A stretch of 64,000 nt of DNA, from assembly GCA_947475715.1 (NCBI GenBank), contig CANJNY010000001.1, positions 1 through 64,000 of the forward strand. Reading direction: 5' to 3'. The DNA comes from Prolixibacteraceae bacterium (lineage in GTDB: Bacteria > Bacteroidota > Bacteroidia > Bacteroidales > Prolixibacteraceae). The position numbers were made by a program, and so were the translations under genes. This document shows, piece after piece, positions 1 to 64,000 of the stretch (the stretch's first letter is position 1; every line of letters starts with the position of its first letter). The notes under the pieces are model-generated. The model saw nothing but the letters and a program-made list of their open reading frames with translations. It did no database searches and was not told where the DNA came from.

Positions 1-1043
1 GCTTCAAAATCAAAATTTCCGGCTTCATCCTTTGGCGTATGTTCACGATCTACAAAGAAATTATCCACCGACACTTCGATGGCATGCAGTCCATTCACTG
101 CGAGTTGTATTCCCAGCCTTCGGCTGAAGGTGGTTTTCCCCGAACTTGAAGGACCTGCAATCAGAATAATATTAATCTTCTCCCGTTTGGAGGAAATGGA
201 GGTGGCAATTTCAGAAATTTTCTTCTCATGAAGCGCCTCCGAAATTTTAATCAGGTCGCTATGTTTATTCTCCCGTTTAAATGTGTTTAGTCTTGGGATA
301 TCCTCAACACCGAGAATCTCAGCCCATTTTTTATGTTCCCTGAAAATCCCAAAAAGTTTATCCTGCCTGATAGCAGGTTCCAATTCATCTGAATTTTCCT
401 GAATCGGAAAACGGAGCAAAAAACCATCGTAATATTTCTCAATTCCATAATTTTTAATCCATCCGGTAGAGGTAAGCATATGACCATAAAAGAAATTAAC
501 ATGCTCACCGAGCTTGTAAATTGGAGCATAGAGCCGCCCATAACCGCGATAAAGCTCTGCCTTTCGCGGAAGACCATTGGCTTCGAGCAACGATATTGCC
601 GCCTCTGTGGGGATCATTTTCCGCTCCACCGGGATATCTTGCCTGATTATGGAATTCATCTCCTCCCGGATCAGCCAAACCTCTTCCTCGGTGAAGGGGC
701 GTTCAAGATTTTCAAGTTCACAATAGTATCCTTTTGATATGGCATGATCGATTTTGAGACTTACCTCCGGCCAGATGTTCCGTATTGCGGCAAAGAGAAT
801 AAACGAGAGGGTTCGCAGATACATCCGCTGTCCGTCACGACACGAATAGTTTATAAATTCGACCATGCGCGGCTTAACCATCTCATAATCCATAGGTTTT
901 GGCCGATGATTAACATATGCCCCAAGAACAGGATTTGAAAGGTTTACAGAAAGTAACTGAGCGATTTCACCTAAAGTTATTCCAAGGGGAAATTCACATT
1001 CTGTGTTTGAATTAACGCATCTGATCTCAATATTCTTTGCCAT
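1..1043 (-). CDS. Nucleoside (uridine-type) kinase with N-terminal TGS-like domain, partial
   Basis: The gene starts at the ATG at 1043 and runs off the left edge, so its C-terminus is missing. About 347 codons are visible. The N-terminus (MAKNIEIRC...) has the small beta-grasp look of a TGS domain. The middle resembles the threonyl-tRNA-synthetase-like second domain, including a run ending in HVNFFYGHM. A P-loop AGPSSSGKTT lies near residue 293 (bases about 163-131), followed by a VSVDNFFVDRE motif. This order (TGS-like, ThrRS-like, phosphoribulokinase/uridine kinase P-loop) is typical of a nucleoside kinase family common in Bacteroidota, which phosphorylates nucleosides such as uridine with ATP or GTP in the cytoplasm. 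Substrate choice cannot be read from the sequence. It is divergent from rdgB, with about 100 bp between the two starts. Confidence 0.85.
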   Translation of the reverse strand, partial: MAKNIEIRCVNSNTECEFPLGITLGEIAQLLSVNLSNPVLGAYVNHRPKPMDYEMVKPRMVEFINYSCRDGQRMYLRTLSFILFAAIRNIWPEVSLKIDHAISKGYYCELENLERPFTEEEVWLIREEMNSIIRQDIPVERKMIPTEAAISLLEANGLPRKAELYRGYGRLYAPIYKLGEHVNFFYGHMLTSTGWIKNYGIEKYYDGFLLRFPIQENSDELEPAIRQDKLFGIFREHKKWAEILGVEDIPRLNTFKRENKHSDLIKISEALHEKKISEIATSISSKREKINIILIAGPSSSGKTTFSRRLGIQLAVNGLHAIEVSVDNFFVDREHTPKDEAGNFDFE

Positions 1044-1114
1044 ACCTCTTAAAGATTTATCAAAACAAATCACAAGATAACTTTTTTTGTTGAAATATTA
1101 AATCTGAATTAGTT

Positions 1115-1122
1115 TAAATTTG
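1115..1122 (+). promoter_or_regulatory. Bacteroidota-type -7 box for rdgB
   Basis: TAAATTTG matches the TAnnTTTG -7 consensus of the Bacteroidota housekeeping sigma factor. It sits 21 bp before the ATG at 1144. It would place transcription start near 1129, which excludes the upstream in-frame start at 1120 and supports 1144. Confidence 0.5.
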
Positions 1123-1143
1123 TACCAAATCACTTCACCCGGA

Positions 1144-1728
1144 ATGGAAAAACTAGTATTTGCTACAAATAACGAGCATAAACTCCGTGAAATTAAGGAG
1201 CTGCTTAATGAAGAATTCGAATTGTTGAGTCTGGACGATATCGGATGTTCTGAAGAGATCCCTGAAACGGGGCCCACCTTAGAGATCAATGCCGCACAGA
1301 AATCCTCCTATATCTGGGATAGGTTTGGTATGAACTGCTTTGCAGATGATACCGGGCTTGAAATTTCCGCATTAAACAATGAACCAGGGGTTTATTCCGC
1401 CAGATATGCTGGTGAGGACAAAAGTGCTGCTGCAAATATGGAGAAAGTACTGGAGAAAATGGCCGGTGAGACCAATCGAAGTGCACAATTCAGATGCGTA
1501 ATATCCTTAGTTATCGATGGGCGGGAAATTCAATTTGAAGGTGTTGTTACCGGTACAATACTTTCCCAGAAACATGGGAAGGATGGATTCGGGTATGATC
1601 CAATCTTCATGCCCGATGGCTACTCTCAATCCTTTGCTGAAATGACGCCAGCCGATAAAAACAACATCAGCCATCGGGGGCGTGCAGTGGAAAAATTAGT
1701 TGCCTATTTGAGGAATTTAAAACATTAA
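1144..1728 (+). CDS. rdgB: XTP/dITP diphosphatase (RdgB/HAM1 family)
   Basis: This protein of 194 residues hydrolyses non-canonical purine triphosphates (ITP, dITP, XTP) to monophosphates and so keeps deaminated purines out of DNA and RNA. The family signatures are present in order: FATNNEHKLREI at the N-terminus, FADDTGLEISAL, PGVYSARYAG, KHGKDGFGYDPIF and SFAEMTPADKNNISHRGRA near the C-terminus. The length is normal for the family. The ATG at 1144 is chosen over 1120 because the protein then begins directly with the conserved strand (MEKLVFATNN) and the -7 box overlaps the upstream candidate. The next gene starts 67 bp downstream on the same strand. Confidence 0.95.
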   Translation: MEKLVFATNNEHKLREIKELLNEEFELLSLDDIGCSEEIPETGPTLEINAAQKSSYIWDRFGMNCFADDTGLEISALNNEPGVYSARYAGEDKSAAANMEKVLEKMAGETNRSAQFRCVISLVIDGREIQFEGVVTGTILSQKHGKDGFGYDPIFMPDGYSQSFAEMTPADKNNISHRGRAVEKLVAYLRNLKH

Positions 1729-1795
1729 TTGATCATTTTTAGGGAATTAAATAACTCTGTTTTAGTCAAATCATGCGGCAAATGTCGATCAAAAT

Positions 1796-4105
1796 ATGAG
1801 AATCAAATGGAGAACCCTGATAATTTTAGTCGTTGCAATGTTATTGTCTATTTCAACAATAGCCAATAAATGGCATTCATACTTATCTTATTATCAAATT
1901 ATTGCCATTACCCAAAGTGATCGAAAGATATTTGCGGCCAATGAAAACGGGCTCTTCGCCTGTCAACTTTCAGACCAAAGTTTTGAAACCTATTCACGTG
2001 TGGAAGGGCTCTCCGATTCGGGAATTTCAACAATTTGCTGGTCGACCAGCGCCGGAGGAACTTTAATCGGCTATTCCAATGGAAACCTGGACCTGCTGGT
2101 TGGCGACAAAATTCATAACCTTCCCGATATTAAATTGAAAGGTGGAATTGCAAAAAAATCAATTACTAAAATCCTTTGCGAAGGTGATTTTGCCTGGCTC
2201 AGTTGTGACTTTGGCATTGTTAAGATCAACCTTAAAAAATGGGAAATCGCCGAAACCTGGATCATAGGAGCCGAAGCTTCGACCATTGCGGTAAGAGAAC
2301 TTGCCATGGACGCCCAATATTTCTGGGCTGCAACCGACGCCGGTATTTTTAAAGCAGACAGAAGCAATCCAAATCTTCAGGACTATCACAACTGGATACT
2401 TCAGAGTCAGATTCCGGTGATTCAGAGAAGTTTTAATTCAATTTCGGTAATTAATAACCAGGTTTATACCAGCGATACAGATGGTAAAAGCTCTATGTTT
2501 AACGGATTAATTTGGCAAAATGTATATCAGGAAATTCCTGGAATAAGGAAAATAAACGCATCAGCCTCTTCATTGATAATATTTTGTGACAACCAGATTG
2601 TTCTCATCAAACAGAACAACAAAACGACAATATCGAATTATGGAAGCCTGATTCAAGTGTCATCAACGATTCATCCCTCAGATGCTCTTTATACAAACAC
2701 GGGTGAATTATGGATAGGGGATCATACCTTCGGCCTGATTCACTGCACCCCGGATGGGAGGTATATATCAACTAATCCTTCATCCCCGGCAAATAATAAT
2801 GCAAGCCGACTGACTATTTCAGGCACAAATCTTTATGTGGCTACTGCTTCTGAGGAAAACGAATCCGCAGCCGTTCCTGCAGAAATCCATCGGTTAAAGG
2901 AACAGAATTGGTTCTCAATTAATGAATATACGGCGAATGATTTAGCCGGGTTAACAAATATTACAGGAGTTACTCCATCACCGACAAATGCAGAACATTT
3001 CTGGGCCACAACAAAGGGGAGCGGACTACTTGAATTTAATGGAACAGAAAAAATAAAAGCCTACAATTCGAATAATTCAACACTTGAATCCTATAATGGA
3101 AGTTGTAAAACAGGTGGTTTAAAAATAGATGGTGCAGGAAATTTATGGATTACAAACCCCTCGGTTAAGCATCAGTTACATGTCATCAAACCCGACGGTG
3201 CATTGAAATCCTTAAGTTATCCGGGTATCGATAATCAGTTTGTTACTGCAGGTGAGCTGTTAATTACCAAAACAGATACCAAATGGATCATCGTCAATAA
3301 CTCAGACTTATTTGCGCTTCATACCGGAAGCACCATTGATAATACAACGGATGATCAGTACCGGAAAACCACCGTCAGAAGCAAATTTTCGAACAGTGAG
3401 ACCACTATAATTAAAGGATATAACCAGCTGAACGCGCTCTGCGAAGATCATGATGATTATTTGTGGATTGGAACCGAAAATGGGGTTGTTCTTTACTCCA
3501 ATCCTGAAGCTCTGTTTGGGAACAACGATTTTTACGGAATTCAGCCATCAGTAGATCTTGGTGACGGACTATATCATCCTCTGCTTGATAATCTTACAGT
3601 TACTGCTATAGCTGTTGACGGAGGAAATCGCAAATGGTTTGGAACAGCCAATTCAGGAGTCTTCCTCTATTCTGCTGACGGATCGAAGTTAATTGAGCAC
3701 TTTTATTCGGGCAATTCACCCCTTTTTTCAGATCATATTAATAGTATTGCCATTAACAGTCAAAGCGGGGAGATCTTTTTTGCAACAGAGCGGGGAATAA
3801 TCTCATGGACAGGAGACGCCACCGAAGCTGGAAATGGGTTCCAGAACCTCTATGTCTGGCCAAATCCAGTAAGAGAAAGCTATTTTGGAGATGTAACAAT
3901 TGATGGACTTACAGCCGAATCAACAGTTAAAATAACCGATATAACCGGAAATCTGGTATTTAAGACTAAGTCTAACGGTGGTCGGGCCATCTGGGACGGA
4001 AAGCGACGCGACGGCCAACGGGTAAATACCGGAGTCTATCTGATCTTTTGCTCCGACCGTAATGGAGATCAATCGCGTGTATTAAAATTATTATTTATCC
4101 ATTAA
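1796..4105 (+). CDS. porZ: PorZ-like beta-propeller protein with T9SS C-terminal sorting domain
   Basis: This is a 769-residue exported protein with an N-terminal signal segment (about residues 1-23). Two propeller domains are built from repeats of the two-component-regulator-propeller type, for example ITQSDRKIFAANENGLF, EDHDDYLWIGTENGVVLYS and GGNRKWFGTANSGVFLYS. About the last 85 residues (from LYVWPNPV) form a type-A CTD with the usual PNP, strand-rich and KITDITG segments. In the family, PorZ is a cell-surface component of the type IX secretion system that takes part in attaching sorted proteins to anionic LPS. The N-terminal W-x-S-Y-x-x-Y pattern before the first repeat matches PorZ. 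It is followed 3 bp later by recO, an arrangement suggesting co-transcription. Another surface propeller protein with a CTD remains possible. Confidence 0.75.
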   Translation: MRIKWRTLIILVVAMLLSISTIANKWHSYLSYYQIIAITQSDRKIFAANENGLFACQLSDQSFETYSRVEGLSDSGISTICWSTSAGGTLIGYSNGNLDLLVGDKIHNLPDIKLKGGIAKKSITKILCEGDFAWLSCDFGIVKINLKKWEIAETWIIGAEASTIAVRELAMDAQYFWAATDAGIFKADRSNPNLQDYHNWILQSQIPVIQRSFNSISVINNQVYTSDTDGKSSMFNGLIWQNVYQEIPGIRKINASASSLIIFCDNQIVLIKQNNKTTISNYGSLIQVSSTIHPSDALYTNTGELWIGDHTFGLIHCTPDGRYISTNPSSPANNNASRLTISGTNLYVATASEENESAAVPAEIHRLKEQNWFSINEYTANDLAGLTNITGVTPSPTNAEHFWATTKGSGLLEFNGTEKIKAYNSNNSTLESYNGSCKTGGLKIDGAGNLWITNPSVKHQLHVIKPDGALKSLSYPGIDNQFVTAGELLITKTDTKWIIVNNSDLFALHTGSTIDNTTDDQYRKTTVRSKFSNSETTIIKGYNQLNALCEDHDDYLWIGTENGVVLYSNPEALFGNNDFYGIQPSVDLGDGLYHPLLDNLTVTAIAVDGGNRKWFGTANSGVFLYSADGSKLIEHFYSGNSPLFSDHINSIAINSQSGEIFFATERGIISWTGDATEAGNGFQNLYVWPNPVRESYFGDVTIDGLTAESTVKITDITGNLVFKTKSNGGRAIWDGKRRDGQRVNTGVYLIFCSDRNGDQSRVLKLLFIH

Positions 4106-4108
4106 CCA

Positions 4109-4834
4109 ATGCTGCAAAAAACCAGGGGAATAGTATTACACAGCCTTAAATATGGTGAGTCCGGTCTGATAACAACCATCTATACAGAGGGATTTGGAAG
4201 AATGTCATTCATCATGCAAGGAATCCATGGAAAGAAATCTGCGATCAAAGCAAACCTACTCCGACAGCTTTCCTTACTGGAGATGGAGGTCGATTATAAA
4301 CAAGGAAGAGAATTGCAACGGGTAAGGGAAATAAAAATCAGTACCCCTTTTATTGCATTGCCTTATGAGATCGCGAAATCATCGCAGGCACTCTTTCTTT
4401 CAGAATTATTGCATAAAGTTCTCCGAGAGGAGGAATCACGCCCCGAATTATTTCAATTTCTCTACCATTCCATTCAAGTCCTGGATTTAATGGAGAAAGG
4501 TATTGCCAATTTTCATCTGATATTCTTGATTCAGCTTTCACGGTATCTCGGATTTGAACCAATAAATAATTATTCGGAATCGAACCCATATTTCGATATG
4601 ATGGCGGGGAAATTTGCGATTTCTCCGCCCGACCATCCATGGTTTTTAAAAAATCAGGAGAGCCAGGCCCTTTCACAACTGTTGGGGTTAAATTACCAAA
4701 ATTCAGCAGAGTTTAAACCAAACCAGACATTTAGACCAAAAATACTCCCAATGATCCTGGAGTATTATGGTCTTCATTTAGGGAATAAACTGAATATAAA
4801 ATCTCTTGAAGTGCTCAAATTAATTCTTCATTAG
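4109..4834 (+). CDS. recO: DNA repair protein RecO
   Basis: This is a 241-residue protein of the RecO family, which works with RecR to load RecA at gaps coated with SSB. The N-terminal OB-fold begins with TRGIVLHSLKYGESGLITTIYTEGFGRMSFIMQG, the conserved RecO opening that carries the basic DNA-binding surface. The helical C-terminal part follows, with LSRYLGFEP, the usual RecO helix. The zinc-finger cysteines seen in some family members are absent here, as in many Bacteroidota. The start lies 3 bp after the porZ-like stop, so the two genes are probably translated from one transcript. Confidence 0.92.
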   Translation: MLQKTRGIVLHSLKYGESGLITTIYTEGFGRMSFIMQGIHGKKSAIKANLLRQLSLLEMEVDYKQGRELQRVREIKISTPFIALPYEIAKSSQALFLSELLHKVLREEESRPELFQFLYHSIQVLDLMEKGIANFHLIFLIQLSRYLGFEPINNYSESNPYFDMMAGKFAISPPDHPWFLKNQESQALSQLLGLNYQNSAEFKPNQTFRPKILPMILEYYGLHLGNKLNIKSLEVLKLILH

Positions 4835-4953
4835 CAACTCTTTAGCAAAAAAAAACAGAAACCTGTGAATATTGAAAGGCTCACAAGTTGCCAATCGGAA
4901 TAAAAGGAACAAAAATATTACTACTTTTACAGCCAGCAATTGATTACAATAAA

Positions 4954-6114
4954 ATGAGTTCATCAAAAATTCCAACTTCGAAAAAAAATTCCTTTACGGC
5001 AATACTTGAAATTGCCGAAGAGATGAATGCTATCGACCTGGCTATTCCAATGTCTAATCTTACTTGCCCTGAGAAATTGATTGATCTGGTAAGCAAAAAT
5101 ATGAGACTTGGAAATAATGACTATTCTCCGGTCGAAGGGGTGGAACAATTAAGAGAACAAATTATTGAACTCGTAAACGCCCAAAATAAAACAGCATTTA
5201 ATCCCGATACAGAAATTACAATCACTGCAGGACCTGCACAGGCGATGACTACAGCCATCAGCACTTTTGTCAAGGATGGGGATGAAGTAATTATCTTTGA
5301 ACCGGTACAGGAGTCTTATGCTCCATTCATCGAATTAAATGGGGGCAGACCAATTTTTGTGACCCTGAAACTTCCCGACTTCCGTATCGATTGGGAGGAG
5401 GTTAAGAAGTTAGTAACATCCAAAACAAGGATGATCATTATCAATAATCCTCAAAATCCGATTGGCAGGATTTTCAGTGAGGAAGATATCGATCAGCTGA
5501 AAAGGATGACCTATGGAACACGATTAGTAATCCTGAGCAATGAAGTTTTTGACAACATTGTTTATGACGGTTTAAAATTCCGCAGCCTCGCCTCTGTCCC
5601 TGATCTTGCAGCTAAATGCCTTATCGTTTCAAGTTTTGGTCCGGTTTTTAACATTACCGGTTGGGGGATTGGATATATTTTCGGACCTGAGAAATTGATG
5701 GCCGAATTCAGAAAAATTCAACAATTCCAGGGTTTTAGCGTAAATACACCTGCGCAATATGCATTGGCAGAGTTTTTAAAAGGGGGTCCGGATTTCGATA
5801 CGATATGTGACACATACCATAAAAAACGTGATTTATTTATATCCTCATTAAAAGGGTCAAAATTCGAACTAGTACCTACACAATCAACATTTTACCAGAT
5901 TCTGGATTACAGTAAAATATCTGACGAAACAGATGTTGATTTTGCCTCCCGTCTGATTTTGGAATTCGGTATTGCAACAGTGCCATTCTCCGCATTTCAA
6001 CACGAAAAAACCAAATTCCGACTTTTAAGAATTTGCTTTGCCAAGCCGGACGATCTGCTTATTGAGGCTGCCAAGAAGCTCAATAGTGTACCGGTAACAC
6101 TTCCTCGGTCGTAG
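4954..6114 (+). CDS. Aminotransferase class I/II fold protein lacking the PLP lysine (pseudoenzyme candidate)
   Basis: The overall sequence is a complete fold-type I aminotransferase (386 residues) of the methionine/aspartate aminotransferase group. It shows TAGPAQAMTTAISTF, INNPQNPIGRIF (Asn168 kept) and a C-terminal RICFAKPD with the carboxylate-binding Arg359. The cofactor pocket is not normal. The lysine that should follow SF[SG] is Pro230 (SSFGPVFNITGW), and the Asp and Tyr of the DEVY motif are Asn196 and Phe199 (NEVF). The aromatic residue that stacks on PLP is Gln119 (EPVQESY), and the basic residue after GW is Gly238. I read these from the DNA codons directly. Without the Schiff-base lysine it should not transaminate. 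The ATG at 4954 is used instead of a TTG at 4888; a TACTTTTA -7-like box lies between. It sits between recO and tRNA-Arg. Confidence 0.85.
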   Translation: MSSSKIPTSKKNSFTAILEIAEEMNAIDLAIPMSNLTCPEKLIDLVSKNMRLGNNDYSPVEGVEQLREQIIELVNAQNKTAFNPDTEITITAGPAQAMTTAISTFVKDGDEVIIFEPVQESYAPFIELNGGRPIFVTLKLPDFRIDWEEVKKLVTSKTRMIIINNPQNPIGRIFSEEDIDQLKRMTYGTRLVILSNEVFDNIVYDGLKFRSLASVPDLAAKCLIVSSFGPVFNITGWGIGYIFGPEKLMAEFRKIQQFQGFSVNTPAQYALAEFLKGGPDFDTICDTYHKKRDLFISSLKGSKFELVPTQSTFYQILDYSKISDETDVDFASRLILEFGIATVPFSAFQHEKTKFRLLRICFAKPDDLLIEAAKKLNSVPVTLPRS

Positions 6115-6183
6115 TTTGATACGCTAAAATCAGGTTTTGTCCGGATAAATAAAAAAGATTACTTTCGCACGGTCAAATACTCC

Positions 6184-6255
6184 GGCCTCATAGTTCAAGG
6201 GATAGAATAGAAGTTTCCTAAACTTTAGATTCGCGTTCGAGTCGCGGTGAGGCTA
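6184..6255 (+). tRNA. tRNA-Arg (anticodon CCT)
   Basis: A full cloverleaf can be folded by hand. The acceptor is GGCCTCA pairing with TGAGGCT (one G-T), with discriminator A at 6255. The D stem is GTTC/GAAT. The anticodon stem is 6210-6214/6222-6226 with loop TTCCTAA and anticodon CCT at 6217-6219. The variable loop is 4 nt. The T stem is TCGCG/CGCGG around TTCGAGT. CCA is not encoded. It should read AGG arginine codons. Confidence 0.93.
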
Positions 6256-6258
6256 CAT

Positions 6259-6290
6259 AAGCCCCTGTATTACAGGGGCTTATTTTAATT
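6259..6290 (+). terminator. Rho-independent terminator after tRNA-Arg
   Basis: AAGCCCCTG (6259-6267) pairs with CAGGGGCTT (6273-6281) around a 5-nt loop and is followed by TATTTTAATTTT. It starts 3 bp after the tRNA, so it ends the tRNA transcript. Confidence 0.85.
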
Positions 6291-6698
6291 TTCAGTAAAA
6301 ATGTGTTGACTAAATTCTTGATTAGTCAATACCTGAGCCAATTCTCTTTCTCAACAGATATAAATAAATTACTAAGGCTATGTAGCCTCTGTGGACACCT
6401 CCAAATTATTTCGTCACAATCACTTTAAAATCCTGTTTTTAGACTTTCACGTGGCAAAATATTCTAATTATTAATGGAATATTTTGCTAAATAGGTGGGA
6501 TATAGAGAAATAAATGGCGTTTCAGAACTATTTTTTTTGTGTATTTTTTCTTTACTGATGATTAAATCAAGACTAAAATAAATTATAATTATTTCATTGT
6601 CAGGATATTAAATAAAAATACGAAATGTAAGTCAATAAAGTTGAATTGCAATTAATCATAAAAAAAAATGAACATATTTCTTCTTTTACAATATTTTT
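6291..6698. other. Gene-free AT-rich intergenic region
   Basis: About 410 bp with no supported gene. It is very AT-rich toward the right end. I see no convincing hairpin or repeat. The start of the next gene lies 38 bp beyond, behind a TAACTTTA sequence (6699-6706) that could act as its -7 box. Confidence 0.5.
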
Positions 6699-6736
6699 TA
6701 ACTTTACGATGAAAAAAACAAAACGATTCCAAAGCT

Positions 6737-7135
6737 ATGAGAACGGTAAAATTGATTTATAAAGCCATAGAAACATATCTTCCTACCACCAACCCTGCCT
6801 ATTTTTATGGTTCTCCCGACAACAATGTTTATGTGGTATATGCTTCTCCGTATCTTACTCCATCAGGGAAATCAGGTACTGAATATATCATTGCCAGACA
6901 TCACGAATTTTCATTCAATTATTTAGAAGAGCGTTTAGTTCATAATATTACAAAAAAAACACCCTTTGTAAATAGCCTTGTAGATAAAAAAAATCCCCTT
7001 TTTACAAATGTTAAAAGTTTTAAAAGTTGCAGAAGCTATGAAGATGCTGAAGAACTTCTACAAAAATGGATCAGTGATGAAATGGTGAAAAAATCCAAAT
7101 TAGCTGCTTCAAAACCAGGTATAACGTTAAAGTAG
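6737..7135 (+). CDS. Hypothetical protein, 132 residues
   Basis: I do not recognise this family. The protein has no signal peptide or membrane segment and is lysine- and tyrosine-rich. The N-terminal half (YKAIETYLPTTNPAYFYGSPDNNVYVVYASPY) looks like a small beta-rich domain. The C-terminal 40 residues (SYEDAEELLQKWISDEMVKKSK) look helical and charged. A TAACTTTA box 31 bp upstream is a plausible promoter, and coding bias and a clean ATG support it as a real gene. It stands alone between the tRNA terminator and a non-coding stretch before the alpha/beta hydrolase. Cytoplasmic location is inferred from the lack of export signals. Confidence 0.6.
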   Translation: MRTVKLIYKAIETYLPTTNPAYFYGSPDNNVYVVYASPYLTPSGKSGTEYIIARHHEFSFNYLEERLVHNITKKTPFVNSLVDKKNPLFTNVKSFKSCRSYEDAEELLQKWISDEMVKKSKLAASKPGITLK

Positions 7136-7350
7136 ATAATCCGGATATTCAATTTTACCCTGATACCGGTTACAGGTGCCAACTATTTGATTATAGAAAT
7201 TCAAAATCGCTTCCCTTTTCTTGTTCTCAAACAAGTAAAAACTCTTTAAGGTCCGAACGTTAAAAACCTCAGGATTTAAACGATTGTATGTACAAAGAAA
7301 CATATCTCGCCGCAACAATTTTTCCTTCCTCAAAATAGGAATCTTTATTC

Positions 7351-7358
7351 TACCTTCG
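7351..7358 (+). promoter_or_regulatory. -7 box before the alpha/beta hydrolase gene
   Basis: TACCTTCG is one change from TAnnTTTG and lies only 4 bp before the ATG at 7363. Transcription would begin about at that ATG, so either the mRNA is leaderless or translation begins at the in-frame ATG at 7384. Confidence 0.45.
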
Positions 7359-7362
7359 CGGT

Positions 7363-8202
7363 ATGAAGTCTAAATCCATCCACATGCAAAGGTTATTGTT
7401 CCAATTGATTATATTATGGGTATCAATAAATTATGCCAATTGCCAAACACCGGTTATACCATATGGAAACTGTGAGGCAACAGGTCAGTACTATTCGATA
7501 CGTGGTTTAAAAATGTACTGCGAAGTATATGGGAATGGCAAACCTCTCTTAATGATCCATGGAAATGGAGGATCAATCAGTGCGTTCAAAAATAACATCG
7601 CCTACTTTGCAAACAAGTATAAAGTTATTGCTTTAGACAGTCGTTCACAGGGAAAATCAACCGATCCTGCTGATTCATTAAGTTTTGAGATGATGGCTGA
7701 TGATGAAGCCGCTTTATTGGATGCCATGCATATCGACTCGGCATTTGTCCTTGGCTGGAGCGATGGAGGTATAAATGCGCTCCTCCTTGCTATGCGCCAC
7801 CCCGGGAAGGTATTAAAACTGTCCTCAACCGGAGCCAATCTTTGGCCCGATTCAACAGCGATCATCCCTTCGCTATGGAGATCAGATAATGAGCGATATG
7901 CAAAAAGAGATCTGCAAAAAATCAAAACACCTAAAGAGAAAAATGATTGGAAACTCTTTCTTCTGGATTGGTTCCATCCAAATATTGCCCTGGCAGACTT
8001 ACGATTAATTCAATGCCCCTCCCTGATCATCGGCGGAGACCATGACCTGATAAGAGTTGAACATACGGTGCAGATTTATCAAAATATTCCAAATGCTTAT
8101 TTGTGGATTCTTCCCAATTCAGGTCATGGTACCTTAAGTGAATACTCTGCGGAATTTAACCAAAAAGTAGATGATTTTTTCTCAGCATCATTTCACAAGT
8201 AA
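7363..8202 (+). CDS. Exported alpha/beta hydrolase
   Basis: This 279-residue protein has the alpha/beta hydrolase fold: oxyanion motif IHGNGGS, nucleophile Ser133 in GWSDGG, acid Asp226 or Asp228 in GGDHDLI, and His255 in SGHGT. The hydrophobic N-terminus (RLLFQLIILWVSINYANC) is an export signal, so it probably acts in the periplasm as an esterase or a related hydrolase; the substrate is unknown. The -7 box at 7351-7358 is so close that the second in-frame ATG at 7384 may be the real start. That start would also give a more usual signal peptide (MQRLLFQL...). The gene is convergent with the alkaline phosphatase gene, with about 150 bp between them and no clear terminator. Confidence 0.85.
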   Translation: MKSKSIHMQRLLFQLIILWVSINYANCQTPVIPYGNCEATGQYYSIRGLKMYCEVYGNGKPLLMIHGNGGSISAFKNNIAYFANKYKVIALDSRSQGKSTDPADSLSFEMMADDEAALLDAMHIDSAFVLGWSDGGINALLLAMRHPGKVLKLSSTGANLWPDSTAIIPSLWRSDNERYAKRDLQKIKTPKEKNDWKLFLLDWFHPNIALADLRLIQCPSLIIGGDHDLIRVEHTVQIYQNIPNAYLWILPNSGHGTLSEYSAEFNQKVDDFFSASFHK

Positions 8203-8349
8203 TAAAATCTGCGATTAATAACTATTTCAATAGCTGCTATTTCAATAAATAACTCCCGAAGTGCCTTACGTTTCAAGCCTATTAATCGAATCGAAAGAAA
8301 GTAAAATAATCCTGCACGATCTTACTTTTTATATCTGCAGAACTGAATA

Positions 8350-9528
8350 CTACGGAATCAACCTAAGCAGTTTCATCATCTTTTTGGCAATATCTGTATT
8401 TTCCATAAAACCGGTAAACTCTTCGGCGCCGGGTCCAAAAGCATAAATCGGAACAGCAATTCCGGTATGTTCCCCTGAGGTATATTTAGCGGTAACCATT
8501 CCGGTTTTATAATCACCCCCATTAATACTCATTCCTCCGGTTTCATGGTCCGCAGTAACAATAATCAGTGTTTCACCGTTTGAAGCAGCAAATTTAAGTG
8601 CGGAACCAATTGCGCGGTCAAAATCGAGTGTCTCCAGAACCACTCCGGGGGTAATATTTTCATGGGCCAGAAAATCAATTTCCGATCCTTCAACCATAAG
8701 GAAAAAACCTTTTTTGCTTTGGGATAACAGACTAATTGCCGTTTCTGTTGCCGGGACAAGCATCTCGCCCCGCTCCGGCATTATTGGATTATGCGATTCG
8801 GCAGTTAATCCGGCCAGTTTTCCTGATTTAACCTTTTGAATATCGGAAATCTTATACAAAACCTGATAACCCTTATCTTTCAATTCATTAGTCAGATTTC
8901 TTCCGTCTTTGCGTTTTTCAAAATTATTTATTCCCCCCCCGATAAAGACATCAATATTTGTTGTCAAAAATTGAGCTGCTATATCCTCATAATTCCCTCT
9001 TGACTCTGTGTGTGCTATAAAACATGCCGGTGTAGCGTGAGTAATGGCGGATGTAGAGACCAGACCGGTTTTAAGCCCCTTCTTTTCAGCCAGCTCCCGA
9101 ATACCTGGAACCACTTTCTTATCAGGATCCACACCAACTGCACCGTTATAGGTTTTAATTCCCGCAGAAAGTGCTGTCGCCCCTGCCGCAGAGTCTGTAA
9201 TATAATCATCTGATGAATTGGTCCTGGAAAACCCAATCTGCTTAAAATTCTCAAGAAAAAGATGCCCCCGGTTAGCAGTCATCGAAGCAAAAACATGCGC
9301 AAGTCCCATCCCGTCACCAATCATCAGGATAATATTTTTAGGACTTTTTTTACTGAATTTCTGCGGGTAATGCGATACCTCGTAGAAAGGACCTCCAGAA
9401 TAAGTCTCTTTTAACGCTTTGTTTTTGGGATCTTTGTACTCCTCCTGGCTATACCCGGAAAAAGAGAAAAGAACAATCAATATACTAACACACTTTAATT
9501 GGTTAATAAAGTTCCGGAAAATTGGCAT
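8350..9528 (-). CDS. Alkaline phosphatase (PhoA family)
   Basis: Numbered from the ATG at 9528 (392 residues), the protein has a signal peptide (about residues 1-28, ending GYSQ) and the full metal and catalytic set of PhoA. Asp72 lies in MIGDGMG and the phospho-acceptor Ser113 in TDSAAGATA. THATP, EIDFLAHEN, TADHETGG and GEHTG supply the zinc and magnesium ligands. It should release phosphate from periplasmic phosphomonoesters. An in-frame ATG at 9588 overlaps the stop of the upstream terC-type gene (TAATG) and would add 20 residues before the signal peptide. That overlap hints at translational coupling, but the shorter form gives the normal export signal. No Pho-box-like site was recognised. 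Confidence 0.92.
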   Translation of the reverse strand: MPIFRNFINQLKCVSILIVLFSFSGYSQEEYKDPKNKALKETYSGGPFYEVSHYPQKFSKKSPKNIILMIGDGMGLAHVFASMTANRGHLFLENFKQIGFSRTNSSDDYITDSAAGATALSAGIKTYNGAVGVDPDKKVVPGIRELAEKKGLKTGLVSTSAITHATPACFIAHTESRGNYEDIAAQFLTTNIDVFIGGGINNFEKRKDGRNLTNELKDKGYQVLYKISDIQKVKSGKLAGLTAESHNPIMPERGEMLVPATETAISLLSQSKKGFFLMVEGSEIDFLAHENITPGVVLETLDFDRAIGSALKFAASNGETLIIVTADHETGGMSINGGDYKTGMVTAKYTSGEHTGIAVPIYAFGPGAEEFTGFMENTDIAKKMMKLLRLIP

Positions 9529-9587
9529 GATAATTACCTTTGAAAAATAGGGGGTGAATACTGGCTCTGACTTTTGAACGGATCGCA

Positions 9588-10355
9588 TTACGTTATATCT
9601 TCCTTGTCAATTAGTTCAGCTTCCAAAGAGGGACGCAGCACGATTGGTTTATGTTTCTTTTGAATCCGCATATTGATCATTTCGACGAGTAATGAGAAAA
9701 AGACAGCGAAGTAAATATATCCCTTGGGAACCTCAACATGAAGCGCTTCAAGAACAAGCATAAATCCGATCAGGATTAAAAAGGAGAGGGCCAGAATTTC
9801 CAGAGTCGGATGATCAGAAATAAATTTACTGATCTTACCGGCAAAAAATATCATAATAAACAGGGAAATAACAACTGCAAGTATCATGATTGGCAAATCA
9901 TGGGTTAATCCAACTGCGGTGAGAATCGAATCAAAGGAGAAAACGATATCCAGAAGGATAATCTGAATGATTACTTTTGACAATACAACCCCTCCTCCCA
10001 GATGACCGGGATCGTGTAAATTCTCCATTTTCGCATGGATTTCTGATGTGCTTTTGGCAAGTAAGAATAACCCTCCTGCCATTAAAATCAGTTCCCGAAT
10101 ACTAAATCCAAGATTGAAAACAGTAAATAGAGGAACTGTCATACTGTTGGTCATCCATGAGATGATTGACAATAAAAGTATCCTGAAAACAAGCGCAATA
10201 CTTAGACCAAGACGGCGGGCATATTGCTGATTATCTTTGGGTAGTTTATTGGTAACAATTGAAATAAAAATGACATTATCGACTCCCAGGACGATTTCCA
10301 AAAAAGTAAGAGTAAAAAGTGCAACCCACGCTTCTGCGTTATAAAAAATCTCCAT
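9588..10355 (-). CDS. TerC family integral membrane protein
   Basis: This 255-residue polytopic membrane protein has about seven hydrophobic helices. The TerC signatures are both present: EIVLGVDNVIF in the first helix (residues 20-30) and LLDIVFSFDSILTAVG in the second half. They carry the paired acidic residues thought to bind a divalent cation. Family members have been linked to tellurite resistance and to manganese export for metal loading of secreted proteins. Here the gene lies directly upstream of a secreted metallo-phosphatase, with the stop overlapping a possible start (TAATG). A role in supplying metal to exported enzymes is therefore plausible, but it is inference. The ATG at 10355 replaces a TTG at 10409. 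Confidence 0.88.
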   Translation of the reverse strand: MEIFYNAEAWVALFTLTFLEIVLGVDNVIFISIVTNKLPKDNQQYARRLGLSIALVFRILLLSIISWMTNSMTVPLFTVFNLGFSIRELILMAGGLFLLAKSTSEIHAKMENLHDPGHLGGGVVLSKVIIQIILLDIVFSFDSILTAVGLTHDLPIMILAVVISLFIMIFFAGKISKFISDHPTLEILALSFLILIGFMLVLEALHVEVPKGYIYFAVFFSLLVEMINMRIQKKHKPIVLRPSLEAELIDKEDIT

Positions 10356-10438
10356 AATCGAACTATAATCCAGGTACAATTTATATTCTAAGATTGTTTT
10401 GATAATCAATGATCAAATATCCCAGATTTTAATACCGT

Positions 10439-10447
10439 GCAAAGATA
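10439..10447 (-). promoter_or_regulatory. -7 box for the terC/alkaline phosphatase pair
   Basis: On the minus strand the sequence TATCTTTGC matches TAnnTTTG with the frequent trailing C. It lies about 84 bp before the TerC ATG at 10355 and is the best promoter candidate for the two-gene unit. Confidence 0.45.
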
Positions 10448-10591
10448 AAATATTCTACACTTACTTCAGTCTTTAACGCGGATAAGAAAAATCTTCATTC
10501 CAAACGAAAGGGCAGTTTACCTTGAAATTTCTGTACCTTAACAAATATAGCCCACCTAATTGTCGAATTTCCGAATTTGCTAATCGTCAAA

Positions 10592-13390
10592 TTACTTCCT
10601 TTTCTGATTCTCCAGCCGGTATTCCTTCTTCTCCTTTTGATCAATCTTCATATCCTTTTCATCATCAATCAGAGGTGATTCTTTTACAGCCTTCCAGTCA
10701 AATTTGGCATCCAATGGGGTTAAGGCAGTTGCGGGATTAAAAATACGGGAATCTACAGAGACTGCATTGTACGGAGTGTAATCAGGATCTGATTTAAACA
10801 TATCGGCAAAGTCGCTGGCAGCAGCATCATATTGGTTCAAATAAGGCATTCCGAGCACATTCCAGAAGGTCTTAAAAATACTGCCAAAACTGTAATGGAT
10901 CTTAGAAACATAATCCCTCTTAACAAACGGAGAGATCACCATTAAGATACTTCGATGGGCATCAATGTGATCGATTCCATTTTGGGCATCATCCTCAGTA
11001 ATTACAATTGCCATATTCTTCCAATAGGGAGTATGCGAAAGATACTCTACGATACGACCTATTGCCAGATCATTATCTGCCATATAACTCTCCCTAAATG
11101 GGAAACCGGCCTTAGGTCGTTCGTCTGCCCCATGGTCATTCGGAATAATAACAGTGAGAATGGATGGCATTTCAACTTTTGATCCGATCCATTTTTTATC
11201 AAACTCGGCAATAAACTGGTTAACACGAAACTGATCAGGAATCGCCATATTAAAGGTCGGATATGTTTTTGAGGTATTGGCAAACAGAGGCAGTGGTAAC
11301 GGAAAATTGACAAAGTGCTTTAATCCAGTCAGTTTAAAGGAGTCCTCATAAAAGGAGGGCTCAAACATCACACTAAAACCAAAGTTATAGAATTTAACCT
11401 GATTACGGTCAAGGTGTTCCCACATCGATCCGGCTTCATTATAATCTTCAGGATATATGGCGCCGGCTGCACCGTTCATACCAAGGCTTCCGGGGGCCTT
11501 TGATTTGGGATCGTAATTCCGGTTCCCACCATAACTCGCAGGAACACTTGACTCAACCCACTCATTAGGGTAAGTATTTACCAGCCAGCGATGTCCATCG
11601 GCCGAGACATCCGAATCGACATAGAAATTATCTGATATCGCAAATTCTCCGGCCAGTTTAAGGTGATTAGGCATCACCGTGGTGTTGACAACTTTTAAAC
11701 TCTTTTTCCGGTTACTGAAGGTTGCGCCAATCCCATACCGTGCAAGGGTTGAATCCCCCTCACCGTTTTTGATCTGCCCAAATATCTCATCATAAGTTCT
11801 GTTCTCCTTCGAAATAAAAACGAGGTATTTGATCGGTGAACTCTTTTCTCCTCCATAAATTGGAATCGGATTATTCCCCCGTCGTTTCTGAACATCATTA
11901 TAATTTTCTATGCGATAATTATTTGCAATAACCTCTTTGGTCAAACTGGCTAGTGTAGTATCATCCGGAATATTCATGATTAAAACACTTCCCTTCATCA
12001 GATTACCAATGTAGGTTCCCGCTGTAGGTTCGATAAATTGCCTACCGCCATTGGGACCGCTTCCAAAACCTTTGGCATTGCTAACAACCAGGGTTTTACC
12101 ATCAGGAGTCACCTCTACTTTTGCTGGAAACCAACCAACAGGTATATGTCCAATGACTTTCATCGTTGGAATATCAACAACTCCAATCGCATTTACACCC
12201 GATTCTGCAACATAAAGCCTCTTCTGATCAGGCGAAACGGTAAGTCCGAAAGGGATCATTCCCCGAAACTGTTTCAATGCAGGATCCAATTTAAGTGAGA
12301 TTTCAGCTGCGACAGAATCTTTTAACATATCGATCACAGAAATATTATCATTGGAGCCATTACTCACGAAAACATACCGATCGGTAACCGCCAGTGAGTT
12401 CGGACTTGAACCTCCGACAGCCGGAACACCTTCAACAGGCTGACCGACAAGAACTCCGGTCTTAATTTTTGATTGGACAGAGGGATTAACAGGATCTTTC
12501 ACCGAGTAAGACCATACCGAAAAAGATTCAGGTACATTAGGATCACCCAACCCAGGAATATCCATTGAATCAATCCTGATCCCATTTTTCATTGCTTCTG
12601 TTCCAAACCCAAAAGGGGGAAAGCTGAGTGCTTTCTTATAATCCTTCGATGCTTCGATCTCTCCTATTTTGCTATATTCGAACATTCCAACGTTTGCGAC
12701 ATAAACCTTTTTCCCGTCCGGCGAAAGAATAACTCCGAAAGGATACCTTCCGGTCCTGGCACTTGAAATGACCTTCTTTAACCGGGTATCCATAATAATT
12801 AACCGGAAAAGGGTTTGATCGACGGCATAGAGGAACCTGCCATCCTTGCTAAGTTTAAGTTCCCCGATATAGCCATCGGGAGTTTTATCACCCGAACCTG
12901 AAACCGAACAATCTATCGAATCGAGCTTTACACCTGTATCTACCGAAAACAGGTAGATTTTATTCGACTGTCCTCCTGAGACATATACTATTTTATTATC
13001 CGGAGATATGGCAAGTCCCATAAATACAGAGGCTAGGATACCCCTGTCGTTTGATGCACCCGGTGGAACCTGCAAAACGGTTGGATGATCCAGCTTCAGG
13101 TTTTTAATAATCGAGATTGAAATGGGAGCGGTACCCGAATTGGCCGTTACTGCAATAGTTCCGTCCGGGGAAAGCGTTAGTCCATAGGGATGTGGCGCTA
13201 CCTCAACAGATCTTCCATATGGAGTAATTATACGGCCGTTGGGAATCACCGTTTTACCGGATTTATCAATATGCGTATACTCACACCCTGAGGGGGAAGA
13301 GACAACGCTTAAATTCAGATTTGGATGCTGAGCGAATAAGCGACTGTTGATCAAACAGATAAATAAAGACAAAATAAATATTAATTTCAT
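10592..13390 (-). CDS. YncE-type beta-propeller / phosphoesterase fusion, exported
   Basis: This 932-residue protein has a signal peptide ending near residue 20 (LINSRLFAQ). The N-terminal half (about 40-480) is a seven-blade propeller with the YVTN/YncE repeat: PHPYGLTLSPDGTIAVT, AISPDNKIVYVSGGQ and ILSPDGKKVYVANVG. The C-terminal half (about 515-900) belongs to the phosphoesterase/phospholipase C superfamily, beginning IKYLVFISKENRTYDEIFGQ and including VSADGHRWLVN, IIPNDHGAD and VITEDDAQNG, which carry probable metal ligands. The combination is known in Bacteroidota as a bifunctional YncE/alkaline-phosphatase-superfamily protein. Its substrate is not established. It should work in the periplasm or at the surface. 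A TATATTTA sequence upstream of the ATG is a possible -7 box. Confidence 0.85.
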   Translation of the reverse strand: MKLIFILSLFICLINSRLFAQHPNLNLSVVSSPSGCEYTHIDKSGKTVIPNGRIITPYGRSVEVAPHPYGLTLSPDGTIAVTANSGTAPISISIIKNLKLDHPTVLQVPPGASNDRGILASVFMGLAISPDNKIVYVSGGQSNKIYLFSVDTGVKLDSIDCSVSGSGDKTPDGYIGELKLSKDGRFLYAVDQTLFRLIIMDTRLKKVISSARTGRYPFGVILSPDGKKVYVANVGMFEYSKIGEIEASKDYKKALSFPPFGFGTEAMKNGIRIDSMDIPGLGDPNVPESFSVWSYSVKDPVNPSVQSKIKTGVLVGQPVEGVPAVGGSSPNSLAVTDRYVFVSNGSNDNISVIDMLKDSVAAEISLKLDPALKQFRGMIPFGLTVSPDQKRLYVAESGVNAIGVVDIPTMKVIGHIPVGWFPAKVEVTPDGKTLVVSNAKGFGSGPNGGRQFIEPTAGTYIGNLMKGSVLIMNIPDDTTLASLTKEVIANNYRIENYNDVQKRRGNNPIPIYGGEKSSPIKYLVFISKENRTYDEIFGQIKNGEGDSTLARYGIGATFSNRKKSLKVVNTTVMPNHLKLAGEFAISDNFYVDSDVSADGHRWLVNTYPNEWVESSVPASYGGNRNYDPKSKAPGSLGMNGAAGAIYPEDYNEAGSMWEHLDRNQVKFYNFGFSVMFEPSFYEDSFKLTGLKHFVNFPLPLPLFANTSKTYPTFNMAIPDQFRVNQFIAEFDKKWIGSKVEMPSILTVIIPNDHGADERPKAGFPFRESYMADNDLAIGRIVEYLSHTPYWKNMAIVITEDDAQNGIDHIDAHRSILMVISPFVKRDYVSKIHYSFGSIFKTFWNVLGMPYLNQYDAAASDFADMFKSDPDYTPYNAVSVDSRIFNPATALTPLDAKFDWKAVKESPLIDDEKDMKIDQKEKKEYRLENQKRK

Positions 13391-13479
13391 AATTTTCTTT
13401 TACTAAATATAAATTATTGATATTGGTCGATCCTTAGGGTATATCTAAAAATGGGACCTGAAATACCGTTGGATATTTC

Positions 13480-14133
13480 TCATTTTTCCAGTTTATCTTC
13501 AAAATCATCCCGTAAAAAAAACCTGGTACCGCTCTCGCTGATATCCATTCCGACGATTCCAATAACAATGAGTTTAACTAATAACTTCTCCCCTTTCCAC
13601 TTCGGAAGTTTTGCCTTACGCGTAAATTGATTCAGTGAAAGGTGCTGCTCCGATTCGAGTAAGGCAAGCAATCGCTTCTCTTCATCCGAAAATCGGATAA
13701 AGACACCTTGGGGATTCTTTTGCTGCTCCCATACTTTGAGCAGGATTCCGGGAGCGACGATATTTTGATCTGCTTTACGAATGTACACCACCCATTTCCC
13801 CTGATCATTCTGTGCAAAATGTGGAGCTTCAGTACTCCTGGGGATTACAATTTCCAGGACACTCTTCCCTTCAATCAACCACTGCTGGGTCTGAAAGTTA
13901 ACCGGTGGTTTGCTGTAAAGTTTTGCGGCTGCTTCAGCCATATAATATTCTTCGTCAGATTTGACTCCTGCCACCGAGCCATTATCCCTGATTCCAAGCA
14001 ACAGACGTCCCCCCTCAGTATTGGAAAACGCGACCATTGACCGCGCAATTTTGCGGGAATCGTTAATGCAATATTTAAAATCCTGCCTCTGGTGTTCCCC
14101 TTCGGCAATCATCCTGATTAATTTCGAGTTCAT
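13480..14133 (-). CDS. AlbA_2 (Schlafen-type) putative nucleic-acid-binding protein
   Basis: The N-terminal 120 of 217 residues match the AlbA_2 domain: GEHQRQDFKYCINDSRKIARSMVAFSNTEGGRLLLGIRDNGSVAGV is the standard opening, and a strand with VVYIRKADQN follows. The C-terminal 70 residues have a winged-helix look (LSLNQFTRKAKLPKWKGEKLLVKLIVIGIVGM). Proteins of this type bind DNA or RNA and are often regulatory; no ATPase or nuclease motif is present. It is cytoplasmic. It lies alone between the propeller fusion and a 450-bp non-coding region. Confidence 0.8.
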   Translation of the reverse strand: MNSKLIRMIAEGEHQRQDFKYCINDSRKIARSMVAFSNTEGGRLLLGIRDNGSVAGVKSDEEYYMAEAAAKLYSKPPVNFQTQQWLIEGKSVLEIVIPRSTEAPHFAQNDQGKWVVYIRKADQNIVAPGILLKVWEQQKNPQGVFIRFSDEEKRLLALLESEQHLSLNQFTRKAKLPKWKGEKLLVKLIVIGIVGMDISESGTRFFLRDDFEDKLEK

Positions 14134-14560
14134 AATTTCAAGTACATAACTTAATCTGCAGGTAAATTGTTCAGACTAGTGGCGACTGGGACCTGACAGC
14201 TGGCAATATTCATTAAAAATTAAGCCTTAACATATATCCCCTTTCATTATGGAGAAAAACAGCTATTTTGAATTTATTCCCCCTTCTCTTCCTGCAATGC
14301 CTCCCAATACCCGAGTGCCCTGCGTGTATAAGGAATTACAACTCTTTAAACTTTTATCCTGAATCCGGTTTCTTAAAGTATATTGTCCCAAAGTTATAAC
14401 CATTTAGGAAATTGAGAAATGAAAAAGAGAAATAAAATAAACCTGATTTAGATATCCACGATACATAGACATAAAGTATATCACAATATAACAATACCAT
14501 ACAAGTATTAATGATCTTTTAATACACTCAATTGGAACAATATTATCAAGCCATATGAAA
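14134..14560. other. Gene-free intergenic region
   Basis: About 430 bp with no open frame worth reporting. It is AT-rich and ends at the strong -7 box that precedes the micro-ORFs. I see no repeat or terminator in it. Confidence 0.5.
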
Positions 14561-14565
14561 TTGTT

Positions 14566-14573
14566 TATATTTG
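14566..14573 (+). promoter_or_regulatory. Strong -7 box before two micro-ORFs
   Basis: TATATTTG followed by C matches the TAnnTTTG consensus exactly. It lies 20 bp before the ATG of a 31-codon frame and about 210 bp before the SPOR-domain gene. It implies a transcribed leader covering both micro-ORFs. Confidence 0.55.
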
Positions 14574-14593
14574 CATTTCGAAATTAAAGGAAA

Positions 14594-14689
14594 ATGAAAC
14601 GAGTCATTGGTAATTTTTTATCTGATATGAGGATGGTCAGCCAGCTGGTGGATGGTGAGTTACATCTTCGAATTATAATCAAACTATAA
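14594..14689 (+). CDS. Micro-ORF, 31 residues, directly behind a strong promoter
   Basis: The frame begins MKRVIGNFLSDMRMVSQLVD and ends in a short hydrophobic tail (IIIKL). It has a purine-rich AAAGGAAA just before the ATG and lies 20 bp behind a consensus -7 box. No homologue is recognised. It may be a real small peptide or a translated leader of the downstream operon; chance is also possible at this length. The next micro-ORF begins 14 bp after its stop. Confidence 0.35.
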   Translation: MKRVIGNFLSDMRMVSQLVDGELHLRIIIKL

Positions 14690-14697
14690 ACAGATAA

Positions 14698-14750
14698 ATA
14701 GCCATGTTTGAGAAATCACAATCCGAAAGAAAAATATCAAGATGGCTATT
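14698..14750 (+). promoter_or_regulatory. Possible leader stem (inverted 9-mer) before the SPOR gene
   Basis: AATAGCCAT at about 14698-14706 is the exact reverse complement of ATGGCTATT at about 14742-14750. The first arm contains the ATG of the second micro-ORF. Pairing would hide that start codon, so the stem could control translation of the micro-ORF and, by coupling, of the SPOR gene. A 9-bp pair with a 35-nt loop may be accidental. Confidence 0.25.
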
Positions 14751-14787
14751 CCATACGACATTTAAAAATCAAAATATTTACGTATGA
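14704..14787 (+). CDS. Micro-ORF, 27 residues, overlapping the SPOR gene start (ATGA)
   Basis: The frame begins MFEKSQSERKISRWLFHTTF and ends in a TGA that shares ATGA with the start of the SPOR-domain gene at 14784. This overlap is typical of translational coupling. It lies inside a region whose ends (AATAGCCAT and ATGGCTATT) are complementary, so the RNA could fold over its first codons. No homologue is recognised. Confidence 0.3.
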   Translation: MFEKSQSERKISRWLFHTTFKNQNIYV

Positions 14788-15257
14788 AATATTTGATCAT
14801 CCTCCTTTTTATATTTACCACTATTAAAGGTTTTTCAACAAATCACCTGATAATAAGACCGGATTATCCGCTGAATGATGGCGATTCACTGGCAATATGG
14901 GAGAAATTAAATATTCAGTGTGATTCTAAAATAAATGACCTCCTCAAACAGCAGGCCGAACAAGGGAGGAGGAGTAGCACGATCAACGGATTTAGGCTTC
15001 AGTTATATTTTGGATCCGGAGCAGATTCTCATAATCAGGCGGTTAGGATGAAAACTGATTTTCTCTCCTCCTATCCTGATGTTAAAACCTACTTACTTTT
15101 CAAATCTCCGGATTTCATTTTAAGGGTCGGGAACTTCAGAACAAAAAGCGAAGCGTTGAAAATGCAGAAATCACTGCTCTATAAATTCCCAAATGCTTTT
15201 ATTGTTGCTGACGAGATTGCTTTACCGGATCTTTTAAATATTACGACAAACAATTAA
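14784..15257 (+). CDS. Exported SPOR-domain protein
   Basis: This 157-residue protein has a signal peptide (MKYLIILLFIFTTIKGFS, cleavage near residue 19) and a short linker. The C-terminal SPOR-type domain spans about residues 68-145: GFRLQLYFGSGADSHNQAVRMKTDFLSSYP, then FRVGNFRT-like (ILRVGNFRTKSEALKMQKSLLYKFPNAFIVAD). SPOR domains bind denuded peptidoglycan at the division site. The protein is small and has no second catalytic domain, so an envelope-binding or accessory role is likely. It is 15 bp upstream of the long PurF gene and probably co-transcribed, although the functions do not obviously match. Confidence 0.8.
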   Translation: MKYLIILLFIFTTIKGFSTNHLIIRPDYPLNDGDSLAIWEKLNIQCDSKINDLLKQQAEQGRRSSTINGFRLQLYFGSGADSHNQAVRMKTDFLSSYPDVKTYLLFKSPDFILRVGNFRTKSEALKMQKSLLYKFPNAFIVADEIALPDLLNITTNN

Positions 15258-15272
15258 TCAGGATAATCAAGG

Positions 15273-17174
15273 ATGAGCGAACAAATAAAACATGAGTGTG
15301 GAATTGCCCTGATCAGATTGCTCAAACCGCTGGAATATTACCGTTTAAAATATGGCACCTGGCAATATGGAGTAAACAAGCTTTATCTTTTGATGGAGAA
15401 GCAGCACAATCGTGGACAGGATGGTGCCGGCGCTGTAGGTGTCAAACTCAATGTCTCGCCAGGCCAGGAATATATCTTCCGACACCGCTCGGTTGATCCA
15501 AATCCAATCAAGGATGTCTTTGGAAAGATTTACAAAGAGTTTAACCACGCAGCAACCAATTTTCCACAAAGCTTTCATGATCCTGTCTGGGCAAAAAAAA
15601 ACCTCCCCTTTGCAGGCGAAGTATATCTTGGACATCTAAGATATGGAACCTTTGGTCGAAATAGTGTCGAGTATACCCATCCCGTTATGCGCCAAAACAA
15701 CTGGCGTTCGAGAAGTCTTGTCCTTGCCGGAAATTTCAATCTGACAAATGTTGATGAACTTTTCGACCTTCTTGTGGGATTGGGTCAACATCCTAAAGGA
15801 TTTACAGATACTGTAACCATTCTTGAAAAAATAGGCCATTTTATTGATGAAGAGAATGAGATATTATTTAGACAATATAAAAATGAAGGATATAAAAACA
15901 AGGAAATATCGGGATTAATTGAAGAAAAACTCGATATCAGGAAAGTCCTTGAACGGGCAAGCCGCGATTGGGATGGCGGATATACCATTGGTGGAGTTCT
16001 TGGCCACGGAGATGCATTTGTGGTTCGGGATCCATGGGGCATTCGTCCGGCATTCTATTATGCCGATGACGAAATTGCTGTTGTGGCTTCTGAAAGACCC
16101 GTTATTCAAACGGTCATGAATGTGGGATGGCAGCAGGTCCATGAAATTGAGCCTGGCAGTGCGTTGATCATTAAAGCAGATGGAACCGTAACACATGAAT
16201 CAGTAAGGATTCCGCAGACCCGAAAATCGTGTTCATTCGAAAGAATCTATTTCTCAAGGGGTTCTGATCGCGACATCTACCTTGAGCGGAAGAAGCTCGG
16301 ATTTCTTCTGGCACCTATAATTTTGGATAAAATAGACCATAACCTTAAAAATACCGTTTTTTCCTATATCCCTAACACCGCTGAAACCGCATTCCTTGGG
16401 ATGATGGAAGGGATCCGTACTGAACTGATCAATTGGAAAAGAGAGAAGATTCGTGCATTAGGGACCGGAATTACCGATGCTGACATCGAAGACATCATTT
16501 CGGTACAACCACGGATGGAAAAAATTGCAATAAAAGATGTTAAGATGCGCACTTTCATTGCAGATGACTCAAGCCGCGATGACCTTGTGGGACATGTCTA
16601 TGATGTTACTTATGGTATCGTTGAAAACCATGAGGACACACTGGTTGTGCTCGATGACTCCATTGTCCGCGGAACTACCCTTAAACAGAGTATTCTGAAA
16701 ATACTTGACCGCCTCAAACCAAAAAAAATAATTATAGTCTCCTCCGCACCGCAGATCCGATATCCCGACTGCTACGGAATCGACATGGCAATTCTGGCAA
16801 AGTTTGTTGCTTTTGAAGCGGCTATTGCATTGCTAAAAGAGACAGGAAGGTCTAACATCATTGACGCCGTTTATAAAAAATGTAAACAGCAGCAGCATCT
16901 CCCAAAAGAAGAGATGGTTAATTTTGTAACCGAGATCTATAAACCCTTTACTGACGAGCAAATCTCTGCAAAAATTGCTGAACTGCTTAAGCCTGCCGAA
17001 TGTAAGTCAGAAGTGGAGATTGTTTATCAGACTGTTGATAATCTTCATATTGCCTGCCCAAACGATCTGGGCGACTGGTATTTTACCGGAGATTATCCTA
17101 CTCCCGGAGGGAATAAAGTGGTAAATACCGCTTTTATTAACTTTATTGAAGGGATCAAAGGACGGGCATATTAG
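15273..17174 (+). CDS. purF: Amidophosphoribosyltransferase, long Bacteroidota form
   Basis: The enzyme forms phosphoribosylamine from PRPP and glutamine, the first committed step of purine synthesis. The N-terminal glutaminase domain starts after MSEQIKHE with Cys9 (ECGIALIRL), so eight residues must be removed, or Cys9 must act without processing. LLMEKQHNRGQDGAGAVGV, HLRYGTFG and VLAGNFNLTN complete this domain. The PRPP site VVLDDSIVRGTTL is in the C-terminal half, followed by SSAPQIRYPDCYGIDM. At 633 residues it is longer than the roughly 500 of classical PurF. A long paralogue of this kind is common in Bacteroidota, and a second classical purF may exist elsewhere. Convergent with the helicase gene. 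Confidence 0.88.
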   Translation: MSEQIKHECGIALIRLLKPLEYYRLKYGTWQYGVNKLYLLMEKQHNRGQDGAGAVGVKLNVSPGQEYIFRHRSVDPNPIKDVFGKIYKEFNHAATNFPQSFHDPVWAKKNLPFAGEVYLGHLRYGTFGRNSVEYTHPVMRQNNWRSRSLVLAGNFNLTNVDELFDLLVGLGQHPKGFTDTVTILEKIGHFIDEENEILFRQYKNEGYKNKEISGLIEEKLDIRKVLERASRDWDGGYTIGGVLGHGDAFVVRDPWGIRPAFYYADDEIAVVASERPVIQTVMNVGWQQVHEIEPGSALIIKADGTVTHESVRIPQTRKSCSFERIYFSRGSDRDIYLERKKLGFLLAPIILDKIDHNLKNTVFSYIPNTAETAFLGMMEGIRTELINWKREKIRALGTGITDADIEDIISVQPRMEKIAIKDVKMRTFIADDSSRDDLVGHVYDVTYGIVENHEDTLVVLDDSIVRGTTLKQSILKILDRLKPKKIIIVSSAPQIRYPDCYGIDMAILAKFVAFEAAIALLKETGRSNIIDAVYKKCKQQQHLPKEEMVNFVTEIYKPFTDEQISAKIAELLKPAECKSEVEIVYQTVDNLHIACPNDLGDWYFTGDYPTPGGNKVVNTAFINFIEGIKGRAY

Positions 17175-17262
17175 GAAAATCAAAATATAAAATGCAAAAT
17201 GCAAAAATTACGACGAAAGGAACTTTGCCTTTAAAATCTTGAATTTAGCAATTTACATTTTA

Positions 17263-18588
17263 TTATCTCCCACGCTTTCTCCCTTTATTTTTAGTCTCCC
17301 GAAGTTGAGTGCTCTTCTGATTAAAATTAAAAGCACTTTTTGAATGTCTTGCCTTTTTCTCATGAAAAGCCCCCTTAAATTCGGGATCCGCCAACCGTTT
17401 TTGACGGTCAATCTCACGATCGATAACCTGCTTTTCAGGTTTACTAAGCGGAATAATATCGATCGATTCAGGCAATTGCCGCTCCTCGATCTTCATTCGG
17501 ATCAGTTGCTCAATATTATCAAGATGATAGTCTTCTTCAGGACCAATAAATGAAATAGCTACTCCGTCGGTATTGGCACGTGCGGTACGTCCTATCCGGT
17601 GTATATAATCTTCGTATCTGGGGGGAAGGTCAAAATTAATTACGTGTGATATTTTACTTACATCAATTCCACGTGCAGAGACATCGGTGGAAACCAAAAC
17701 CCTTACACTTCCTGACTTAAATGCCTCAATAGCATTGATTCTCGAGCTCTGTGCCTTATTGGAATGTAGAATTCGCACTTCTCCCTCCGTTTTTTTCTTG
17801 ATCACTTTATATACATCTTCCGCATTCTCCTTAGTCCGGCAAAAAATGATCACCCGTTTAAATTCTTCTTCATCATTTAAAAGGTAATTGACAAAATTCA
17901 GTTTTGTCTTAAAATTGGGTATCCGATAGTAATATTGCTTCACCTTATCCACCGGTGTGGCAGAAGGAGCCACCTCTACCCGTTCGGGGAAAGTAAGGAA
18001 TTCATGACTCATATTCTCAATGCTCTCTGAAAAGGTTGCCGAGAATAACAGATTTTGACGTCTTGGTGGGATAACCTCAAACAGCTTATTCAACTGAGGC
18101 ATAAAACCCATATCAAGCATCCGATCCGCTTCGTCAACTACAAGTGTTTTTACACTCTTCATCACAAAAGCGCCTGCCCGGTATAGCTCCCATAACCGCC
18201 CCGGTGTAGCCACCAGAATATCTACCCCCGGTTCAAGAAGCGCCGCATGTTTAGTCCAGCCAATACCCCCATAAATAGCAGCATGTCGAATATTTGTATA
18301 CTGAGATAATTCTGCAATATCCTCTCCAACCTGGATAGAAAGTTCCCGGGTAGGTACCAAAACAATTGCACGGGGGTCCTTCCCTTCCGCTTTTACAAGT
18401 TTCATTAATAGCGGAATAATATAAGCCGCCGTTTTTCCTGTACCTGTCTGGGCAATACCTAAAATATCCTTGCCTGATTTAATCACAGGAATTGCCTGCT
18501 CCTGAATTGGGGTCGGTGTCGTAAATCCTATCTCTTCCAATGCTCTCAAGATCGATTTACCAATCCCAAATCCTTCAAATGTTGTCAT
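17263..18588 (-). CDS. DEAD-box RNA helicase
   Basis: Numbered from the ATG at 18588 (441 residues), the protein has the complete DEAD-box set. The Q motif is TFEGFGIGKSILRALEEIGF...TPIQ. Motif I is AQTGTGKT (46-53), with PTREL, TPGR, VDEAD (151-155), FSATF (SAT 183-185), VSTDVSARGIDV and HRIGRTAR. The C-terminal tail is basic (KARHSKSAFNFNQKSTQLRETKNKGRKRGR) and is likely an RNA-binding extension. It should unwind short RNA duplexes in ribosome assembly or RNA turnover. A TTG two codons upstream is rejected in favour of ATG. A good -7 box lies 23 bp before it. Confidence 0.93.
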   Translation of the reverse strand: MTTFEGFGIGKSILRALEEIGFTTPTPIQEQAIPVIKSGKDILGIAQTGTGKTAAYIIPLLMKLVKAEGKDPRAIVLVPTRELSIQVGEDIAELSQYTNIRHAAIYGGIGWTKHAALLEPGVDILVATPGRLWELYRAGAFVMKSVKTLVVDEADRMLDMGFMPQLNKLFEVIPPRRQNLLFSATFSESIENMSHEFLTFPERVEVAPSATPVDKVKQYYYRIPNFKTKLNFVNYLLNDEEEFKRVIIFCRTKENAEDVYKVIKKKTEGEVRILHSNKAQSSRINAIEAFKSGSVRVLVSTDVSARGIDVSKISHVINFDLPPRYEDYIHRIGRTARANTDGVAISFIGPEEDYHLDNIEQLIRMKIEERQLPESIDIIPLSKPEKQVIDREIDRQKRLADPEFKGAFHEKKARHSKSAFNFNQKSTQLRETKNKGRKRGR

Positions 18589-18610
18589 TCTCAATACCTT
18601 TAATACGGCA

Positions 18611-18618
18611 CAAAGTTA
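18611..18618 (-). promoter_or_regulatory. -7 box for the DEAD-box helicase
   Basis: TAACTTTG on the minus strand, with a TTG 19 bp upstream that fits the Bacteroidota -33 element. It lies 23 bp before the helicase ATG. Confidence 0.6.
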
Positions 18619-18750
18619 ACTTTTCTTTGCCAGATCCAATTTTAATAACTCATCAGACTGATTATATGCAAGTTGCTGAAAAAAGGGACTATCACACTGC
18701 AGGATAACAGGGTTAAATATGAAAGCCTTGCAGCTTGTTAACCGCTCTTC

Positions 18751-19860
18751 TCAGATCGCCTTGAAAACCTTGCCCGGGAGTCCCTTAACGATTCCGGCAA
18801 ATTCAAGATTAAGCAATGTTGGTGATACTTTATTCATTGGCAACATTGTTTTAATGCAAATCAGATCAATCGCTGTTTCTCCTTCGCTGTGCAGCAAATC
18901 TATAATCAGCTTTTCATCTGAATTCAAGTCATAGAAAAGAGAGGGCTGAATGGCATCAGAGTGACTTTGAATTGCACTCCAGTTCATCACATATTCCAAA
19001 TCGGACACCGATTCGATCAGAGCTGCACGATTCGATTTGATTAAAAAATGGCAACCTTCCGCATACTGATCACCAACCCTTCCTGGAAATGCAAAGACAT
19101 CCCGGTTATACGAATTGGCAATATCAGCAGTCACCAAAGCTCCCCCCTTTTTAGCCGACTGTACGACAATTGTAGCATCAGATAATCCGGCTATAATTCG
19201 GTTCCGACGCAGAAAATTGGTCCTTTCAATCGTAGAGTGGCTCAGAAAATCAGAGACTAGACCACCTTGATTATCAACCATCTCTCTTGCAATTGGAGTA
19301 TGTAATGAGGGATAAATAGTCTCAAGACCATGACCAAGGACAGCTACCGTTGGTAAACCGGCCCGGAGTGCTGATTTGTGTGATTGAATATCGATCCCGT
19401 AAGCCAAACCGCTAACGATGAGCATCCTGTACCCTCTTTCTGCCAATGCCCCAATAAACTGATCAACAATATTTCTCCCATATTCTGTTGCATGTCGGGT
19501 TCCAACAATACTAATAACTTTTGCACAATTCAACCCTGGATCTCCTTTAACATACAATACAATCGGGGCATCCGAACACCCGCGTAATCGCTGCGGGTAA
19601 TCAGCATCAAGATAAAACAACGCTTTAATCCCATTTTTCTGAATAAATTCCACCTCCCTGTTGGCACGCGATATCACCTCTGAATGGACAATATTATTTG
19701 CCAGAATACTTCCAACTCCCGGGATCTGCCTCAGTGCCGGCTCTTTTTCCCGAAACACCTGTTCTGCGGAGCCGGTATAGGCCACCAAAGATTTGGCAGT
19801 GACACTTCCAATTCCCGGAATTAACGACAGTGCAATCTTATAGACTAGTTCATCTGCCAT
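18751..19860 (-). CDS. dprA: DNA processing protein DprA
   Basis: This 369-residue DprA/Smf protein protects incoming single-stranded DNA and loads RecA during natural transformation. Helix-hairpin-helix motifs at the N-terminus (LIPGIGSVTAKSLV and QIPGVGSILANNIV) precede the extended Rossmann domain with SIVGTRHATEYGRN (about 117-130), SGLAYGID, TVAVLGHGLETIYP and NRIIAGLSDATIVVQSAKKGGALVTA. A C-terminal winged helix (about 305-369) is present, as in many long DprA proteins. It shares the strand of the helicase gene but is about 160 bp downstream of nothing coding on that strand except DUF4249, so it may have its own promoter. No other competence gene is nearby. Confidence 0.93.
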   Translation of the reverse strand: MADELVYKIALSLIPGIGSVTAKSLVAYTGSAEQVFREKEPALRQIPGVGSILANNIVHSEVISRANREVEFIQKNGIKALFYLDADYPQRLRGCSDAPIVLYVKGDPGLNCAKVISIVGTRHATEYGRNIVDQFIGALAERGYRMLIVSGLAYGIDIQSHKSALRAGLPTVAVLGHGLETIYPSLHTPIAREMVDNQGGLVSDFLSHSTIERTNFLRRNRIIAGLSDATIVVQSAKKGGALVTADIANSYNRDVFAFPGRVGDQYAEGCHFLIKSNRAALIESVSDLEYVMNWSAIQSHSDAIQPSLFYDLNSDEKLIIDLLHSEGETAIDLICIKTMLPMNKVSPTLLNLEFAGIVKGLPGKVFKAI

Positions 19861-19885
19861 AGCGTAGGAACTCTTTCGATATAAA

Positions 19886-20716
19886 CTACCTTTTTGATGA
19901 ATTTAAGGGTACGACACCAAACCATTTAGAAACGCTGTAAGCCCCAAAAACTCCCATAGCTTCACCGGTAAGATTAGTTGGCGGATTTCCGGGAGCCTGC
20001 GAATTAACCCCCTGCTGAATGGTTTCACTCAGACCTTTGAAATATTTCCAGGTATTCCGTTCAAGATTTAAAAGTTCAACTCCAATGGTATCGCCCGGCG
20101 AAAAAAAGCGATAATAGATCTGAACAACCATTTTGGTTCCGTTCAAAAATCCATCTGTGACCAGAAAGTAATCATTTACAGCATACCTTCTGTTATGATA
20201 CAGTTTAATCCGGTAATAATTTTCACCTCCTGCAGGATCTTGAAATTCTACAATCGCATTCAAACTATCTTTTTGGAGCGAACTATAACGGAAATAAACG
20301 GTATCTAAAGCCACGGGGAAAGGGAGTTGCGCGATTGCAGTAACTTTCTCACCTCCTGAAGAGATCTGCAGAGTATAAAATCTGCCCGGTATTGCGGCCA
20401 TCCTTGTTGCTACATAATATCCCGGAGACTCTTCAATAAGCTGATCAGCAGATAACTGAGATTCAATTTGTGCAGATGCCTTTTCGACCGGGATAAAGGA
20501 ACTTTGATTAAAAAACTCCTGACTTTGGGAGAGTTTTATCACAATCGGATTCTCACTGTTCGTGACAAAACCTTCCACGACCATTTTAGAACTTACCCTT
20601 TTAAGATCGACATCGATTTTCTCCTCACAAGACCAAAATAATAAAATAACAATAAGGAGTTGGCAATACTTCTTCCGGATGGGATCTCTTAAATTCAAGT
20701 TCATTTTGACATTCAT
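19886..20716 (-). CDS. DUF4249 lipoprotein
   Basis: The 276-residue protein starts with a lipoprotein signal (QLLIVILLFWSC, Cys about residue 30) followed by EEKIDVDL. It continues with the DUF4249 pattern KMVVEGFVTNSENPIVIKLSQSQEFF and AQIESQLSADQ, alternating strands and a GVFGAYSVSKWFGV ending. In Bacteroidota these beta-rich outer-membrane lipoproteins usually lie directly downstream of a TonB-dependent receptor and are thought to assist it. Here no receptor is next to it; the upstream gene encodes an RRM protein 14 bp away. An alternative start at 20704 is equally possible. Function is unknown. Confidence 0.75.
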   Translation of the reverse strand: MNVKMNLNLRDPIRKKYCQLLIVILLFWSCEEKIDVDLKRVSSKMVVEGFVTNSENPIVIKLSQSQEFFNQSSFIPVEKASAQIESQLSADQLIEESPGYYVATRMAAIPGRFYTLQISSGGEKVTAIAQLPFPVALDTVYFRYSSLQKDSLNAIVEFQDPAGGENYYRIKLYHNRRYAVNDYFLVTDGFLNGTKMVVQIYYRFFSPGDTIGVELLNLERNTWKYFKGLSETIQQGVNSQAPGNPPTNLTGEAMGVFGAYSVSKWFGVVPLNSSKR

Positions 20717-20730
20717 TGATGTTAAATAAC

Positions 20731-21144
20731 CTAAAACTCACCCTGCCATTTGTTATTAATTCCTCGATATCCAAAATTCCTTCGGCTACCCGGTTGAGTT
20801 GATTTGGAATTTATTGTTGTATCACGAATATATTCATGTTGATTCCAACCCCTTCTGGAATGATCCGAATAGTATTTATTTGACTGTTGACTGGTGGAGG
20901 TCCGGGTAGGCTGGGAATCTTTAACGGTAATGACAGCCTGCTGAAACAGGGATGAATCGAGCTCTTTTAAAGCCTCCTGTGCCTCTTCAACATTTGGCAT
21001 TTCAACAAAACCGTATCCTTTTGACTTTCCGGTAAAATGATCCATGATCACCTTCACTGAAATGACGAATCCGTAATGGGCAAAAAGTTTCTGCAGGTCC
21101 TGAGAGGTAGTGGACGGGCTAAGTTTTGCAACAAATAAGTTCAT
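20731..21144 (-). CDS. RRM-type RNA-binding protein
   Basis: A single RRM occupies residues 1-78 of 137: RNP2 is LFVAKL (3-8) and RNP1 is KGYGFVEM (42-49), with the usual beta-alpha-beta spacing (TTSQDLQKLFAHYGFVISVKV, then EEAQEALKELDSS). The tail is low-complexity, rich in Ser, Thr, Gln and Arg, and is probably disordered and RNA-contacting. Small RRM proteins of this kind occur in most Bacteroidota, where they are thought to act as global RNA-binding proteins. The ATG at 21144 is chosen because it starts the RRM directly; a start at 21246 would add a 34-residue Asn/His-rich extension. The DUF4249 gene follows 14 bp downstream. Confidence 0.85.
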   Translation of the reverse strand: MNLFVAKLSPSTTSQDLQKLFAHYGFVISVKVIMDHFTGKSKGYGFVEMPNVEEAQEALKELDSSLFQQAVITVKDSQPTRTSTSQQSNKYYSDHSRRGWNQHEYIRDTTINSKSTQPGSRRNFGYRGINNKWQGEF

Positions 21145-21373
21145 AATAAAATACTGGTTAAATTTATACTTGTGGTTGTTGTTGTGATCCAAACTACTCC
21201 TTGTCTGATTCTGATTTGACATAAGTTCCTTTAATGTAATCATCAAAAGGAATTTATGAATTTATAATGGAATACGATTAAATGTAAAGTTAACTAAAAA
21301 ACAGGAAAAAAACAGGAAAATTCATCGCCAATTTTTAGATCATTAAAACCATTTTCTCATGCACAGTTTTGAT

Positions 21374-21381
21374 TACCTTTG
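21374..21381 (+). promoter_or_regulatory. -7 box directly before dnaG
   Basis: TACCTTTG followed by C, an exact consensus -7 box, lies only 5 bp before the ATG at 21387. The transcript should start at or within a few bases of the ATG, so the dnaG mRNA may be leaderless. Confidence 0.6.
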
Positions 21382-21386
21382 CTCTG

Positions 21387-23342
21387 ATGATTGATCAGGG
21401 AACCATACAACTCATACTCGATACCGCAGAGATTTCTGATGTGGTAGGAGATTTCGTTACATTAAAGCGGCGGGGAACCAGTATGATTGGTCTTTGCCCC
21501 TTTCATAACGAGAAAACACCCTCCTTTAATGTTTCACAGGCTAAGGGGATTTACAAATGTTTCGGATGCGGGAAAGGGGGATCTTCGGTCAATTTTATTA
21601 TGGAGCACGAGCACCTTTCGTATGCCGATGCGTTAAGATGGCTGGCCAGTAAGTACAATATTGAGATCCGTGAGAAAGAGGAGAATCCTGAAGATATTAA
21701 AGAACGAAACGATCGTGAGAGTCAATTGATTGTTTCAGAGTTTGCTCAAAAATTCTTTAGCGAGCAACTGTGGGAGACTAATCCGGGGCGATTAGTAGGA
21801 CTCTCCTATCTTCGGCAGCGTGGAATGCGTGATGATATAATCAAAAAATTCGGAATCGGGTATTGTCCAGAAGGGAAAGATATCATGACCACTGCCGCTG
21901 TTAAAGAGGGTTTCAAAATGGAATATCTGGAAAAAACCGGATTGACTATTAAACGTGAAGAGTGGATCAGGGACAGGTTCTCCGGACGAATGATGTTTCC
22001 AATTCATGGAATATCCGGCCGGGTCATTGGATTTGGAGGCCGAACGCTCACGCAGGATAAGACTATTGCAAAATACCTCAACTCTCCGGAATCAGATATT
22101 TACCATAAAAGCCGCGTCTTATATGGTATTTTCCAGGCCAAGAGGTCTATTATCCAGGAGGATAAATGTTATCTGGTTGAAGGTTATACCGATGTTACAT
22201 CGCTTCATCAATCAGGAATAGAGAATGTCGTTGCATCCTCAGGAACTTCATTAACTATTGATCAGATCAGGCTTATTCGAAGGTTTACAAATAATGTCAC
22301 CATCATTTACGATGGCGATCAGGCAGGAATAAAAGCTTCAATGCGGGGAATCGACATGGTACTCGAGGAGGGAATTAATGTAAAAGTGCTCCCATTACCC
22401 GAAGGGGAAGATCCCGATTCCTTCTCACGATCGATGAGCGCCACCCAATTGGGTGATTATATCAAGGCAAATGAGACTGACTTTATAAAATTCAAAACCA
22501 AATTATTACTGGCAGGTGTCGAAAATGATCCCATTAGCAGGGCAAAGCTAATTACCGATATCGTAAGTTCAATTGCGGTAATTCCGGCAGAGATTGTACG
22601 ATCCGAATACCTTAAAGAGTGCAGCCGTCTTCTGGATGTGCGTGAAACAGTGCTTTACAATGAAATCCGAAAACTCAAGGTTAAGTCAGAGGATGATATG
22701 GTCAAGCACCAGGAAAGAGAGCTGTTAAAGGAGGCCATTGTAAAGGTTACCCCAGTATCAACTCCCGTTCCGGTTAGTAATCCCTGTGAGAACGAGGAGC
22801 GCGAATTACTCAAACTGCTTTTAAAATATGGGGCCCATGTGATCTTTGAGATCGAAAATCCGGAAAATAACATACCTGATCCTGTTTATGTTGCCGTGTT
22901 TATCCTTTCGGAGCTCGACGCTGATCAGATGGTTTCTGTCAATCCAGCCATTAAAATGGTCTATGACGAATACCGCGATCATTTAGATGATGAAAATTTC
23001 GACGCGATAAAGCATTTTGTAAATCATCCGGAGCGTCAAATCAGTCAATTAGTTTCTGATATCCTCTCTGAAAAAAATAAACTGAGCAAATTCTGGGTAA
23101 AAAAAGGGAGCTTTATCGAGGAGGAACATGAAATTCTCCCTCAATTAGTCCCCAAAGTATTGCAGGAATATAAACTTAGATATATTACCTTCCTGATTGC
23201 TCAGGCTGAACTAGGGATTCGCAAGGCTTCAGAGAATAACGATGATGAGGGAGTTCAGGATTTTCAAAAGCGGTACCAGAAACTAAAAACAGTGGAAAGG
23301 TTACTTTGCGGGCATCTTGGAAAAAGAACAATTACTTCTTAA
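21387..23342 (+). CDS. dnaG: DNA primase
   Basis: This 651-residue primase makes RNA primers for replication. The zinc-binding domain has Cys37, His40, Cys58 and Cys61 (LCPFHNEK...YKCFGCGKGG). The RNA-polymerase domain follows with FGIGYCPEG and MFPIHGISGRVIGFGGRTL. The TOPRIM part has YLVEGYTDV with its catalytic Glu and IYDGDQAG with the paired Asp residues. The C-terminal 200 residues are the helical, DnaB-interacting region. The TTG at 21369 is rejected; the consensus -7 box at 21374-21381 overlaps that longer N-terminus and supports the ATG at 21387. Confidence 0.95.
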   Translation: MIDQGTIQLILDTAEISDVVGDFVTLKRRGTSMIGLCPFHNEKTPSFNVSQAKGIYKCFGCGKGGSSVNFIMEHEHLSYADALRWLASKYNIEIREKEENPEDIKERNDRESQLIVSEFAQKFFSEQLWETNPGRLVGLSYLRQRGMRDDIIKKFGIGYCPEGKDIMTTAAVKEGFKMEYLEKTGLTIKREEWIRDRFSGRMMFPIHGISGRVIGFGGRTLTQDKTIAKYLNSPESDIYHKSRVLYGIFQAKRSIIQEDKCYLVEGYTDVTSLHQSGIENVVASSGTSLTIDQIRLIRRFTNNVTIIYDGDQAGIKASMRGIDMVLEEGINVKVLPLPEGEDPDSFSRSMSATQLGDYIKANETDFIKFKTKLLLAGVENDPISRAKLITDIVSSIAVIPAEIVRSEYLKECSRLLDVRETVLYNEIRKLKVKSEDDMVKHQERELLKEAIVKVTPVSTPVPVSNPCENEERELLKLLLKYGAHVIFEIENPENNIPDPVYVAVFILSELDADQMVSVNPAIKMVYDEYRDHLDDENFDAIKHFVNHPERQISQLVSDILSEKNKLSKFWVKKGSFIEEEHEILPQLVPKVLQEYKLRYITFLIAQAELGIRKASENNDDEGVQDFQKRYQKLKTVERLLCGHLGKRTITS

Positions 23343-23361
23343 TCTATTTCACAAAATAACT

Positions 23362-23609
23362 ATGATACAGGAATTTAAATCAGTTACGGAGGAGCTTATT
23401 TCGCTTATCGGGATATGGGAAGATAAACTTGGAAATATATGAACTTTCATCTTGTCCATGTGATCCAAAATATCAATAGTGATAAGCTTAAAAATGTATG
23501 GTTATCTTCGCAAGAGCAAAAGGTGTCGCTGAAAGAGCAGGTATTGTATTACATCAGCCATTTCAAATTACATCTGAGCGAAATTGAGGAGCTGATCAAT
23601 AAGCAATGA
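23362..23609 (+). pseudogene. Two overlapping short frames, possible remnant of a DinB-like protein
   Basis: A 26-codon frame (23362-23442, beginning MIQEFKSVTEELISLIGIWE) overlaps by ATGA a 56-codon frame (23439-23609). The second frame ends LYYISHFKLHLSEIEELINKQ. The pattern of a long helix with spaced His residues ending in H-x-x-x-I-E-E-L resembles the last helices of DinB/YfiT-like four-helix bundles. The first frame could be the matching N-terminal helix. The two are in different frames and together far too short for the usual 150 or more residues, so a decayed gene is the simplest reading. Two coupled tiny genes remain possible. Confidence 0.35.
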
Positions 23610-23674
23610 TATTCAGGCCCGGGGATTCATTCCCAAATGAGTAGTTAGAGTATTTAAACCTACATAAGAAATCT

Positions 23675-24703
23675 ATGATTTTTGTAACAGGCGGAACCGG
23701 AATGGTGGGAGCCCATTTATTGCTTGACCTTTTAATAAAAGGAGAAAAAGTTCGCGCACTTAAACGTCCGGGGAGCAGCTTACATCGAATAGAAAAGATA
23801 TTTTCATATTATAACCCAAATTATAAATCGCTGCTTCAAAATATCGAATGGATAGAGGGCGACATACTCGACATCGATGAGCTGAGTAAATATTTTGATG
23901 AGGTCGACCAGATTTATCATGCTGCAGGAATAATCTCATTTGATCCCAGGGACCGCGAAATTGTAATGCATACAAATATTCAGGGAACAGCCAATCTTGT
24001 TGATCTGGCTTTAAGACTGAAGATTCCAAGGTTCTGCCATGTCAGCTCAATAGCTGCGCTAGGCTCTCCGCCCGAGGGGATTGAGGCAAACGAAGAACAT
24101 CCCTGGCGCAACATAACTGACCATTCCGCCTATACGCAAAGCAAATACCTGGCAGAGATGGAGGTGTGGAGAGCTATTTTACAAGGCCTGGACTGTATCA
24201 TCGTTAATCCTTCAGTCATTATCGGTCCTGGGGATTGGAAATCGGGAAGTTCCGTATTTTTCTCCAAAGTATGGGAAGGATTTAAATTTTACACCAAAGG
24301 AGGAACAGGATTTGTAGATATCAAGGACGTGACAACCGCAATGATCAGTCTTATGGCTAACGAAAATTGGGAAACAACTAAGAATGAAAGGTATATATTA
24401 AATGCGCAGAATGTACCATTCCGTGAATTTTTCAACCATATTGCAGATAACCTAAATGTAAAACGCCCCAGGTATTTTGCAGGACATATGCTGTTAACCC
24501 TTGCCTGCAGATTGTCTGCAATAAAAAGCTTCATTACAGGGATTCCTCCGGCTATAACCCGGGAGACAGCCCAAAGTGCACATAAAATATGCCAGTACGA
24601 TGGCTCTAAAATTTGTCGTACAATCGGATTTAAATATACCCCTGTACAAGTATCCATTGAAGCGAATGCTGCATTATTTCTTGGAAATTTCAAAAAAATA
24701 TAA
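23675..24703 (+). CDS. NAD-dependent epimerase/dehydratase (extended SDR)
   Basis: This 342-residue extended short-chain dehydrogenase binds NAD(P) through TGGTGMVG (residues 5-12). It has a conserved Asp in the WIEGDILD segment and catalytic residues Ser124 or Ser125, Tyr153 and Lys157 (SSIAALG; SAYTQSKY). The C-terminal part is variable and substrate-binding. It resembles the dihydroflavonol-4-reductase/3-beta-HSD-like branch rather than a nucleotide-sugar epimerase, but the substrate is unknown. It starts 65 bp after the short-frame remnant and ends 11 bp before the next gene, with which it may be co-transcribed. Confidence 0.85.
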   Translation: MIFVTGGTGMVGAHLLLDLLIKGEKVRALKRPGSSLHRIEKIFSYYNPNYKSLLQNIEWIEGDILDIDELSKYFDEVDQIYHAAGIISFDPRDREIVMHTNIQGTANLVDLALRLKIPRFCHVSSIAALGSPPEGIEANEEHPWRNITDHSAYTQSKYLAEMEVWRAILQGLDCIIVNPSVIIGPGDWKSGSSVFFSKVWEGFKFYTKGGTGFVDIKDVTTAMISLMANENWETTKNERYILNAQNVPFREFFNHIADNLNVKRPRYFAGHMLLTLACRLSAIKSFITGIPPAITRETAQSAHKICQYDGSKICRTIGFKYTPVQVSIEANAALFLGNFKKI

Positions 24704-24714
24704 TATCAAACAGA

Positions 24715-26598
24715 ATGACTATAATCACCATTCATAAATCACTTCTGTCGATGACTATCGCCTTGCTTTTCATTGCGACCTCATCCTGCGGTGATCGTCC
24801 GGCCTGGAAAATGGGTTCATTACTTCAAAACACCAATCCCATCTCAACGGTAGTAAATGACGATGACAGCACCACCGAAGTTGTTAATGCATTACTGGTT
24901 TCGCCTAAGAATCCAAAACCGGGAGAGAGATTTCATGTACTGGCAGTTGGAGGAAAAAAAATTAACAAAGCTCAGATTGTGGTGAGCAGTGCGACAGGTT
25001 CACTCGAATGCAGCAAAAGCAGGAACGGAGAAGGATTACCTTTCTGGCGTATTGATGAGTTTACTGCACCATCTGCAGGTAAATATCAGGTAACTTTAAT
25101 AACCAATAAGGAAACAGTATCCACACTAGAGTTATTGATCTCTGCAAATCCAATTCCACCGTCCACAACAGGAATCTGGAAATCGGTACGCAATTGGGGA
25201 ACCGATTCTGAAGTCTTATATTCTGCATGGATTAACGCACTCTTTCATGATACGGATGAACGTTCGTCATGGAGTGCACTGCATGAAGTGATGCAAAATA
25301 AAGAGCGGAATTTTCTCTATAATTACCTCTCCCTGAATGAAGATGATCCCACCGAAAAAAACAGGGTGATTATGCGTCCCGATTGTGCCGATAATCCATT
25401 TTATCTAAGGGCCTATTTTTCATGGAAACTTGGCCTCCCGTTTGGATATCACGAATGTGACCGGGGTTCTCTTGGTCGACCGCCCAAAACCGGACGTTGG
25501 ATTACCAATGAGACATCCGGCTCTAAAACAAATCCAACGCTGGCATTCAACTCCTTTTTAAGAAGGGTAATGGATGGAGTTCATTCAGGCACTGCCCGAA
25601 CAGCACTAAATGATGAAAACTCCGATTATTATCCCGTTCCGCTTACCCCGGATGCCTTACGCCCCGGAGTCGTTTTTGCTGATCCTTACGGCCACACCCT
25701 AATTCTTGTGGGCAAGATCCCTCAAACCAAAGAACATCCCGGCGTACTTCTATCGGTGGATGCACAACCCGATGGCACCGTTGGGATCAAACGATTCTGG
25801 AAAGGAAATTTTCTTTTTAACACTTCCGATGTTGTGGGAGAGCCCGGATTCAAAGCCTTTCGCCCTATCATGATAAAGGATGGTCAATTCCGTCAACTAA
25901 AAAATAAAGAGTTATCCGCAAAATCGGTGGCAATCCCCTTCTCTGTTCAGCAGAAAGGGATGACGGGCGAAGTTTTCTATCATACAATGGAACGGATCAT
26001 CAATCCCAAACCCCTTGATCCCGAAGTGGCAATGCTCGACCTTGTAGAGGCGTTATATCAACAACTAATTGTACGAATAACTTCTGTTTCCAATGGAGAA
26101 GCATATATGAAAAGTCATCCCGGAGAGGTCATAGGCATGCCGGGTACACCTGCCGGCGTATTTCAGGCGGGTGGGCAATGGGAAGACTTCTCAACCCCAA
26201 ACCGAGACCTCCGACTTTTAATCGCAATGGACGCAGTGCTCGATTTTCCGGATAAAATCATCCGAAATCCAGAGGATTTCAGGATGTCAGGATTAAGTTC
26301 GCCGGAGAAGGTTAAGAAGAATCTGCAAGAGTTATTAATCCGCAAAATTTCGGAGTTGACAATCACCTACACCAGAACCAATGGTGCAAAACAAACCCTG
26401 ACTCTAGAGGAGGTTCTAAAAAGAAGAGAGGCTTTTGAGGTGGCGTATAACCCAAATGATGGAATTGAAATCAGATGGGGTGCTCCGGAAAATAGCGAGG
26501 AACGGTCGACCTGTCGCCGTCATGTGCCAAATAACCAGATGGAAAAGATGAGGTCAGTTCAAGGATGGTTCAGAAAAAGGCTACATCCACCAACATAG
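24715..26598 (+). CDS. Large lipoprotein with papain-like Cys-His-Asp pattern
   Basis: This 627-residue protein has an export signal ending at Cys25 (IATSSCGDRP), so it is probably a lipoprotein. Residues 58-145 look like an Ig-type strand domain. The middle has Cys224 in RPDCADNPFYLRAYFSWKLGL, His327 in VFADPYGHTLILVG and Asp349 in LLSVDAQPDG. A Cys at the start of a helix, a His on a strand and a nearby Asp is the arrangement of NlpC/P60 and transglutaminase-like hydrolases. I do not recognise a named family. It may be a periplasmic peptidase, amidase or acyltransferase. A role in the envelope fits the signal; the reaction is unknown. Confidence 0.7.
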   Translation: MTIITIHKSLLSMTIALLFIATSSCGDRPAWKMGSLLQNTNPISTVVNDDDSTTEVVNALLVSPKNPKPGERFHVLAVGGKKINKAQIVVSSATGSLECSKSRNGEGLPFWRIDEFTAPSAGKYQVTLITNKETVSTLELLISANPIPPSTTGIWKSVRNWGTDSEVLYSAWINALFHDTDERSSWSALHEVMQNKERNFLYNYLSLNEDDPTEKNRVIMRPDCADNPFYLRAYFSWKLGLPFGYHECDRGSLGRPPKTGRWITNETSGSKTNPTLAFNSFLRRVMDGVHSGTARTALNDENSDYYPVPLTPDALRPGVVFADPYGHTLILVGKIPQTKEHPGVLLSVDAQPDGTVGIKRFWKGNFLFNTSDVVGEPGFKAFRPIMIKDGQFRQLKNKELSAKSVAIPFSVQQKGMTGEVFYHTMERIINPKPLDPEVAMLDLVEALYQQLIVRITSVSNGEAYMKSHPGEVIGMPGTPAGVFQAGGQWEDFSTPNRDLRLLIAMDAVLDFPDKIIRNPEDFRMSGLSSPEKVKKNLQELLIRKISELTITYTRTNGAKQTLTLEEVLKRREAFEVAYNPNDGIEIRWGAPENSEERSTCRRHVPNNQMEKMRSVQGWFRKRLHPPT

Positions 26599-26677
26599 AA
26601 ATTAAAATAGCTGTATAAAGCAGCCTCTCATCAATCTAAAACAGGGTAAAAGGGAGTATCTGAGGATATTGAATTAA

Positions 26678-26815
26678 TTATTTAGAGTGTTCTTCACCAA
26701 TGAACCATTTATCCTTCATATATTGATTATATCGATCAATTTTGTTGGGATTGTATAAGAAATACACCAAATAATAATCAGAAAGCCATTCCAGTTTTTC
26801 AATCCATTTTTTCAT
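26678..26815 (-). CDS. Small conserved-looking protein, 45 residues
   Basis: The ATG at 26815 gives a 45-residue protein beginning MKKWIEKLEWLSDYYLVYFL, with a C-terminal YMKDKWFIGEEHSK. The first half is a strongly amphipathic, aromatic-rich helix. Short proteins with the pattern MKxWIEKLEW...DYY seem familiar to me from Bacteroidota genomes, but I cannot name a family. It has no signal peptide and could be peripheral to the membrane. A longer in-frame start at 26866 exists, but adds a poorly protein-like lysine/tyrosine run. Confidence 0.5.
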   Translation of the reverse strand: MKKWIEKLEWLSDYYLVYFLYNPNKIDRYNQYMKDKWFIGEEHSK

Positions 26816-26924
26816 CTTATTCCTTATTTTAAAGTATCTATAATCCATCTTTAACACATAATCCATTTCCGGTTATCTGATCTGCAAATATTGAGATTAT
26901 CTTAGATCTTTGAGGTAAAAAAAA

Positions 26925-26968
26925 TGAGTTTGATGTAACGATTTTGTAAAATCGTTACATCAAACTCA
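26925..26968. terminator. Perfect 21-bp inverted repeat, probable terminator
   Basis: TGAGTTTGATGTAACGATTT and the base after it (26925-26945) are exactly complementary to 26948-26968, with two bases between. On the minus strand the hairpin is followed by eight T residues, which makes it a good rho-independent terminator for transcripts from the AraC gene, about 165 bp upstream. It lies upstream of the small-protein gene and would separate the two. Confidence 0.7.
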
Positions 26969-27131
26969 AAATAACACCAATTTATCCTTCGATTTGGTGC
27001 TTAAACGAAATTGCCCCGCAAAGAATGTTTAAAATTGAAAATAATCTGTTGTTAAAGCCATAATCCTAAATTAATAATAATATTGACAACCTGAAATTTA
27101 ATATAACCCGTTTGTAATGAGCTGTTTTTTA

Positions 27132-28358
27132 TTATAAAAATGTCACTGGAATCACTGTTCCGTCAGGGAATTGCTGAATAACCCAATTACTTGGGGCCAT
27201 TCCTTCAACTTTCTTAAAAGCAGTGAAGAATGTATTTCGATTTGTGAACCCTGACAACGTGCCAATCGCCTCCAATGTAAGGTTATTGGATTTACCCTCA
27301 AGAATCAACACTTTTGAGTGATGAACTCTGCATTCATTCCGATAATCATTAAAAGATTGCTTCTTTATCTCCCTGAAAAAATAGGCAAGGTGATGCGCAG
27401 GAACCTGGAGCATCACCGAGAATTGGGCAAGATTAAAATCTGGTTTAAGATATGGTTTTTGTTCCTGCATACATGTGGCCATTTTCTGAACAATGGAAAT
27501 CATGTAATCAAATTCAAAATTCAGTGAGATTTTTTTTGCCTCCTCACTACTATTCATACGAATATCATTGAACTCTGATTGGATTTTCCCGGTGACGAAA
27601 CCGGGTAGCCTATATAAGATCCGGAGGAAGAAAAATGGGGTAATCAGAAGTCCGGCAAGCCCGATAAAAGAGAAAATCTGGAATAGATTTAACGTAAAAA
27701 ACAAATCTCCCATATCATTTTGAAAGACGTTGAATATCACCAATAGATGACTTGAAACCAGTAATAACTGAGTTCCCAGGAAGAATAACAGCCACTTGTA
27801 AATAAAATGTCGCCGGGAAAGAACAACTCCCTTCCCCTTATTAAGGTTATAATATACCAATAATCCGATCGAACCTAAAACATATAAAAATGCAAGGATT
27901 GGACGACTAAGATACAGAGTCGCATTAGTAAATAAATCGGACAAAAAAGTTGCATGGAAAGATCCCAGAAAACCAGAATCTGAAATAATTGCTCTGGCGA
28001 TTTCTCTTTTATAGGAAAAAGGGGTAATAATATAAGGTATTGAAGCAAACAGATAGAAGAACGTTGGGAGGAAATGCCAGAGATCTGTCTTTCTCAAACG
28101 GATATGATCAGTAAGAAGGCTCCTGGTGTAAAAATAACACATCGGGCCAATCAAATAACTTAAAAAGGTTATATTACAAAAAACAAGGCTAATCCAAAAT
28201 TCAGATTTGGAATAAAGGATTATATACAAATTCAAGGAATACAGACTCAATACCAGGCAAAAAACAGCCAGATAAATGGTGGACGAATACCTCCGTGCAT
28301 TAAAGTACAATAAAACGAAAGAGAGGAAAATTCCTAATATTGAGATATAGAGAAGCAT
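27132..28358 (-). CDS. Membrane-anchored AraC-family transcriptional regulator
   Basis: The first 230 of 408 residues form about seven hydrophobic helices (MLLYISILGIFLSFVLLYFNA, LAVFCLVLSLYSLNLYIILY and so on). A linker and an AraC-type double helix-turn-helix follow at about residues 300-400: FNLAQFSVMLQVPAHHLAYFFREIKKQSFNDY, then LTLEAIGTLSGFTNRNTFFTAFKKVEGMAPSNW. Such regulators sense a signal in or through the membrane and activate nearby genes. It is divergent from the carbohydrate island, and two direct repeats just before the first island gene are a likely target. The C-terminus after the HTH is short (about 13 residues). The sensed ligand is unknown. Confidence 0.88.
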   Translation of the reverse strand: MLLYISILGIFLSFVLLYFNARRYSSTIYLAVFCLVLSLYSLNLYIILYSKSEFWISLVFCNITFLSYLIGPMCYFYTRSLLTDHIRLRKTDLWHFLPTFFYLFASIPYIITPFSYKREIARAIISDSGFLGSFHATFLSDLFTNATLYLSRPILAFLYVLGSIGLLVYYNLNKGKGVVLSRRHFIYKWLLFFLGTQLLLVSSHLLVIFNVFQNDMGDLFFTLNLFQIFSFIGLAGLLITPFFFLRILYRLPGFVTGKIQSEFNDIRMNSSEEAKKISLNFEFDYMISIVQKMATCMQEQKPYLKPDFNLAQFSVMLQVPAHHLAYFFREIKKQSFNDYRNECRVHHSKVLILEGKSNNLTLEAIGTLSGFTNRNTFFTAFKKVEGMAPSNWVIQQFPDGTVIPVTFL

Positions 28359-28647
28359 TTATCTTTTGAATTATTAATAAAATATAATTTTCGCCAAATA
28401 AACGGTGAATCATGCAGATACAATATCTTACAAGCACACAAACTTACTAATTTATGGTCATCTGAAAAAGATATTACCTTAATTACATAACAAAGGAAAA
28501 TATTAAACAATATTTCTAATAATATAATTCCTTATATCACAGGTTCACTAAATTTTGTATTTTTACCAAAGGGAACCATTTTAAAACTAAAATCAAACAA
28601 ACTGACAAATTCGAATTGATTTATTACCCAAAACTCAAAATATCCAA
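28359..28647. other. AT-rich divergent intergenic region
   Basis: About 290 bp between the AraC gene and its putative operator. It holds no supported gene. It is very AT-rich, and promoter elements for both directions are expected here, but none could be placed with confidence. Confidence 0.5.
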
Positions 28648-28682
28648 AATATTTGCCAGTAAACCCGGAATATTTGCCAGTA
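28648..28682 (+). promoter_or_regulatory. Two 14-bp direct repeats spaced 21 bp, likely AraC-type operator
   Basis: AATATTTGCCAGTA occurs at 28648-28661 and again, without any mismatch, at 28669-28682. The centre-to-centre distance is 21 bp, two DNA turns, as in tandem half-sites of AraC-family activators. The second copy ends 28 bp before the ATG at 28711, so it would sit against the promoter. The neighbouring divergent AraC gene is the obvious candidate binder. Confidence 0.6.
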
Positions 28683-28710
28683 TTCTTTAAAAATCTGTAA
28701 AACGAAAATA

Positions 28711-29157
28711 ATGAAATTTATAATTCTGATGTTCCCATTTCTGACCATTTTCAGTTCAACGGCACAATCTCATTCAGATTTACCCAAAAGGGGCGCACAA
28801 CATTCAGTAGCAAATGGCGATTGGCTTATTGAAAAGAAAGAATCAAAAGCAACACTTTTCGAGGCTGAGGACGGAAAACTAATTTTCAGTAATGGGGTTA
28901 TTTCCCGAACCTTTTCCTTAACTCCCAATGGAGCAACAGTAGGACTTGGCTTGTTAGCGAACAATGAATCCTATCTAAGATCGGTCAGACCTGAAGTCGA
29001 AATAAACGGAATAAAATTCAGTATTGAGGATATAATTATTTATTTTGATATCCATGCAGATAAATGCGGAGCTATAAATCCTGATCGTATCAGAAAGGTT
29101 CAGACGGTGAGAAATACCGTAGATAATTCAGTCAATAAACGACCATCAAATAAATAA
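28711..29157 (+). pseudogene. Truncated glycoside-hydrolase-associated N-terminal beta domain
   Basis: The 148-residue frame has a signal peptide (MKFIILMFPFLTIFSSTAQS). It then runs about 85 residues like the N-terminal beta-sandwich of large GH36/NPCBM-type alpha-galactosidase-like proteins: NGDWLIEKKESKATLFEAEDGKLIFSNGVISRTFSLTPNGATVGLGLLANNESYLRSVRPEVEINGIKF. After GIKFSIED the similarity stops, and a charged, non-domain-like tail leads to the stop. No catalytic domain remains. The next gene starts 6 bp later. It appears to be the 5' remnant of a much larger gene, keeping its promoter and operator. Whether the short product is made is unknown. Confidence 0.6.
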
Positions 29158-29163
29158 TAAACT

Positions 29164-30465
29164 ATGCGCAAAATTTTAGGTAATTCGGTTGGAATGGTTT
29201 TGGTTCTGGCAATAATCCTGAACAGTTGTGTTCAGACAAACAAGCCATCAGAAAAAAACTGGACGATTTCGAGTATCGGGGAACTTTTCAAAACCCCTTC
29301 CAAGGGAGTAAAAACCAGGTGGGTGAGCCCTGAAAATCCGACAGGAGAAAAGGGAAAGGGGGGATTGACAAACAAGGGAGCCAAAGGAAATGCATTCTTT
29401 ATCATCGCTCCGGGAGAAAAGAAAGTCATATTCGATATCAAAGGGGCAGGTATTATAAACCGCATGTGGCTCAGCGGAACTATCGGGATAAATGGTATTC
29501 AACGTAGGGCAGTCAGAATTGATATGTTCTGGGACGGGGCAAAAAAACCTGCCGTATCGGCACCCGTAGGCGATTTCTTCGGTGTCGGCCTGGGGATGAT
29601 TGCAAAATATGACAATGCACTCTTCTCAAGTCCTGAAGCCCGTTCTTTTAATTTTACGATCCCAATGCCTTATCGTACTTCGGCGTTGATCACCCTGACC
29701 AACGAATCAGCTGAAGAGGCGTGGGTCTGGTACGACATAAATTACCTGGAGGTCGACAAGATTCCGGAGGATGCGATGTATTTTCATGCCTATTGGAACA
29801 GAAACCTAAAAACGACTCTTGGTGAAGATTATGTAATCTTGCCCAAAGTTGAAGGAATCGGAAGGTACCTTGGCTCTAACATCGGGGTGATCGGAGACTC
29901 CCTCTATCGCGGAACATGGTTCGGAGAAGGGGAAGCCAAAATATTCCTCGACGGAGATCAGGATCGCCCTACTCTGGTTGGAACAGGAACCGAGGATTAT
30001 ATTGGCTCCGGCTGGGGCCAGGGAGAATATGCCTCCCGCTCTTTTGGGTCGCTTGTCTCAGACCGTGACAGCGATATCTACGCTTTTTACCGTTACCACA
30101 TTTCCGATCCAGTCTATTTTCAGGAGGATTGCAAAGTCACCATTCAACAGATGGGAAGTGCCAATAAAGATCAGCTGCTTAAAATTAAGGCAAAAGGTGG
30201 CGTTTTTATCCCGGTGTGGCTTTTAGGAAAAGATGGAAAGAAAACTTTTCAACGAGGATTGTTGGATGAGGCAAATCCCCCAAAGCTGGAGGGCGCAGAT
30301 TTCCCGATGACCTCAACAAACTATTACCGAAGCGACGATGTTTCAGCAACTGCCTATTTTTACCTCAACAAACCAGAAAATAACCTTCCTGAATTACCCC
30401 CTTTGAATTTAAGGGTAAAGGATCTGGAGAGAAGGGTATTTAAGGTGATCAGGGTAAAAAAGTAA
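29164..30465 (+). CDS. GH172 (DUF2961) glycoside hydrolase, lipoprotein
   Basis: This 433-residue protein has a lipoprotein signal (LVLAIILNSC, Cys22) followed by the GH172/DUF2961 fold. It has the N-terminal SPENPTGEKGKGG motif, the ITLTNES segment, GTWFGEGEAKIFLDGD (Glu255, Glu257) and GTGTEDYIGSGWG (Glu277). The two regions carry the pair of catalytic glutamates in characterised members. Known GH172 enzymes act on alpha-D-fructofuranosides (including difructose anhydrides) and on D-arabinofuranosides. Which of these applies here is not decided by the sequence. It lies 6 bp after the truncated first gene and is likely under the same control. A second GH172 gene is at 50596. Confidence 0.88.
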   Translation: MRKILGNSVGMVLVLAIILNSCVQTNKPSEKNWTISSIGELFKTPSKGVKTRWVSPENPTGEKGKGGLTNKGAKGNAFFIIAPGEKKVIFDIKGAGIINRMWLSGTIGINGIQRRAVRIDMFWDGAKKPAVSAPVGDFFGVGLGMIAKYDNALFSSPEARSFNFTIPMPYRTSALITLTNESAEEAWVWYDINYLEVDKIPEDAMYFHAYWNRNLKTTLGEDYVILPKVEGIGRYLGSNIGVIGDSLYRGTWFGEGEAKIFLDGDQDRPTLVGTGTEDYIGSGWGQGEYASRSFGSLVSDRDSDIYAFYRYHISDPVYFQEDCKVTIQQMGSANKDQLLKIKAKGGVFIPVWLLGKDGKKTFQRGLLDEANPPKLEGADFPMTSTNYYRSDDVSATAYFYLNKPENNLPELPPLNLRVKDLERRVFKVIRVKK

Positions 30466-30502
30466 AATTTCGAACCTTAAGAATCTTGCTTTGACAATCC
30501 TT

Positions 30503-30510
30503 TAACTTTG
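30503..30510 (+). promoter_or_regulatory. -7 box upstream of the first GH29 gene
   Basis: TAACTTTG followed by C matches the consensus. It lies about 105 bp before the ATG at 30616, leaving a leader that includes a 14-bp palindrome. Confidence 0.45.
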
Positions 30511-30555
30511 CATCCTTTTTTAACTCTTTTTACTCAGGCCAATACTCATTGACAC

Positions 30556-30569
30556 AGACAATATTGTCT
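30556..30569 (+). promoter_or_regulatory. 14-bp perfect palindrome in the GH29 leader
   Basis: AGACAATATTGTCT is its own reverse complement and lies 46 bp before the GH29 start and downstream of the -7 box. It could be a repressor site. It is short enough to occur by chance in AT-rich DNA. Confidence 0.3.
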
Positions 30570-30615
30570 TTATTATAACTTAATTAATAAGTAACCGGGA
30601 ATTAAAAAATTTAAA

Positions 30616-31983
30616 ATGAAGAAATTTCAATTGCTGATCTTTATCTTTTTTGCATTCATAACCATGACTATTGCAAAAGACAGTCCATCCATTTTACCTT
30701 CAAAAGCCCAGTTAAAATGGGCAGATGCCGAAATCGGAGTGCTGATCCATTTCGATATGCCAACCTTTGAGCCTGAATATGATTTCAGAAAGGACTGGAA
30801 TTACCATCCCGACCTCGCTATCTTTAATCCCAAAGAACTCGATACTGACCAGTGGATCAAAGCAGCCAAATCGGCCGGAGCCACTTATGCCGTTTTGGTG
30901 GCTAAGCACTGTAGTGGTTTTAGCTTATGGCCTACAAAAGCCCATCCTTACAGCGTTAAAAATACACCCTGGAGGGATGGCAAAGGTGATATTGTAAAAG
31001 ATTTTATTGCTTCATGCAGCAAATATGGACTCAAACCGGGTATTTATGCAAGTACTTCAGCAAACGGCTACCTCAGGGTCGATAATCCAGGGAAGGTAGT
31101 TTCAGGAAACCTGCAGGAACAGCAAAAATACAACGATATTGTTAAGATGCAGCTGACCGAGCTTTGGTCTGAATATGGAAAATTATCGGAAGTATGGTTT
31201 GACGGAGGGGTATTACCTCCCGAAAAGGGGGGATTTGATGTTCTTGCGATGCTACGAAAATACCAGTCTGAGGCGATTGCTTTTCAGGGCCCCTACGGTT
31301 ATGAAAATAATATCCGGTGGGTTGGAAACGAAGAGGGTGTTGCTCCTTATCCTTGCTGGGCAAGGGCCGATTCTACCACTTCAGCTTCGGGAGTTATCGA
31401 AATAAAGGGGCTTAATGGCAATCCGGAGGGAATGTTCTGGTGCCCCGGAGAATCTGATTTTCCATTGCGCTTGAATTCTTCGTTTCAAGGCGGCTGGTTC
31501 TGGCATAAGGATCAGGACGATCAGTTACGCACCCTTACCGAATTGACTGATAAATACTGCAAGAGTGTTGGCCGAAATACGAATATGCTTTTAGGACTCG
31601 TGGTAGATACACGTGGACTGGTCCCTGACAACGATGTAAAAAGACTCGCAGAGTTTGGGAAGATCATTTCGAAGGATTTCGCCAATCCGGTTGGCTCAAC
31701 CTCAGGAAAAGGAAATGTTCTTGAACTGAAACTTAAATTTTCACAACCCTTATCCGCTGTGGTGATCATGGAAGAGATAGCCCAGGGTGAACGGATCAGG
31801 GAATACGAGCTATACGGGAGGCAGAACGGAGTTTGGAATTTGATTTCAAAAGGAACCAGCATAGGTCATAAACGGATTGAAAGGGTGAACGGGATTTATG
31901 ATGGAATCCGCCTTTCAATTCTAAAATCGGAAGGAGTTCCTGTTATCCGAAAACTCAGTTGCTTTACCACAGAAAATATTTAA
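30616..31983 (+). CDS. Alpha-L-fucosidase-like protein (GH29)
   Basis: The 455-residue protein has a signal peptide (about residues 1-20) and a GH29 TIM barrel. LKWADAEIGVLIHFDMPTF is the entry strand, followed by GATYAVLVAKHCSGFSLWPTKAHPYSV and the probable nucleophile Asp196 in EVWFDGG. The C-terminal 100 residues form a beta-sandwich. It should release alpha-L-fucose from glycans in the periplasm or at the surface. The opening differs from the usual W-x-x-x-RFGMFIHWG of classical members (here GVLIHFDMP), so it is a divergent subgroup and the sugar specificity is less certain than for the second GH29 in the island. The next gene (DUF6786) follows after 31 bp. Confidence 0.85.
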   Translation: MKKFQLLIFIFFAFITMTIAKDSPSILPSKAQLKWADAEIGVLIHFDMPTFEPEYDFRKDWNYHPDLAIFNPKELDTDQWIKAAKSAGATYAVLVAKHCSGFSLWPTKAHPYSVKNTPWRDGKGDIVKDFIASCSKYGLKPGIYASTSANGYLRVDNPGKVVSGNLQEQQKYNDIVKMQLTELWSEYGKLSEVWFDGGVLPPEKGGFDVLAMLRKYQSEAIAFQGPYGYENNIRWVGNEEGVAPYPCWARADSTTSASGVIEIKGLNGNPEGMFWCPGESDFPLRLNSSFQGGWFWHKDQDDQLRTLTELTDKYCKSVGRNTNMLLGLVVDTRGLVPDNDVKRLAEFGKIISKDFANPVGSTSGKGNVLELKLKFSQPLSAVVIMEEIAQGERIREYELYGRQNGVWNLISKGTSIGHKRIERVNGIYDGIRLSILKSEGVPVIRKLSCFTTENI

Positions 31984-32014
31984 TGATAATAAACCCAAAT
32001 ACAACTATTTACAT

Positions 32015-33253
32015 ATGAAATTAAATTCAATCCTTTCGGCTGCCACGATCCTTGGACTACTCATCTCCTGCAGTCCAAATACAAAAAAAGAACAAAAAAC
32101 ACCCCAATTTGAAAAAGGATCATTCGGTTACGATCTTCAGTTCCTGCAAAATAAAGACAGTGTGATCGTCCTTAAAAACGGAGATGCTCAGGTTATTATT
32201 TCTCCCAAATACCAGGGAAAGGTCTTTACCAGTACTGCGATGGGATTGGCAGGTAACAGTTCGGGCTGGATCAACTATAAGGCACTAAGTTCGGATACCA
32301 TTGCCAGTCATATCAATGCTTACGGAGGTGAGGACCGGATGTGGCTCGGTCCCGAGGGTGGACAATTTTCAATCTTTTTTAAGCCTGGAGACAAAATGGT
32401 TTTTGAGAACTGGCAAACCCCGGCAGGTCTTGACACTGAATCATGGGATCTGATATCGCATGATTCAGTCACCGTTTCGATGAAAAAGGAGATGCAACTT
32501 CAAAACTTTTCAGGTACAAAGTTTAACGTTGCCCTCAGCCGCCAGGTCAAATTACTTTCGGAGAGTGAACTCGGTCAGAATCTGGGAATTTCTCCCGATC
32601 CATCGGTTAAATGGGTAGGTTTTGAAACGAGAAACAGCTTGGCTAATGCAGGAAATGAAAAATGGACCCACGAAAAAGGGACCGTTAGCATCTGGATGCT
32701 GGCAATGCTTTCCCCATCTGAAACAGGTGTGGTGGCAATCCCCTACCAGCAGGGTGACGAAAAGGAATTGGGTAAAGTAGCAACAACAAACTATTTTGGC
32801 GAAATCCCTGCTGACCGGATTAAAATCGACAATGGCACACTCTACTTTAAAGTGGATGGCAAACATAGAAGTAAATTAGGCCTTTCGGAAAAACGGGCAA
32901 CCACCTTCGCTGGCAGTTATGATGCCAGTCATAAAATGCTAACAATCCTGCAATTTAACAAGCCTGCAGCAGGTGCTGAATATATCAATCAACTCTGGGA
33001 AATTCAGAAAGAACCTTTCAAGGGAGATGTGATTAATTCATATAACGATGGTCCATTGGCAAATGGCAGTCAGATGGGACCATTTTACGAAATCGAAAGC
33101 TCCTCGCCTGCCGCGTTCCTGGCTCCGGGCGAAAGCCTGACCCATACCCAGCGAATCTTCCATTTTGTAGGTGAAGAGGCAAAACTGACCCTGATCTCAA
33201 AGAAAATATTGGGAGTTTCGATTGAGGAAATCAAAACGGTTTTTCAAAAATAA
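32015..33253 (+). CDS. DUF6786-type lipoprotein
   Basis: The 412-residue protein carries a lipoprotein signal (GLLISCSPN, Cys19). It then has the pattern I associate with DUF6786: NGDAQVIISPKYQGKVFTSTA, HINAYGGEDRMWLGPEGGQF, and a C-terminal FYEIESSSPAAFLAPGESLTHTQRIFHF. That last segment resembles the closing strands of galactose-mutarotase-like supersandwich domains. No function has been established as far as I know. Its position between a fucosidase and a six-hairpin protein suggests a part in the same glycan pathway, possibly sugar binding or a mutarotase/lyase-like step. Confidence 0.7.
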   Translation: MKLNSILSAATILGLLISCSPNTKKEQKTPQFEKGSFGYDLQFLQNKDSVIVLKNGDAQVIISPKYQGKVFTSTAMGLAGNSSGWINYKALSSDTIASHINAYGGEDRMWLGPEGGQFSIFFKPGDKMVFENWQTPAGLDTESWDLISHDSVTVSMKKEMQLQNFSGTKFNVALSRQVKLLSESELGQNLGISPDPSVKWVGFETRNSLANAGNEKWTHEKGTVSIWMLAMLSPSETGVVAIPYQQGDEKELGKVATTNYFGEIPADRIKIDNGTLYFKVDGKHRSKLGLSEKRATTFAGSYDASHKMLTILQFNKPAAGAEYINQLWEIQKEPFKGDVINSYNDGPLANGSQMGPFYEIESSSPAAFLAPGESLTHTQRIFHFVGEEAKLTLISKKILGVSIEEIKTVFQK

Positions 33254-33307
33254 GTCCATTCCCCTAAATTGAATCAAACATGAAAACCACGAAGTGGTTC
33301 AACATGA

Positions 33308-33343
33308 ATCACCCCCGGTTACGCAAGCTTCACCGGGGGTGAT
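33308..33343. repeat. 12-bp GC-rich stem-loop after the DUF6786 gene
   Basis: ATCACCCCCGGT (33308-33319) and ACCGGGGGTGAT (33332-33343) are exact reverse complements around a 12-nt loop. A smaller AACCAC/GTGGTT hairpin lies just upstream. No T-run follows, so it is not a standard terminator. It may stabilise the 3' end of the upstream mRNA. Confidence 0.6.
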
Positions 33344-33464
33344 AGAACAAGCAAAGAGATCAGCCCCGGAGTAGGCTGAACAATTAACACCAATACTCAT
33401 TTGCATATTTATAAGCAATCTTTGGCTAAATATTAACACAGAACTCATTTATCTCTTAGTTAAG

Positions 33465-35927
33465 ATGTCAAAAAGATCAACAAACCTGGCTTTTAACAGT
33501 GTGGTTACAGTTGCAACGCTTGCAATAATGATCTGTTTATTTCCAACGGAATTAATAGCAGTTACAACACAAACGAATAATTCGGTTGCAAATCCCGGTG
33601 ATTCAATAAATTCACAATGGCTACCCGGATCTGAAAATCATTCGTTCTCCTTTTCCACCGCAGTTGATCAATTCCTCAACGGACTGGATGGGAAAATCCG
33701 GGTTCTGGATTGCAAATATGATGGCTCTGAACTAAAAAAAGCAACCCCAATCGACAATGGGAAAATGAATATTTCCCATTCAAACTGGAGTTGTGATCTT
33801 CGGGCTTCCTCTATTCGCGGCACTAAAGAGGCTATGGATCTGGCATTTACCTTCGTACTCAAAAAGGAGAACTTAACGTCATCGGGTATAGCAGTGGCAT
33901 TTGACTTTACAAACTGGAGTTCCAACAATTACATCCTTGCCCCGGCTTCGGTTTATAATGGTAATCGCTTCCGGATACTTCCGGTCCAATATCCCCCATA
34001 CATCTATGATACGAAGGACAAACCGATGGATATGCCCATTACAATAACCAATGTTTTGCACCTGAATAGCGATAAAAGTCCCGGCAAAATTGAGATGCTT
34101 ACCGGCAGCTGCTCAACACCAATATTGAGTTTTTATAATCCAAAAGCTAAACGAGGATGGATCATGCTAACCTCACAAACCAATCCCTTTGGAAACTCAG
34201 GGTTGATTATACAGGAAGATCTTTCGAGCAAAAGGGCAACCTTTGTTTTAAGTGCCCCCGGGGTACGGGAGAACCGGTATGTAATGACCGGATTCACAAA
34301 AAGTACCGATCAACCTGCAGACTTTAAAACCAACGATAAGGTGGAATTAAAGATGAGGGTTTACAATTTCCCGGCCAACGATTTACAGGCATTCTACGAC
34401 AAGGTTTTTACAATCCGCAAAGATCTGTCAGGACCTACAGTTTACCGGAATGTAGCCCCTTTTAGTGCAATCAATGAGATCATCCTGGATCATCACGATA
34501 AAACCAAATTTTACGAGGATAGTAAATACGCCTATATCTGTTCAGAACCAAAGGGAGATCAGCCTTACTGGCACCTCCAGGCAGGATGGGGTGGCGTGCC
34601 TGCGTTTTCATTTCCTCAGGTGATTCAGTCGACACCGGAACGATTAATCCGAATAACCAAAAGTTTTGATGTTTTAAAGCTCATGCAGGGGAAGACTGGT
34701 CTGACGCATGGCATATTTATGAAAGGGGAATTTTTTGGGGACAACTTCAATGAGAAGGAGCAAATCCGCCATATCGCAATGGTACGCCGCAACGGCGAGA
34801 TGCTCTTCTTTGGAATCCAATCGCTCGAATTACTAAAAATGCAGGGGAAAGCATCCTCAATTAAACCCGAATGGGAGGAGATGTTCAGAAAACAGGCTGA
34901 TGGGATCGTACAAATCTGGAAGGATTACGGACAGTTCGGACAATTTATCGATGTTGAAACCGGGAAAATGGATGTGAACGGATCAACCGCCGGAGCTGTT
35001 TGTATTACAGGACTTTTGCTGGCTTGTGAATATTTCAATAATCCCGGATACCTTAAGATTGCAGAAGAGGCGGGAAGATATTATTACAACAGAGATCTTG
35101 TAAAAGGTTATGCAGGTGGTGCACCGGCAGAAATATTACAAGGTCAGGACAGCGAAGCAGCTTATGATATTACCGAGGCATACACGACCCTGTTCGAAAA
35201 AACAGGTAATCCGGAATGGTTGAAATACGCCCGCGATGCCGCAGCCCTGTTTTCGACCTGGACAGTCTCTTATGATTATAAATTCCCCGAAGGAAGTGTT
35301 ATGCACCGCATTGATGCAAGGTCTACCGGGGCAGTTTGGGCAAGTATCCAGAATGCACATGGGGCTCCGGGGATGTACATCCTGTCGGGAAACTTTCTGC
35401 TCAGACTTTACCGTGCCACGAGTGACAAAAGATATATGGAGCTATTGAAAGACATCGCTCACAATGTGGTACAATACACTACCACAGAAAAAAATCCGGT
35501 TGTCCCTAAAGCCGTACCGGGATCGGTATCTGAACGTGTCAACTTAAGCGATTGGGAAGGTGCCGAAAATATTGGTGGGAGCATACCAGATGGAGATTCC
35601 AATATGGCCTGGGGAATTGTAACTTCGCTTACCATCACTCAAAATCCGGGGATCTATTTGCGATTTGATACCGGAGATCTCTTTGTACTTGATAATATTG
35701 AAGCCAAAATCACAAAACGTGACACGAAAAATATTACCCTTCGGATTACGAATCCCACTCCTTATGATGCGAAAATCAGCTTATTTTCGGAGGATAGCAG
35801 AATGGCCGGAGTTGTCATGGACAGGTACGCTTTTATGAAATGGCCAAAGATGGAGGTGAAATCGGGGGAAACAAAAGAGATAAATATTGGTTCAGAGGGT
35901 CAGATCAGCGAAAAACCTAAAATTTAA
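33465..35927 (+). CDS. Exported six-hairpin (alpha/alpha)6-barrel protein of unknown family
   Basis: The 820-residue protein has an N-terminal signal (about residues 1-34). Residues 35-330 look beta-rich. The region from about 400 to 690 has repeated helical hairpins typical of (alpha/alpha)6 glycosidases: ITGLLLACEYFNNPGYLKIAEEAGRYYY, DITEAYTTLFEKTGNPEWLKYARDAAALF and NAHGAPGMYILSGNFLLRLYRATSDKRYMELLKD. The end is a short beta domain. I cannot assign a GH family or catalytic residues by eye. Its place in the island suggests that it cleaves or binds a glycan. A 12-bp sequence shared with the first GH29 leader lies 75 bp before its start. Confidence 0.75.
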   Translation: MSKRSTNLAFNSVVTVATLAIMICLFPTELIAVTTQTNNSVANPGDSINSQWLPGSENHSFSFSTAVDQFLNGLDGKIRVLDCKYDGSELKKATPIDNGKMNISHSNWSCDLRASSIRGTKEAMDLAFTFVLKKENLTSSGIAVAFDFTNWSSNNYILAPASVYNGNRFRILPVQYPPYIYDTKDKPMDMPITITNVLHLNSDKSPGKIEMLTGSCSTPILSFYNPKAKRGWIMLTSQTNPFGNSGLIIQEDLSSKRATFVLSAPGVRENRYVMTGFTKSTDQPADFKTNDKVELKMRVYNFPANDLQAFYDKVFTIRKDLSGPTVYRNVAPFSAINEIILDHHDKTKFYEDSKYAYICSEPKGDQPYWHLQAGWGGVPAFSFPQVIQSTPERLIRITKSFDVLKLMQGKTGLTHGIFMKGEFFGDNFNEKEQIRHIAMVRRNGEMLFFGIQSLELLKMQGKASSIKPEWEEMFRKQADGIVQIWKDYGQFGQFIDVETGKMDVNGSTAGAVCITGLLLACEYFNNPGYLKIAEEAGRYYYNRDLVKGYAGGAPAEILQGQDSEAAYDITEAYTTLFEKTGNPEWLKYARDAAALFSTWTVSYDYKFPEGSVMHRIDARSTGAVWASIQNAHGAPGMYILSGNFLLRLYRATSDKRYMELLKDIAHNVVQYTTTEKNPVVPKAVPGSVSERVNLSDWEGAENIGGSIPDGDSNMAWGIVTSLTITQNPGIYLRFDTGDLFVLDNIEAKITKRDTKNITLRITNPTPYDAKISLFSEDSRMAGVVMDRYAFMKWPKMEVKSGETKEINIGSEGQISEKPKI

Positions 35928-35939
35928 AATTCAAATAGT

Positions 35940-36884
35940 ATGAAAATCGTCGTTATCGGTGGCACAGGCCACATCGGAACTTTTTTAATTCCCCGCCTGG
36001 TATTAGCCGGACATGAAGTAATTAGCGTAAGCCGTCAGGAGCGTAAGCCGTACCTGGCTCATCCCGCCTGGGATTCGGTGGAGATGGTCGCAATTGACCG
36101 CGACGAAGCAGAGCTTAAAGGCACCTTTGGATCTCAGATCTGCGACCTCCTGCCAGATGCAGTTATCGATCTGATCTGCTTTACACCTGAAAGCGCTAAA
36201 AATTTAGTCGAAGCGCTTCACGGACATATTCAACATTTTCTTCATTGCGGAACCATCTGGGTCCATGGCCACAGCGAAGTGGTCCCAACCGATGAGACGC
36301 AATTCCGCAAGCCTATTTGCGATTACGGAACAAAGAAGGCGGCGATTGAATCGTATCTGCTCACCCTTGCACGTAAAACCGGATTTCCGGTAACCATTCT
36401 GCACCCAGGGCATATCGTAGGTCCTGGCTGGGTTCCTGTAAATCCCATCGGATCGGTTTCTTCAGCAACTTTTAAACGATTAGCACAAGGGGAAGAGGTC
36501 GTTTTACCTAATCTCGGGATGGAAACACTTCACCACGTGCATGCCGATGATGTTGCCGCTGCCTTTTGCAATGCCCTGAATAACTGGAATAATGCCGTAG
36601 GTGAAAGTTTTCATATCGTTTCATCGCAGGCACTTACCCTCAGAGGTTATGCCAATGCGGTTGCAAAATGGTCTGGCAAGGAAGCCCGGTTAAGTTTCTT
36701 GCCCTGGGAAGATTGGAAACTTACCGTTAGTGAATCAGAGGCAGAACAAACCTGGGACCATATCGCCCACAGCCCAAACTGCTCCATTGAAAAAGCCAGA
36801 CGCCTCATAAATTATAACCCACGATATACATCCCTGCAAGCCCTCGAGGAATCGGTAACGCATTTAAGGAACTTGACTCAGTAG
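35940..36884 (+). CDS. NAD-dependent epimerase/dehydratase (SDR), cytoplasmic
   Basis: This 314-residue extended SDR has the glycine-rich IGGTGHIG at residues 7-14, SRQERKP after the second strand, a DLICFT strand and a GTIWVHG strand. YGTKKAAIE supplies the Tyr-x-x-x-Lys pair. No signal peptide is present, so it acts in the cytoplasm, unlike most of its neighbours. It starts 12 bp after the six-hairpin gene and is probably in the same transcript. It may modify a sugar or sugar nucleotide derived from the glycan; the exact substrate is not visible. Confidence 0.85.
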   Translation: MKIVVIGGTGHIGTFLIPRLVLAGHEVISVSRQERKPYLAHPAWDSVEMVAIDRDEAELKGTFGSQICDLLPDAVIDLICFTPESAKNLVEALHGHIQHFLHCGTIWVHGHSEVVPTDETQFRKPICDYGTKKAAIESYLLTLARKTGFPVTILHPGHIVGPGWVPVNPIGSVSSATFKRLAQGEEVVLPNLGMETLHHVHADDVAAAFCNALNNWNNAVGESFHIVSSQALTLRGYANAVAKWSGKEARLSFLPWEDWKLTVSESEAEQTWDHIAHSPNCSIEKARRLINYNPRYTSLQALEESVTHLRNLTQ

Positions 36885-36893
36885 CCTGTTGAT

Positions 36894-36921
36894 CTTTTGG
36901 TGCCTTAGTGTTTTGGTGGCG
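36894..36921 (+). repeat. Interspersed repeat, copy A (TGTTTTGGTGGCG end)
   Basis: CTTTTGGTGCCTTAG followed by TGTTTTGGTGGCG (36909-36921). It is a short copy without the inverted left half. It lies 64 bp before the GH78 start, in the same orientation as the three other copies in the window. Confidence 0.65.
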
Positions 36922-36985
36922 AAATTTTTTTGAGTTTTTCAGATTGCACTTGACTATGAAATTTAATCATTATTAGCAACTTAGC

Positions 36986-39754
36986 ATGAAAAAGATAATG
37001 TTTTCCTCCTTGTTCCTGATCATATTCTCATCTGTCCAATTTGCAAATGGGGCAACATTCAAAGTTGTAAACCTAAAATGTGAACATTCAGCAAATCCCA
37101 CCGGAATAGACATTCCCAATCCCCGTTTAAGCTGGAACATCGAATCCGGACAGAGAAACTGGAACCAGTCTGCATATCAGATCCTGATTGCTTCAGATAG
37201 TTCAAAACTAAATCTTCACAGCGATGACGTTTGGGACAGCGGAAAAATCACCTCTTCCGAATGCCTATATATTCAATTCGGAGGAAAACCCCTGACTGCT
37301 CTTCAGAAATACTTCTGGAAGGTAAAAGTTTGGGATCAAAATGGAATTGAATCTGATTGGAGCCAAACTGCTTACTGGACAATGGCAATGCTCCACTCAT
37401 CCGACTGGAAAGGAAAATGGATCACCTCTGACCTGCAACTTTCACCGCTTCAGAAAGAGCTAAAGGCCTTGCCCGATTTTGGAATGGAACCCGAATCTGA
37501 AATGTGGGCCCTAGGCGAAGTGATACGCAAAAAAACTGACACAATAACTTACGCTCCTGCTGTTTACCTTCGAAAAGAATTTGCATCAAAACAATTGGTC
37601 AGCTATGCCACAGCAAATATATGTGGCTTAGGTCTTAACGAATTATACCTCAACGGGAATAAAGTAAGCAATGAACTCTTAAATCCAGCCTATACCGATT
37701 ATCAGAAAAGAGTTTTTTATCAATCCTATGATGTCACCTCTTTAATCCATAACGGGGATAATACGATTGGGGTAATCCTCGGAAACGGTTGGTTTAACCT
37801 TGTAATTCCGCATTTACTAAGGTATTATGCCGCCGACTATATTGACACTCCCCGACTACTGTTTCAACTCGATATCTTTTATTCGGATGGCACTCAAAAA
37901 ACGGTCGTTTCAGATAACAGCTGGAATTTTACCACTGAAGGGCCAATTCGCTTTAACAACATCCTAAGCGGCGAAACCTGGGATGCGAACAAAGAGATCG
38001 ATGGCTGGAATAAGAATGGATATCCCGGGACCAATTGGAAACAGGCTTTGAGTGCAGAAGCTCCAACCGGCAAACTCGAGTCGCAGTATCTCAAGCCTGT
38101 CACAATCACCGACAGTGTAAAGTCTGTAACTATTCGATCCATAAAAAACGGCTATTCCTTCGACCTTGAGAAGGAGATTACCGGTTGGTGCCGCATCAGA
38201 GTAAAAGGAGAGAAAGGATCCAGAATAACGGTAAAACTCCCGGGCGCCGGTTCTCATACACTGGGAAGGTACCAAACCTATGAATACATTCTCAAGGGTG
38301 GTAAGATTGAAACTTTTGAGGCTAAATTCAGTTATAACGGAATTAAAACCGTAGAAATCTATGGCTTAAAATACAAACCAAAATTAGGTGACATTGCCGG
38401 AATATCTGTAAATACCAAATTCCCCGAGACCGGAAAATTTTCCTGTTCTAATGATGCGTTTAACGAGCTGAACAAAATCCTGGTCCATACCATGAAAAAT
38501 TACGTCGTCCACATTCCCAATGATCCGGTTCGTGAAAAGGCGGGATGGACCCAGGATGTGGAAACGGCCTTTGATGCCTATGCCTATGCCTTCGACTGTT
38601 CCGAAATGTACATCAAATGGCAGCGGGACTTTCTCGATATCATTCATGAGAATGGTTACGTTCCTCCGGTAGTTCCCGGTAGGTTTGACGGTCCAACAAT
38701 CAACGGCCCGTGGTGGGGTGGAATGATCGTTTATCTCCCCTGGAAAATTTATACCCATTTCGGGGACAAAAAAATACTGGAAGAGAGTTTTGAGGCAATG
38801 AAAAAATATACGGGCTATCTAAACTCGATAGACAGCAGTTATGTCGTGAAATGGGGACTTGGCGACTGGCTTGAGCCTGGAAGCGTAAGGCCTGTGATGA
38901 CGCCGGTTCCGTTCACCTCTACAATAGGATTTTACAATACGGCTCTCATCACTTCGAAAACTGCCGCAATCCTCGGATTTAAGGAGGATGCTGATCATTA
39001 TTCAGATCTGGCTGAAAAAATCAAAGACTCTTTCAATAACCATTTTTTCAATCCCCTCACTGGCAAATATGCAAAATACAGTCAGGCCTCCCAATTGATG
39101 CCACTTTACTTTAATCTTGTTCCCGATAATAAACGGCAGTTAGTGCTCGATAATCTGGTTCAGAAAATTGAAGCTGATTCGAATCACATAGGGACCGGCT
39201 TCGTAGGAACTCCACTTATTCTTACGGGTCTGTCGGATCTTGGGAAAGGTGAAGTCGCCTATAAGATGGCAAATCAAAGAACCTATCCCAGTTGGTATGA
39301 TATGGTTTTTAATCATGGCTCCAAAATATTCAAAGAAGACTGGAAAGGGGGACTTGTTCAAATGCCACCATTGGGAGGTAGTCTTGGCTACTGGTTTTAT
39401 TACTCCCTGGCAGGAATTCAACCGGATCCTTCAGTACCCGGATTTAAACAGATCATGATCCATCCCGATTTTGTAACCGATTTGACCTGGGCAAAAGGGG
39501 AATATCAATCACGCTATGGAACGATAAAATCTGAATGGATACGTGAAGAAGGGAAGGTTGTTGTGAATATCAGTATCCCGGCTAATACAGCTGCAAGAAT
39601 ATTCTTGCCAACCGAAAAAAGAACAGATATTTTAGAAAACGGGAAAACAATAATTAACAACAACGATTTTAATTCCCTAAATACTGAAAACGGGAAAACA
39701 GTGATTGGAATCGGTTCGGGGAATTACTCTTTTACAGTCAAAATAAACCATTAA
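36986..39754 (+). CDS. Alpha-L-rhamnosidase (GH78)
   Basis: The 922-residue protein has a signal peptide (residues 1-22) and the multidomain layout of GH78. The N-terminal Ig-like domain contains NPRLSWNIESGQRNWNQSAYQILIASD, the lectin-like domain NICGLGLNELYLNGNKV, and the linker GILLGNGW-type sequence VILGNGWFNL. The (alpha/alpha)6 barrel has DPVREKAGWTQDVE (Glu517 the likely general acid), GLGDWLEPG and WYDMVFNHGSKIFKEDW. The final beta domain includes PDFVTDLTWAKGEYQSRYGTIKSEW. It should remove terminal alpha-L-rhamnose in the periplasm. The GH43/32-like gene follows 26 bp later. Confidence 0.93.
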   Translation: MKKIMFSSLFLIIFSSVQFANGATFKVVNLKCEHSANPTGIDIPNPRLSWNIESGQRNWNQSAYQILIASDSSKLNLHSDDVWDSGKITSSECLYIQFGGKPLTALQKYFWKVKVWDQNGIESDWSQTAYWTMAMLHSSDWKGKWITSDLQLSPLQKELKALPDFGMEPESEMWALGEVIRKKTDTITYAPAVYLRKEFASKQLVSYATANICGLGLNELYLNGNKVSNELLNPAYTDYQKRVFYQSYDVTSLIHNGDNTIGVILGNGWFNLVIPHLLRYYAADYIDTPRLLFQLDIFYSDGTQKTVVSDNSWNFTTEGPIRFNNILSGETWDANKEIDGWNKNGYPGTNWKQALSAEAPTGKLESQYLKPVTITDSVKSVTIRSIKNGYSFDLEKEITGWCRIRVKGEKGSRITVKLPGAGSHTLGRYQTYEYILKGGKIETFEAKFSYNGIKTVEIYGLKYKPKLGDIAGISVNTKFPETGKFSCSNDAFNELNKILVHTMKNYVVHIPNDPVREKAGWTQDVETAFDAYAYAFDCSEMYIKWQRDFLDIIHENGYVPPVVPGRFDGPTINGPWWGGMIVYLPWKIYTHFGDKKILEESFEAMKKYTGYLNSIDSSYVVKWGLGDWLEPGSVRPVMTPVPFTSTIGFYNTALITSKTAAILGFKEDADHYSDLAEKIKDSFNNHFFNPLTGKYAKYSQASQLMPLYFNLVPDNKRQLVLDNLVQKIEADSNHIGTGFVGTPLILTGLSDLGKGEVAYKMANQRTYPSWYDMVFNHGSKIFKEDWKGGLVQMPPLGGSLGYWFYYSLAGIQPDPSVPGFKQIMIHPDFVTDLTWAKGEYQSRYGTIKSEWIREEGKVVVNISIPANTAARIFLPTEKRTDILENGKTIINNNDFNSLNTENGKTVIGIGSGNYSFTVKINH

Positions 39755-39780
39755 ACCACCTTAAACAAAGTCAATTAAGC

Positions 39781-41196
39781 ATGAAAAATACCGTGGTAAT
39801 TATTGTCTTTTCAATTATTTCGATTTCATTGAAGGTTCATGCACAGGATAATTGGAAACCTGAAAAAGTGCAGGCAGGATTTTATACACCACAGCGGGTC
39901 GGACAGCTTTGGGATACCTGGCTCTATTATTATAAAGGGCAATATTATCAGTATTATCTCGCCGGGAAAGGGGGCAAATGGGATAGTTTCGAACTGATGA
40001 GATCGAAAGACGGAGTTAACTGGCAGCAGATTGGCAAAATGCTGGAGCCACGCGAAGGGACAACCTGGATGGGAACCGGGCATATTATTGAAGCCCCTGA
40101 TTTTAAAAACCATCCGAAATGGATTATGAACTATTCGGAGTGGTTTGGGGACAAACAGGATATCATGTTTGCAACTTCGGATGATCTGATCCACTGGAAT
40201 AAGGTGAGCGACTCACTCCGTTTCGTTCAGGATCCAAAGTGGTATCTTCCCAAAGGGAGATGGGATTGTATCGATTGCGTCAAACGTGAGGATGGTTCGT
40301 ATTATGGCTATTTTACGGCAGATCCGGTTTTGGAAAAATTCACCCGGGAGGTTTGTGGTTTCGGATTTGCCGAAAGTGTCGACGGGATCCGATGGAAAGC
40401 TCTCCCACCAGTGGAGGGTAACATTACCGGCGAACTGGGTGGCATTCAGAAAATAGGAGATAAATACTTTATTACCGTAAGTGAAGGGAGAGTTGCTGTT
40501 TCAGACAAACCCGAAGGTCCTTTTCTGGCCCAAAAGAAGAACCCGAATATGTTTGGAAAAGGGTGTGATATTTACTTCCCGCGGTTTTTTCACAATCCCC
40601 CTGCCGATAAAACGTTAAATGGCAATGGGGTGCTTGTAAACCATTTCTATACCGGGTCCGAGACCATCTTTTCATCGCCGCTAAAAGCGGTCGAAATTGA
40701 CCAGGAGGGTATTCTAAGGTTAAAATGGTGGCAGCAAAATGACCTGCTTAAGGAGCATAAATTTTATCTTTCGTCAGATCTTAAAGCAGCTGATGCAGGA
40801 CCACTGAAATTCTTCAAACAACGGTTTAATACCGATAAAGTGGGCGTTATTGAATCGGAAATCAGTCTGGTTAACGATGATCATGAAAAATCACCCGCCG
40901 GCTTTTACTTTGAAGCAAACAGCGATTCGGGATATGTCCTCCTTTTCAATAAAAAAGAGACCGTTTTTGGAACCATGAACAGCAATGGGACGAATTTAAA
41001 AATCACAGTGAGAATTAACCGGGATATCGTTTTCGCGGATAAATGCAGTGTGAGAATAGTTTTTAAGCGGGATATGATGGAAGCTTATCTGAATGACTAT
41101 CTTGTGATGCTTAAACGAATGAACTGGACCGGTAAACCCGGAGTGGTTGAAAAGGTCAAAAACCTGAATCATATCAAAGCCTGGATACATAACTAA
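39781..41196 (+). CDS. Exported five-blade propeller glycosidase-like protein (GH32/GH43 type)
   Basis: After a signal peptide (residues 1-22) the 471-residue protein shows blades typical of clans GH-J/GH-F: LWDTWLYYYKGQYYQYYLAG with Asp45 in the nucleophile position, DLIHWNKVSDSL, RWDCIDCVKREDGSYYGYFTA with Asp162 where the stabilising Asp lies, and GNITGELGGIQKIGDKYF with Glu218 as acid/base candidate. The C-terminal 130 residues form a beta-sandwich, as in GH32. A named subfamily is not recognised. It probably cleaves a furanoside (fructose- or arabinose-type). It is flanked closely (26 and 22 bp) by the GH78 gene and another six-hairpin gene. Confidence 0.75.
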   Translation: MKNTVVIIVFSIISISLKVHAQDNWKPEKVQAGFYTPQRVGQLWDTWLYYYKGQYYQYYLAGKGGKWDSFELMRSKDGVNWQQIGKMLEPREGTTWMGTGHIIEAPDFKNHPKWIMNYSEWFGDKQDIMFATSDDLIHWNKVSDSLRFVQDPKWYLPKGRWDCIDCVKREDGSYYGYFTADPVLEKFTREVCGFGFAESVDGIRWKALPPVEGNITGELGGIQKIGDKYFITVSEGRVAVSDKPEGPFLAQKKNPNMFGKGCDIYFPRFFHNPPADKTLNGNGVLVNHFYTGSETIFSSPLKAVEIDQEGILRLKWWQQNDLLKEHKFYLSSDLKAADAGPLKFFKQRFNTDKVGVIESEISLVNDDHEKSPAGFYFEANSDSGYVLLFNKKETVFGTMNSNGTNLKITVRINRDIVFADKCSVRIVFKRDMMEAYLNDYLVMLKRMNWTGKPGVVEKVKNLNHIKAWIHN

Positions 41197-41218
41197 TTAA
41201 TAATTCCTAAAATAGAAA

Positions 41219-42559
41219 ATGAAAACTTTTGCCACTTTACAACTCCTATGTCTGTTTATTGTATTTAACCTGAATGGACAAAACAAAACTCATAATTTAC
41301 TGTCGGACAGCGACTTCAAATTCCTCGAAGGACTTACCAAAGATGTTGTCGAACGTTCGCGTATCCAACCCAAACAAGTGATATCCAAAGAATTTGGCGG
41401 CAACAATAGCGGTGGAACTTTAATTAAGCCCGGAGGAAGCGATGCTTATCCTGCCTTTTGGATACGCGATTATGCCATGTCGATTGAGAGTGGATTTATC
41501 ACCCTTGAGGAACAAAAACACATGCTACGGATGACTGCCTCAGGTCAGTGCGATCAGCCCTGGATATCGGACGGTGGCTGTATGATTCCGATGGGTGCAA
41601 TACCCGATCATATGCGAATTGACGACAGTAAGCCAATCTATTTTCCCGGCACCTATGACTATAAAGGACAAGGAAACAAAAAATGGGGTATGATGCCTCC
41701 CTATTGTGATCAATTTTTCTTTATCGACATGGCCTATTTTTACACCAAAAACAGCGCATCAACCCGGATTTTAAAAGAAAAAATAAATGGAATTACTCTA
41801 ATTGACCGGCTTGAGTTATCGTATAAAACCTCTCCAACCAAACAGGATGGCGTAATGGTTTATGCGACTGAGGATTTCAGAGGTGTTGACTTTGGATTTC
41901 GGGATGTCATCACGATCACCGGAGAGCTTTGTATGCCATCGTTGCTCAAGTATAAGGCTTCACTTGAGCTTGCGGAGCTTTTTGAATTACTGAAAAAGAG
42001 AGATAAAGCGGAGGTTTATAGGAATAATGCCCGGCGACTTAAAGAGGAGATCCCCCAACGTTTTTCTGATTCCCGGGGAATGCTCCTTGCCTCAACGGGA
42101 AAAAGCAAGCAGGCAGATATCTGGAGCACCGTTATGGCTATTTACTATGGAATTATAGAAGGAGAGCAGGTACTAAATGCATCCCGCACGATCACTGAAG
42201 GGTATAAAAAAGGACTATTGGCCAAGGCGGGAAATATCAGACACATCTTTATAGGCGAAGATTTTAGTGAAAAATCGGCATGGGAGAAAAGTCTTGTACG
42301 AAAAGGGGATTATCAAAACGGCGGCTATTGGGGAACCCCAACAGGATGGGTTTGCTACACTATGGCAAAAACAGATCTTGATGCAGCTAAACAGCTGGCG
42401 AAAGAGTACATTGATAATTTGCGAGCAGGAGATTTTCGCAAAGGTGGTGATTTTGGTGAACCCTGGGAATGTTATAATTTAGAGGCACCGCAAAATTCAA
42501 TTTACATGACTACGGTTACCTCTCCTTATACTGTTTTTAAATCAGTAAATAAGTTTTAA
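41219..42559 (+). CDS. Exported six-hairpin-barrel protein, unknown family
   Basis: This 446-residue protein has a signal peptide ending near residue 20 (IVFNLNGQ). The body is one (alpha/alpha)6-type domain: SDAYPAFWIRDYAMSIESGFITLEEQKHML, WGMMPPYCDQFFFIDMAYFY, FGFRDVITITGELC and GYWGTPTGWVCYTMAKTDLDAAKQL. The W-I-R-D-Y sequence near residue 80 and the repeated W-G-x-P pattern resemble glucoamylase- or glucosylceramidase-like hydrolases. I cannot name the GH family. It is the last gene of a tight run starting at GH78 and is followed by the separate DUF4143 ATPase gene. Confidence 0.7.
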   Translation: MKTFATLQLLCLFIVFNLNGQNKTHNLLSDSDFKFLEGLTKDVVERSRIQPKQVISKEFGGNNSGGTLIKPGGSDAYPAFWIRDYAMSIESGFITLEEQKHMLRMTASGQCDQPWISDGGCMIPMGAIPDHMRIDDSKPIYFPGTYDYKGQGNKKWGMMPPYCDQFFFIDMAYFYTKNSASTRILKEKINGITLIDRLELSYKTSPTKQDGVMVYATEDFRGVDFGFRDVITITGELCMPSLLKYKASLELAELFELLKKRDKAEVYRNNARRLKEEIPQRFSDSRGMLLASTGKSKQADIWSTVMAIYYGIIEGEQVLNASRTITEGYKKGLLAKAGNIRHIFIGEDFSEKSAWEKSLVRKGDYQNGGYWGTPTGWVCYTMAKTDLDAAKQLAKEYIDNLRAGDFRKGGDFGEPWECYNLEAPQNSIYMTTVTSPYTVFKSVNKF

Positions 42560-42606
42560 TTAGAATGACAAGTTAAGTTATAATTTCTTCCATATATTTT
42601 GGATAA

Positions 42607-42631
42607 AATCATCCATTATTTTTGGATGATT
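42607..42631 (+). promoter_or_regulatory. Inverted repeat upstream of the DUF4143 ATPase promoter
   Basis: AATCATCCA (42607-42615) and TGGATGATT (42623-42631) are exact reverse complements with 7 bp between them. The repeat touches the -7 box TATATTTG at 42634-42641. It could be an operator or a terminator for the upstream genes. Confidence 0.45.
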
Positions 42632-42633
42632 AG

Positions 42634-42641
42634 TATATTTG
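42634..42641 (+). promoter_or_regulatory. -7 box of the DUF4143 ATPase gene
   Basis: TATATTTG, consensus, 22 bp before the ATG at 42664. It shows that this gene has its own promoter and is not simply part of the glycosidase transcript. Confidence 0.6.
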
Positions 42642-42663
42642 TAGGAAATTAATTGAATTTGAA

Positions 42664-43875
42664 ATGTTTAGACAAGATCAAATTGCATTTGTCTTGGATA
42701 GTCAAAGAGAATTATTGTTTACAAAAGAGCCAACTGTCGAGCGTGAAATGCTAGGACTAATTCCGGTTTTGGATTCCTTTGCTACAATTATAATGGGAGT
42801 CCGACGTTGTGGGAAAAGTACACTGCTGCATCAACTAATAAAACAAAGGTATCCTGAAGCATTATTCATAAATTTTGAAGATATCCGTCTTGCCGGTTTT
42901 GTCGATGATGATTTTTCCCGATTTCACGAAGAAATTATTCACCGAGGTATCCGGATTATTTGTTTTGATGAATTACAATTAGTAAGAAACTGGGAAATGT
43001 TTGTGCACCAATTATTAGGCGAAGGTTATCAGGTGTTTATTACCGGCTCAAATGCCTCATTACTTAGCAGGGAACCAGGGACTCACTTAACCGGGAGATA
43101 TTTATCAATGGAGCTTTTCCCATTTTCTTATTCAGAATTTGTAAAATTTAAGGGAATAGAGATAAATTCAAATTCCGTAAATGCCTATATGCAAAGCGGC
43201 GGAATGCCTGAATTTGTTAAAAGTGGAGAAGGGATGGTTTTAAACAGACTAATAGACGATATCCTTATTCGCGATATTTCAGTGCGACAAGCAGTCCGGG
43301 ATATTGGAGTACTGCGCCAGCTTACTGTTTATTTGCTGTCAAACGTTGGTAATTTAATTTCAGCCACAAAGCTTTCGGGCATGTATGGGATCAAATCAAC
43401 AACAACTTTTTTAGAGTATTTCTCCTATCTACGTGATGCCTATTTGGTTGAATTTGTTCCTCAGTTTAGTTATTCGCTGAAATCACAGGCACGCAATCCT
43501 AAAAAAGTTTATGCTCTTGATTTGGGATTTGTATCAGAAGTAGCTACTCATTTTACTGATAACTTTGGTCAACGGTTTGAAAACCTGATTTACTTGCATT
43601 TAAGAAGAAAATTCAGAGATTTGTATTATTTTAAGGAGAAAGGAGAATGTGATTTTGTAGCTATCGTGAACGGCAAAGCAGATGAATTGATACAGGTGTG
43701 CTATAAAATAGACGATATGAATTTTCAAAGAGAGTATGCAGGGTTGATTGAAGCTATGAAATTTTTTCAAAAGCAAGCAGGAGCTATTGTGACATTAAAC
43801 CAAAAAGATTTATTTGAAAAGGACGGCTTAATTGTGAAACTTATCCCAGCCCATGAGTACCTTGCTTTAAAATGA
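42664..43875 (+). CDS. AAA_14 ATPase with C-terminal DUF4143
   Basis: The 403-residue cytoplasmic protein has a P-loop GVRRCGKSTLL near residue 42, Walker B CFDELQLV, and a sensor-like FITGSNASLLSRE. The DUF4143 part (about 200-400) has RDISVRQAV, LRDAYLVEF, a PKKVYALDLGF segment and a restriction-endonuclease-like FKEKGECDFVAIVNG with Glu-Cys-Asp. This architecture is very widespread, present in many copies per genome, and of unclear function. It is more AT-rich than the neighbouring glycosidase genes and has its own promoter, which suggests later insertion into the island. Confidence 0.88.
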   Translation: MFRQDQIAFVLDSQRELLFTKEPTVEREMLGLIPVLDSFATIIMGVRRCGKSTLLHQLIKQRYPEALFINFEDIRLAGFVDDDFSRFHEEIIHRGIRIICFDELQLVRNWEMFVHQLLGEGYQVFITGSNASLLSREPGTHLTGRYLSMELFPFSYSEFVKFKGIEINSNSVNAYMQSGGMPEFVKSGEGMVLNRLIDDILIRDISVRQAVRDIGVLRQLTVYLLSNVGNLISATKLSGMYGIKSTTTFLEYFSYLRDAYLVEFVPQFSYSLKSQARNPKKVYALDLGFVSEVATHFTDNFGQRFENLIYLHLRRKFRDLYYFKEKGECDFVAIVNGKADELIQVCYKIDDMNFQREYAGLIEAMKFFQKQAGAIVTLNQKDLFEKDGLIVKLIPAHEYLALK

Positions 43876-44000
43876 GGGATCGATACTTTAGTCTTAACTT
43901 TCATTTGCAGAAAATAAAAGTTGGAACTTTCGGGAACCCTTGTATATCTTGTTAACTAACATATATATTATTTTTTACTAACATCAATAAAATCAAGCTA

Positions 44001-45362
44001 ATGAACATCAAATTTAAGATTGGAATCATTTTAGTTCTGCTAATGGCCACACTGGCAATGCAGAATACTGCAACAGCACAGTTAAAAGCTGAAACTGCAG
44101 AGCAAAAAGCCAAGCGCATGGAATGGTGGACCGATGCCCGTTTCGGGATGTTTATCCATTGGGGTTTATACGCCCTCCCTGCTCGTCACGAGTGGGTAAA
44201 GAACGCGGAAAGAATGACCAATGAGCAGTATCAAAAGTATTTCGAAGAGTTCAATCCGGATCTTTACAATCCAAAAGAATGGGCCAGAATGGCTAAGGAG
44301 GCAGGGATGAAGTATGTGGTGTTGACGGCCAAACACCACGAAGGGTTCTGTCAGTTTGATTCAAAGTTTACCGATTACAAATCCACGAATACCCCCTTTG
44401 GTAGGGATGTTATCAAGGAATATGTCGAAGCATTAAGGGCAGAAGGGCTAAAAGTTGGATTCTACTATTCACTTATAGACTGGCATCACCCCGATTACAC
44501 GATTGACAGCTGCCATCCACAGCGTCAGGAATCAGATTCCGCCTATACCCGCCTGAATAAAGGTCGCGATATGTCAAAATACCGTGAGTATCTAAAAAAT
44601 CAGGTGCGCGAATTATTAACCAATTATGGAGAAATCAGCGTTATCTGGTTCGACTTCTCGTTCCCGGGGAAAAATGGGAAAGACCATAACGACTGGGGCT
44701 CTGAGGATCTTCTGAAAATGGTCCGTACGCTTCAGCCCGGAATAATTATTGACGACCGTCTTGACCTTAAGGATCAGGATGGCGGATGGGACTTTGAATC
44801 GCCTGAACAATACAAGGTAGAGAAATGGCCAACGCGTAATGGAAAGAAAGTGGCCTGGGAAACCTGTCAGACTTTCTCCGGATCGTGGGGATACTACCGT
44901 GACGAGAATACCTGGAAAAGTACACCTCAGTTACTGGAGTTGCTGATCGAGTCGGTAAGCAAAGGGGGAAACTTACTGCTTAATGTCGGACCAACCGGCC
45001 GGGGAGTATTTGACTTCAGAGCACAGGAGCGTTTGAAGTCTATGGGTGAATGGATGAAATTTAACAACCGTTCTATTTACAATTGTACTGAAGCACCGGC
45101 CGAATTTGCGGCACCAGCCAATACCTTACTCACTTATAATCCAAAGACAAAAAGATTGTATGTCCATTTATTGAGTTATCCAATGGGTAGGTTAGTTCTT
45201 AAAAATATGGCAGATAAGGTGAAATATATTCAGTTTCTGCACGATGCGTCAGAGATTAAATTCCAATCTGCCGGTGGTGATGAAAAGAACAACCTGAATA
45301 TTGAGCTGCCGGTGATAAAACCACCCGTTGAAATAGTGGTGCTTGAGGTGATCTTGAAATAG
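44001..45362 (+). CDS. Alpha-L-fucosidase (GH29)
   Basis: The 453-residue enzyme has a signal peptide (about residues 1-26, ATAQ) and a classical GH29 barrel: MEWWTDARFGMFIHWGLYALPARHEW, GMKYVVLTAKHHEGFCQFDSKFTDYKS, YYSLIDWHHPDY, nucleophile Asp218 in VIWFDFSFPG, and ETCQTFSGSWGYYRDE. A short C-terminal beta domain follows. It should release alpha-L-fucose from oligosaccharides in the periplasm. Unlike the first GH29 in the island it keeps all familiar motifs, so the assignment is firmer. A stem-loop lies 38 bp after its stop. Confidence 0.93.
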   Translation: MNIKFKIGIILVLLMATLAMQNTATAQLKAETAEQKAKRMEWWTDARFGMFIHWGLYALPARHEWVKNAERMTNEQYQKYFEEFNPDLYNPKEWARMAKEAGMKYVVLTAKHHEGFCQFDSKFTDYKSTNTPFGRDVIKEYVEALRAEGLKVGFYYSLIDWHHPDYTIDSCHPQRQESDSAYTRLNKGRDMSKYREYLKNQVRELLTNYGEISVIWFDFSFPGKNGKDHNDWGSEDLLKMVRTLQPGIIIDDRLDLKDQDGGWDFESPEQYKVEKWPTRNGKKVAWETCQTFSGSWGYYRDENTWKSTPQLLELLIESVSKGGNLLLNVGPTGRGVFDFRAQERLKSMGEWMKFNNRSIYNCTEAPAEFAAPANTLLTYNPKTKRLYVHLLSYPMGRLVLKNMADKVKYIQFLHDASEIKFQSAGGDEKNNLNIELPVIKPPVEIVVLEVILK

Positions 45363-45400
45363 TCTTTTTTGCAATACCTTTTTTGTACCAATAGCCATGT

Positions 45401-45432
45401 TGGGATCATCCGTAATTTACAGGATGATCCCA
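45401..45432 (+). terminator. Stem-loop after the GH29 gene, possible terminator
   Basis: TGGGATCATCC (45401-45411) pairs with GGATGATCCCA (45422-45432) around a 10-nt loop. Only a weak T-rich tract (TTTAATCCTT) follows, so termination may be partial. Confidence 0.55.
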
Positions 45433-45519
45433 TTTAATCCTTAAAAACAGAATAATATAACTGAAACATTGAAGACTTTCATTACCACCCAAATTTAACT
45501 GACCTTAAAATCCCCTGGA

Positions 45520-46629
45520 ATGAAAAAAACTAGATTTTTGCAGATACTCCTATTTTTCGTCCTGATTTACAGCTGTTCTGACCTCTCCAAAAACCCGGAG
45601 CAACCGATAAAAGCCTATAATATCGATTTTAACTGGGGACCCGGGGGTCTTAACGATTTTGCTAAACCCGGTCTTTGGGCTGATGCCAGTCCGGCAGATC
45701 ATGTAAACTGGTATGCCGATCTGGGATGCAATGTGATTCAGTCTTTTGCCGTATCGTGCAACGGATATGCCTGGTACAAAAACGGCATCGTTCCCGAACA
45801 ACCCGGATTAAAGTATGATTTTCTAACCGATCAGGTAAAACTTGCTCATGAGAAAAACATCAAAGTGTTCGGTTATTTCTGTGCAGGTTCCAATACCCGA
45901 TGGGGGCAGGAACATCCCGAATTAAGTTATGGAATTCCGTCTAATCCGCATATCCCATACACAACAACTTATCTCGATTTTCTCTGTGCCTCGATTGAAG
46001 ATGCAATAAAAAAGAGTGGGATAGATGGGGTATTTATCGACTGGCTTTGGAATCCCGGGGCAACCATGGAACCTTACCCTCCTCTGAAATGGCTCGCTTG
46101 TGAACAACAAATGTATGGTGAGCTTATGAACCAACCCTTTCCCGGAAAGGATAAAATCACCGCAGAAATTGAGCTCCGGTTCAGGCGCAAAGCGATTGAC
46201 AGATGCTGGAAAAGGATAAGGTCTACCGTCAAAAATACAAATCCGAACTGCATCATCTGGGTAACATCCTGCCAGCTTACAAGCAAAGATATTGCAGGAT
46301 CTGATATGCTCAAAGAGGTCGACTGGTTATTGAATGAAGCCGGTGATATCGCAACTACTTCATCTGTTCGTAATCTGCTGGGACCGCAAACCCGGCTTGT
46401 AACCTGCCTTGCAAACTGGAACGGACAGGATCCGGCAAAAGTAATCCCTGCAGCAATTAATGAAAAAGTCGGATTGTATGGTTTTACAAAACCAGTTTCA
46501 GGCTCCATAATGCCACCGGTTGATTACTATCTTTCGAAACCTGTAGACAGCCTCAAAGGCGATGAACGGAATATCGCCGTACTTGCCCGGGCTTTTAAAA
46601 AATTACCTATAGATTATGTAAAAAAATAG
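45520..46629 (+). CDS. TIM-barrel lipoprotein, glycosyl-hydrolase-like
   Basis: This 369-residue protein starts with a lipoprotein signal (LLFFVLIYSCSDL, Cys19) and continues as one TIM-barrel-like domain. IDFNWGPGGLNDFAKPGLWADASPADHVNWYADLGCNVIQSFAV is the first part, followed by KNIKVFGYFCAGSNTRWGQEHPELSYG. The strand SGIDGVFIDWLWNP carries a possible catalytic Asp, and CIIWVTSCQLT and VDWLLNEAGD follow. It resembles the uncharacterised GHL and GH29-like hydrolases that use an Asp at the end of a VFIDW strand. I do not know its substrate. It lies between the fucosidase and hexosaminidase genes. Confidence 0.7.
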   Translation: MKKTRFLQILLFFVLIYSCSDLSKNPEQPIKAYNIDFNWGPGGLNDFAKPGLWADASPADHVNWYADLGCNVIQSFAVSCNGYAWYKNGIVPEQPGLKYDFLTDQVKLAHEKNIKVFGYFCAGSNTRWGQEHPELSYGIPSNPHIPYTTTYLDFLCASIEDAIKKSGIDGVFIDWLWNPGATMEPYPPLKWLACEQQMYGELMNQPFPGKDKITAEIELRFRRKAIDRCWKRIRSTVKNTNPNCIIWVTSCQLTSKDIAGSDMLKEVDWLLNEAGDIATTSSVRNLLGPQTRLVTCLANWNGQDPAKVIPAAINEKVGLYGFTKPVSGSIMPPVDYYLSKPVDSLKGDERNIAVLARAFKKLPIDYVKK

Positions 46630-46721
46630 GTCATTAAACAGCAAATTTTATTTGCTATTTTTATAACCAATATAAGAGTAAAAAGATGTGTTTTTCTATT
46701 CTTAATTCAGTAAAAATTCTT

Positions 46722-46820
46722 AATGCCACCAAAGCTCTAAACCGCCTTCCTAAGGCCACCCAAAAAAGTTCGAAAGAATACTTTGGTGCCTTTTTGGTGA
46801 GTTGGTGTTTTGGTGGCATT
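46722..46820 (+). repeat. Interspersed repeat, copy B, with 12-bp inverted ends
   Basis: AATGCCACCAAA (46722-46733) is the exact reverse complement of TTTGGTGGCATT (46809-46820). The right part contains TTTGGTGCC, GGTGAGTTGGTG and the shared TGTTTTGGTGGCA (46806-46818). The unit ends 21 bp before the GH20 start. Confidence 0.75.
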
Positions 46821-46841
46821 TGTTTATTTAAACCTTTAAAT

Positions 46842-48692
46842 ATGAACTTAAAAAAATTATCAGCGGTCTTGTTTGTGATGACCCTTACATTTCTGGTGAA
46901 TGCCCAAAACATCAATATTATTCCACAGCCGAAGCAAGTCAACCTAAAAAAAGGAAGTTTTGCCCTTGATGGCAAAACAATCATTTCGTACAACGATCCG
47001 CAGCTTAAATTTCTTGCGGATTATACTTCAACAACCATCCAGTCGCTGAATAAACTAAAACTGACAGTTAAAAACCGAAATGGAACGCAATCGAATATCC
47101 AGTCAATCAGTTTAATACTTGATGGAAAAGCAAATACCGCAAAGGAAGGATATCTGTTAAGTGTAACTACTTCAACAATTACTGTAAAAGGAGCCACCTC
47201 GCAGGGGATTTTTTACGGCGTACAAAGTCTGCTACAGCTTATTCCTATCAAGGGAGATTCTAAGATTCAGGCTCTTGAAATTCAGGATGAACCCCGTTTT
47301 GCATGGAGGGGATTGCTGCTCGATGTGAGCCGCCATTTCTTTACTATTGATGAAGTTAAACAGCTTATTGATCAAATGGTCACCTATAAATTCAACCTGC
47401 TTCACCTCCATCTATCAGACGATCAGGGGTGGCGCGTTGAGATTAAAAAACTGCCGGAACTCACCAAAATAGGTGCCTGGAGAGTTCCCCGCACCGGATT
47501 ATGGTGGGATCGCGAACCACCTCAGGAAGGAGAAGAAGCGACTTACGGAGGATTTTATACCCGGGATCAGATCAGGGACCTTGTCGCTTATGCCTCCAAA
47601 CGACATGTCGATATTTTACCTGAAATCGATGTTCCGGGTCATAGCATCGCAGCAATTGCCTCTTACCCCTATCTATCCTCATCAAAAGATAAATACAAAG
47701 TAAATCCGGGATCGAAATTTTATACGATCGACGATAACTCCCTTTGTGCGGGCAAGGAATCTACATTTGAGTTTTTGGATATCGTACTCAGCGAAATTGC
47801 TGAATTATTCCCATTCGAGTACATCCATATCGGTGGCGATGAGTGTTATAAAGGATTCTGGAAAAAATGTGACGATTGCCAGAAACGGATTAAAGATAAT
47901 GGGTTAAAAGATGAAAATGAACTGCAGAGTTACTTCATTAAACGGCTTGAGAAAATGCTTCAGGCTAAAGGGAAAAAACTCATGGGTTGGGACGAAATCC
48001 TCGAAGGGGGGCTGGCACCTAACGCTTCGGTAATGAGCTGGCGCGGAATGGAGGGTGGCATCACAGCTGCCAAAGCCAACCATCATGTGGTAATGAGCCC
48101 AAATAACTACGCCTATCTCGATCTTTACCAGGGTGATCCGGCAATTGAGCCACCCACCTATAGTTTGTTACGTTTGAATACAGTTTATGCTTTTGAACCG
48201 GTACCTGAAGGGGTAGATTCCACATTCATCCTTGGAGGACAGGGAAACCTCTGGGCGGAAAGTGTGCCAACATTCCGTCATGCCGAGTATATGTTCTGGC
48301 CTCGCTCGTTCGCTTTAGCTGAAGTTCTTTGGACTCCCCGAAAAGGGAAAAACTGGAACGACTTTATCCGTCGGACGGAGGTTCATTTTGATCGGCTCGA
48401 ACATGCTGATATCACTTATGCCAAAAGTTTTTATGATGCAGTAATCACTCCGTTAAAGGATCAAAAGGGTAATCTGCAGATCAAGGTTGATACCGAAATC
48501 GACGGTTTAACGGTTTATTATTCTTTTGACAATACCTATCCCGATCATCATAGCCCAATCTATATAAAGGGGGAAAAGCTATCAATACCAAAAGATGCCG
48601 ATACGTTCAGGGTGATTACCTACCGGGATGGAAAACCAATTGGAAGGATAATTGCAGTTCCTCTGGCAGATTTGATAAAACGGATTAACTAA
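46842..48692 (+). CDS. Beta-N-acetylhexosaminidase (GH20)
   Basis: The 616-residue enzyme has a signal peptide (residues 1-21, LVNAQ), the GH20b N-terminal domain (IIPQPKQVNLKKGSF), and a catalytic barrel. FAWRGLLLDVSRHFFTIDEVKQLIDQM is the entry, followed by HLHLSDDQGWR and PEIDVPGHS. HIGGDE holds the catalytic pair Asp333-Glu334, and MGWDEILEGG and ILGGQGNLWAE complete the barrel. A small C-terminal domain binds the chain. It should remove terminal GlcNAc or GalNAc by substrate-assisted catalysis. The ATG at 46842 is used because upstream codons lie inside a repeat and do not encode a signal peptide. Confidence 0.94.
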   Translation: MNLKKLSAVLFVMTLTFLVNAQNINIIPQPKQVNLKKGSFALDGKTIISYNDPQLKFLADYTSTTIQSLNKLKLTVKNRNGTQSNIQSISLILDGKANTAKEGYLLSVTTSTITVKGATSQGIFYGVQSLLQLIPIKGDSKIQALEIQDEPRFAWRGLLLDVSRHFFTIDEVKQLIDQMVTYKFNLLHLHLSDDQGWRVEIKKLPELTKIGAWRVPRTGLWWDREPPQEGEEATYGGFYTRDQIRDLVAYASKRHVDILPEIDVPGHSIAAIASYPYLSSSKDKYKVNPGSKFYTIDDNSLCAGKESTFEFLDIVLSEIAELFPFEYIHIGGDECYKGFWKKCDDCQKRIKDNGLKDENELQSYFIKRLEKMLQAKGKKLMGWDEILEGGLAPNASVMSWRGMEGGITAAKANHHVVMSPNNYAYLDLYQGDPAIEPPTYSLLRLNTVYAFEPVPEGVDSTFILGGQGNLWAESVPTFRHAEYMFWPRSFALAEVLWTPRKGKNWNDFIRRTEVHFDRLEHADITYAKSFYDAVITPLKDQKGNLQIKVDTEIDGLTVYYSFDNTYPDHHSPIYIKGEKLSIPKDADTFRVITYRDGKPIGRIIAVPLADLIKRIN

Positions 48693-48782
48693 ATTTAAAA
48701 TGATCTATAAATTTAACGGCAAAAAGGTGGGTAGCATTCTTAGGTTATTGAACTCAAACCTTATAACAGACAACATTAAAAA

Positions 48783-48826
48783 TCACTCAAAGTCGCAAAG
48801 AAATAAAACTTTGCGACTTTGAGTGA
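48783..48826. repeat. Perfect 18-bp stem-loop between GH20 and GH32-like genes
   Basis: TCACTCAAAGTCGCAAAG (48783-48800) and CTTTGCGACTTTGAGTGA (48809-48826) are exact reverse complements with an 8-nt AT-rich loop. It ends 37 bp before the next ATG. No T-run follows. Confidence 0.75.
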
Positions 48827-48863
48827 GGGAATAGAGATAATTCGAACTTCTAACTACAATTAA

Positions 48864-50384
48864 ATGAAACTATTAATCACAATTTTTCTACTCTTCTTTC
48901 TGGGGACTTCGTTAAACGTAAATTCCCAGGAGATCAAACCCGATGATATTGCTGCCGCCCGAAAAATCCGTCGCGCAGAACTCAACGATCCAGTGAGACC
49001 CGAATGGCACCTGACCATTGCGGAGGGAAAGGCTATGCCCTTCGATCCAAATGGCGCAATATTTAAAGATGGGGTCTATCACCTCTGGTATATCTATCAG
49101 GATGAAGGAAAATGCAACTGGCAACACCTTTCTACGATTGATCTGTTTCACTGGCGCTGGTATGCCAATGACCTGAAGCCCAATGTGGGTGATCCTGAGC
49201 ATGATATTTTCAGCGGAAATGCATTCATAGCCAAAGATGGAAACGTGGTTTTAGCCTATCATGGACTTGGGACAGACGGAAATTGTGTCGCCTACAGTAA
49301 CGATCCAAATCTGAACGAATGGACTAAACCGAAATCAAATCCGATTGCAAAACCGGGTTGGGATCCCCATATGTGGGTCGAGGGAGATACCTACTATCAG
49401 ATCTCCGGAGGGACACCCGGGGCCAAACACCCCAATCCTCCGGTTCTCTATGTCGGTGATTCGTACGATAAACCCATGAAGAAAGTTGGTGAATTCATGA
49501 CCCATAATATGCCCGATGTAAATGACTTTGAAGATATTTCCTGTCCCGATTTCTTTAAACTTGGCGATAAATGGGTTCTCCTTTGTATCAGTCATTCAAG
49601 GGGAGCCAGGTATTACATTGGCACGTGGGACGGGAAGCAGTTTAATCCTGAGTCGCATCACCGGATGAACTGGCCGGGCGGAACGATATTCGCCCCCGAA
49701 ACATTGCTTGACGACAAGGGTCGACGGATCATGTGGGCATGGGTGCTTGACCGCAAGTCAGGCGTTTCGAGTGGAACGATGTCAATGCCAAGAGTATTGA
49801 CCCTTTCCGAAGACAAACTCTCACTGATCATTGAACCTCCAAAAGAAATTGATTGCCTTCGATATAATGCGATGGAAGAAAAACCATTTACGGTTAATGG
49901 GGGTCAGTCGGTTACGCTAAATAAGGTATCCGGAAATATGCTTGAAATGGATATTCTAATCGATCCGGGAAATGCAAAACGATTTGGATTAAAAGTGTTC
50001 ACCTCTAAGGATGAATCGGAACAAACCCCCATTATAATAGACCTGACCAGAAATATCCTACAGATTGACATGCAAAAATCGGGAATCAACAGACCTGTTT
50101 ACGAAGAATTTGCAATGGCCTTTGCATCACCGGATCCAAAACACAATCCGGTAATCTTAACTGAGGATGCCCCATTCGCCTTAAAACAGGGTGAAAAAGT
50201 TCACCTTCGCATTTTTCTCGACAAGTCGATGCTCGAAGTTTTTGCAAATGGCCGTCAATGCATTACCCAGGTAATCTACCCAAGTCTGAAGGATGCGATT
50301 GGCGTTCAGGTTTTTGCCGACGATGCACCTGTTAAAGTTGAAACTATCAAAGCCTGGAGATTATTTCCGGCAATGCAGTGGTAA
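48864..50384 (+). CDS. GH32-like propeller hydrolase with displaced acid/base motif
   Basis: After a signal peptide (about residues 1-21) this 506-residue protein has the GH32 layout, five blades and a C-terminal beta-sandwich. MPFDPNGAIFKDGVYHLWY holds Asp61 as nucleophile candidate. The canonical RDP is WDP here (166-168). The canonical ECPD is replaced by EDISCPDFF (Glu223, Ser226, Cys227), so the Glu that should precede Cys is Ser and a Glu lies four residues before the Cys. The sandwich ends with LRIFLDKSMLEVFANGRQ, typical of GH32. It probably acts on a fructo- or other furanoside outside the classical invertase set. It is followed by a repeat and a GH172 gene. Confidence 0.85.
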   Translation: MKLLITIFLLFFLGTSLNVNSQEIKPDDIAAARKIRRAELNDPVRPEWHLTIAEGKAMPFDPNGAIFKDGVYHLWYIYQDEGKCNWQHLSTIDLFHWRWYANDLKPNVGDPEHDIFSGNAFIAKDGNVVLAYHGLGTDGNCVAYSNDPNLNEWTKPKSNPIAKPGWDPHMWVEGDTYYQISGGTPGAKHPNPPVLYVGDSYDKPMKKVGEFMTHNMPDVNDFEDISCPDFFKLGDKWVLLCISHSRGARYYIGTWDGKQFNPESHHRMNWPGGTIFAPETLLDDKGRRIMWAWVLDRKSGVSSGTMSMPRVLTLSEDKLSLIIEPPKEIDCLRYNAMEEKPFTVNGGQSVTLNKVSGNMLEMDILIDPGNAKRFGLKVFTSKDESEQTPIIIDLTRNILQIDMQKSGINRPVYEEFAMAFASPDPKHNPVILTEDAPFALKQGEKVHLRIFLDKSMLEVFANGRQCITQVIYPSLKDAIGVQVFADDAPVKVETIKAWRLFPAMQW

Positions 50385-50425
50385 TTTACAGTATTACATA
50401 TATGTTGTTTCAGTTTATAATAAAA

Positions 50426-50550
50426 AATGCCACCATCCGTTGGCTAACGGACCAAAACACTATTGGCCAGCTGGCGGACACCAAAAGAGATTAAAATAAA
50501 ATTTGGTCCCTTTTTAGTCCCGCAAGTGCGGGATGGTGTTTTGGTGGCAA
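50426..50550 (+). repeat. Interspersed repeat, copy C, with inverted ends
   Basis: TGCCACCA (50428-50435) and TGGTGGCA (50542-50549) are inverted ends. Inside, CACCATCC (50431-50438) also pairs with GGATGGTG (50531-50538). The right end carries the shared TGTTTTGGTGGCA (50537-50549). An internal hairpin CCCGCAAGTGCGGG is present. It lies 46 bp before the GH172 start. Confidence 0.75.
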
Positions 50551-50595
50551 TATTTTTTTTCTTTTGCCTTATTTGTAATCATTAAAATTAACCTT

Positions 50596-51753
50596 ATGAA
50601 AATTACTAAATTTAAATTATCCAATCTATCCTGTTTTGCATCTGTTTTATTTTGTTTAATCCTCGCCGGGTGTAGCACAAATCATCAGCCTCCTCAAACA
50701 GGGTTGGCAGGCTTGGCTATTCTGGATGATACCAGAACCCGATCTATTTCAGCCGAGAATATGACGGGTGAAAAAGGGAAAGGGGGAATGGCGATTCCTG
50801 ATCCCACAGAACTCAAACCTGTCGCCTCAGGTCGTGCAGCCGACAGTTTGGGTCAGGGATGGAAAGTTAAACCATTCCTGCGGGTCAATGCAGGTCAGAC
50901 AGTCACCCTTATGGATGTTGACGGACCGGGAACTATTCAGCATATCTGGATGGTTGAAGGGTTAAGCCGCGCCAATGTACTTCGGTTTTACTGGGATGAC
51001 GAAACGACCCCTTCTGTTGAAGTTCCGGCACCCGATTTCTTTGCTGTTGGACACGAGAAGTTTGCCCGGGTAAATTCACAGGTTGTGGTCGTAAATCCGG
51101 CAAATGCCTTAAACTGTTACTGGCCAATGCCGTTCCGCAAACATGCGAAAGTTACATTTACCAATGAATCGGATAAAGATCTGGAGCTACTCGCCTTTCA
51201 GATCACCTACGCATTAAAAGAGGTTGACCGGAATACCGGATATTTTCACGCCCAGTGGCGCCGCGCAAGAACAGGTGGTACGAATCCCTATGTTATTCTC
51301 GACGGCGTAAAGGGGAAAGGTCGGTATGTCGGAACATTCCTTGCCTGGACACAGATGACCTCAAAGGGGTGGTTTGGCGAAGGTGAAGTTAAATTCTTTA
51401 TGGATGGAGACACCAAATTTCCAACAATTTGCGGAACTGGAACCGAAGACTACTTCCTTGGCAGCTATGGATTTGAACAATCATACACAACTGCCTACTC
51501 GGGAACCACATTGCCGACAACAACCGAAGGTGAATTACCCAATTTATGGAGTCTCTATCGGTGGCATCTCCCCGATCCAATCTGCTTTGATCAGGATTTA
51601 AAAGTGACTATCCAGGCCTTAGGATGGAACAATAAAGGTAGATACCGGCAGCTTGATGACGATATTGCTTCGGTAGCCTACTGGTATCAGGCCGAGCCAC
51701 ATCAGCCTTTTCCTGCACTTCTTCCGCTAAACTTGAGGAGACCCAGCAAATAA
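50596..51753 (+). CDS. GH172 (DUF2961) glycoside hydrolase, lipoprotein
   Basis: The 385-residue protein starts with a lipoprotein signal (FCLILAGCSTN). It shows the GH172 motifs SAENMTGEKGKGGMAIP, VDGPGTIQHIWM, WPMPFRKHAKVTFTNES, GWFGEGEVKFFMDGD and GTGTEDYFLGSYGF, the last two holding the likely catalytic glutamates. It differs from the copy at 29164 throughout and is the more canonical of the two. Known members cleave alpha-D-fructofuranosides or D-arabinofuranosides. It stands between two GH32-like genes, which supports a furanoside substrate. The ATG at 50596 is preferred to the upstream in-frame start at 50533, which lies in the repeat. Confidence 0.9.
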   Translation: MKITKFKLSNLSCFASVLFCLILAGCSTNHQPPQTGLAGLAILDDTRTRSISAENMTGEKGKGGMAIPDPTELKPVASGRAADSLGQGWKVKPFLRVNAGQTVTLMDVDGPGTIQHIWMVEGLSRANVLRFYWDDETTPSVEVPAPDFFAVGHEKFARVNSQVVVVNPANALNCYWPMPFRKHAKVTFTNESDKDLELLAFQITYALKEVDRNTGYFHAQWRRARTGGTNPYVILDGVKGKGRYVGTFLAWTQMTSKGWFGEGEVKFFMDGDTKFPTICGTGTEDYFLGSYGFEQSYTTAYSGTTLPTTTEGELPNLWSLYRWHLPDPICFDQDLKVTIQALGWNNKGRYRQLDDDIASVAYWYQAEPHQPFPALLPLNLRRPSK

Positions 51754-51842
51754 AATAGAAATTCATGGACTATTTTCAGAAACTAAGAAATTTTGAAAAA
51801 AATGCTGAGCAATACAAAGTTCCCAATATGCGAATTGTTTTA

Positions 51843-51850
51843 TATCTTTG
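51843..51850 (+). promoter_or_regulatory. -7 box of the HigBA module
   Basis: TATCTTTG, consensus, 18 bp before the HigB-like start at 51869. It gives the toxin-antitoxin pair its own promoter inside the glycosidase cluster. Confidence 0.5.
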
Positions 51851-51868
51851 TGTTGAATTATACTAAAT

Positions 51869-52165
51869 ATGGAGCGAATATTTTCAAAAGGTACTCTCCG
51901 GGAATATTGGGAAATCCATCCTGACTCAGAGCAATATTTGAAAACCTGGTACGATACAGTTATGAACTCAGATTGGAAAACTCCAAATGAGGTTAAGTTG
52001 ACTTATGCAAGTGCAAGTATTCTGAGGGATGGGAGGATTGTTTTTAATATTAAAGGTAATTCCTATAGATTGGTTGCCAGATTCAATTATGAAAAGCAAT
52101 GGATTTTTATCCGGTTTATTGGAACTCATTCAGAATATGACAGAATTGATGCAAACACGATTTAA
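51869..52165 (+). CDS. higB: HigB-type toxin (type II toxin-antitoxin)
   Basis: This 98-residue protein matches the HigB_toxin family: FSKGTLREYWEIHPDSEQYLKTWYDTV at the start, then WKTPNEVKLTYASASIL, RIVFNIKGNSYRLVARFNYEKQWIFIRFIGTHSEYDRID. The N-IKGN-YRL and FIRFIGTHSEYD segments are the usual core of this ribosome-dependent mRNA interferase group. The antitoxin gene starts 11 bp after its stop. Toxin-first order is typical of higBA. It should cut mRNA on ribosomes when freed from HigA. Confidence 0.92.
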   Translation: MERIFSKGTLREYWEIHPDSEQYLKTWYDTVMNSDWKTPNEVKLTYASASILRDGRIVFNIKGNSYRLVARFNYEKQWIFIRFIGTHSEYDRIDANTI

Positions 52166-52175
52166 TTTTTTTACG

Positions 52176-52544
52176 ATGACTATAAAACCGATAAAATCAA
52201 AATCAGATTATCAAGAAACCTTGAGACGACTCGATATCTTATTTGATGCAAAAATTGGAACCCAGGAAAGTGATGAAGCCGATATTTTAGGCTTATTAAT
52301 TAATGAATATGAAAAAAAATATTACCCAATTGAAGCCCCTGATCCCATTGAAGCAATAAAGATAAGAATGGAGGAAATGCACTTAAAACAAATTGATTTA
52401 ATCAATGAAATAGGTGGGAAAAGCCGGGTTTCAGAGATCCTAAACCGAAGGCGGAAGCTGACTGTCGAAATGATACGTAAACTGACATTAAGATTAAATC
52501 TTTCGCCAGCCCTTTTAATTGGAGATTATCAATTAACACGATAA
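52176..52544 (+). CDS. higA: HigA-type antitoxin with HTH domain
   Basis: The 122-residue protein has an N-terminal helical part (IKSKSDYQETLRRLDILFDAKIGTQESDEADILGLLINEYEKKYYPIEAPDPIEAIK) and a C-terminal Xre-type helix-turn-helix (MHLKQIDLINEIGGKSRVSEILNRRRKLTVEMIRKLTLRLNLSP). This arrangement is standard for the antitoxin of the HigB group. It neutralises the toxin and should repress the pair's promoter at 51843. The ATG at 52176 is preferred over an upstream in-frame start at 52029 that would overlap most of higB. The next glycosidase gene begins only 11 bp after its stop. Confidence 0.9.
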   Translation: MTIKPIKSKSDYQETLRRLDILFDAKIGTQESDEADILGLLINEYEKKYYPIEAPDPIEAIKIRMEEMHLKQIDLINEIGGKSRVSEILNRRRKLTVEMIRKLTLRLNLSPALLIGDYQLTR

Positions 52545-52555
52545 AATTGGTCATA

Positions 52556-54226
52556 ATGAAAAAAAATATCCTTCTTCTATTCGCAATTTTGTTACTCCAT
52601 TTTTCAGCTATATCCCAGGATAAACCAACACCTTCGCTGGTAAAGGAAAATCGGCCAATCCCAAAAGAGGTTATCAAAGCAACCCGTGAATTTAGGGAGC
52701 GGTTGATGGCCGATCCATACAGGCCCGCCTACCACTTTGCTTTTCCTGAGGATAACGGAAGACCCGGAGATCCAAACGGGGCCTTTTTTGCCAATGGACG
52801 ATATCACCTCATGTACCTTTATAACCGCGAAGGTGTCGGCTTCTCATGGGGTCATGTTTCAAGTACCGACTTGTTAAACTGGCGCCATCACCCCGATGCA
52901 ATCGTTCCCGGAAATGGAGATGATGGTTGTTTCAGCGGTGGTGCATTTGTGGATGATGACGGTTCAGCGGTCCTTTCCTACTGGATGTTATGGGGAGATA
53001 AAGGGATCGGTCTGGCCAAAAGCAAAGATGCCGATTTTAATAACTGGGAGAAATCAGCAAGCAATCCGGTTATCAAGTCGGCCGAATGGGGAATCACTGA
53101 TCTAAAGGATGCTTCAGGAAAACTCTTCCATGTTGGCTCAGCTGACCCTTCAAATATCTGGAAGAAAGATGGCAAATACTATATGGCCACCGGAAATTTA
53201 CTCGTACTTCGGAAATACGGCTCCAGAGGATCAGGGTTGCCCGCAAATACAGACAAACCAGCACTTCCTGAAGACTCCTTAAATTACCAGGGTGACCGGC
53301 TCTACCTGTTCGCGTCAGATGATTTGAAACATTGGGAATATCAACATGAACTCTATAAGTCAGAACGCAAATGGACCAATAAAAATGAGGATGATATGTG
53401 TCCCAGTTTCCTCCCTTTGCCTTCTTCTGCGGAGGGTGGAAAACCTAGCGGAAAACACCTGTTGCTATTTATCAGTCACAACATGGGTTGCCAATACTAT
53501 GTGGGAAGTTATAAAAATGAACATTTCTATCCCGATAATCATGGCCGGATGACCTGGAAAGACAATGCCTATTTTGCTCCGGAAGCGATGGTCGACGGAA
53601 AAGGGAGGCAAATCATGTGGAGCTGGATATTTGATGACCGCCCTGATTCGGTAATCAATAATCGTGGCTGGACCGGCACTTACGGACTTCCGCGTACCTT
53701 GTGGGTTGGAAGCGACGGAACGCTCAGGATGAGGCCGGTAAAAGAGCTGGAACGATTACGCATGAAAGAATCGGTGGTTTCAACTATTAAAGTTGTCTCG
53801 GGTAGCAGTGTAAAGCTTCAGGAACCTGGTAAAGAATTAATGGAACTTGAGGTTACCATACCTTCAAATAGCGCAAAGCAATATGGAGTGAAAGTCGGAG
53901 TATCAGAAGATGGGCGCGAAGAAACTATTATTTATTACGACAAAGCAGAAAAGAAACTAAAATTCGATACCCGAAAATCGGGTCTTTCGTTTGGCCGAAA
54001 AATCATCGAAGAGGCACCCTTTGAACTTAAGGATGGGGAGCCCCTTGTTTTGAGAATATTCATAGATAAATCAATCATCGAAGTTTTTGCCAACGACCGG
54101 CAGGCCATCGGACGCATGGTTTATCCAACCCTAGGCGGAAAAGGGATTAGCCTGTTCTCCGAAGGTGGAGATATTACCGCCAATAGCATCAAATCGTGGG
54201 AACTGAGCCCTTCAAATCCTTATTAA
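52556..54226 (+). CDS. GH32-like propeller hydrolase, second copy with displaced acid/base motif
   Basis: The 556-residue protein has a signal peptide (MKKNILLLFAILLLHFSAIS) and the GH32 layout. RPGDPNGAFFANGRYHLMYLY holds Asp72 as nucleophile candidate. SADPSNIW (196-202) takes the place of the RDP motif, without the Arg. NEDDMCPSF (Glu278, Met281, Cys282) takes the place of ECPD, again with the Glu four residues before the Cys. The C-terminal sandwich with LRIFIDKSIIEVFANDRQ is typical. It is about the same family as the protein at 48864 but clearly diverged. The HigBA pair lies immediately upstream (11 bp), so the gene may now be read through from the higBA promoter. Confidence 0.85.
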   Translation: MKKNILLLFAILLLHFSAISQDKPTPSLVKENRPIPKEVIKATREFRERLMADPYRPAYHFAFPEDNGRPGDPNGAFFANGRYHLMYLYNREGVGFSWGHVSSTDLLNWRHHPDAIVPGNGDDGCFSGGAFVDDDGSAVLSYWMLWGDKGIGLAKSKDADFNNWEKSASNPVIKSAEWGITDLKDASGKLFHVGSADPSNIWKKDGKYYMATGNLLVLRKYGSRGSGLPANTDKPALPEDSLNYQGDRLYLFASDDLKHWEYQHELYKSERKWTNKNEDDMCPSFLPLPSSAEGGKPSGKHLLLFISHNMGCQYYVGSYKNEHFYPDNHGRMTWKDNAYFAPEAMVDGKGRQIMWSWIFDDRPDSVINNRGWTGTYGLPRTLWVGSDGTLRMRPVKELERLRMKESVVSTIKVVSGSSVKLQEPGKELMELEVTIPSNSAKQYGVKVGVSEDGREETIIYYDKAEKKLKFDTRKSGLSFGRKIIEEAPFELKDGEPLVLRIFIDKSIIEVFANDRQAIGRMVYPTLGGKGISLFSEGGDITANSIKSWELSPSNPY

Positions 54227-54255
54227 TCAAAATCTAATCTATTAATATTAATCAA

Positions 54256-54315
54256 GTTATACCAAAGTTTGTAAAGGACTTTGGTGTAACTTGGTGCTTT
54301 TGTGTTTTGGTGGCA
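54256..54315 (+). repeat. Interspersed repeat, copy D
   Basis: GTTATACCAAAGT (54256-54268) pairs with ACTTTGGTGTAAC (54278-54290), 12 of 13 bases. The shared end TGTTTTGGTGGCA follows at 54303-54315. The copy is 93 bp before the GntR gene. Confidence 0.7.
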
Positions 54316-54379
54316 TATTTTCCCTTCTCTAAAATCTACAACATTAAATCGTCAAAATTTATTTTTATAATTTAATTTA

Positions 54380-54387
54380 TATATTTG
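54380..54387 (+). promoter_or_regulatory. -7 box of the GntR regulator gene
   Basis: TATATTTG, consensus, 21 bp before the ATG at 54409. Its last base is the first base of the palindromic operator. Confidence 0.6.
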
Positions 54388-54407
54388 TAGGATGTCTTAC
54401 ATTCTAC
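54387..54407 (+). promoter_or_regulatory. Palindromic operator at the GntR gene start
   Basis: Two arms, GTAGnATGT (54387-54395) and ACATnCTAC (54399-54407), face each other across 3 bp. Only the single n position in each arm breaks the symmetry. The site fills the gap between the -7 box and the ATG, so a bound protein would block transcription of the regulator itself. GntR/FadR-type dimers bind sites of this form. Confidence 0.65.
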
Positions 54408-54408
54408 C

Positions 54409-55125
54409 ATGTATAAGAAATTAACCGAATCCAAATCATTAAGCCAGCGAATCGAAGCAGAAATCGAAGATGCCATCAGGATTAAAAAGCTAAAACCTGA
54501 CGAAAAACTGCCCACTGAAATAGCGCTTAGCAAATCGTATGGTGTTAGCCGAAATGCGTTAAGAGAAGCCCTTCGAAGCCTTGACTCCAGGGGGCTGATC
54601 CGCATTGAAAAAGGTCGTGGTATGTTTGTGAATAACTATTCTCTTTCACAGGCAGTCTCGTCCGTTAATATGTTTTTGGAGATGAATGCCTCAAAAGAGA
54701 ACCTTTTACAGATTATCCGGTTACGACAAATGTTTGAGCCGGAGATTGCAGCCGCCGCAAGCAGAAACAGAACTGAAGAAGATTTAGCTGTTTTAAGGGA
54801 AGCTATCCGATCTATGGAAAAATGCCCGGCAGATGCACTGACAGAAGAAGCGATCGAGGACAATAAATTTCATAAACTGATTGCAGAAGCTGCACATAAT
54901 TTCCCGCTTCTGGTCGTTATGAATCCGATATATTCCCTGATGCCAAAGTTTGTCGATTACGTATACGGGAAAACAGAGAACCGAAAGGAGAATACCCTTA
55001 AATTTCATTGGGATATTTTTCAGGCGATTGAACAGAAAGACGAAACCAACGTGAGAACGATTATGAAGGAGCATCTCTCATTTACCGAACAGACCTTTAT
55101 GAATTCCTATAAAACGAAAGAGTAA
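54409..55125 (+). CDS. GntR family regulator, FadR subfamily
   Basis: The 238-residue protein has an N-terminal winged helix (residues 8-72: SLSQRIEAEIEDAIRIKKLKPDEKLPTEIALSKSYGVSRNALREALRSLDSRGLIRIEKGRGMFV) and an all-helical FCD ligand domain. The second domain contains LRQMFEPEIAAAAS, EDNKFHKLIAEAAHN and a final FTEQ helix; Asp/His residues there often hold a metal that binds an acid ligand. Such regulators typically respond to small acids such as uronates, or to related sugar derivatives. The palindrome at its own start suggests autorepression. The isochorismatase-ThuA gene 41 bp downstream is the likely first target. Confidence 0.9.
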   Translation: MYKKLTESKSLSQRIEAEIEDAIRIKKLKPDEKLPTEIALSKSYGVSRNALREALRSLDSRGLIRIEKGRGMFVNNYSLSQAVSSVNMFLEMNASKENLLQIIRLRQMFEPEIAAAASRNRTEEDLAVLREAIRSMEKCPADALTEEAIEDNKFHKLIAEAAHNFPLLVVMNPIYSLMPKFVDYVYGKTENRKENTLKFHWDIFQAIEQKDETNVRTIMKEHLSFTEQTFMNSYKTKE

Positions 55126-55166
55126 AACCAGACATAAAACATATTCATTTACATATAATCTTCAAT

Positions 55167-56786
55167 ATGAATACAAAACCAATTAAATTAATTGTTCTTA
55201 TAACCCTTTTTATTGCATTTTTTGCCTCAACAATTCAGGCTGAGAATGATAACACTGCCCAAAAGATCAAAGTTTCCCTTCAAAAAAGGCTCCCCTCCGA
55301 TTCAGTGAAAGGGGCAACAGTCATCGCCCAGGATATCCAGGAATGGAATCCCAAAGAGACCGCTATTATTATCTGTGATATGTGGAATCAGCACTGGTGC
55401 AAGGGAGCCACGGCGCGGGTTGGTGAGATGGCGCCGGCGATGAATAATGTACTCACGATTGCCCGAAGTAAGGGGGTACTCATTGTGCATGCCCCCAGTG
55501 ATTGTATCAAATATTACAAAAATCATTCTGCCAGAAAACTGGCTCAGAAATTCAGAAGTCATAAAGCTGAAAAGCTGGTGTGTGATGATAAACTTCTATC
55601 CGAAAAAGATGCCGTATGGCCAATCGATCAATCCGACGGCGGATGTGATTGTTTCCCGACATGTAAGGAGGCAGGACCATGGACTCATGAGATTGATGAC
55701 CTGAAAATACTGGATTCCGATGCGATCAGCGATTCGGGCGTGGAGATTGCCGGTCTCTTTGATCAGAAGAAAATAAAAAACGTAATCCTGATGGGAGTTC
55801 ACACCAATATGTGCGTGATTGGGCGGTCGTTCGGGTTACGGAATATGGTTCGTCTAGGAATGAACGTCGTCTTAATGCGTGACCTCACCGATACGATGTA
55901 CGATTCAAAACAATGGCCGATCGTATCACACTTTACAGGGAACAGCCTCGTGAATGAATATATCGAGAAGTTCGTCTGCCCCACAATGGTCTCCACCGAT
56001 TTTACCGGTGAAAAGCAATTCAGGTTCAAGGAAGACCATCGTCGGGTAATTGCGTTTATTACTGCCGAAAATGAGTACCGAACCAATCAGCGTTTTCCCG
56101 AATTTGCCCATGAATTATTGCTGTTCAAAAATATGAATTGCGAGTTTGCATTCGGAAAACCGGTTTCTGAAGGACCGGGAGTGCATAATATTGAAAATCT
56201 TCAGATTTTAAACGATGCCGATCTTGTGGTTACCTGCATTCGCCGTCGTGCCTTAGAGCCCGATAAAATGAAGCTAATTAAAGATTATATGAACTCCGGA
56301 AAACCGGTTCTGGCGATCCGGACATCAAGTCACGCCTTTGATGCCAAAGGAAATGTCACCAGATCGGGTGGTGGTGTCGTAGCTTCCAATGTCCCGGTTT
56401 CAGACCAGCTCGCCCAATGGCCGGAGTTTGACAAGGAGGTATTGGGGGGAAACTACCAGGGGCATTACGGGCATCTTAAAAAAGGAACCGACATTGCTCT
56501 TGTTCCCGGAATGGAAAATCACCCCATCCTAAAAGGAGTTCCCGCCGAAGGATTCGTCAGCCCGGGATGGCTGTATATCAATCGCCCCCTCCGCTCCGAA
56601 AACATCCAGATTTTGCTTACCGGAGCCATCCCCGGACAACCTGTACAACCACTGCTATGGATAAATAATCGCGAAAAAGGGGAGGTAATTTACACTTCAT
56701 TAGGGCATTGGGACGACTGGCAAATAGAGAGTTTTAGAAACATCATGTTTAATAGTGTCGATTTTCTGCTGAAGAATTCAAAGTAA
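55167..56786 (+). CDS. Exported isochorismatase-like / ThuA-like fusion protein
   Basis: The 539-residue protein has a signal peptide (about residues 1-25, IQAEN). Residues 45-275 are an isochorismatase-type cysteine hydrolase with Asp71 in ICDMWNQHW and Cys216 in GVHTNMCVIG. The second half (about 285-535) is ThuA-like (AFITAENEYRTNQRFPEFAHEL...DADLVVTCIRRR...GKPVLAIRTSSHAF...VIYTSLGHWDDW). ThuA proteins belong to the class I glutamine-amidotransferase-like fold and accompany sugar oxidoreductases in sugar catabolism. The fusion should work in the periplasm. A second copy starts at 63875, with the same sequence IKVSLQKR/IKISLQKR after the signal. Confidence 0.85.
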   Translation: MNTKPIKLIVLITLFIAFFASTIQAENDNTAQKIKVSLQKRLPSDSVKGATVIAQDIQEWNPKETAIIICDMWNQHWCKGATARVGEMAPAMNNVLTIARSKGVLIVHAPSDCIKYYKNHSARKLAQKFRSHKAEKLVCDDKLLSEKDAVWPIDQSDGGCDCFPTCKEAGPWTHEIDDLKILDSDAISDSGVEIAGLFDQKKIKNVILMGVHTNMCVIGRSFGLRNMVRLGMNVVLMRDLTDTMYDSKQWPIVSHFTGNSLVNEYIEKFVCPTMVSTDFTGEKQFRFKEDHRRVIAFITAENEYRTNQRFPEFAHELLLFKNMNCEFAFGKPVSEGPGVHNIENLQILNDADLVVTCIRRRALEPDKMKLIKDYMNSGKPVLAIRTSSHAFDAKGNVTRSGGGVVASNVPVSDQLAQWPEFDKEVLGGNYQGHYGHLKKGTDIALVPGMENHPILKGVPAEGFVSPGWLYINRPLRSENIQILLTGAIPGQPVQPLLWINNREKGEVIYTSLGHWDDWQIESFRNIMFNSVDFLLKNSK

Positions 56787-56824
56787 TACGAGATCAAAAA
56801 AGCAAAATTTTTTGATACCCCAAA

Positions 56825-56836
56825 TTAGGTACCTAA
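56825..56836 (+). promoter_or_regulatory. 12-bp perfect palindrome in the intergenic gap
   Basis: TTAGGTACCTAA is its own reverse complement and lies 105 bp before the next gene. It could be an operator, but a 12-bp palindrome can arise by chance. Confidence 0.25.
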
Positions 56837-56941
56837 AGCAACATGACCAATGAAACGAGCCCTGAATAATATTTTTATAATTAACCAGATAATAATCGGT
56901 GGCAAGTTATATCAGACCATTAAAATCCAACTAATTAACTG

Positions 56942-59146
56942 ATGAAAAACAACCCTCTTCGTCGATTACCTTTTTGCCTTTTACTGATATTTTCACTTAC
57001 AGTATTTCAGGGAATTGCCAAAGGATCTCAAGGAAAGATCGTTCTTAGCTGTAAAGCCGATAATGATCTCTATCTGACTTTAAAAGGGAATAAGATTCCA
57101 TGCATGAGGTACAATTCACCCGAAGAGGCAATAAATAATGCATTAGAAAGTTCGGGTGTTCTTATCCTTGCAGATGGTTATCCGGACCAAACAACAGTTA
57201 TAAGCACCACGCTTTTTGAAGTGGCTCAAAATAGAAACCTGCGGTTATTTGTGGAATATCCCTCTTCAATTCCGGGACTGAAAATTGGAAAACCCAGTTC
57301 AGCTTCCCTTGAACGGGTAGTTGTTTCTTCGGATTCACTGAAAGGTTTGAATAAACTGCAGATCCTCGCCTTTCATGATTGCCATTTCGTTCCGGTTTTG
57401 GCAGAAAATCCACTATTGGTAATCAGTAAAGTTGCCGGATTCGACAAGGCGGTTTATGGATTGAATAAAGATTCAACCTTTAGCGCAATCTTATTTGAAA
57501 ACCCTTCAGAACAGCTACTGATCTCGACAACAAAATTAAGTCAGTTTATCACAGCCCGATACGCTCCGGCAAAGGGGATACAGGTTATCTGGAGTTATAT
57601 TTTAAACTGGATTAATAAGAATGGAACTGTTTTCCCACCATTAACGTGGAATCCATCGGTACGTCCAAGCTATTCTGCAACTGAAAAACTACAGCCGAAT
57701 GCCGGAAGGCTGGCTGTCCAGCGCGGAATCGACTGGCACCTGAAAGCCAAAATGGTACTTAATGCACAGGGGTGGGAGGAGTATAAAGAATTATGGAAAC
57801 TCAATGACTCCAATATGCATACCACTGTTGAAGCCATCGATAACGCGGCTCCACAGCCCAAATCCGCGGTTGGCGACGGAACTTATGGCGTACTCGAAGG
57901 AGTTGCTTCAAAAATTCTTCCTGATGGAAGTCAGCCCACCAGATGGTGGCTTCGCAGCGACTCGAACGGCGAAAGCTCCATGGCCTTTGCACTGCGCTGG
58001 AAAATGGACGGCGACAAAAAAAGCAAACAGATTGCAGGAAATCTTCTTGACTGGCTCTATTTTAAATCGGGATTATTTCAAACCGACTCCACAAAATCCA
58101 ATTACGGTCTGCTGTTATGGGCTCCCGGACAGGCACAGGCTCTTTACCAGGACAATGATATTAAGGCAATTCTTGGTTGCATGGGAACATCTGCCATACT
58201 AGAAACAGACCGGTGGGACGAAGTGTTGGTAAAAGACATCCTTGCAAATTTCAGAACCACAGGGGTAAACGGATTCCGGGGAGGCCGAATAGAAAATCCC
58301 GATTTACTGCGTGATGGGTGGCAAAAATATTGGAATGCAAATACCATTTTATACCAGCCTCATTATGAAGCCTGGACCTGGGCTTCCTACCTGTGGCTAT
58401 ACGACAAGACCCATTGGAAACCGCTTCTCGAGCGTACCCGGATGGCAATCACCATGATGATGAAAGCATACCCCAACAACTGGAGATGGACAAACGGAAT
58501 TCAGCAGGAGCGCGGAAGGATGTTGCTTCCTCTGGCGTGGCTGATAAGAATCGATGACCGTGCTGAATACCGTTCCTGGCTCAAACAGATCGCCACAGAT
58601 ATTGAAAAATGTCAGGATAGCTCAGGGGCAATTCGTGAAGAACTTGGAGCCTTGGATCATGGAGATATGGCACCTAACACCTCAAATGAAAGTTATGGAA
58701 GCGGAGAGGCGTCACTTATTCAGCAGAACGGAGATGCCATATCAGACCTTTTATACACCTGTAATTTTACCTCCTTAGGCCTTAATGAAGCCTATGCCGC
58801 AACAGGCGATCCACAATACAAAAGAATGGCTGACAAACTCTCAGAGTTTCTGATTCGGATTCAGGTAAAAAGTGAAAAACACAACGAATTAGATGGAGGT
58901 TGGTTCCGAGCCTTTGATTACCGTCAGTGGGAATACTGGGGATCGAATGCAGATTCAGGATGGGGCGCCTGGTCAATCGAAGTTGGGTGGACCCAGGCGT
59001 GGGTACCATCAGTTCTGGCCATGAGAGAACTAAAGATTAATCTTTGGGACCTTACAAAAGGCAGTAAAGCCGGAGATACATTTGTAAACATTCGAAAACA
59101 AATGATACCGGATGAGCTGATCATTAAGATGAATAATATCCAATAA
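56942..59146 (+). CDS. Exported protein: ThuA/amidotransferase-like domain plus six-hairpin barrel
   Basis: The 734-residue protein has a signal peptide (about residues 1-28). Residues 30-230 look like a flavodoxin-type domain related to ThuA/GATase1 (VLILADGYPDQTT, LQILAFHDCHFV, LLVISKVAGFDKA). From about 260 to 720 lies an (alpha/alpha)6-barrel-like domain: GNLLDWLYFKSGLF, YGLLLWAPGQAQALY, YQPHYEAWTWASYLWLYDKTHWKPLLERTRMAITMM and ISDLLYTCNFTSLGLNEAYAATGDPQYKRMADKLSEFL. No GH family is recognised. The combination fits the ThuA theme of the preceding gene and suggests a joint role in handling a processed sugar or glycan. Confidence 0.7.
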   Translation: MKNNPLRRLPFCLLLIFSLTVFQGIAKGSQGKIVLSCKADNDLYLTLKGNKIPCMRYNSPEEAINNALESSGVLILADGYPDQTTVISTTLFEVAQNRNLRLFVEYPSSIPGLKIGKPSSASLERVVVSSDSLKGLNKLQILAFHDCHFVPVLAENPLLVISKVAGFDKAVYGLNKDSTFSAILFENPSEQLLISTTKLSQFITARYAPAKGIQVIWSYILNWINKNGTVFPPLTWNPSVRPSYSATEKLQPNAGRLAVQRGIDWHLKAKMVLNAQGWEEYKELWKLNDSNMHTTVEAIDNAAPQPKSAVGDGTYGVLEGVASKILPDGSQPTRWWLRSDSNGESSMAFALRWKMDGDKKSKQIAGNLLDWLYFKSGLFQTDSTKSNYGLLLWAPGQAQALYQDNDIKAILGCMGTSAILETDRWDEVLVKDILANFRTTGVNGFRGGRIENPDLLRDGWQKYWNANTILYQPHYEAWTWASYLWLYDKTHWKPLLERTRMAITMMMKAYPNNWRWTNGIQQERGRMLLPLAWLIRIDDRAEYRSWLKQIATDIEKCQDSSGAIREELGALDHGDMAPNTSNESYGSGEASLIQQNGDAISDLLYTCNFTSLGLNEAYAATGDPQYKRMADKLSEFLIRIQVKSEKHNELDGGWFRAFDYRQWEYWGSNADSGWGAWSIEVGWTQAWVPSVLAMRELKINLWDLTKGSKAGDTFVNIRKQMIPDELIIKMNNIQ

Positions 59147-59210
59147 ACACGCATATAGCCGTTTAACAATTTTAATATAACTCAAACTATCAATATCAAA
59201 CTTCAAAAAA

Positions 59211-60572
59211 ATGGAAAGACGTAATTTCATTGAAAAGGCGGTAATCGGAACTACAGGGATTTCGCTCGGCACCTCAACAGGACTTCTTGCAGGAAATATC
59301 AAGGGAGCAAATGATAAAATTGTTCTGGCATTAATAGGATCGGGAGGTCGTGGTACCGGTACCATAATTAATTGTTGCAAAATAAATGACAATGTGGTCA
59401 TCAAAACAATCTGTGATGTAAATGATATTAAGGCCGCCAACGCCATAAGCGCCGTTGAGAAGGAGCTTGGATATAAACCTCAGCGTTCACATAATATGAA
59501 GGAGGTTTTTAATGATAAGGATATTGATGCCGTGTGGATTTCGACCCCTGAACATTGGCATGCATTAGCGACTATATGGGCCTGTCAGGCAGGCAAAGAT
59601 GTGTATGTTGAAAAAAATCCTACCGTCAGTGTTTGGGAGGGGCGCAAAATGGTCGAAGCAGCAAAGAAATACAATCGTATTGTTCAGGTTGGTTTTCAAA
59701 ACAGGAGCGCTCCCTATGCTTTTTCGGCACGCGAATATATAAAAAGCGGCAAACTGGGTCAGATTGTCCACGTAAAATCATACAATATGCTGGGAGGTTC
59801 CAAATGGGAGCCTCAACCTGATGCCCCGGTTCCGGCAGGACTTGATTGGGATCAGTGGCTTGGACCGGCCCCTTTTGTTCCCTTTAATCCGGGAATTCAC
59901 GACATGGAAGGACGAGGCGGCTGGGGAAATTTCTGGGCATACAGCGGCGGTCATATGGCCGATGATGCCAGTCATGTTCTCGATCTGGCACGGATGGTAC
60001 TTGGTGATCCGGGTCACCCGAAAGCCATTTATGGCTGGGGAGGGAATAACGCCTGGGGATCGAACCGTGAGGTGCCGGAAATTCAGACGGTTACTTACGA
60101 TTTTGAGAAATTTGCACTCACCTGCGTCAGTGGAAATGCGACCAATTACATGAAGAAGACACCTCAGAATATTCGTATGGATCCCACGTTGTTCCCCGAC
60201 TGGAGGACCAACGCCACCCGAACGGAGATTTACGGTACCGAAGGACTCATGTACCTCGGCAGGCATGGAGGTGGCTGGCAGGTAAAAGGTGAAGATTCGG
60301 TACTGATAGCCCAGGGAGGAGGAATCTTCCCGGATAATGATCATCAGAAGGATTTTATTGAATCGCTTCGAACCCAAAAAAATCCGAATGGCGATGTGGA
60401 GCAAGCGCACCTAAGTGCATCGCTGATCCATTTTGGAAATATCGCCTATCGCGTTAATAATAAACAACTGAACTTTGACGGAGTAACTGAACGATTTGTT
60501 GGTAATGAGGCTGCGAATAATCTGCTCAGAAGATCCTACCGGGATAATTACAAAATACAGGATAAAATATAA
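59211..60572 (+). CDS. Tat-exported Gfo/Idh/MocA family oxidoreductase
   Basis: The 453-residue protein begins with a twin-arginine signal (MERRNFIEKAVIGTTGISLG), so it is folded with its cofactor before export. The NAD-binding fold has LIGSGGRGTG (41-50) and the family Glu-Lys at 134-135 (VEKNPTVS). The substrate domain contains YSGGHMADDASHVLDLARMVLGDPGHPKAIYGWGG, with a likely catalytic His. Members oxidise or reduce sugar hydroxyl groups. Periplasmic relatives can make 3-keto-sugars, which are then cleaved. It lies next to an aldo/keto reductase gene and downstream of ThuA-type proteins, which fits this chemistry. The exact substrate is inference. Confidence 0.9.
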   Translation: MERRNFIEKAVIGTTGISLGTSTGLLAGNIKGANDKIVLALIGSGGRGTGTIINCCKINDNVVIKTICDVNDIKAANAISAVEKELGYKPQRSHNMKEVFNDKDIDAVWISTPEHWHALATIWACQAGKDVYVEKNPTVSVWEGRKMVEAAKKYNRIVQVGFQNRSAPYAFSAREYIKSGKLGQIVHVKSYNMLGGSKWEPQPDAPVPAGLDWDQWLGPAPFVPFNPGIHDMEGRGGWGNFWAYSGGHMADDASHVLDLARMVLGDPGHPKAIYGWGGNNAWGSNREVPEIQTVTYDFEKFALTCVSGNATNYMKKTPQNIRMDPTLFPDWRTNATRTEIYGTEGLMYLGRHGGGWQVKGEDSVLIAQGGGIFPDNDHQKDFIESLRTQKNPNGDVEQAHLSASLIHFGNIAYRVNNKQLNFDGVTERFVGNEAANNLLRRSYRDNYKIQDKI

Positions 60573-60582
60573 ATAATCATTA

Positions 60583-60648
60583 GAGTGACCGGGTGACTGT
60601 TCAAGTCCTGAACAATCACCCCTTCACTATTCAGTCACCCGGTCACTC
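60583..60648. repeat. 17-bp perfect inverted repeat with nested hairpin
   Basis: GAGTGACCGGGTGACTG (60583-60599) and CAGTCACCCGGTCACTC (60632-60648) are exact reverse complements 32 nt apart. The first part of the loop (GTTCA...TGAAC) can form a second hairpin. It occupies nearly the whole gap between two genes, ending 14 bp before the aldo/keto reductase start. No T-run follows. Confidence 0.75.
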
Positions 60649-60662
60649 CAAAAAAGAAAATC

Positions 60663-61709
60663 ATGGAAAAAAGAAAATGTAAAAATACCGATCTGAAACT
60701 TTCTCTCCTTGGAACTGGTTGCTGGACCTTTGGTGGAGGCACCTATTGGGGAAATCAGGATCAGAAAGATGTGAATGAAGTGGTTCATGCCTCCATTGAT
60801 TTAGGGATCAATTATTTTGACACCGCGGAGGCTTACAACGATGGGCGAAGTGAATCTTCACTGGGTGAAGCCATTCGGGAAATCCAGAGAGATAAGGCCC
60901 TGATCGGCTCCAAAGTGAGCCCATCGAATTGTTATAAAGATACATTAATTAAACATTGTGAGAAATCCCTCAAACGGCTTCAAACAGATTATATCGATAT
61001 CTATATGCTTCACTGGCCAATTCACCCTCACGCTATCAGGCATTTTACAAACAGACCCAACATCATCGAAAATCCACCCGAGATGGATGAAACCCTTGAC
61101 GCTTTAAGGATCTTAAAAAAACAAGGGAAAATCCGCTATTTTGGAGTGAGCAATTTCAGCAGTAATCGTCTGAAAAATCTTCCGGAAGAGGAGATTACTG
61201 TGAATGAGCTTCCATACAACCTCCTTTGCCGCGCTATCGAATATGAGACCCTCCCGTATTGCAAGGAGAAAGGGATTGGGGTAATCAGCTACATGGCGCT
61301 GCTTCAGGGAATTTTATCCGGCAAGTATACTTCAATTGAAGAGATCCCACTAATGCAGCGACGGACCCGTCACTTCGACAGCGCAAAAAACAGCGAATCC
61401 AGACATGATGAAGCCGGAGCGGAGAAAGAATTCCTCCTTGCCCTCGAAGGAATCAGAGCCATTTGCAAAAGTTCAGGTCTGTCAATGGCGGAGGTGGCCA
61501 TTCAATGGATTATTCAGAATCCGGCGATTACCTGCACCCTGGCAGGGGCCAGAAATATTGCCCAGCTGGAGGCCAATGTAAAAGCAGTTAGTGTAAAATT
61601 GAGTGCGGATATCCTGGCTGAACTGGACATTGCAACACAACGGCTGATGAATAAACTTGGTAATCACTTTGATTATTATGAGAGTGTGGAAAATGACCGT
61701 ACCCTTTAA
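60663..61709 (+). CDS. Aldo/keto reductase, cytoplasmic
   Basis: The 348-residue protein is a complete AKR barrel with the catalytic tetrad Asp53 and Tyr58 (NYFDTAEAYNDG), Lys84 (IGSKVS) and His117 (YMLHWPI). RYFGVSNFS and the C-terminal VAIQWIIQNPAITCTLAGARN complete the family pattern; the latter supports NADP(H) binding. No signal is present, so it acts inside the cell. It likely reduces a keto-sugar or aldehyde produced from the imported products, or oxidises a sugar. It is 90 bp from the Gfo/Idh/MocA gene, separated by a large inverted repeat. Confidence 0.92.
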   Translation: MEKRKCKNTDLKLSLLGTGCWTFGGGTYWGNQDQKDVNEVVHASIDLGINYFDTAEAYNDGRSESSLGEAIREIQRDKALIGSKVSPSNCYKDTLIKHCEKSLKRLQTDYIDIYMLHWPIHPHAIRHFTNRPNIIENPPEMDETLDALRILKKQGKIRYFGVSNFSSNRLKNLPEEEITVNELPYNLLCRAIEYETLPYCKEKGIGVISYMALLQGILSGKYTSIEEIPLMQRRTRHFDSAKNSESRHDEAGAEKEFLLALEGIRAICKSSGLSMAEVAIQWIIQNPAITCTLAGARNIAQLEANVKAVSVKLSADILAELDIATQRLMNKLGNHFDYYESVENDRTL

Positions 61710-61927
61710 ACGAAAATATACTTAACAAGATCTGACTATTGAATACAAGAAACGTCAATCTAAAATAAGAATGGAAAAGTTGCTTAAAAAATAATCGAAT
61801 ATTTAAACGATTATAAATCGGGTTAATAACTTTCATAACGAAAAAGGGCACCATTGGAAAAGATCCAAAATTTAAACCAGTCAGATGACAGAAATAGATT
61901 TAATTAAATATTCTATAGGGTTCTAAA

Positions 61928-63820
61928 ATGTTTAACAACCTAAATTTTCATAAGTCAGTAACGATCCTGATGTTGCTTATTTCCTCTATACTGCAGGCTC
62001 AGGAGATACTGAAAATCAGTTCTCCTGATGGAAAAACAGAGAGTGAAATCACTTTAGCGGGAGGGAAATTATCTTGGAAAATGAATTACAATACTAAACC
62101 GGCAATTCTTTCCTCTGCTCTTGGTATAGGCAGATTTTCAGATGGGCTGCGTTTGAAAGAAGTAAAAGAGAGTAAGCATGACACCGTTTGGCATCCGGTG
62201 TGGGGTGAGAAAAGTAGTATACGGGATAATTACAATCAACTAAATATCCGTTTGGTTAAAAACACCGGAGATTGTCTGTATTGTTTTGATCGGGAGATCG
62301 ACCTTGAAGTGCGGGCATATAATGAAGGGGTAGCTTTTCGATACAATCTTTTGGAAATCTTAAAACAGGGAGCTGATCAGTCAGACCGGATAGATAAGGA
62401 GATGACAGAATTTACGTTACCTGAGAATACGAAAGCCTGGTTTACAGAGTGTGCACAATGCCTGTATCAATTACTTCCTCTGTCGAATTGGCCGGATGAA
62501 TGTGAGCGACCATTGACCTTAGAGCTGCCAAATGGACTTTATGTTTGTTTATCAGAAGCCGAATTGGTTGACTTTGCAAAGACCAAATTCGTTATCAGTG
62601 ATAAAAAACAAAATACCATAGCTTGTGCGTTGTATGGGTCGGTAGAGAATGTAATTTCGTTTTCGAGTCCATGGCGGATCGTAATGGCCGCAGAGCAACC
62701 CGGGCAATTATTGGAAAATAATTTCATGATTTTAAATCTTAATAAGCCATGTGCAATTCAAGATGTTTCGTGGATTAAACCCGGTAAAATAATGTGGGAT
62801 CTGTCAAATTCAACCACTGGCAGCAAAGCTGCAGTTGATTACGCAGTTAAAAGGAATATGCAATATGTTCATATCGATGCGGGATGGTACGGATTTGAAG
62901 GAGGAGACAAAAGTGATGCGACAAAAGTAGCTGCTGATCCAATTGGCTACGCTACGAAAGGAAGTTTAGACATAGAAGAAGTGGTTAAGTATGGCAGGGA
63001 GCGTGGAATAGGTGTTTGGCTTTACGTTAATCAAAAACATTTAGCCAGACAGTTAGATGATATCTTACCCGTATTTAAGAAATGGGGAATAAAAGGGATC
63101 AAATTCGGGTTTGTAGAGGTGGGTTCTCAATATTGGACAACATGGCTGCATGAGGCAGTTCGGAAATGTGCAAAATATGAGATTTTAGTAGAAATTCACG
63201 ATGAGTATAGACCTACGGGGTATAACAGAACATACCCTAACTTATTATCAGTGGAAGGAATATTGAGTGAGATGACACCAGATGCCACCCATGATACCCG
63301 TTTGCCTTTTACTCGTTTTATTGCCGGAGCTGCTGATTTTACATTAGCCTATTATACTACAACCGTCACAACTTATGGGCATCGTTTATCCTTGCCAATT
63401 GTGTTTTTCAATCCTATTCCACCTTTGTATTGCTATGATGGACCTGATAAATACCAGGGAGAACCTGAAATAGAGTTATGGGATAAAATGCCAACAACAT
63501 GGGACGATACAAAAATATTGCAGGGGGATATCGGTAAATTCATAACGGTGGCACGGCGCTCAGGGAGTGACTGGTTTGTTGGCGCTATAACGAACAGTGA
63601 AAGCCGGACACTAAAAATCCCGTTATCGTTTTTGGAAAATAATGCCTCCTACACGGCAACTATCTATTCTGATGGCGGTTCAGAGATAAAAACAAGAACG
63701 CATGTAAAAGTTGAAAACAAGCGTGTTAAATCTAATCAAACACTTTCGATTGATCTGCAGCAGAGCGGCGGCGTAGCCTTAAAAATAGTAAAAGAATCAC
63801 GGCTGTCCGATAAAAAATAA
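61928..63820 (+). CDS. Glycoside hydrolase family 97 protein
   Basis: The 630-residue protein has a signal peptide (residues 1-24, ILQAQ) and the GH97 layout. The N-terminal supersandwich has VRAYNEGVAFRY and the barrel CFSSPWRIVMAAEQPGQLLEN-like, KIMWDL and YVHIDAGWYG sequences. RPTGYNRTYPNLLSVEG and MPTTWDDTKILQGDIGKFITVARRSGSDWFVGAITN close the catalytic and C-terminal parts. Members are alpha-glucosidases (inverting) or alpha-galactosidases (retaining). Where retaining members have Asp in a KVDF strand, this one has KFGF (Gly394). It is therefore probably of the inverting type or has changed catalysis. A duplicate isochorismatase-ThuA gene follows it. Confidence 0.88.
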   Translation: MFNNLNFHKSVTILMLLISSILQAQEILKISSPDGKTESEITLAGGKLSWKMNYNTKPAILSSALGIGRFSDGLRLKEVKESKHDTVWHPVWGEKSSIRDNYNQLNIRLVKNTGDCLYCFDREIDLEVRAYNEGVAFRYNLLEILKQGADQSDRIDKEMTEFTLPENTKAWFTECAQCLYQLLPLSNWPDECERPLTLELPNGLYVCLSEAELVDFAKTKFVISDKKQNTIACALYGSVENVISFSSPWRIVMAAEQPGQLLENNFMILNLNKPCAIQDVSWIKPGKIMWDLSNSTTGSKAAVDYAVKRNMQYVHIDAGWYGFEGGDKSDATKVAADPIGYATKGSLDIEEVVKYGRERGIGVWLYVNQKHLARQLDDILPVFKKWGIKGIKFGFVEVGSQYWTTWLHEAVRKCAKYEILVEIHDEYRPTGYNRTYPNLLSVEGILSEMTPDATHDTRLPFTRFIAGAADFTLAYYTTTVTTYGHRLSLPIVFFNPIPPLYCYDGPDKYQGEPEIELWDKMPTTWDDTKILQGDIGKFITVARRSGSDWFVGAITNSESRTLKIPLSFLENNASYTATIYSDGGSEIKTRTHVKVENKRVKSNQTLSIDLQQSGGVALKIVKESRLSDKK

Positions 63821-63874
63821 GCCCTATTTATGAAAATAAGTATTGAGAATATAAAACTAACTAAATTAATCGTT

Positions 63875-64000
63875 ATGAGATCAAATTTTTCATCGCTATT
63901 TCTCTTTTTGCTACTGTGTACTGCTGGTTCACTTTCACTAAAGGCTCAAAATAATGGACATAGTTCAAAAATAAAAATATCACTTCAAAAGAGAGTTCTG
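63875..64000 (+). CDS. Exported isochorismatase/ThuA-type protein, second copy, partial
   Basis: The first 42 codons are present before the right edge: a signal peptide (MRSNFSSLFLFLLLCTAGSL, then SLKAQ) and NNGHSSKIKISLQKRVL. The segment KIKISLQKR is almost identical to KIKVSLQKR right after the signal of the protein at 55167, and its distance from the signal is similar. It is therefore very likely a paralogue with the same domains. An in-frame ATG at 63830 would add 15 residues; it is 10 bp behind the GH97 stop and is a real alternative. Everything beyond residue 42 is outside the window. Confidence 0.65.
   Translation, partial: MRSNFSSLFLFLLLCTAGSLSLKAQNNGHSSKIKISLQKRVL

Follow-up and report, generated by a model that had tools for sequence, protein, structure and literature searches.

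The locus considered here raises the question of what becomes of an aminotransferase that has kept its reading frame but not the lysine that binds its pyridoxal phosphate (PLP) cofactor, and whether such a gene is decaying or has been maintained for another role. The window, by which we mean the whole 64,000-nucleotide stretch of Prolixibacteraceae DNA that was analysed, carries the following gene:

4954..6114, + strand: pseudo-aminotransferase gene, encoding a 386-aa protein of fold type I and of the YbdL/methionine-aminotransferase type without the PLP lysine, with orthologues in 81/140 Prolixibacteraceae genomes

The reading frame is full length upon translation, and its start at 4954 is preferred over an upstream TTG at 4888 because homologues begin M-x-x-[ST]-K-[IL]-P. 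The protein matches the Pfam family Aminotran_1_2 (PF00155, 1e-47), and its closest solved structure by sequence is E. coli YbdL (1u08, 4.4e-81). The AlphaFold2 model (pLDDT 91, pTM 0.90) leads to the same structure, as a Foldseek comparison ranks 1u08 first with a TM score of 0.95 and an rmsd of 1.5. Judged by profile match and model, the protein belongs to the YbdL-like aminotransferase class I/II fold. The top NCBIfam model is the methionine aminotransferase PRK09082 (NF006569), which is matched by 24 of the 24 aligned Prolixibacteraceae members and to which an active Lys-bearing relative (L063) scores 549 bits. By this model, however, the protein does not qualify as a methionine aminotransferase, for its 408.7 bits fall just below the cutoff of 420, and the Schiff-base lysine and other cofactor residues are missing.

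The pocket sites below are assigned after the AspAT and KAT structures, by their numbering:

5230..5241, + strand: GPAQ (residues 93-96) in place of GATQ, the phosphate-cup Thr (T109) being replaced by A95
5308..5310, + strand: Gln119, at the site of the ring-stacking aromatic (Tyr in the YbdL alignment)
5455..5457, + strand: Asn168 (N194 of AspAT), retained in 100% of the weighted Prolixibacteraceae profile
5539..5550, + strand: NEVF (residues 196-199) in place of DEVY, with Asn and Phe replacing the Asp and Tyr that contact the PLP pyridine N and O3' (YbdL alignment)
5641..5643, + strand: Pro230 codon, at the site of the PLP lysine (K258 of AspAT) and aligned with the SSFGK lysine of YbdL; non-Lys in 81/81 copies
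5665..5667, + strand: Gly238, at the site of the phosphate-binding Arg/Lys after GW (R266 of AspAT); Gly in 73/81 copies
6028..6030, + strand: Arg359 (R386 of AspAT, substrate carboxylate), present in 78/79 Prolixibacteraceae copies that reach this residue and at 97% in the weighted profile

Both P230 and G238 lie in the motif SSFGPVFNITGWG of the translated reading frame. A preliminary description of this DNA had named Q119, N168, N196, F199, P230, G238 and R359, and translation together with the YbdL alignment bears out each of them. Its broader statement that all cofactor contacts had been lost went too far, since S227 (S255 in AspAT), Y57 (Y70*), G93 and N168 are still present, while on the side of loss it had left out A95 and loop 31-34. 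The residues of this substrate loop have been lost in addition to the phosphate-cup Thr. In relatives, G32 of the loop binds the carboxylate of the substrate, and the window's genus has Pro at this position. In the Prolixibacteraceae profile, S226 is invariant and S227 nearly so. The protein thus shares with YbdL (1u08; PRK09082) the fold, approximately 35% identity and the equivalents of N194 and R386, whereas it lacks the PLP lysine, D222, Y225, the stacking aromatic, the phosphate-binding Arg/Lys and the Thr.

These changes are a property of the family rather than of one genome. A search of 140 Prolixibacteraceae genomes (E<1e-80) recovered the 81 copies from 16 of the 23 genera, none of them with internal stops, and several of the carrier genomes consist of one contig each. 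Among the matching records are an uncultured Prolixibacteraceae, Prolixibacteraceae bacterium JC049 and a MAG that bears the label Tangfeifania. Within the window's genus, 17 of 18 genomes carry the gene, with 81-92% identity among the other 16, and the eighteenth (G017) is 78% complete, with recO likewise not found there. Residue 230 is Pro in 64 of the 81 copies, Ala in 8, Thr in 4, Ser in 2, and His, Asp or Arg in one each, and this predominance of Pro indicates that the site is not in free drift, though seven residues occur. Phe occupies position 199 in 76 copies, and at position 196 there are 43 copies with Asp and 33 with Asn. Several genera lack the gene and have an intact recO locus, so that the role of the protein must be dispensable; in ten genomes without the gene, in which recO and porZ are intact, no remnant of it was found behind recO. 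A Lys-bearing YbdL-type copy occurs in Prolixibacteraceae only once, as L051, an extra gene in a genome of the window's genus (G013); the trees place it together with a copy from Flexithrix, and it is probably a case of horizontal transfer or contamination.

Among further copies from the same order outside Prolixibacteraceae, Lys is kept in 74 of 76, and the contrast with 81 of 81 Lys-less copies inside the family is far beyond chance. Likewise, among the best 80 matches in a collection of genome contigs, Lys is missing only in Prolixibacteraceae copies. A tree of 63 proteins places the Prolixibacteraceae copies, without exception, in a single clade (SH-aLRT 99) within Lys-bearing Bacteroidales enzymes, and a second tree of 51 rows agrees on this clade (UFboot 100 / SH-aLRT 98). 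When divergent Bacteroidales copies are added, a wider tree requires at least 6 Lys losses by parsimony, in a fast-evolving Bacteroidales subclade. In the family f97, represented by five copies (L096 and L298-L301), R359 has become Gly and residue 199 is Phe in all, two copies have Ile or Val instead of Lys, the pyridine Asp has changed to Asn in two others that still have Lys, and K238 is retained; from these residues, f97 is apparently a family part-way through the loss. In the related Bacteroidales family f30 (L302-L305), which is very divergent, Lys is replaced by Glu in 4/4 genomes, three of which have the gene adjoining recO; it is a second lineage without the lysine. Single-copy losses were found in f11 (Ile), f56 (Arg), f82 (Arg) and f90 (Glu), each resting on one genome (L083, L311, L318 and L329), several of them draft assemblies. 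Forcing the Lys-less rows of f1, f30 and f97 into one clade was rejected (AU p 2e-5), in a test that assumes a group named beforehand, whereas this grouping was picked after the tree was seen; f1 and f30 might share one Lys loss. Different lineages have lost different pocket residues, the Lys losses having been reached by different routes.

Selection on the Prolixibacteraceae gene was estimated by pairwise Nei-Gojobori comparison within six genera, which gave median dN/dS values of 0.037, 0.039, 0.075, 0.037, 0.041 and 0.036, although dS is near or above 1 in most within-genus pairs, so that single values are rough. In overlapping genera, the median for recO is 0.087, approximately twice the value of about 0.04 for the pseudo-aminotransferase gene; the value of 0.22 over all non-Prolixibacteraceae sequences is inflated by saturation and was set aside. 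The low ratios indicate strong constraint despite the missing catalytic residues. Mean column entropy is 1.30 bits in 79 Prolixibacteraceae sequences against 1.59 in 182 Lys-bearing relatives, a gap due in part to the narrower taxonomic range of the former set, and the lower entropy indicates good conservation of the overall fold. The most-changed columns are those of the cofactor/substrate pocket (230, 238, 31, 33, 34, 56, 94, 95 and 199), the pocket columns that are changed or newly variable comprise 31-34, 57, 94, 95, 119, 196, 230 and 238, and of seven formerly near-invariant columns that are now variable, four lie in the pocket (31, 57, 95 and 119). Erosion is limited largely to this pocket. 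Elsewhere in the protein, E61, G188-T189, I234-N235, Q259, G290, R297 and K352 are newly conserved and may mark a new contact surface.

The protein is therefore a conserved pseudoenzyme in the sense that its catalytic residues are lost, its fold is kept and purifying selection has acted on it over speciation. The preliminary description had proposed an intact fold, no decay and, should many homologues share P230, N196 and F199 under low dN/dS, a conserved pseudoenzyme; the 81 Lys-less copies, the low ratios, the confidently predicted fold and the lack of Lys-bearing close relatives agree with it. It had also held that close relatives with Lys, Asp and Tyr at these positions would speak for sequencing error or recent decay, and such residues are carried only by distant families and L051. 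Its further idea, that the protein may be an amino-acid sensor or a PLP-independent catalyst, is weakened by the variation of pocket-lining residues among Prolixibacteraceae members and by the convergent loss of R359 in f97.

The genomic setting is conserved as well, and upstream of the gene the window contains:

1147..1728, + strand: rdgB/HAM1, non-canonical purine NTP diphosphatase, a conserved upstream neighbour by synteny
1796..4105, + strand: porZ (type IX secretion, A-LPS delivery protein), upstream of recO and conserved; NF052228 597 bits against a cutoff of 260
4109..4834, + strand: recO, directly upstream of the gene in nearly all Prolixibacteraceae members; RecO model 80 bits

Prolixibacteraceae copies lie approximately 80-250 bp downstream of recO on the same strand, with L067 (G030) as an exception to this placement, and in the window a tRNA-Arg (CCT) gene lies downstream; the neighbouring recO and tRNA genes and the full-length frame are as first described. 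Co-transcription with recO is possible on this arrangement. The order rdgB-porZ-recO is kept across Prolixibacteraceae and in some other Bacteroidales families. Farther along the window, a minus-strand row at 8350-9588, 9588-10409 and 10592-13390 consists, by eye, of alkaline-phosphatase-like, TerC-like and beta-propeller/phosphoesterase-like genes.

Many Lys-bearing relatives adjoin a PRK10438-type carbon-nitrogen hydrolase, the expected omega-amidase partner of a glutamine/methionine transaminase; the pairing of glutamine transaminase with omega-amidase has its background in the ketoglutaramate ratchet (PMC6302742). Every hydrolase-adjoining copy has Lys and the other cofactor residues, and unlike the YbdL type, the pseudo-aminotransferase gene does not adjoin an omega-amidase gene. 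Some intact copies (f82, f89) also sit at the recO locus, which therefore probably predates the loss of Lys. With relatedness accounted for, no significant association was found between recO adjacency and Lys loss (3 independent contrasts on supported branches), and the losses in f11, f56, f90 and one f82 copy were not seen adjoining recO, so that the link to recO is perhaps only positional.

On balance, we consider it probable, if by no means secure, that this conserved pseudoenzyme has lost PLP binding and catalysis, has retained the fold and uses its surface to scaffold or regulate a partner protein. The ancestor would have been a YbdL-type methionine/glutamine transaminase at the Bacteroidales recO locus; PLP binding and catalysis would have been lost in the Prolixibacteraceae stem, after which strong purifying selection would have preserved the aminotransferase fold. 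The protein probably holds no PLP and probably has a protein partner, the most likely non-catalytic working mode being one in which its surface serves as scaffold or regulator of another protein, and by analogy with its relatives it would be a dimer. Weighing against this reading are the absence of the gene from several Prolixibacteraceae genera, the missing association of recO adjacency with Lys loss and the retention of N168, R359, S226 and S227, with which a ligand pocket may persist. This retention is the basis for regarding the protein as a ligand sensor, in which the PLP-free pocket would bind a carboxylate (an amino or keto acid) via R359 and N168 and thereby change the shape of the protein and the activity of its partner. 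The weighted-profile frequencies of these two residues and the near-complete conservation of the serines fit this idea, which we nevertheless regard as rather unlikely: positions 31-34, 57, 94, 95, 119, 196 and 230 vary between genera, G32 is Pro in the window's own genus, the convergent f97 has Gly for R359, and R359 and N168 may be structural. That the gene is simply decaying, or is a sequencing or assembly artefact, might be suggested by the loss of Lys alone and by its absence from several genera; 81 genomes, no stops and a dN/dS of about 0.04 rule this out and leave it a negligible chance.

Another possibility is that the protein is the inactive subunit of an active PLP enzyme, an arrangement made conceivable by the location of fold-type-I active sites at the dimer interface. 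SPT1/LCB1 of serine palmitoyltransferase is such a fold-type-I subunit, without PLP lysine and conserved by selection (PMC6148460), and the two proteins are alike in being Lys-less and under selection. SPT1/LCB1, however, belongs to another subfamily (alpha-oxoamine synthase) and has the active partner LCB2, whereas no consistent Lys-bearing partner of the pseudo-aminotransferase's subfamily is present in the same genomes. GcvPA of the two-subunit glycine decarboxylase is a further Lys-less fold-type-I subunit, paired with GcvPB, but around the pseudo-aminotransferase gene there is no sign of a gcv context. To our knowledge, most of the known Lys-less fold-type-I proteins serve as the inactive subunit in a PLP complex that is itself active; a limited search of the open-access literature for a described Lys-less, stand-alone YbdL-type family returned SPT1-type subunits only. 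The window's genome does encode a Lys-bearing paralogue with intact residues, 27% identical, but this is found in just 10 of the 140 Prolixibacteraceae genomes, the other aminotransferases of the window's genome are even more distant, and the neighbourhood comparison revealed no active partner gene beside the pseudo-aminotransferase gene. An obligate active paralogue was rejected as partner, with the best candidate in 10/140 genomes and a YbdL-type second copy only in G013, and we consider the subunit model as a whole improbable. Catalysis without a Schiff-base lysine, either with bound PMP or independently of PLP, has a precedent in ColD-type sugar 3-dehydratases (ColD, CDP-6-deoxy-hexulose 3-dehydratase E1), fold-type-I enzymes that use PMP with a conserved His in place of Lys, and it could be linked to the single copy with His230 and the many with D196. 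Unlike in ColD, residue 230 is mostly Pro (His in 1/81), the range of P, A, T, S, H, D and R at this site offers no common acid/base, the phosphate-binding Arg/Lys is Gly in 73/81 copies and T109 is missing; with the phosphate cup destroyed, catalysis with PMP is unlikely, and we give Lys-free catalysis in general very little credence.

Returning to the pseudoenzyme with a surface role, the combination of a fold under selection, lineage-specific pocket remodelling and recurrent losses is most simply accounted for by a second surface role that preceded the loss of catalysis. We tentatively suggest, as one possible history, that the recO-locus transaminase gained a second, non-catalytic function before PLP was lost and that several families then dropped catalysis, each on its own, so that what is left is a stand-alone regulator or scaffold of aminotransferase fold without PLP, possibly in recombination or type IX secretion, without an active partner subunit. 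If true, this would be a stand-alone, family-wide case with repeated losses in relatives, in which the change from enzyme to pseudoenzyme can be observed stepwise. Any label 'methionine aminotransferase' placed on this Prolixibacteraceae locus would also be wrong, as would metabolic models built on it, and isolates such as strain JC049 (L090), in which a copy is present, make the role of the protein testable.
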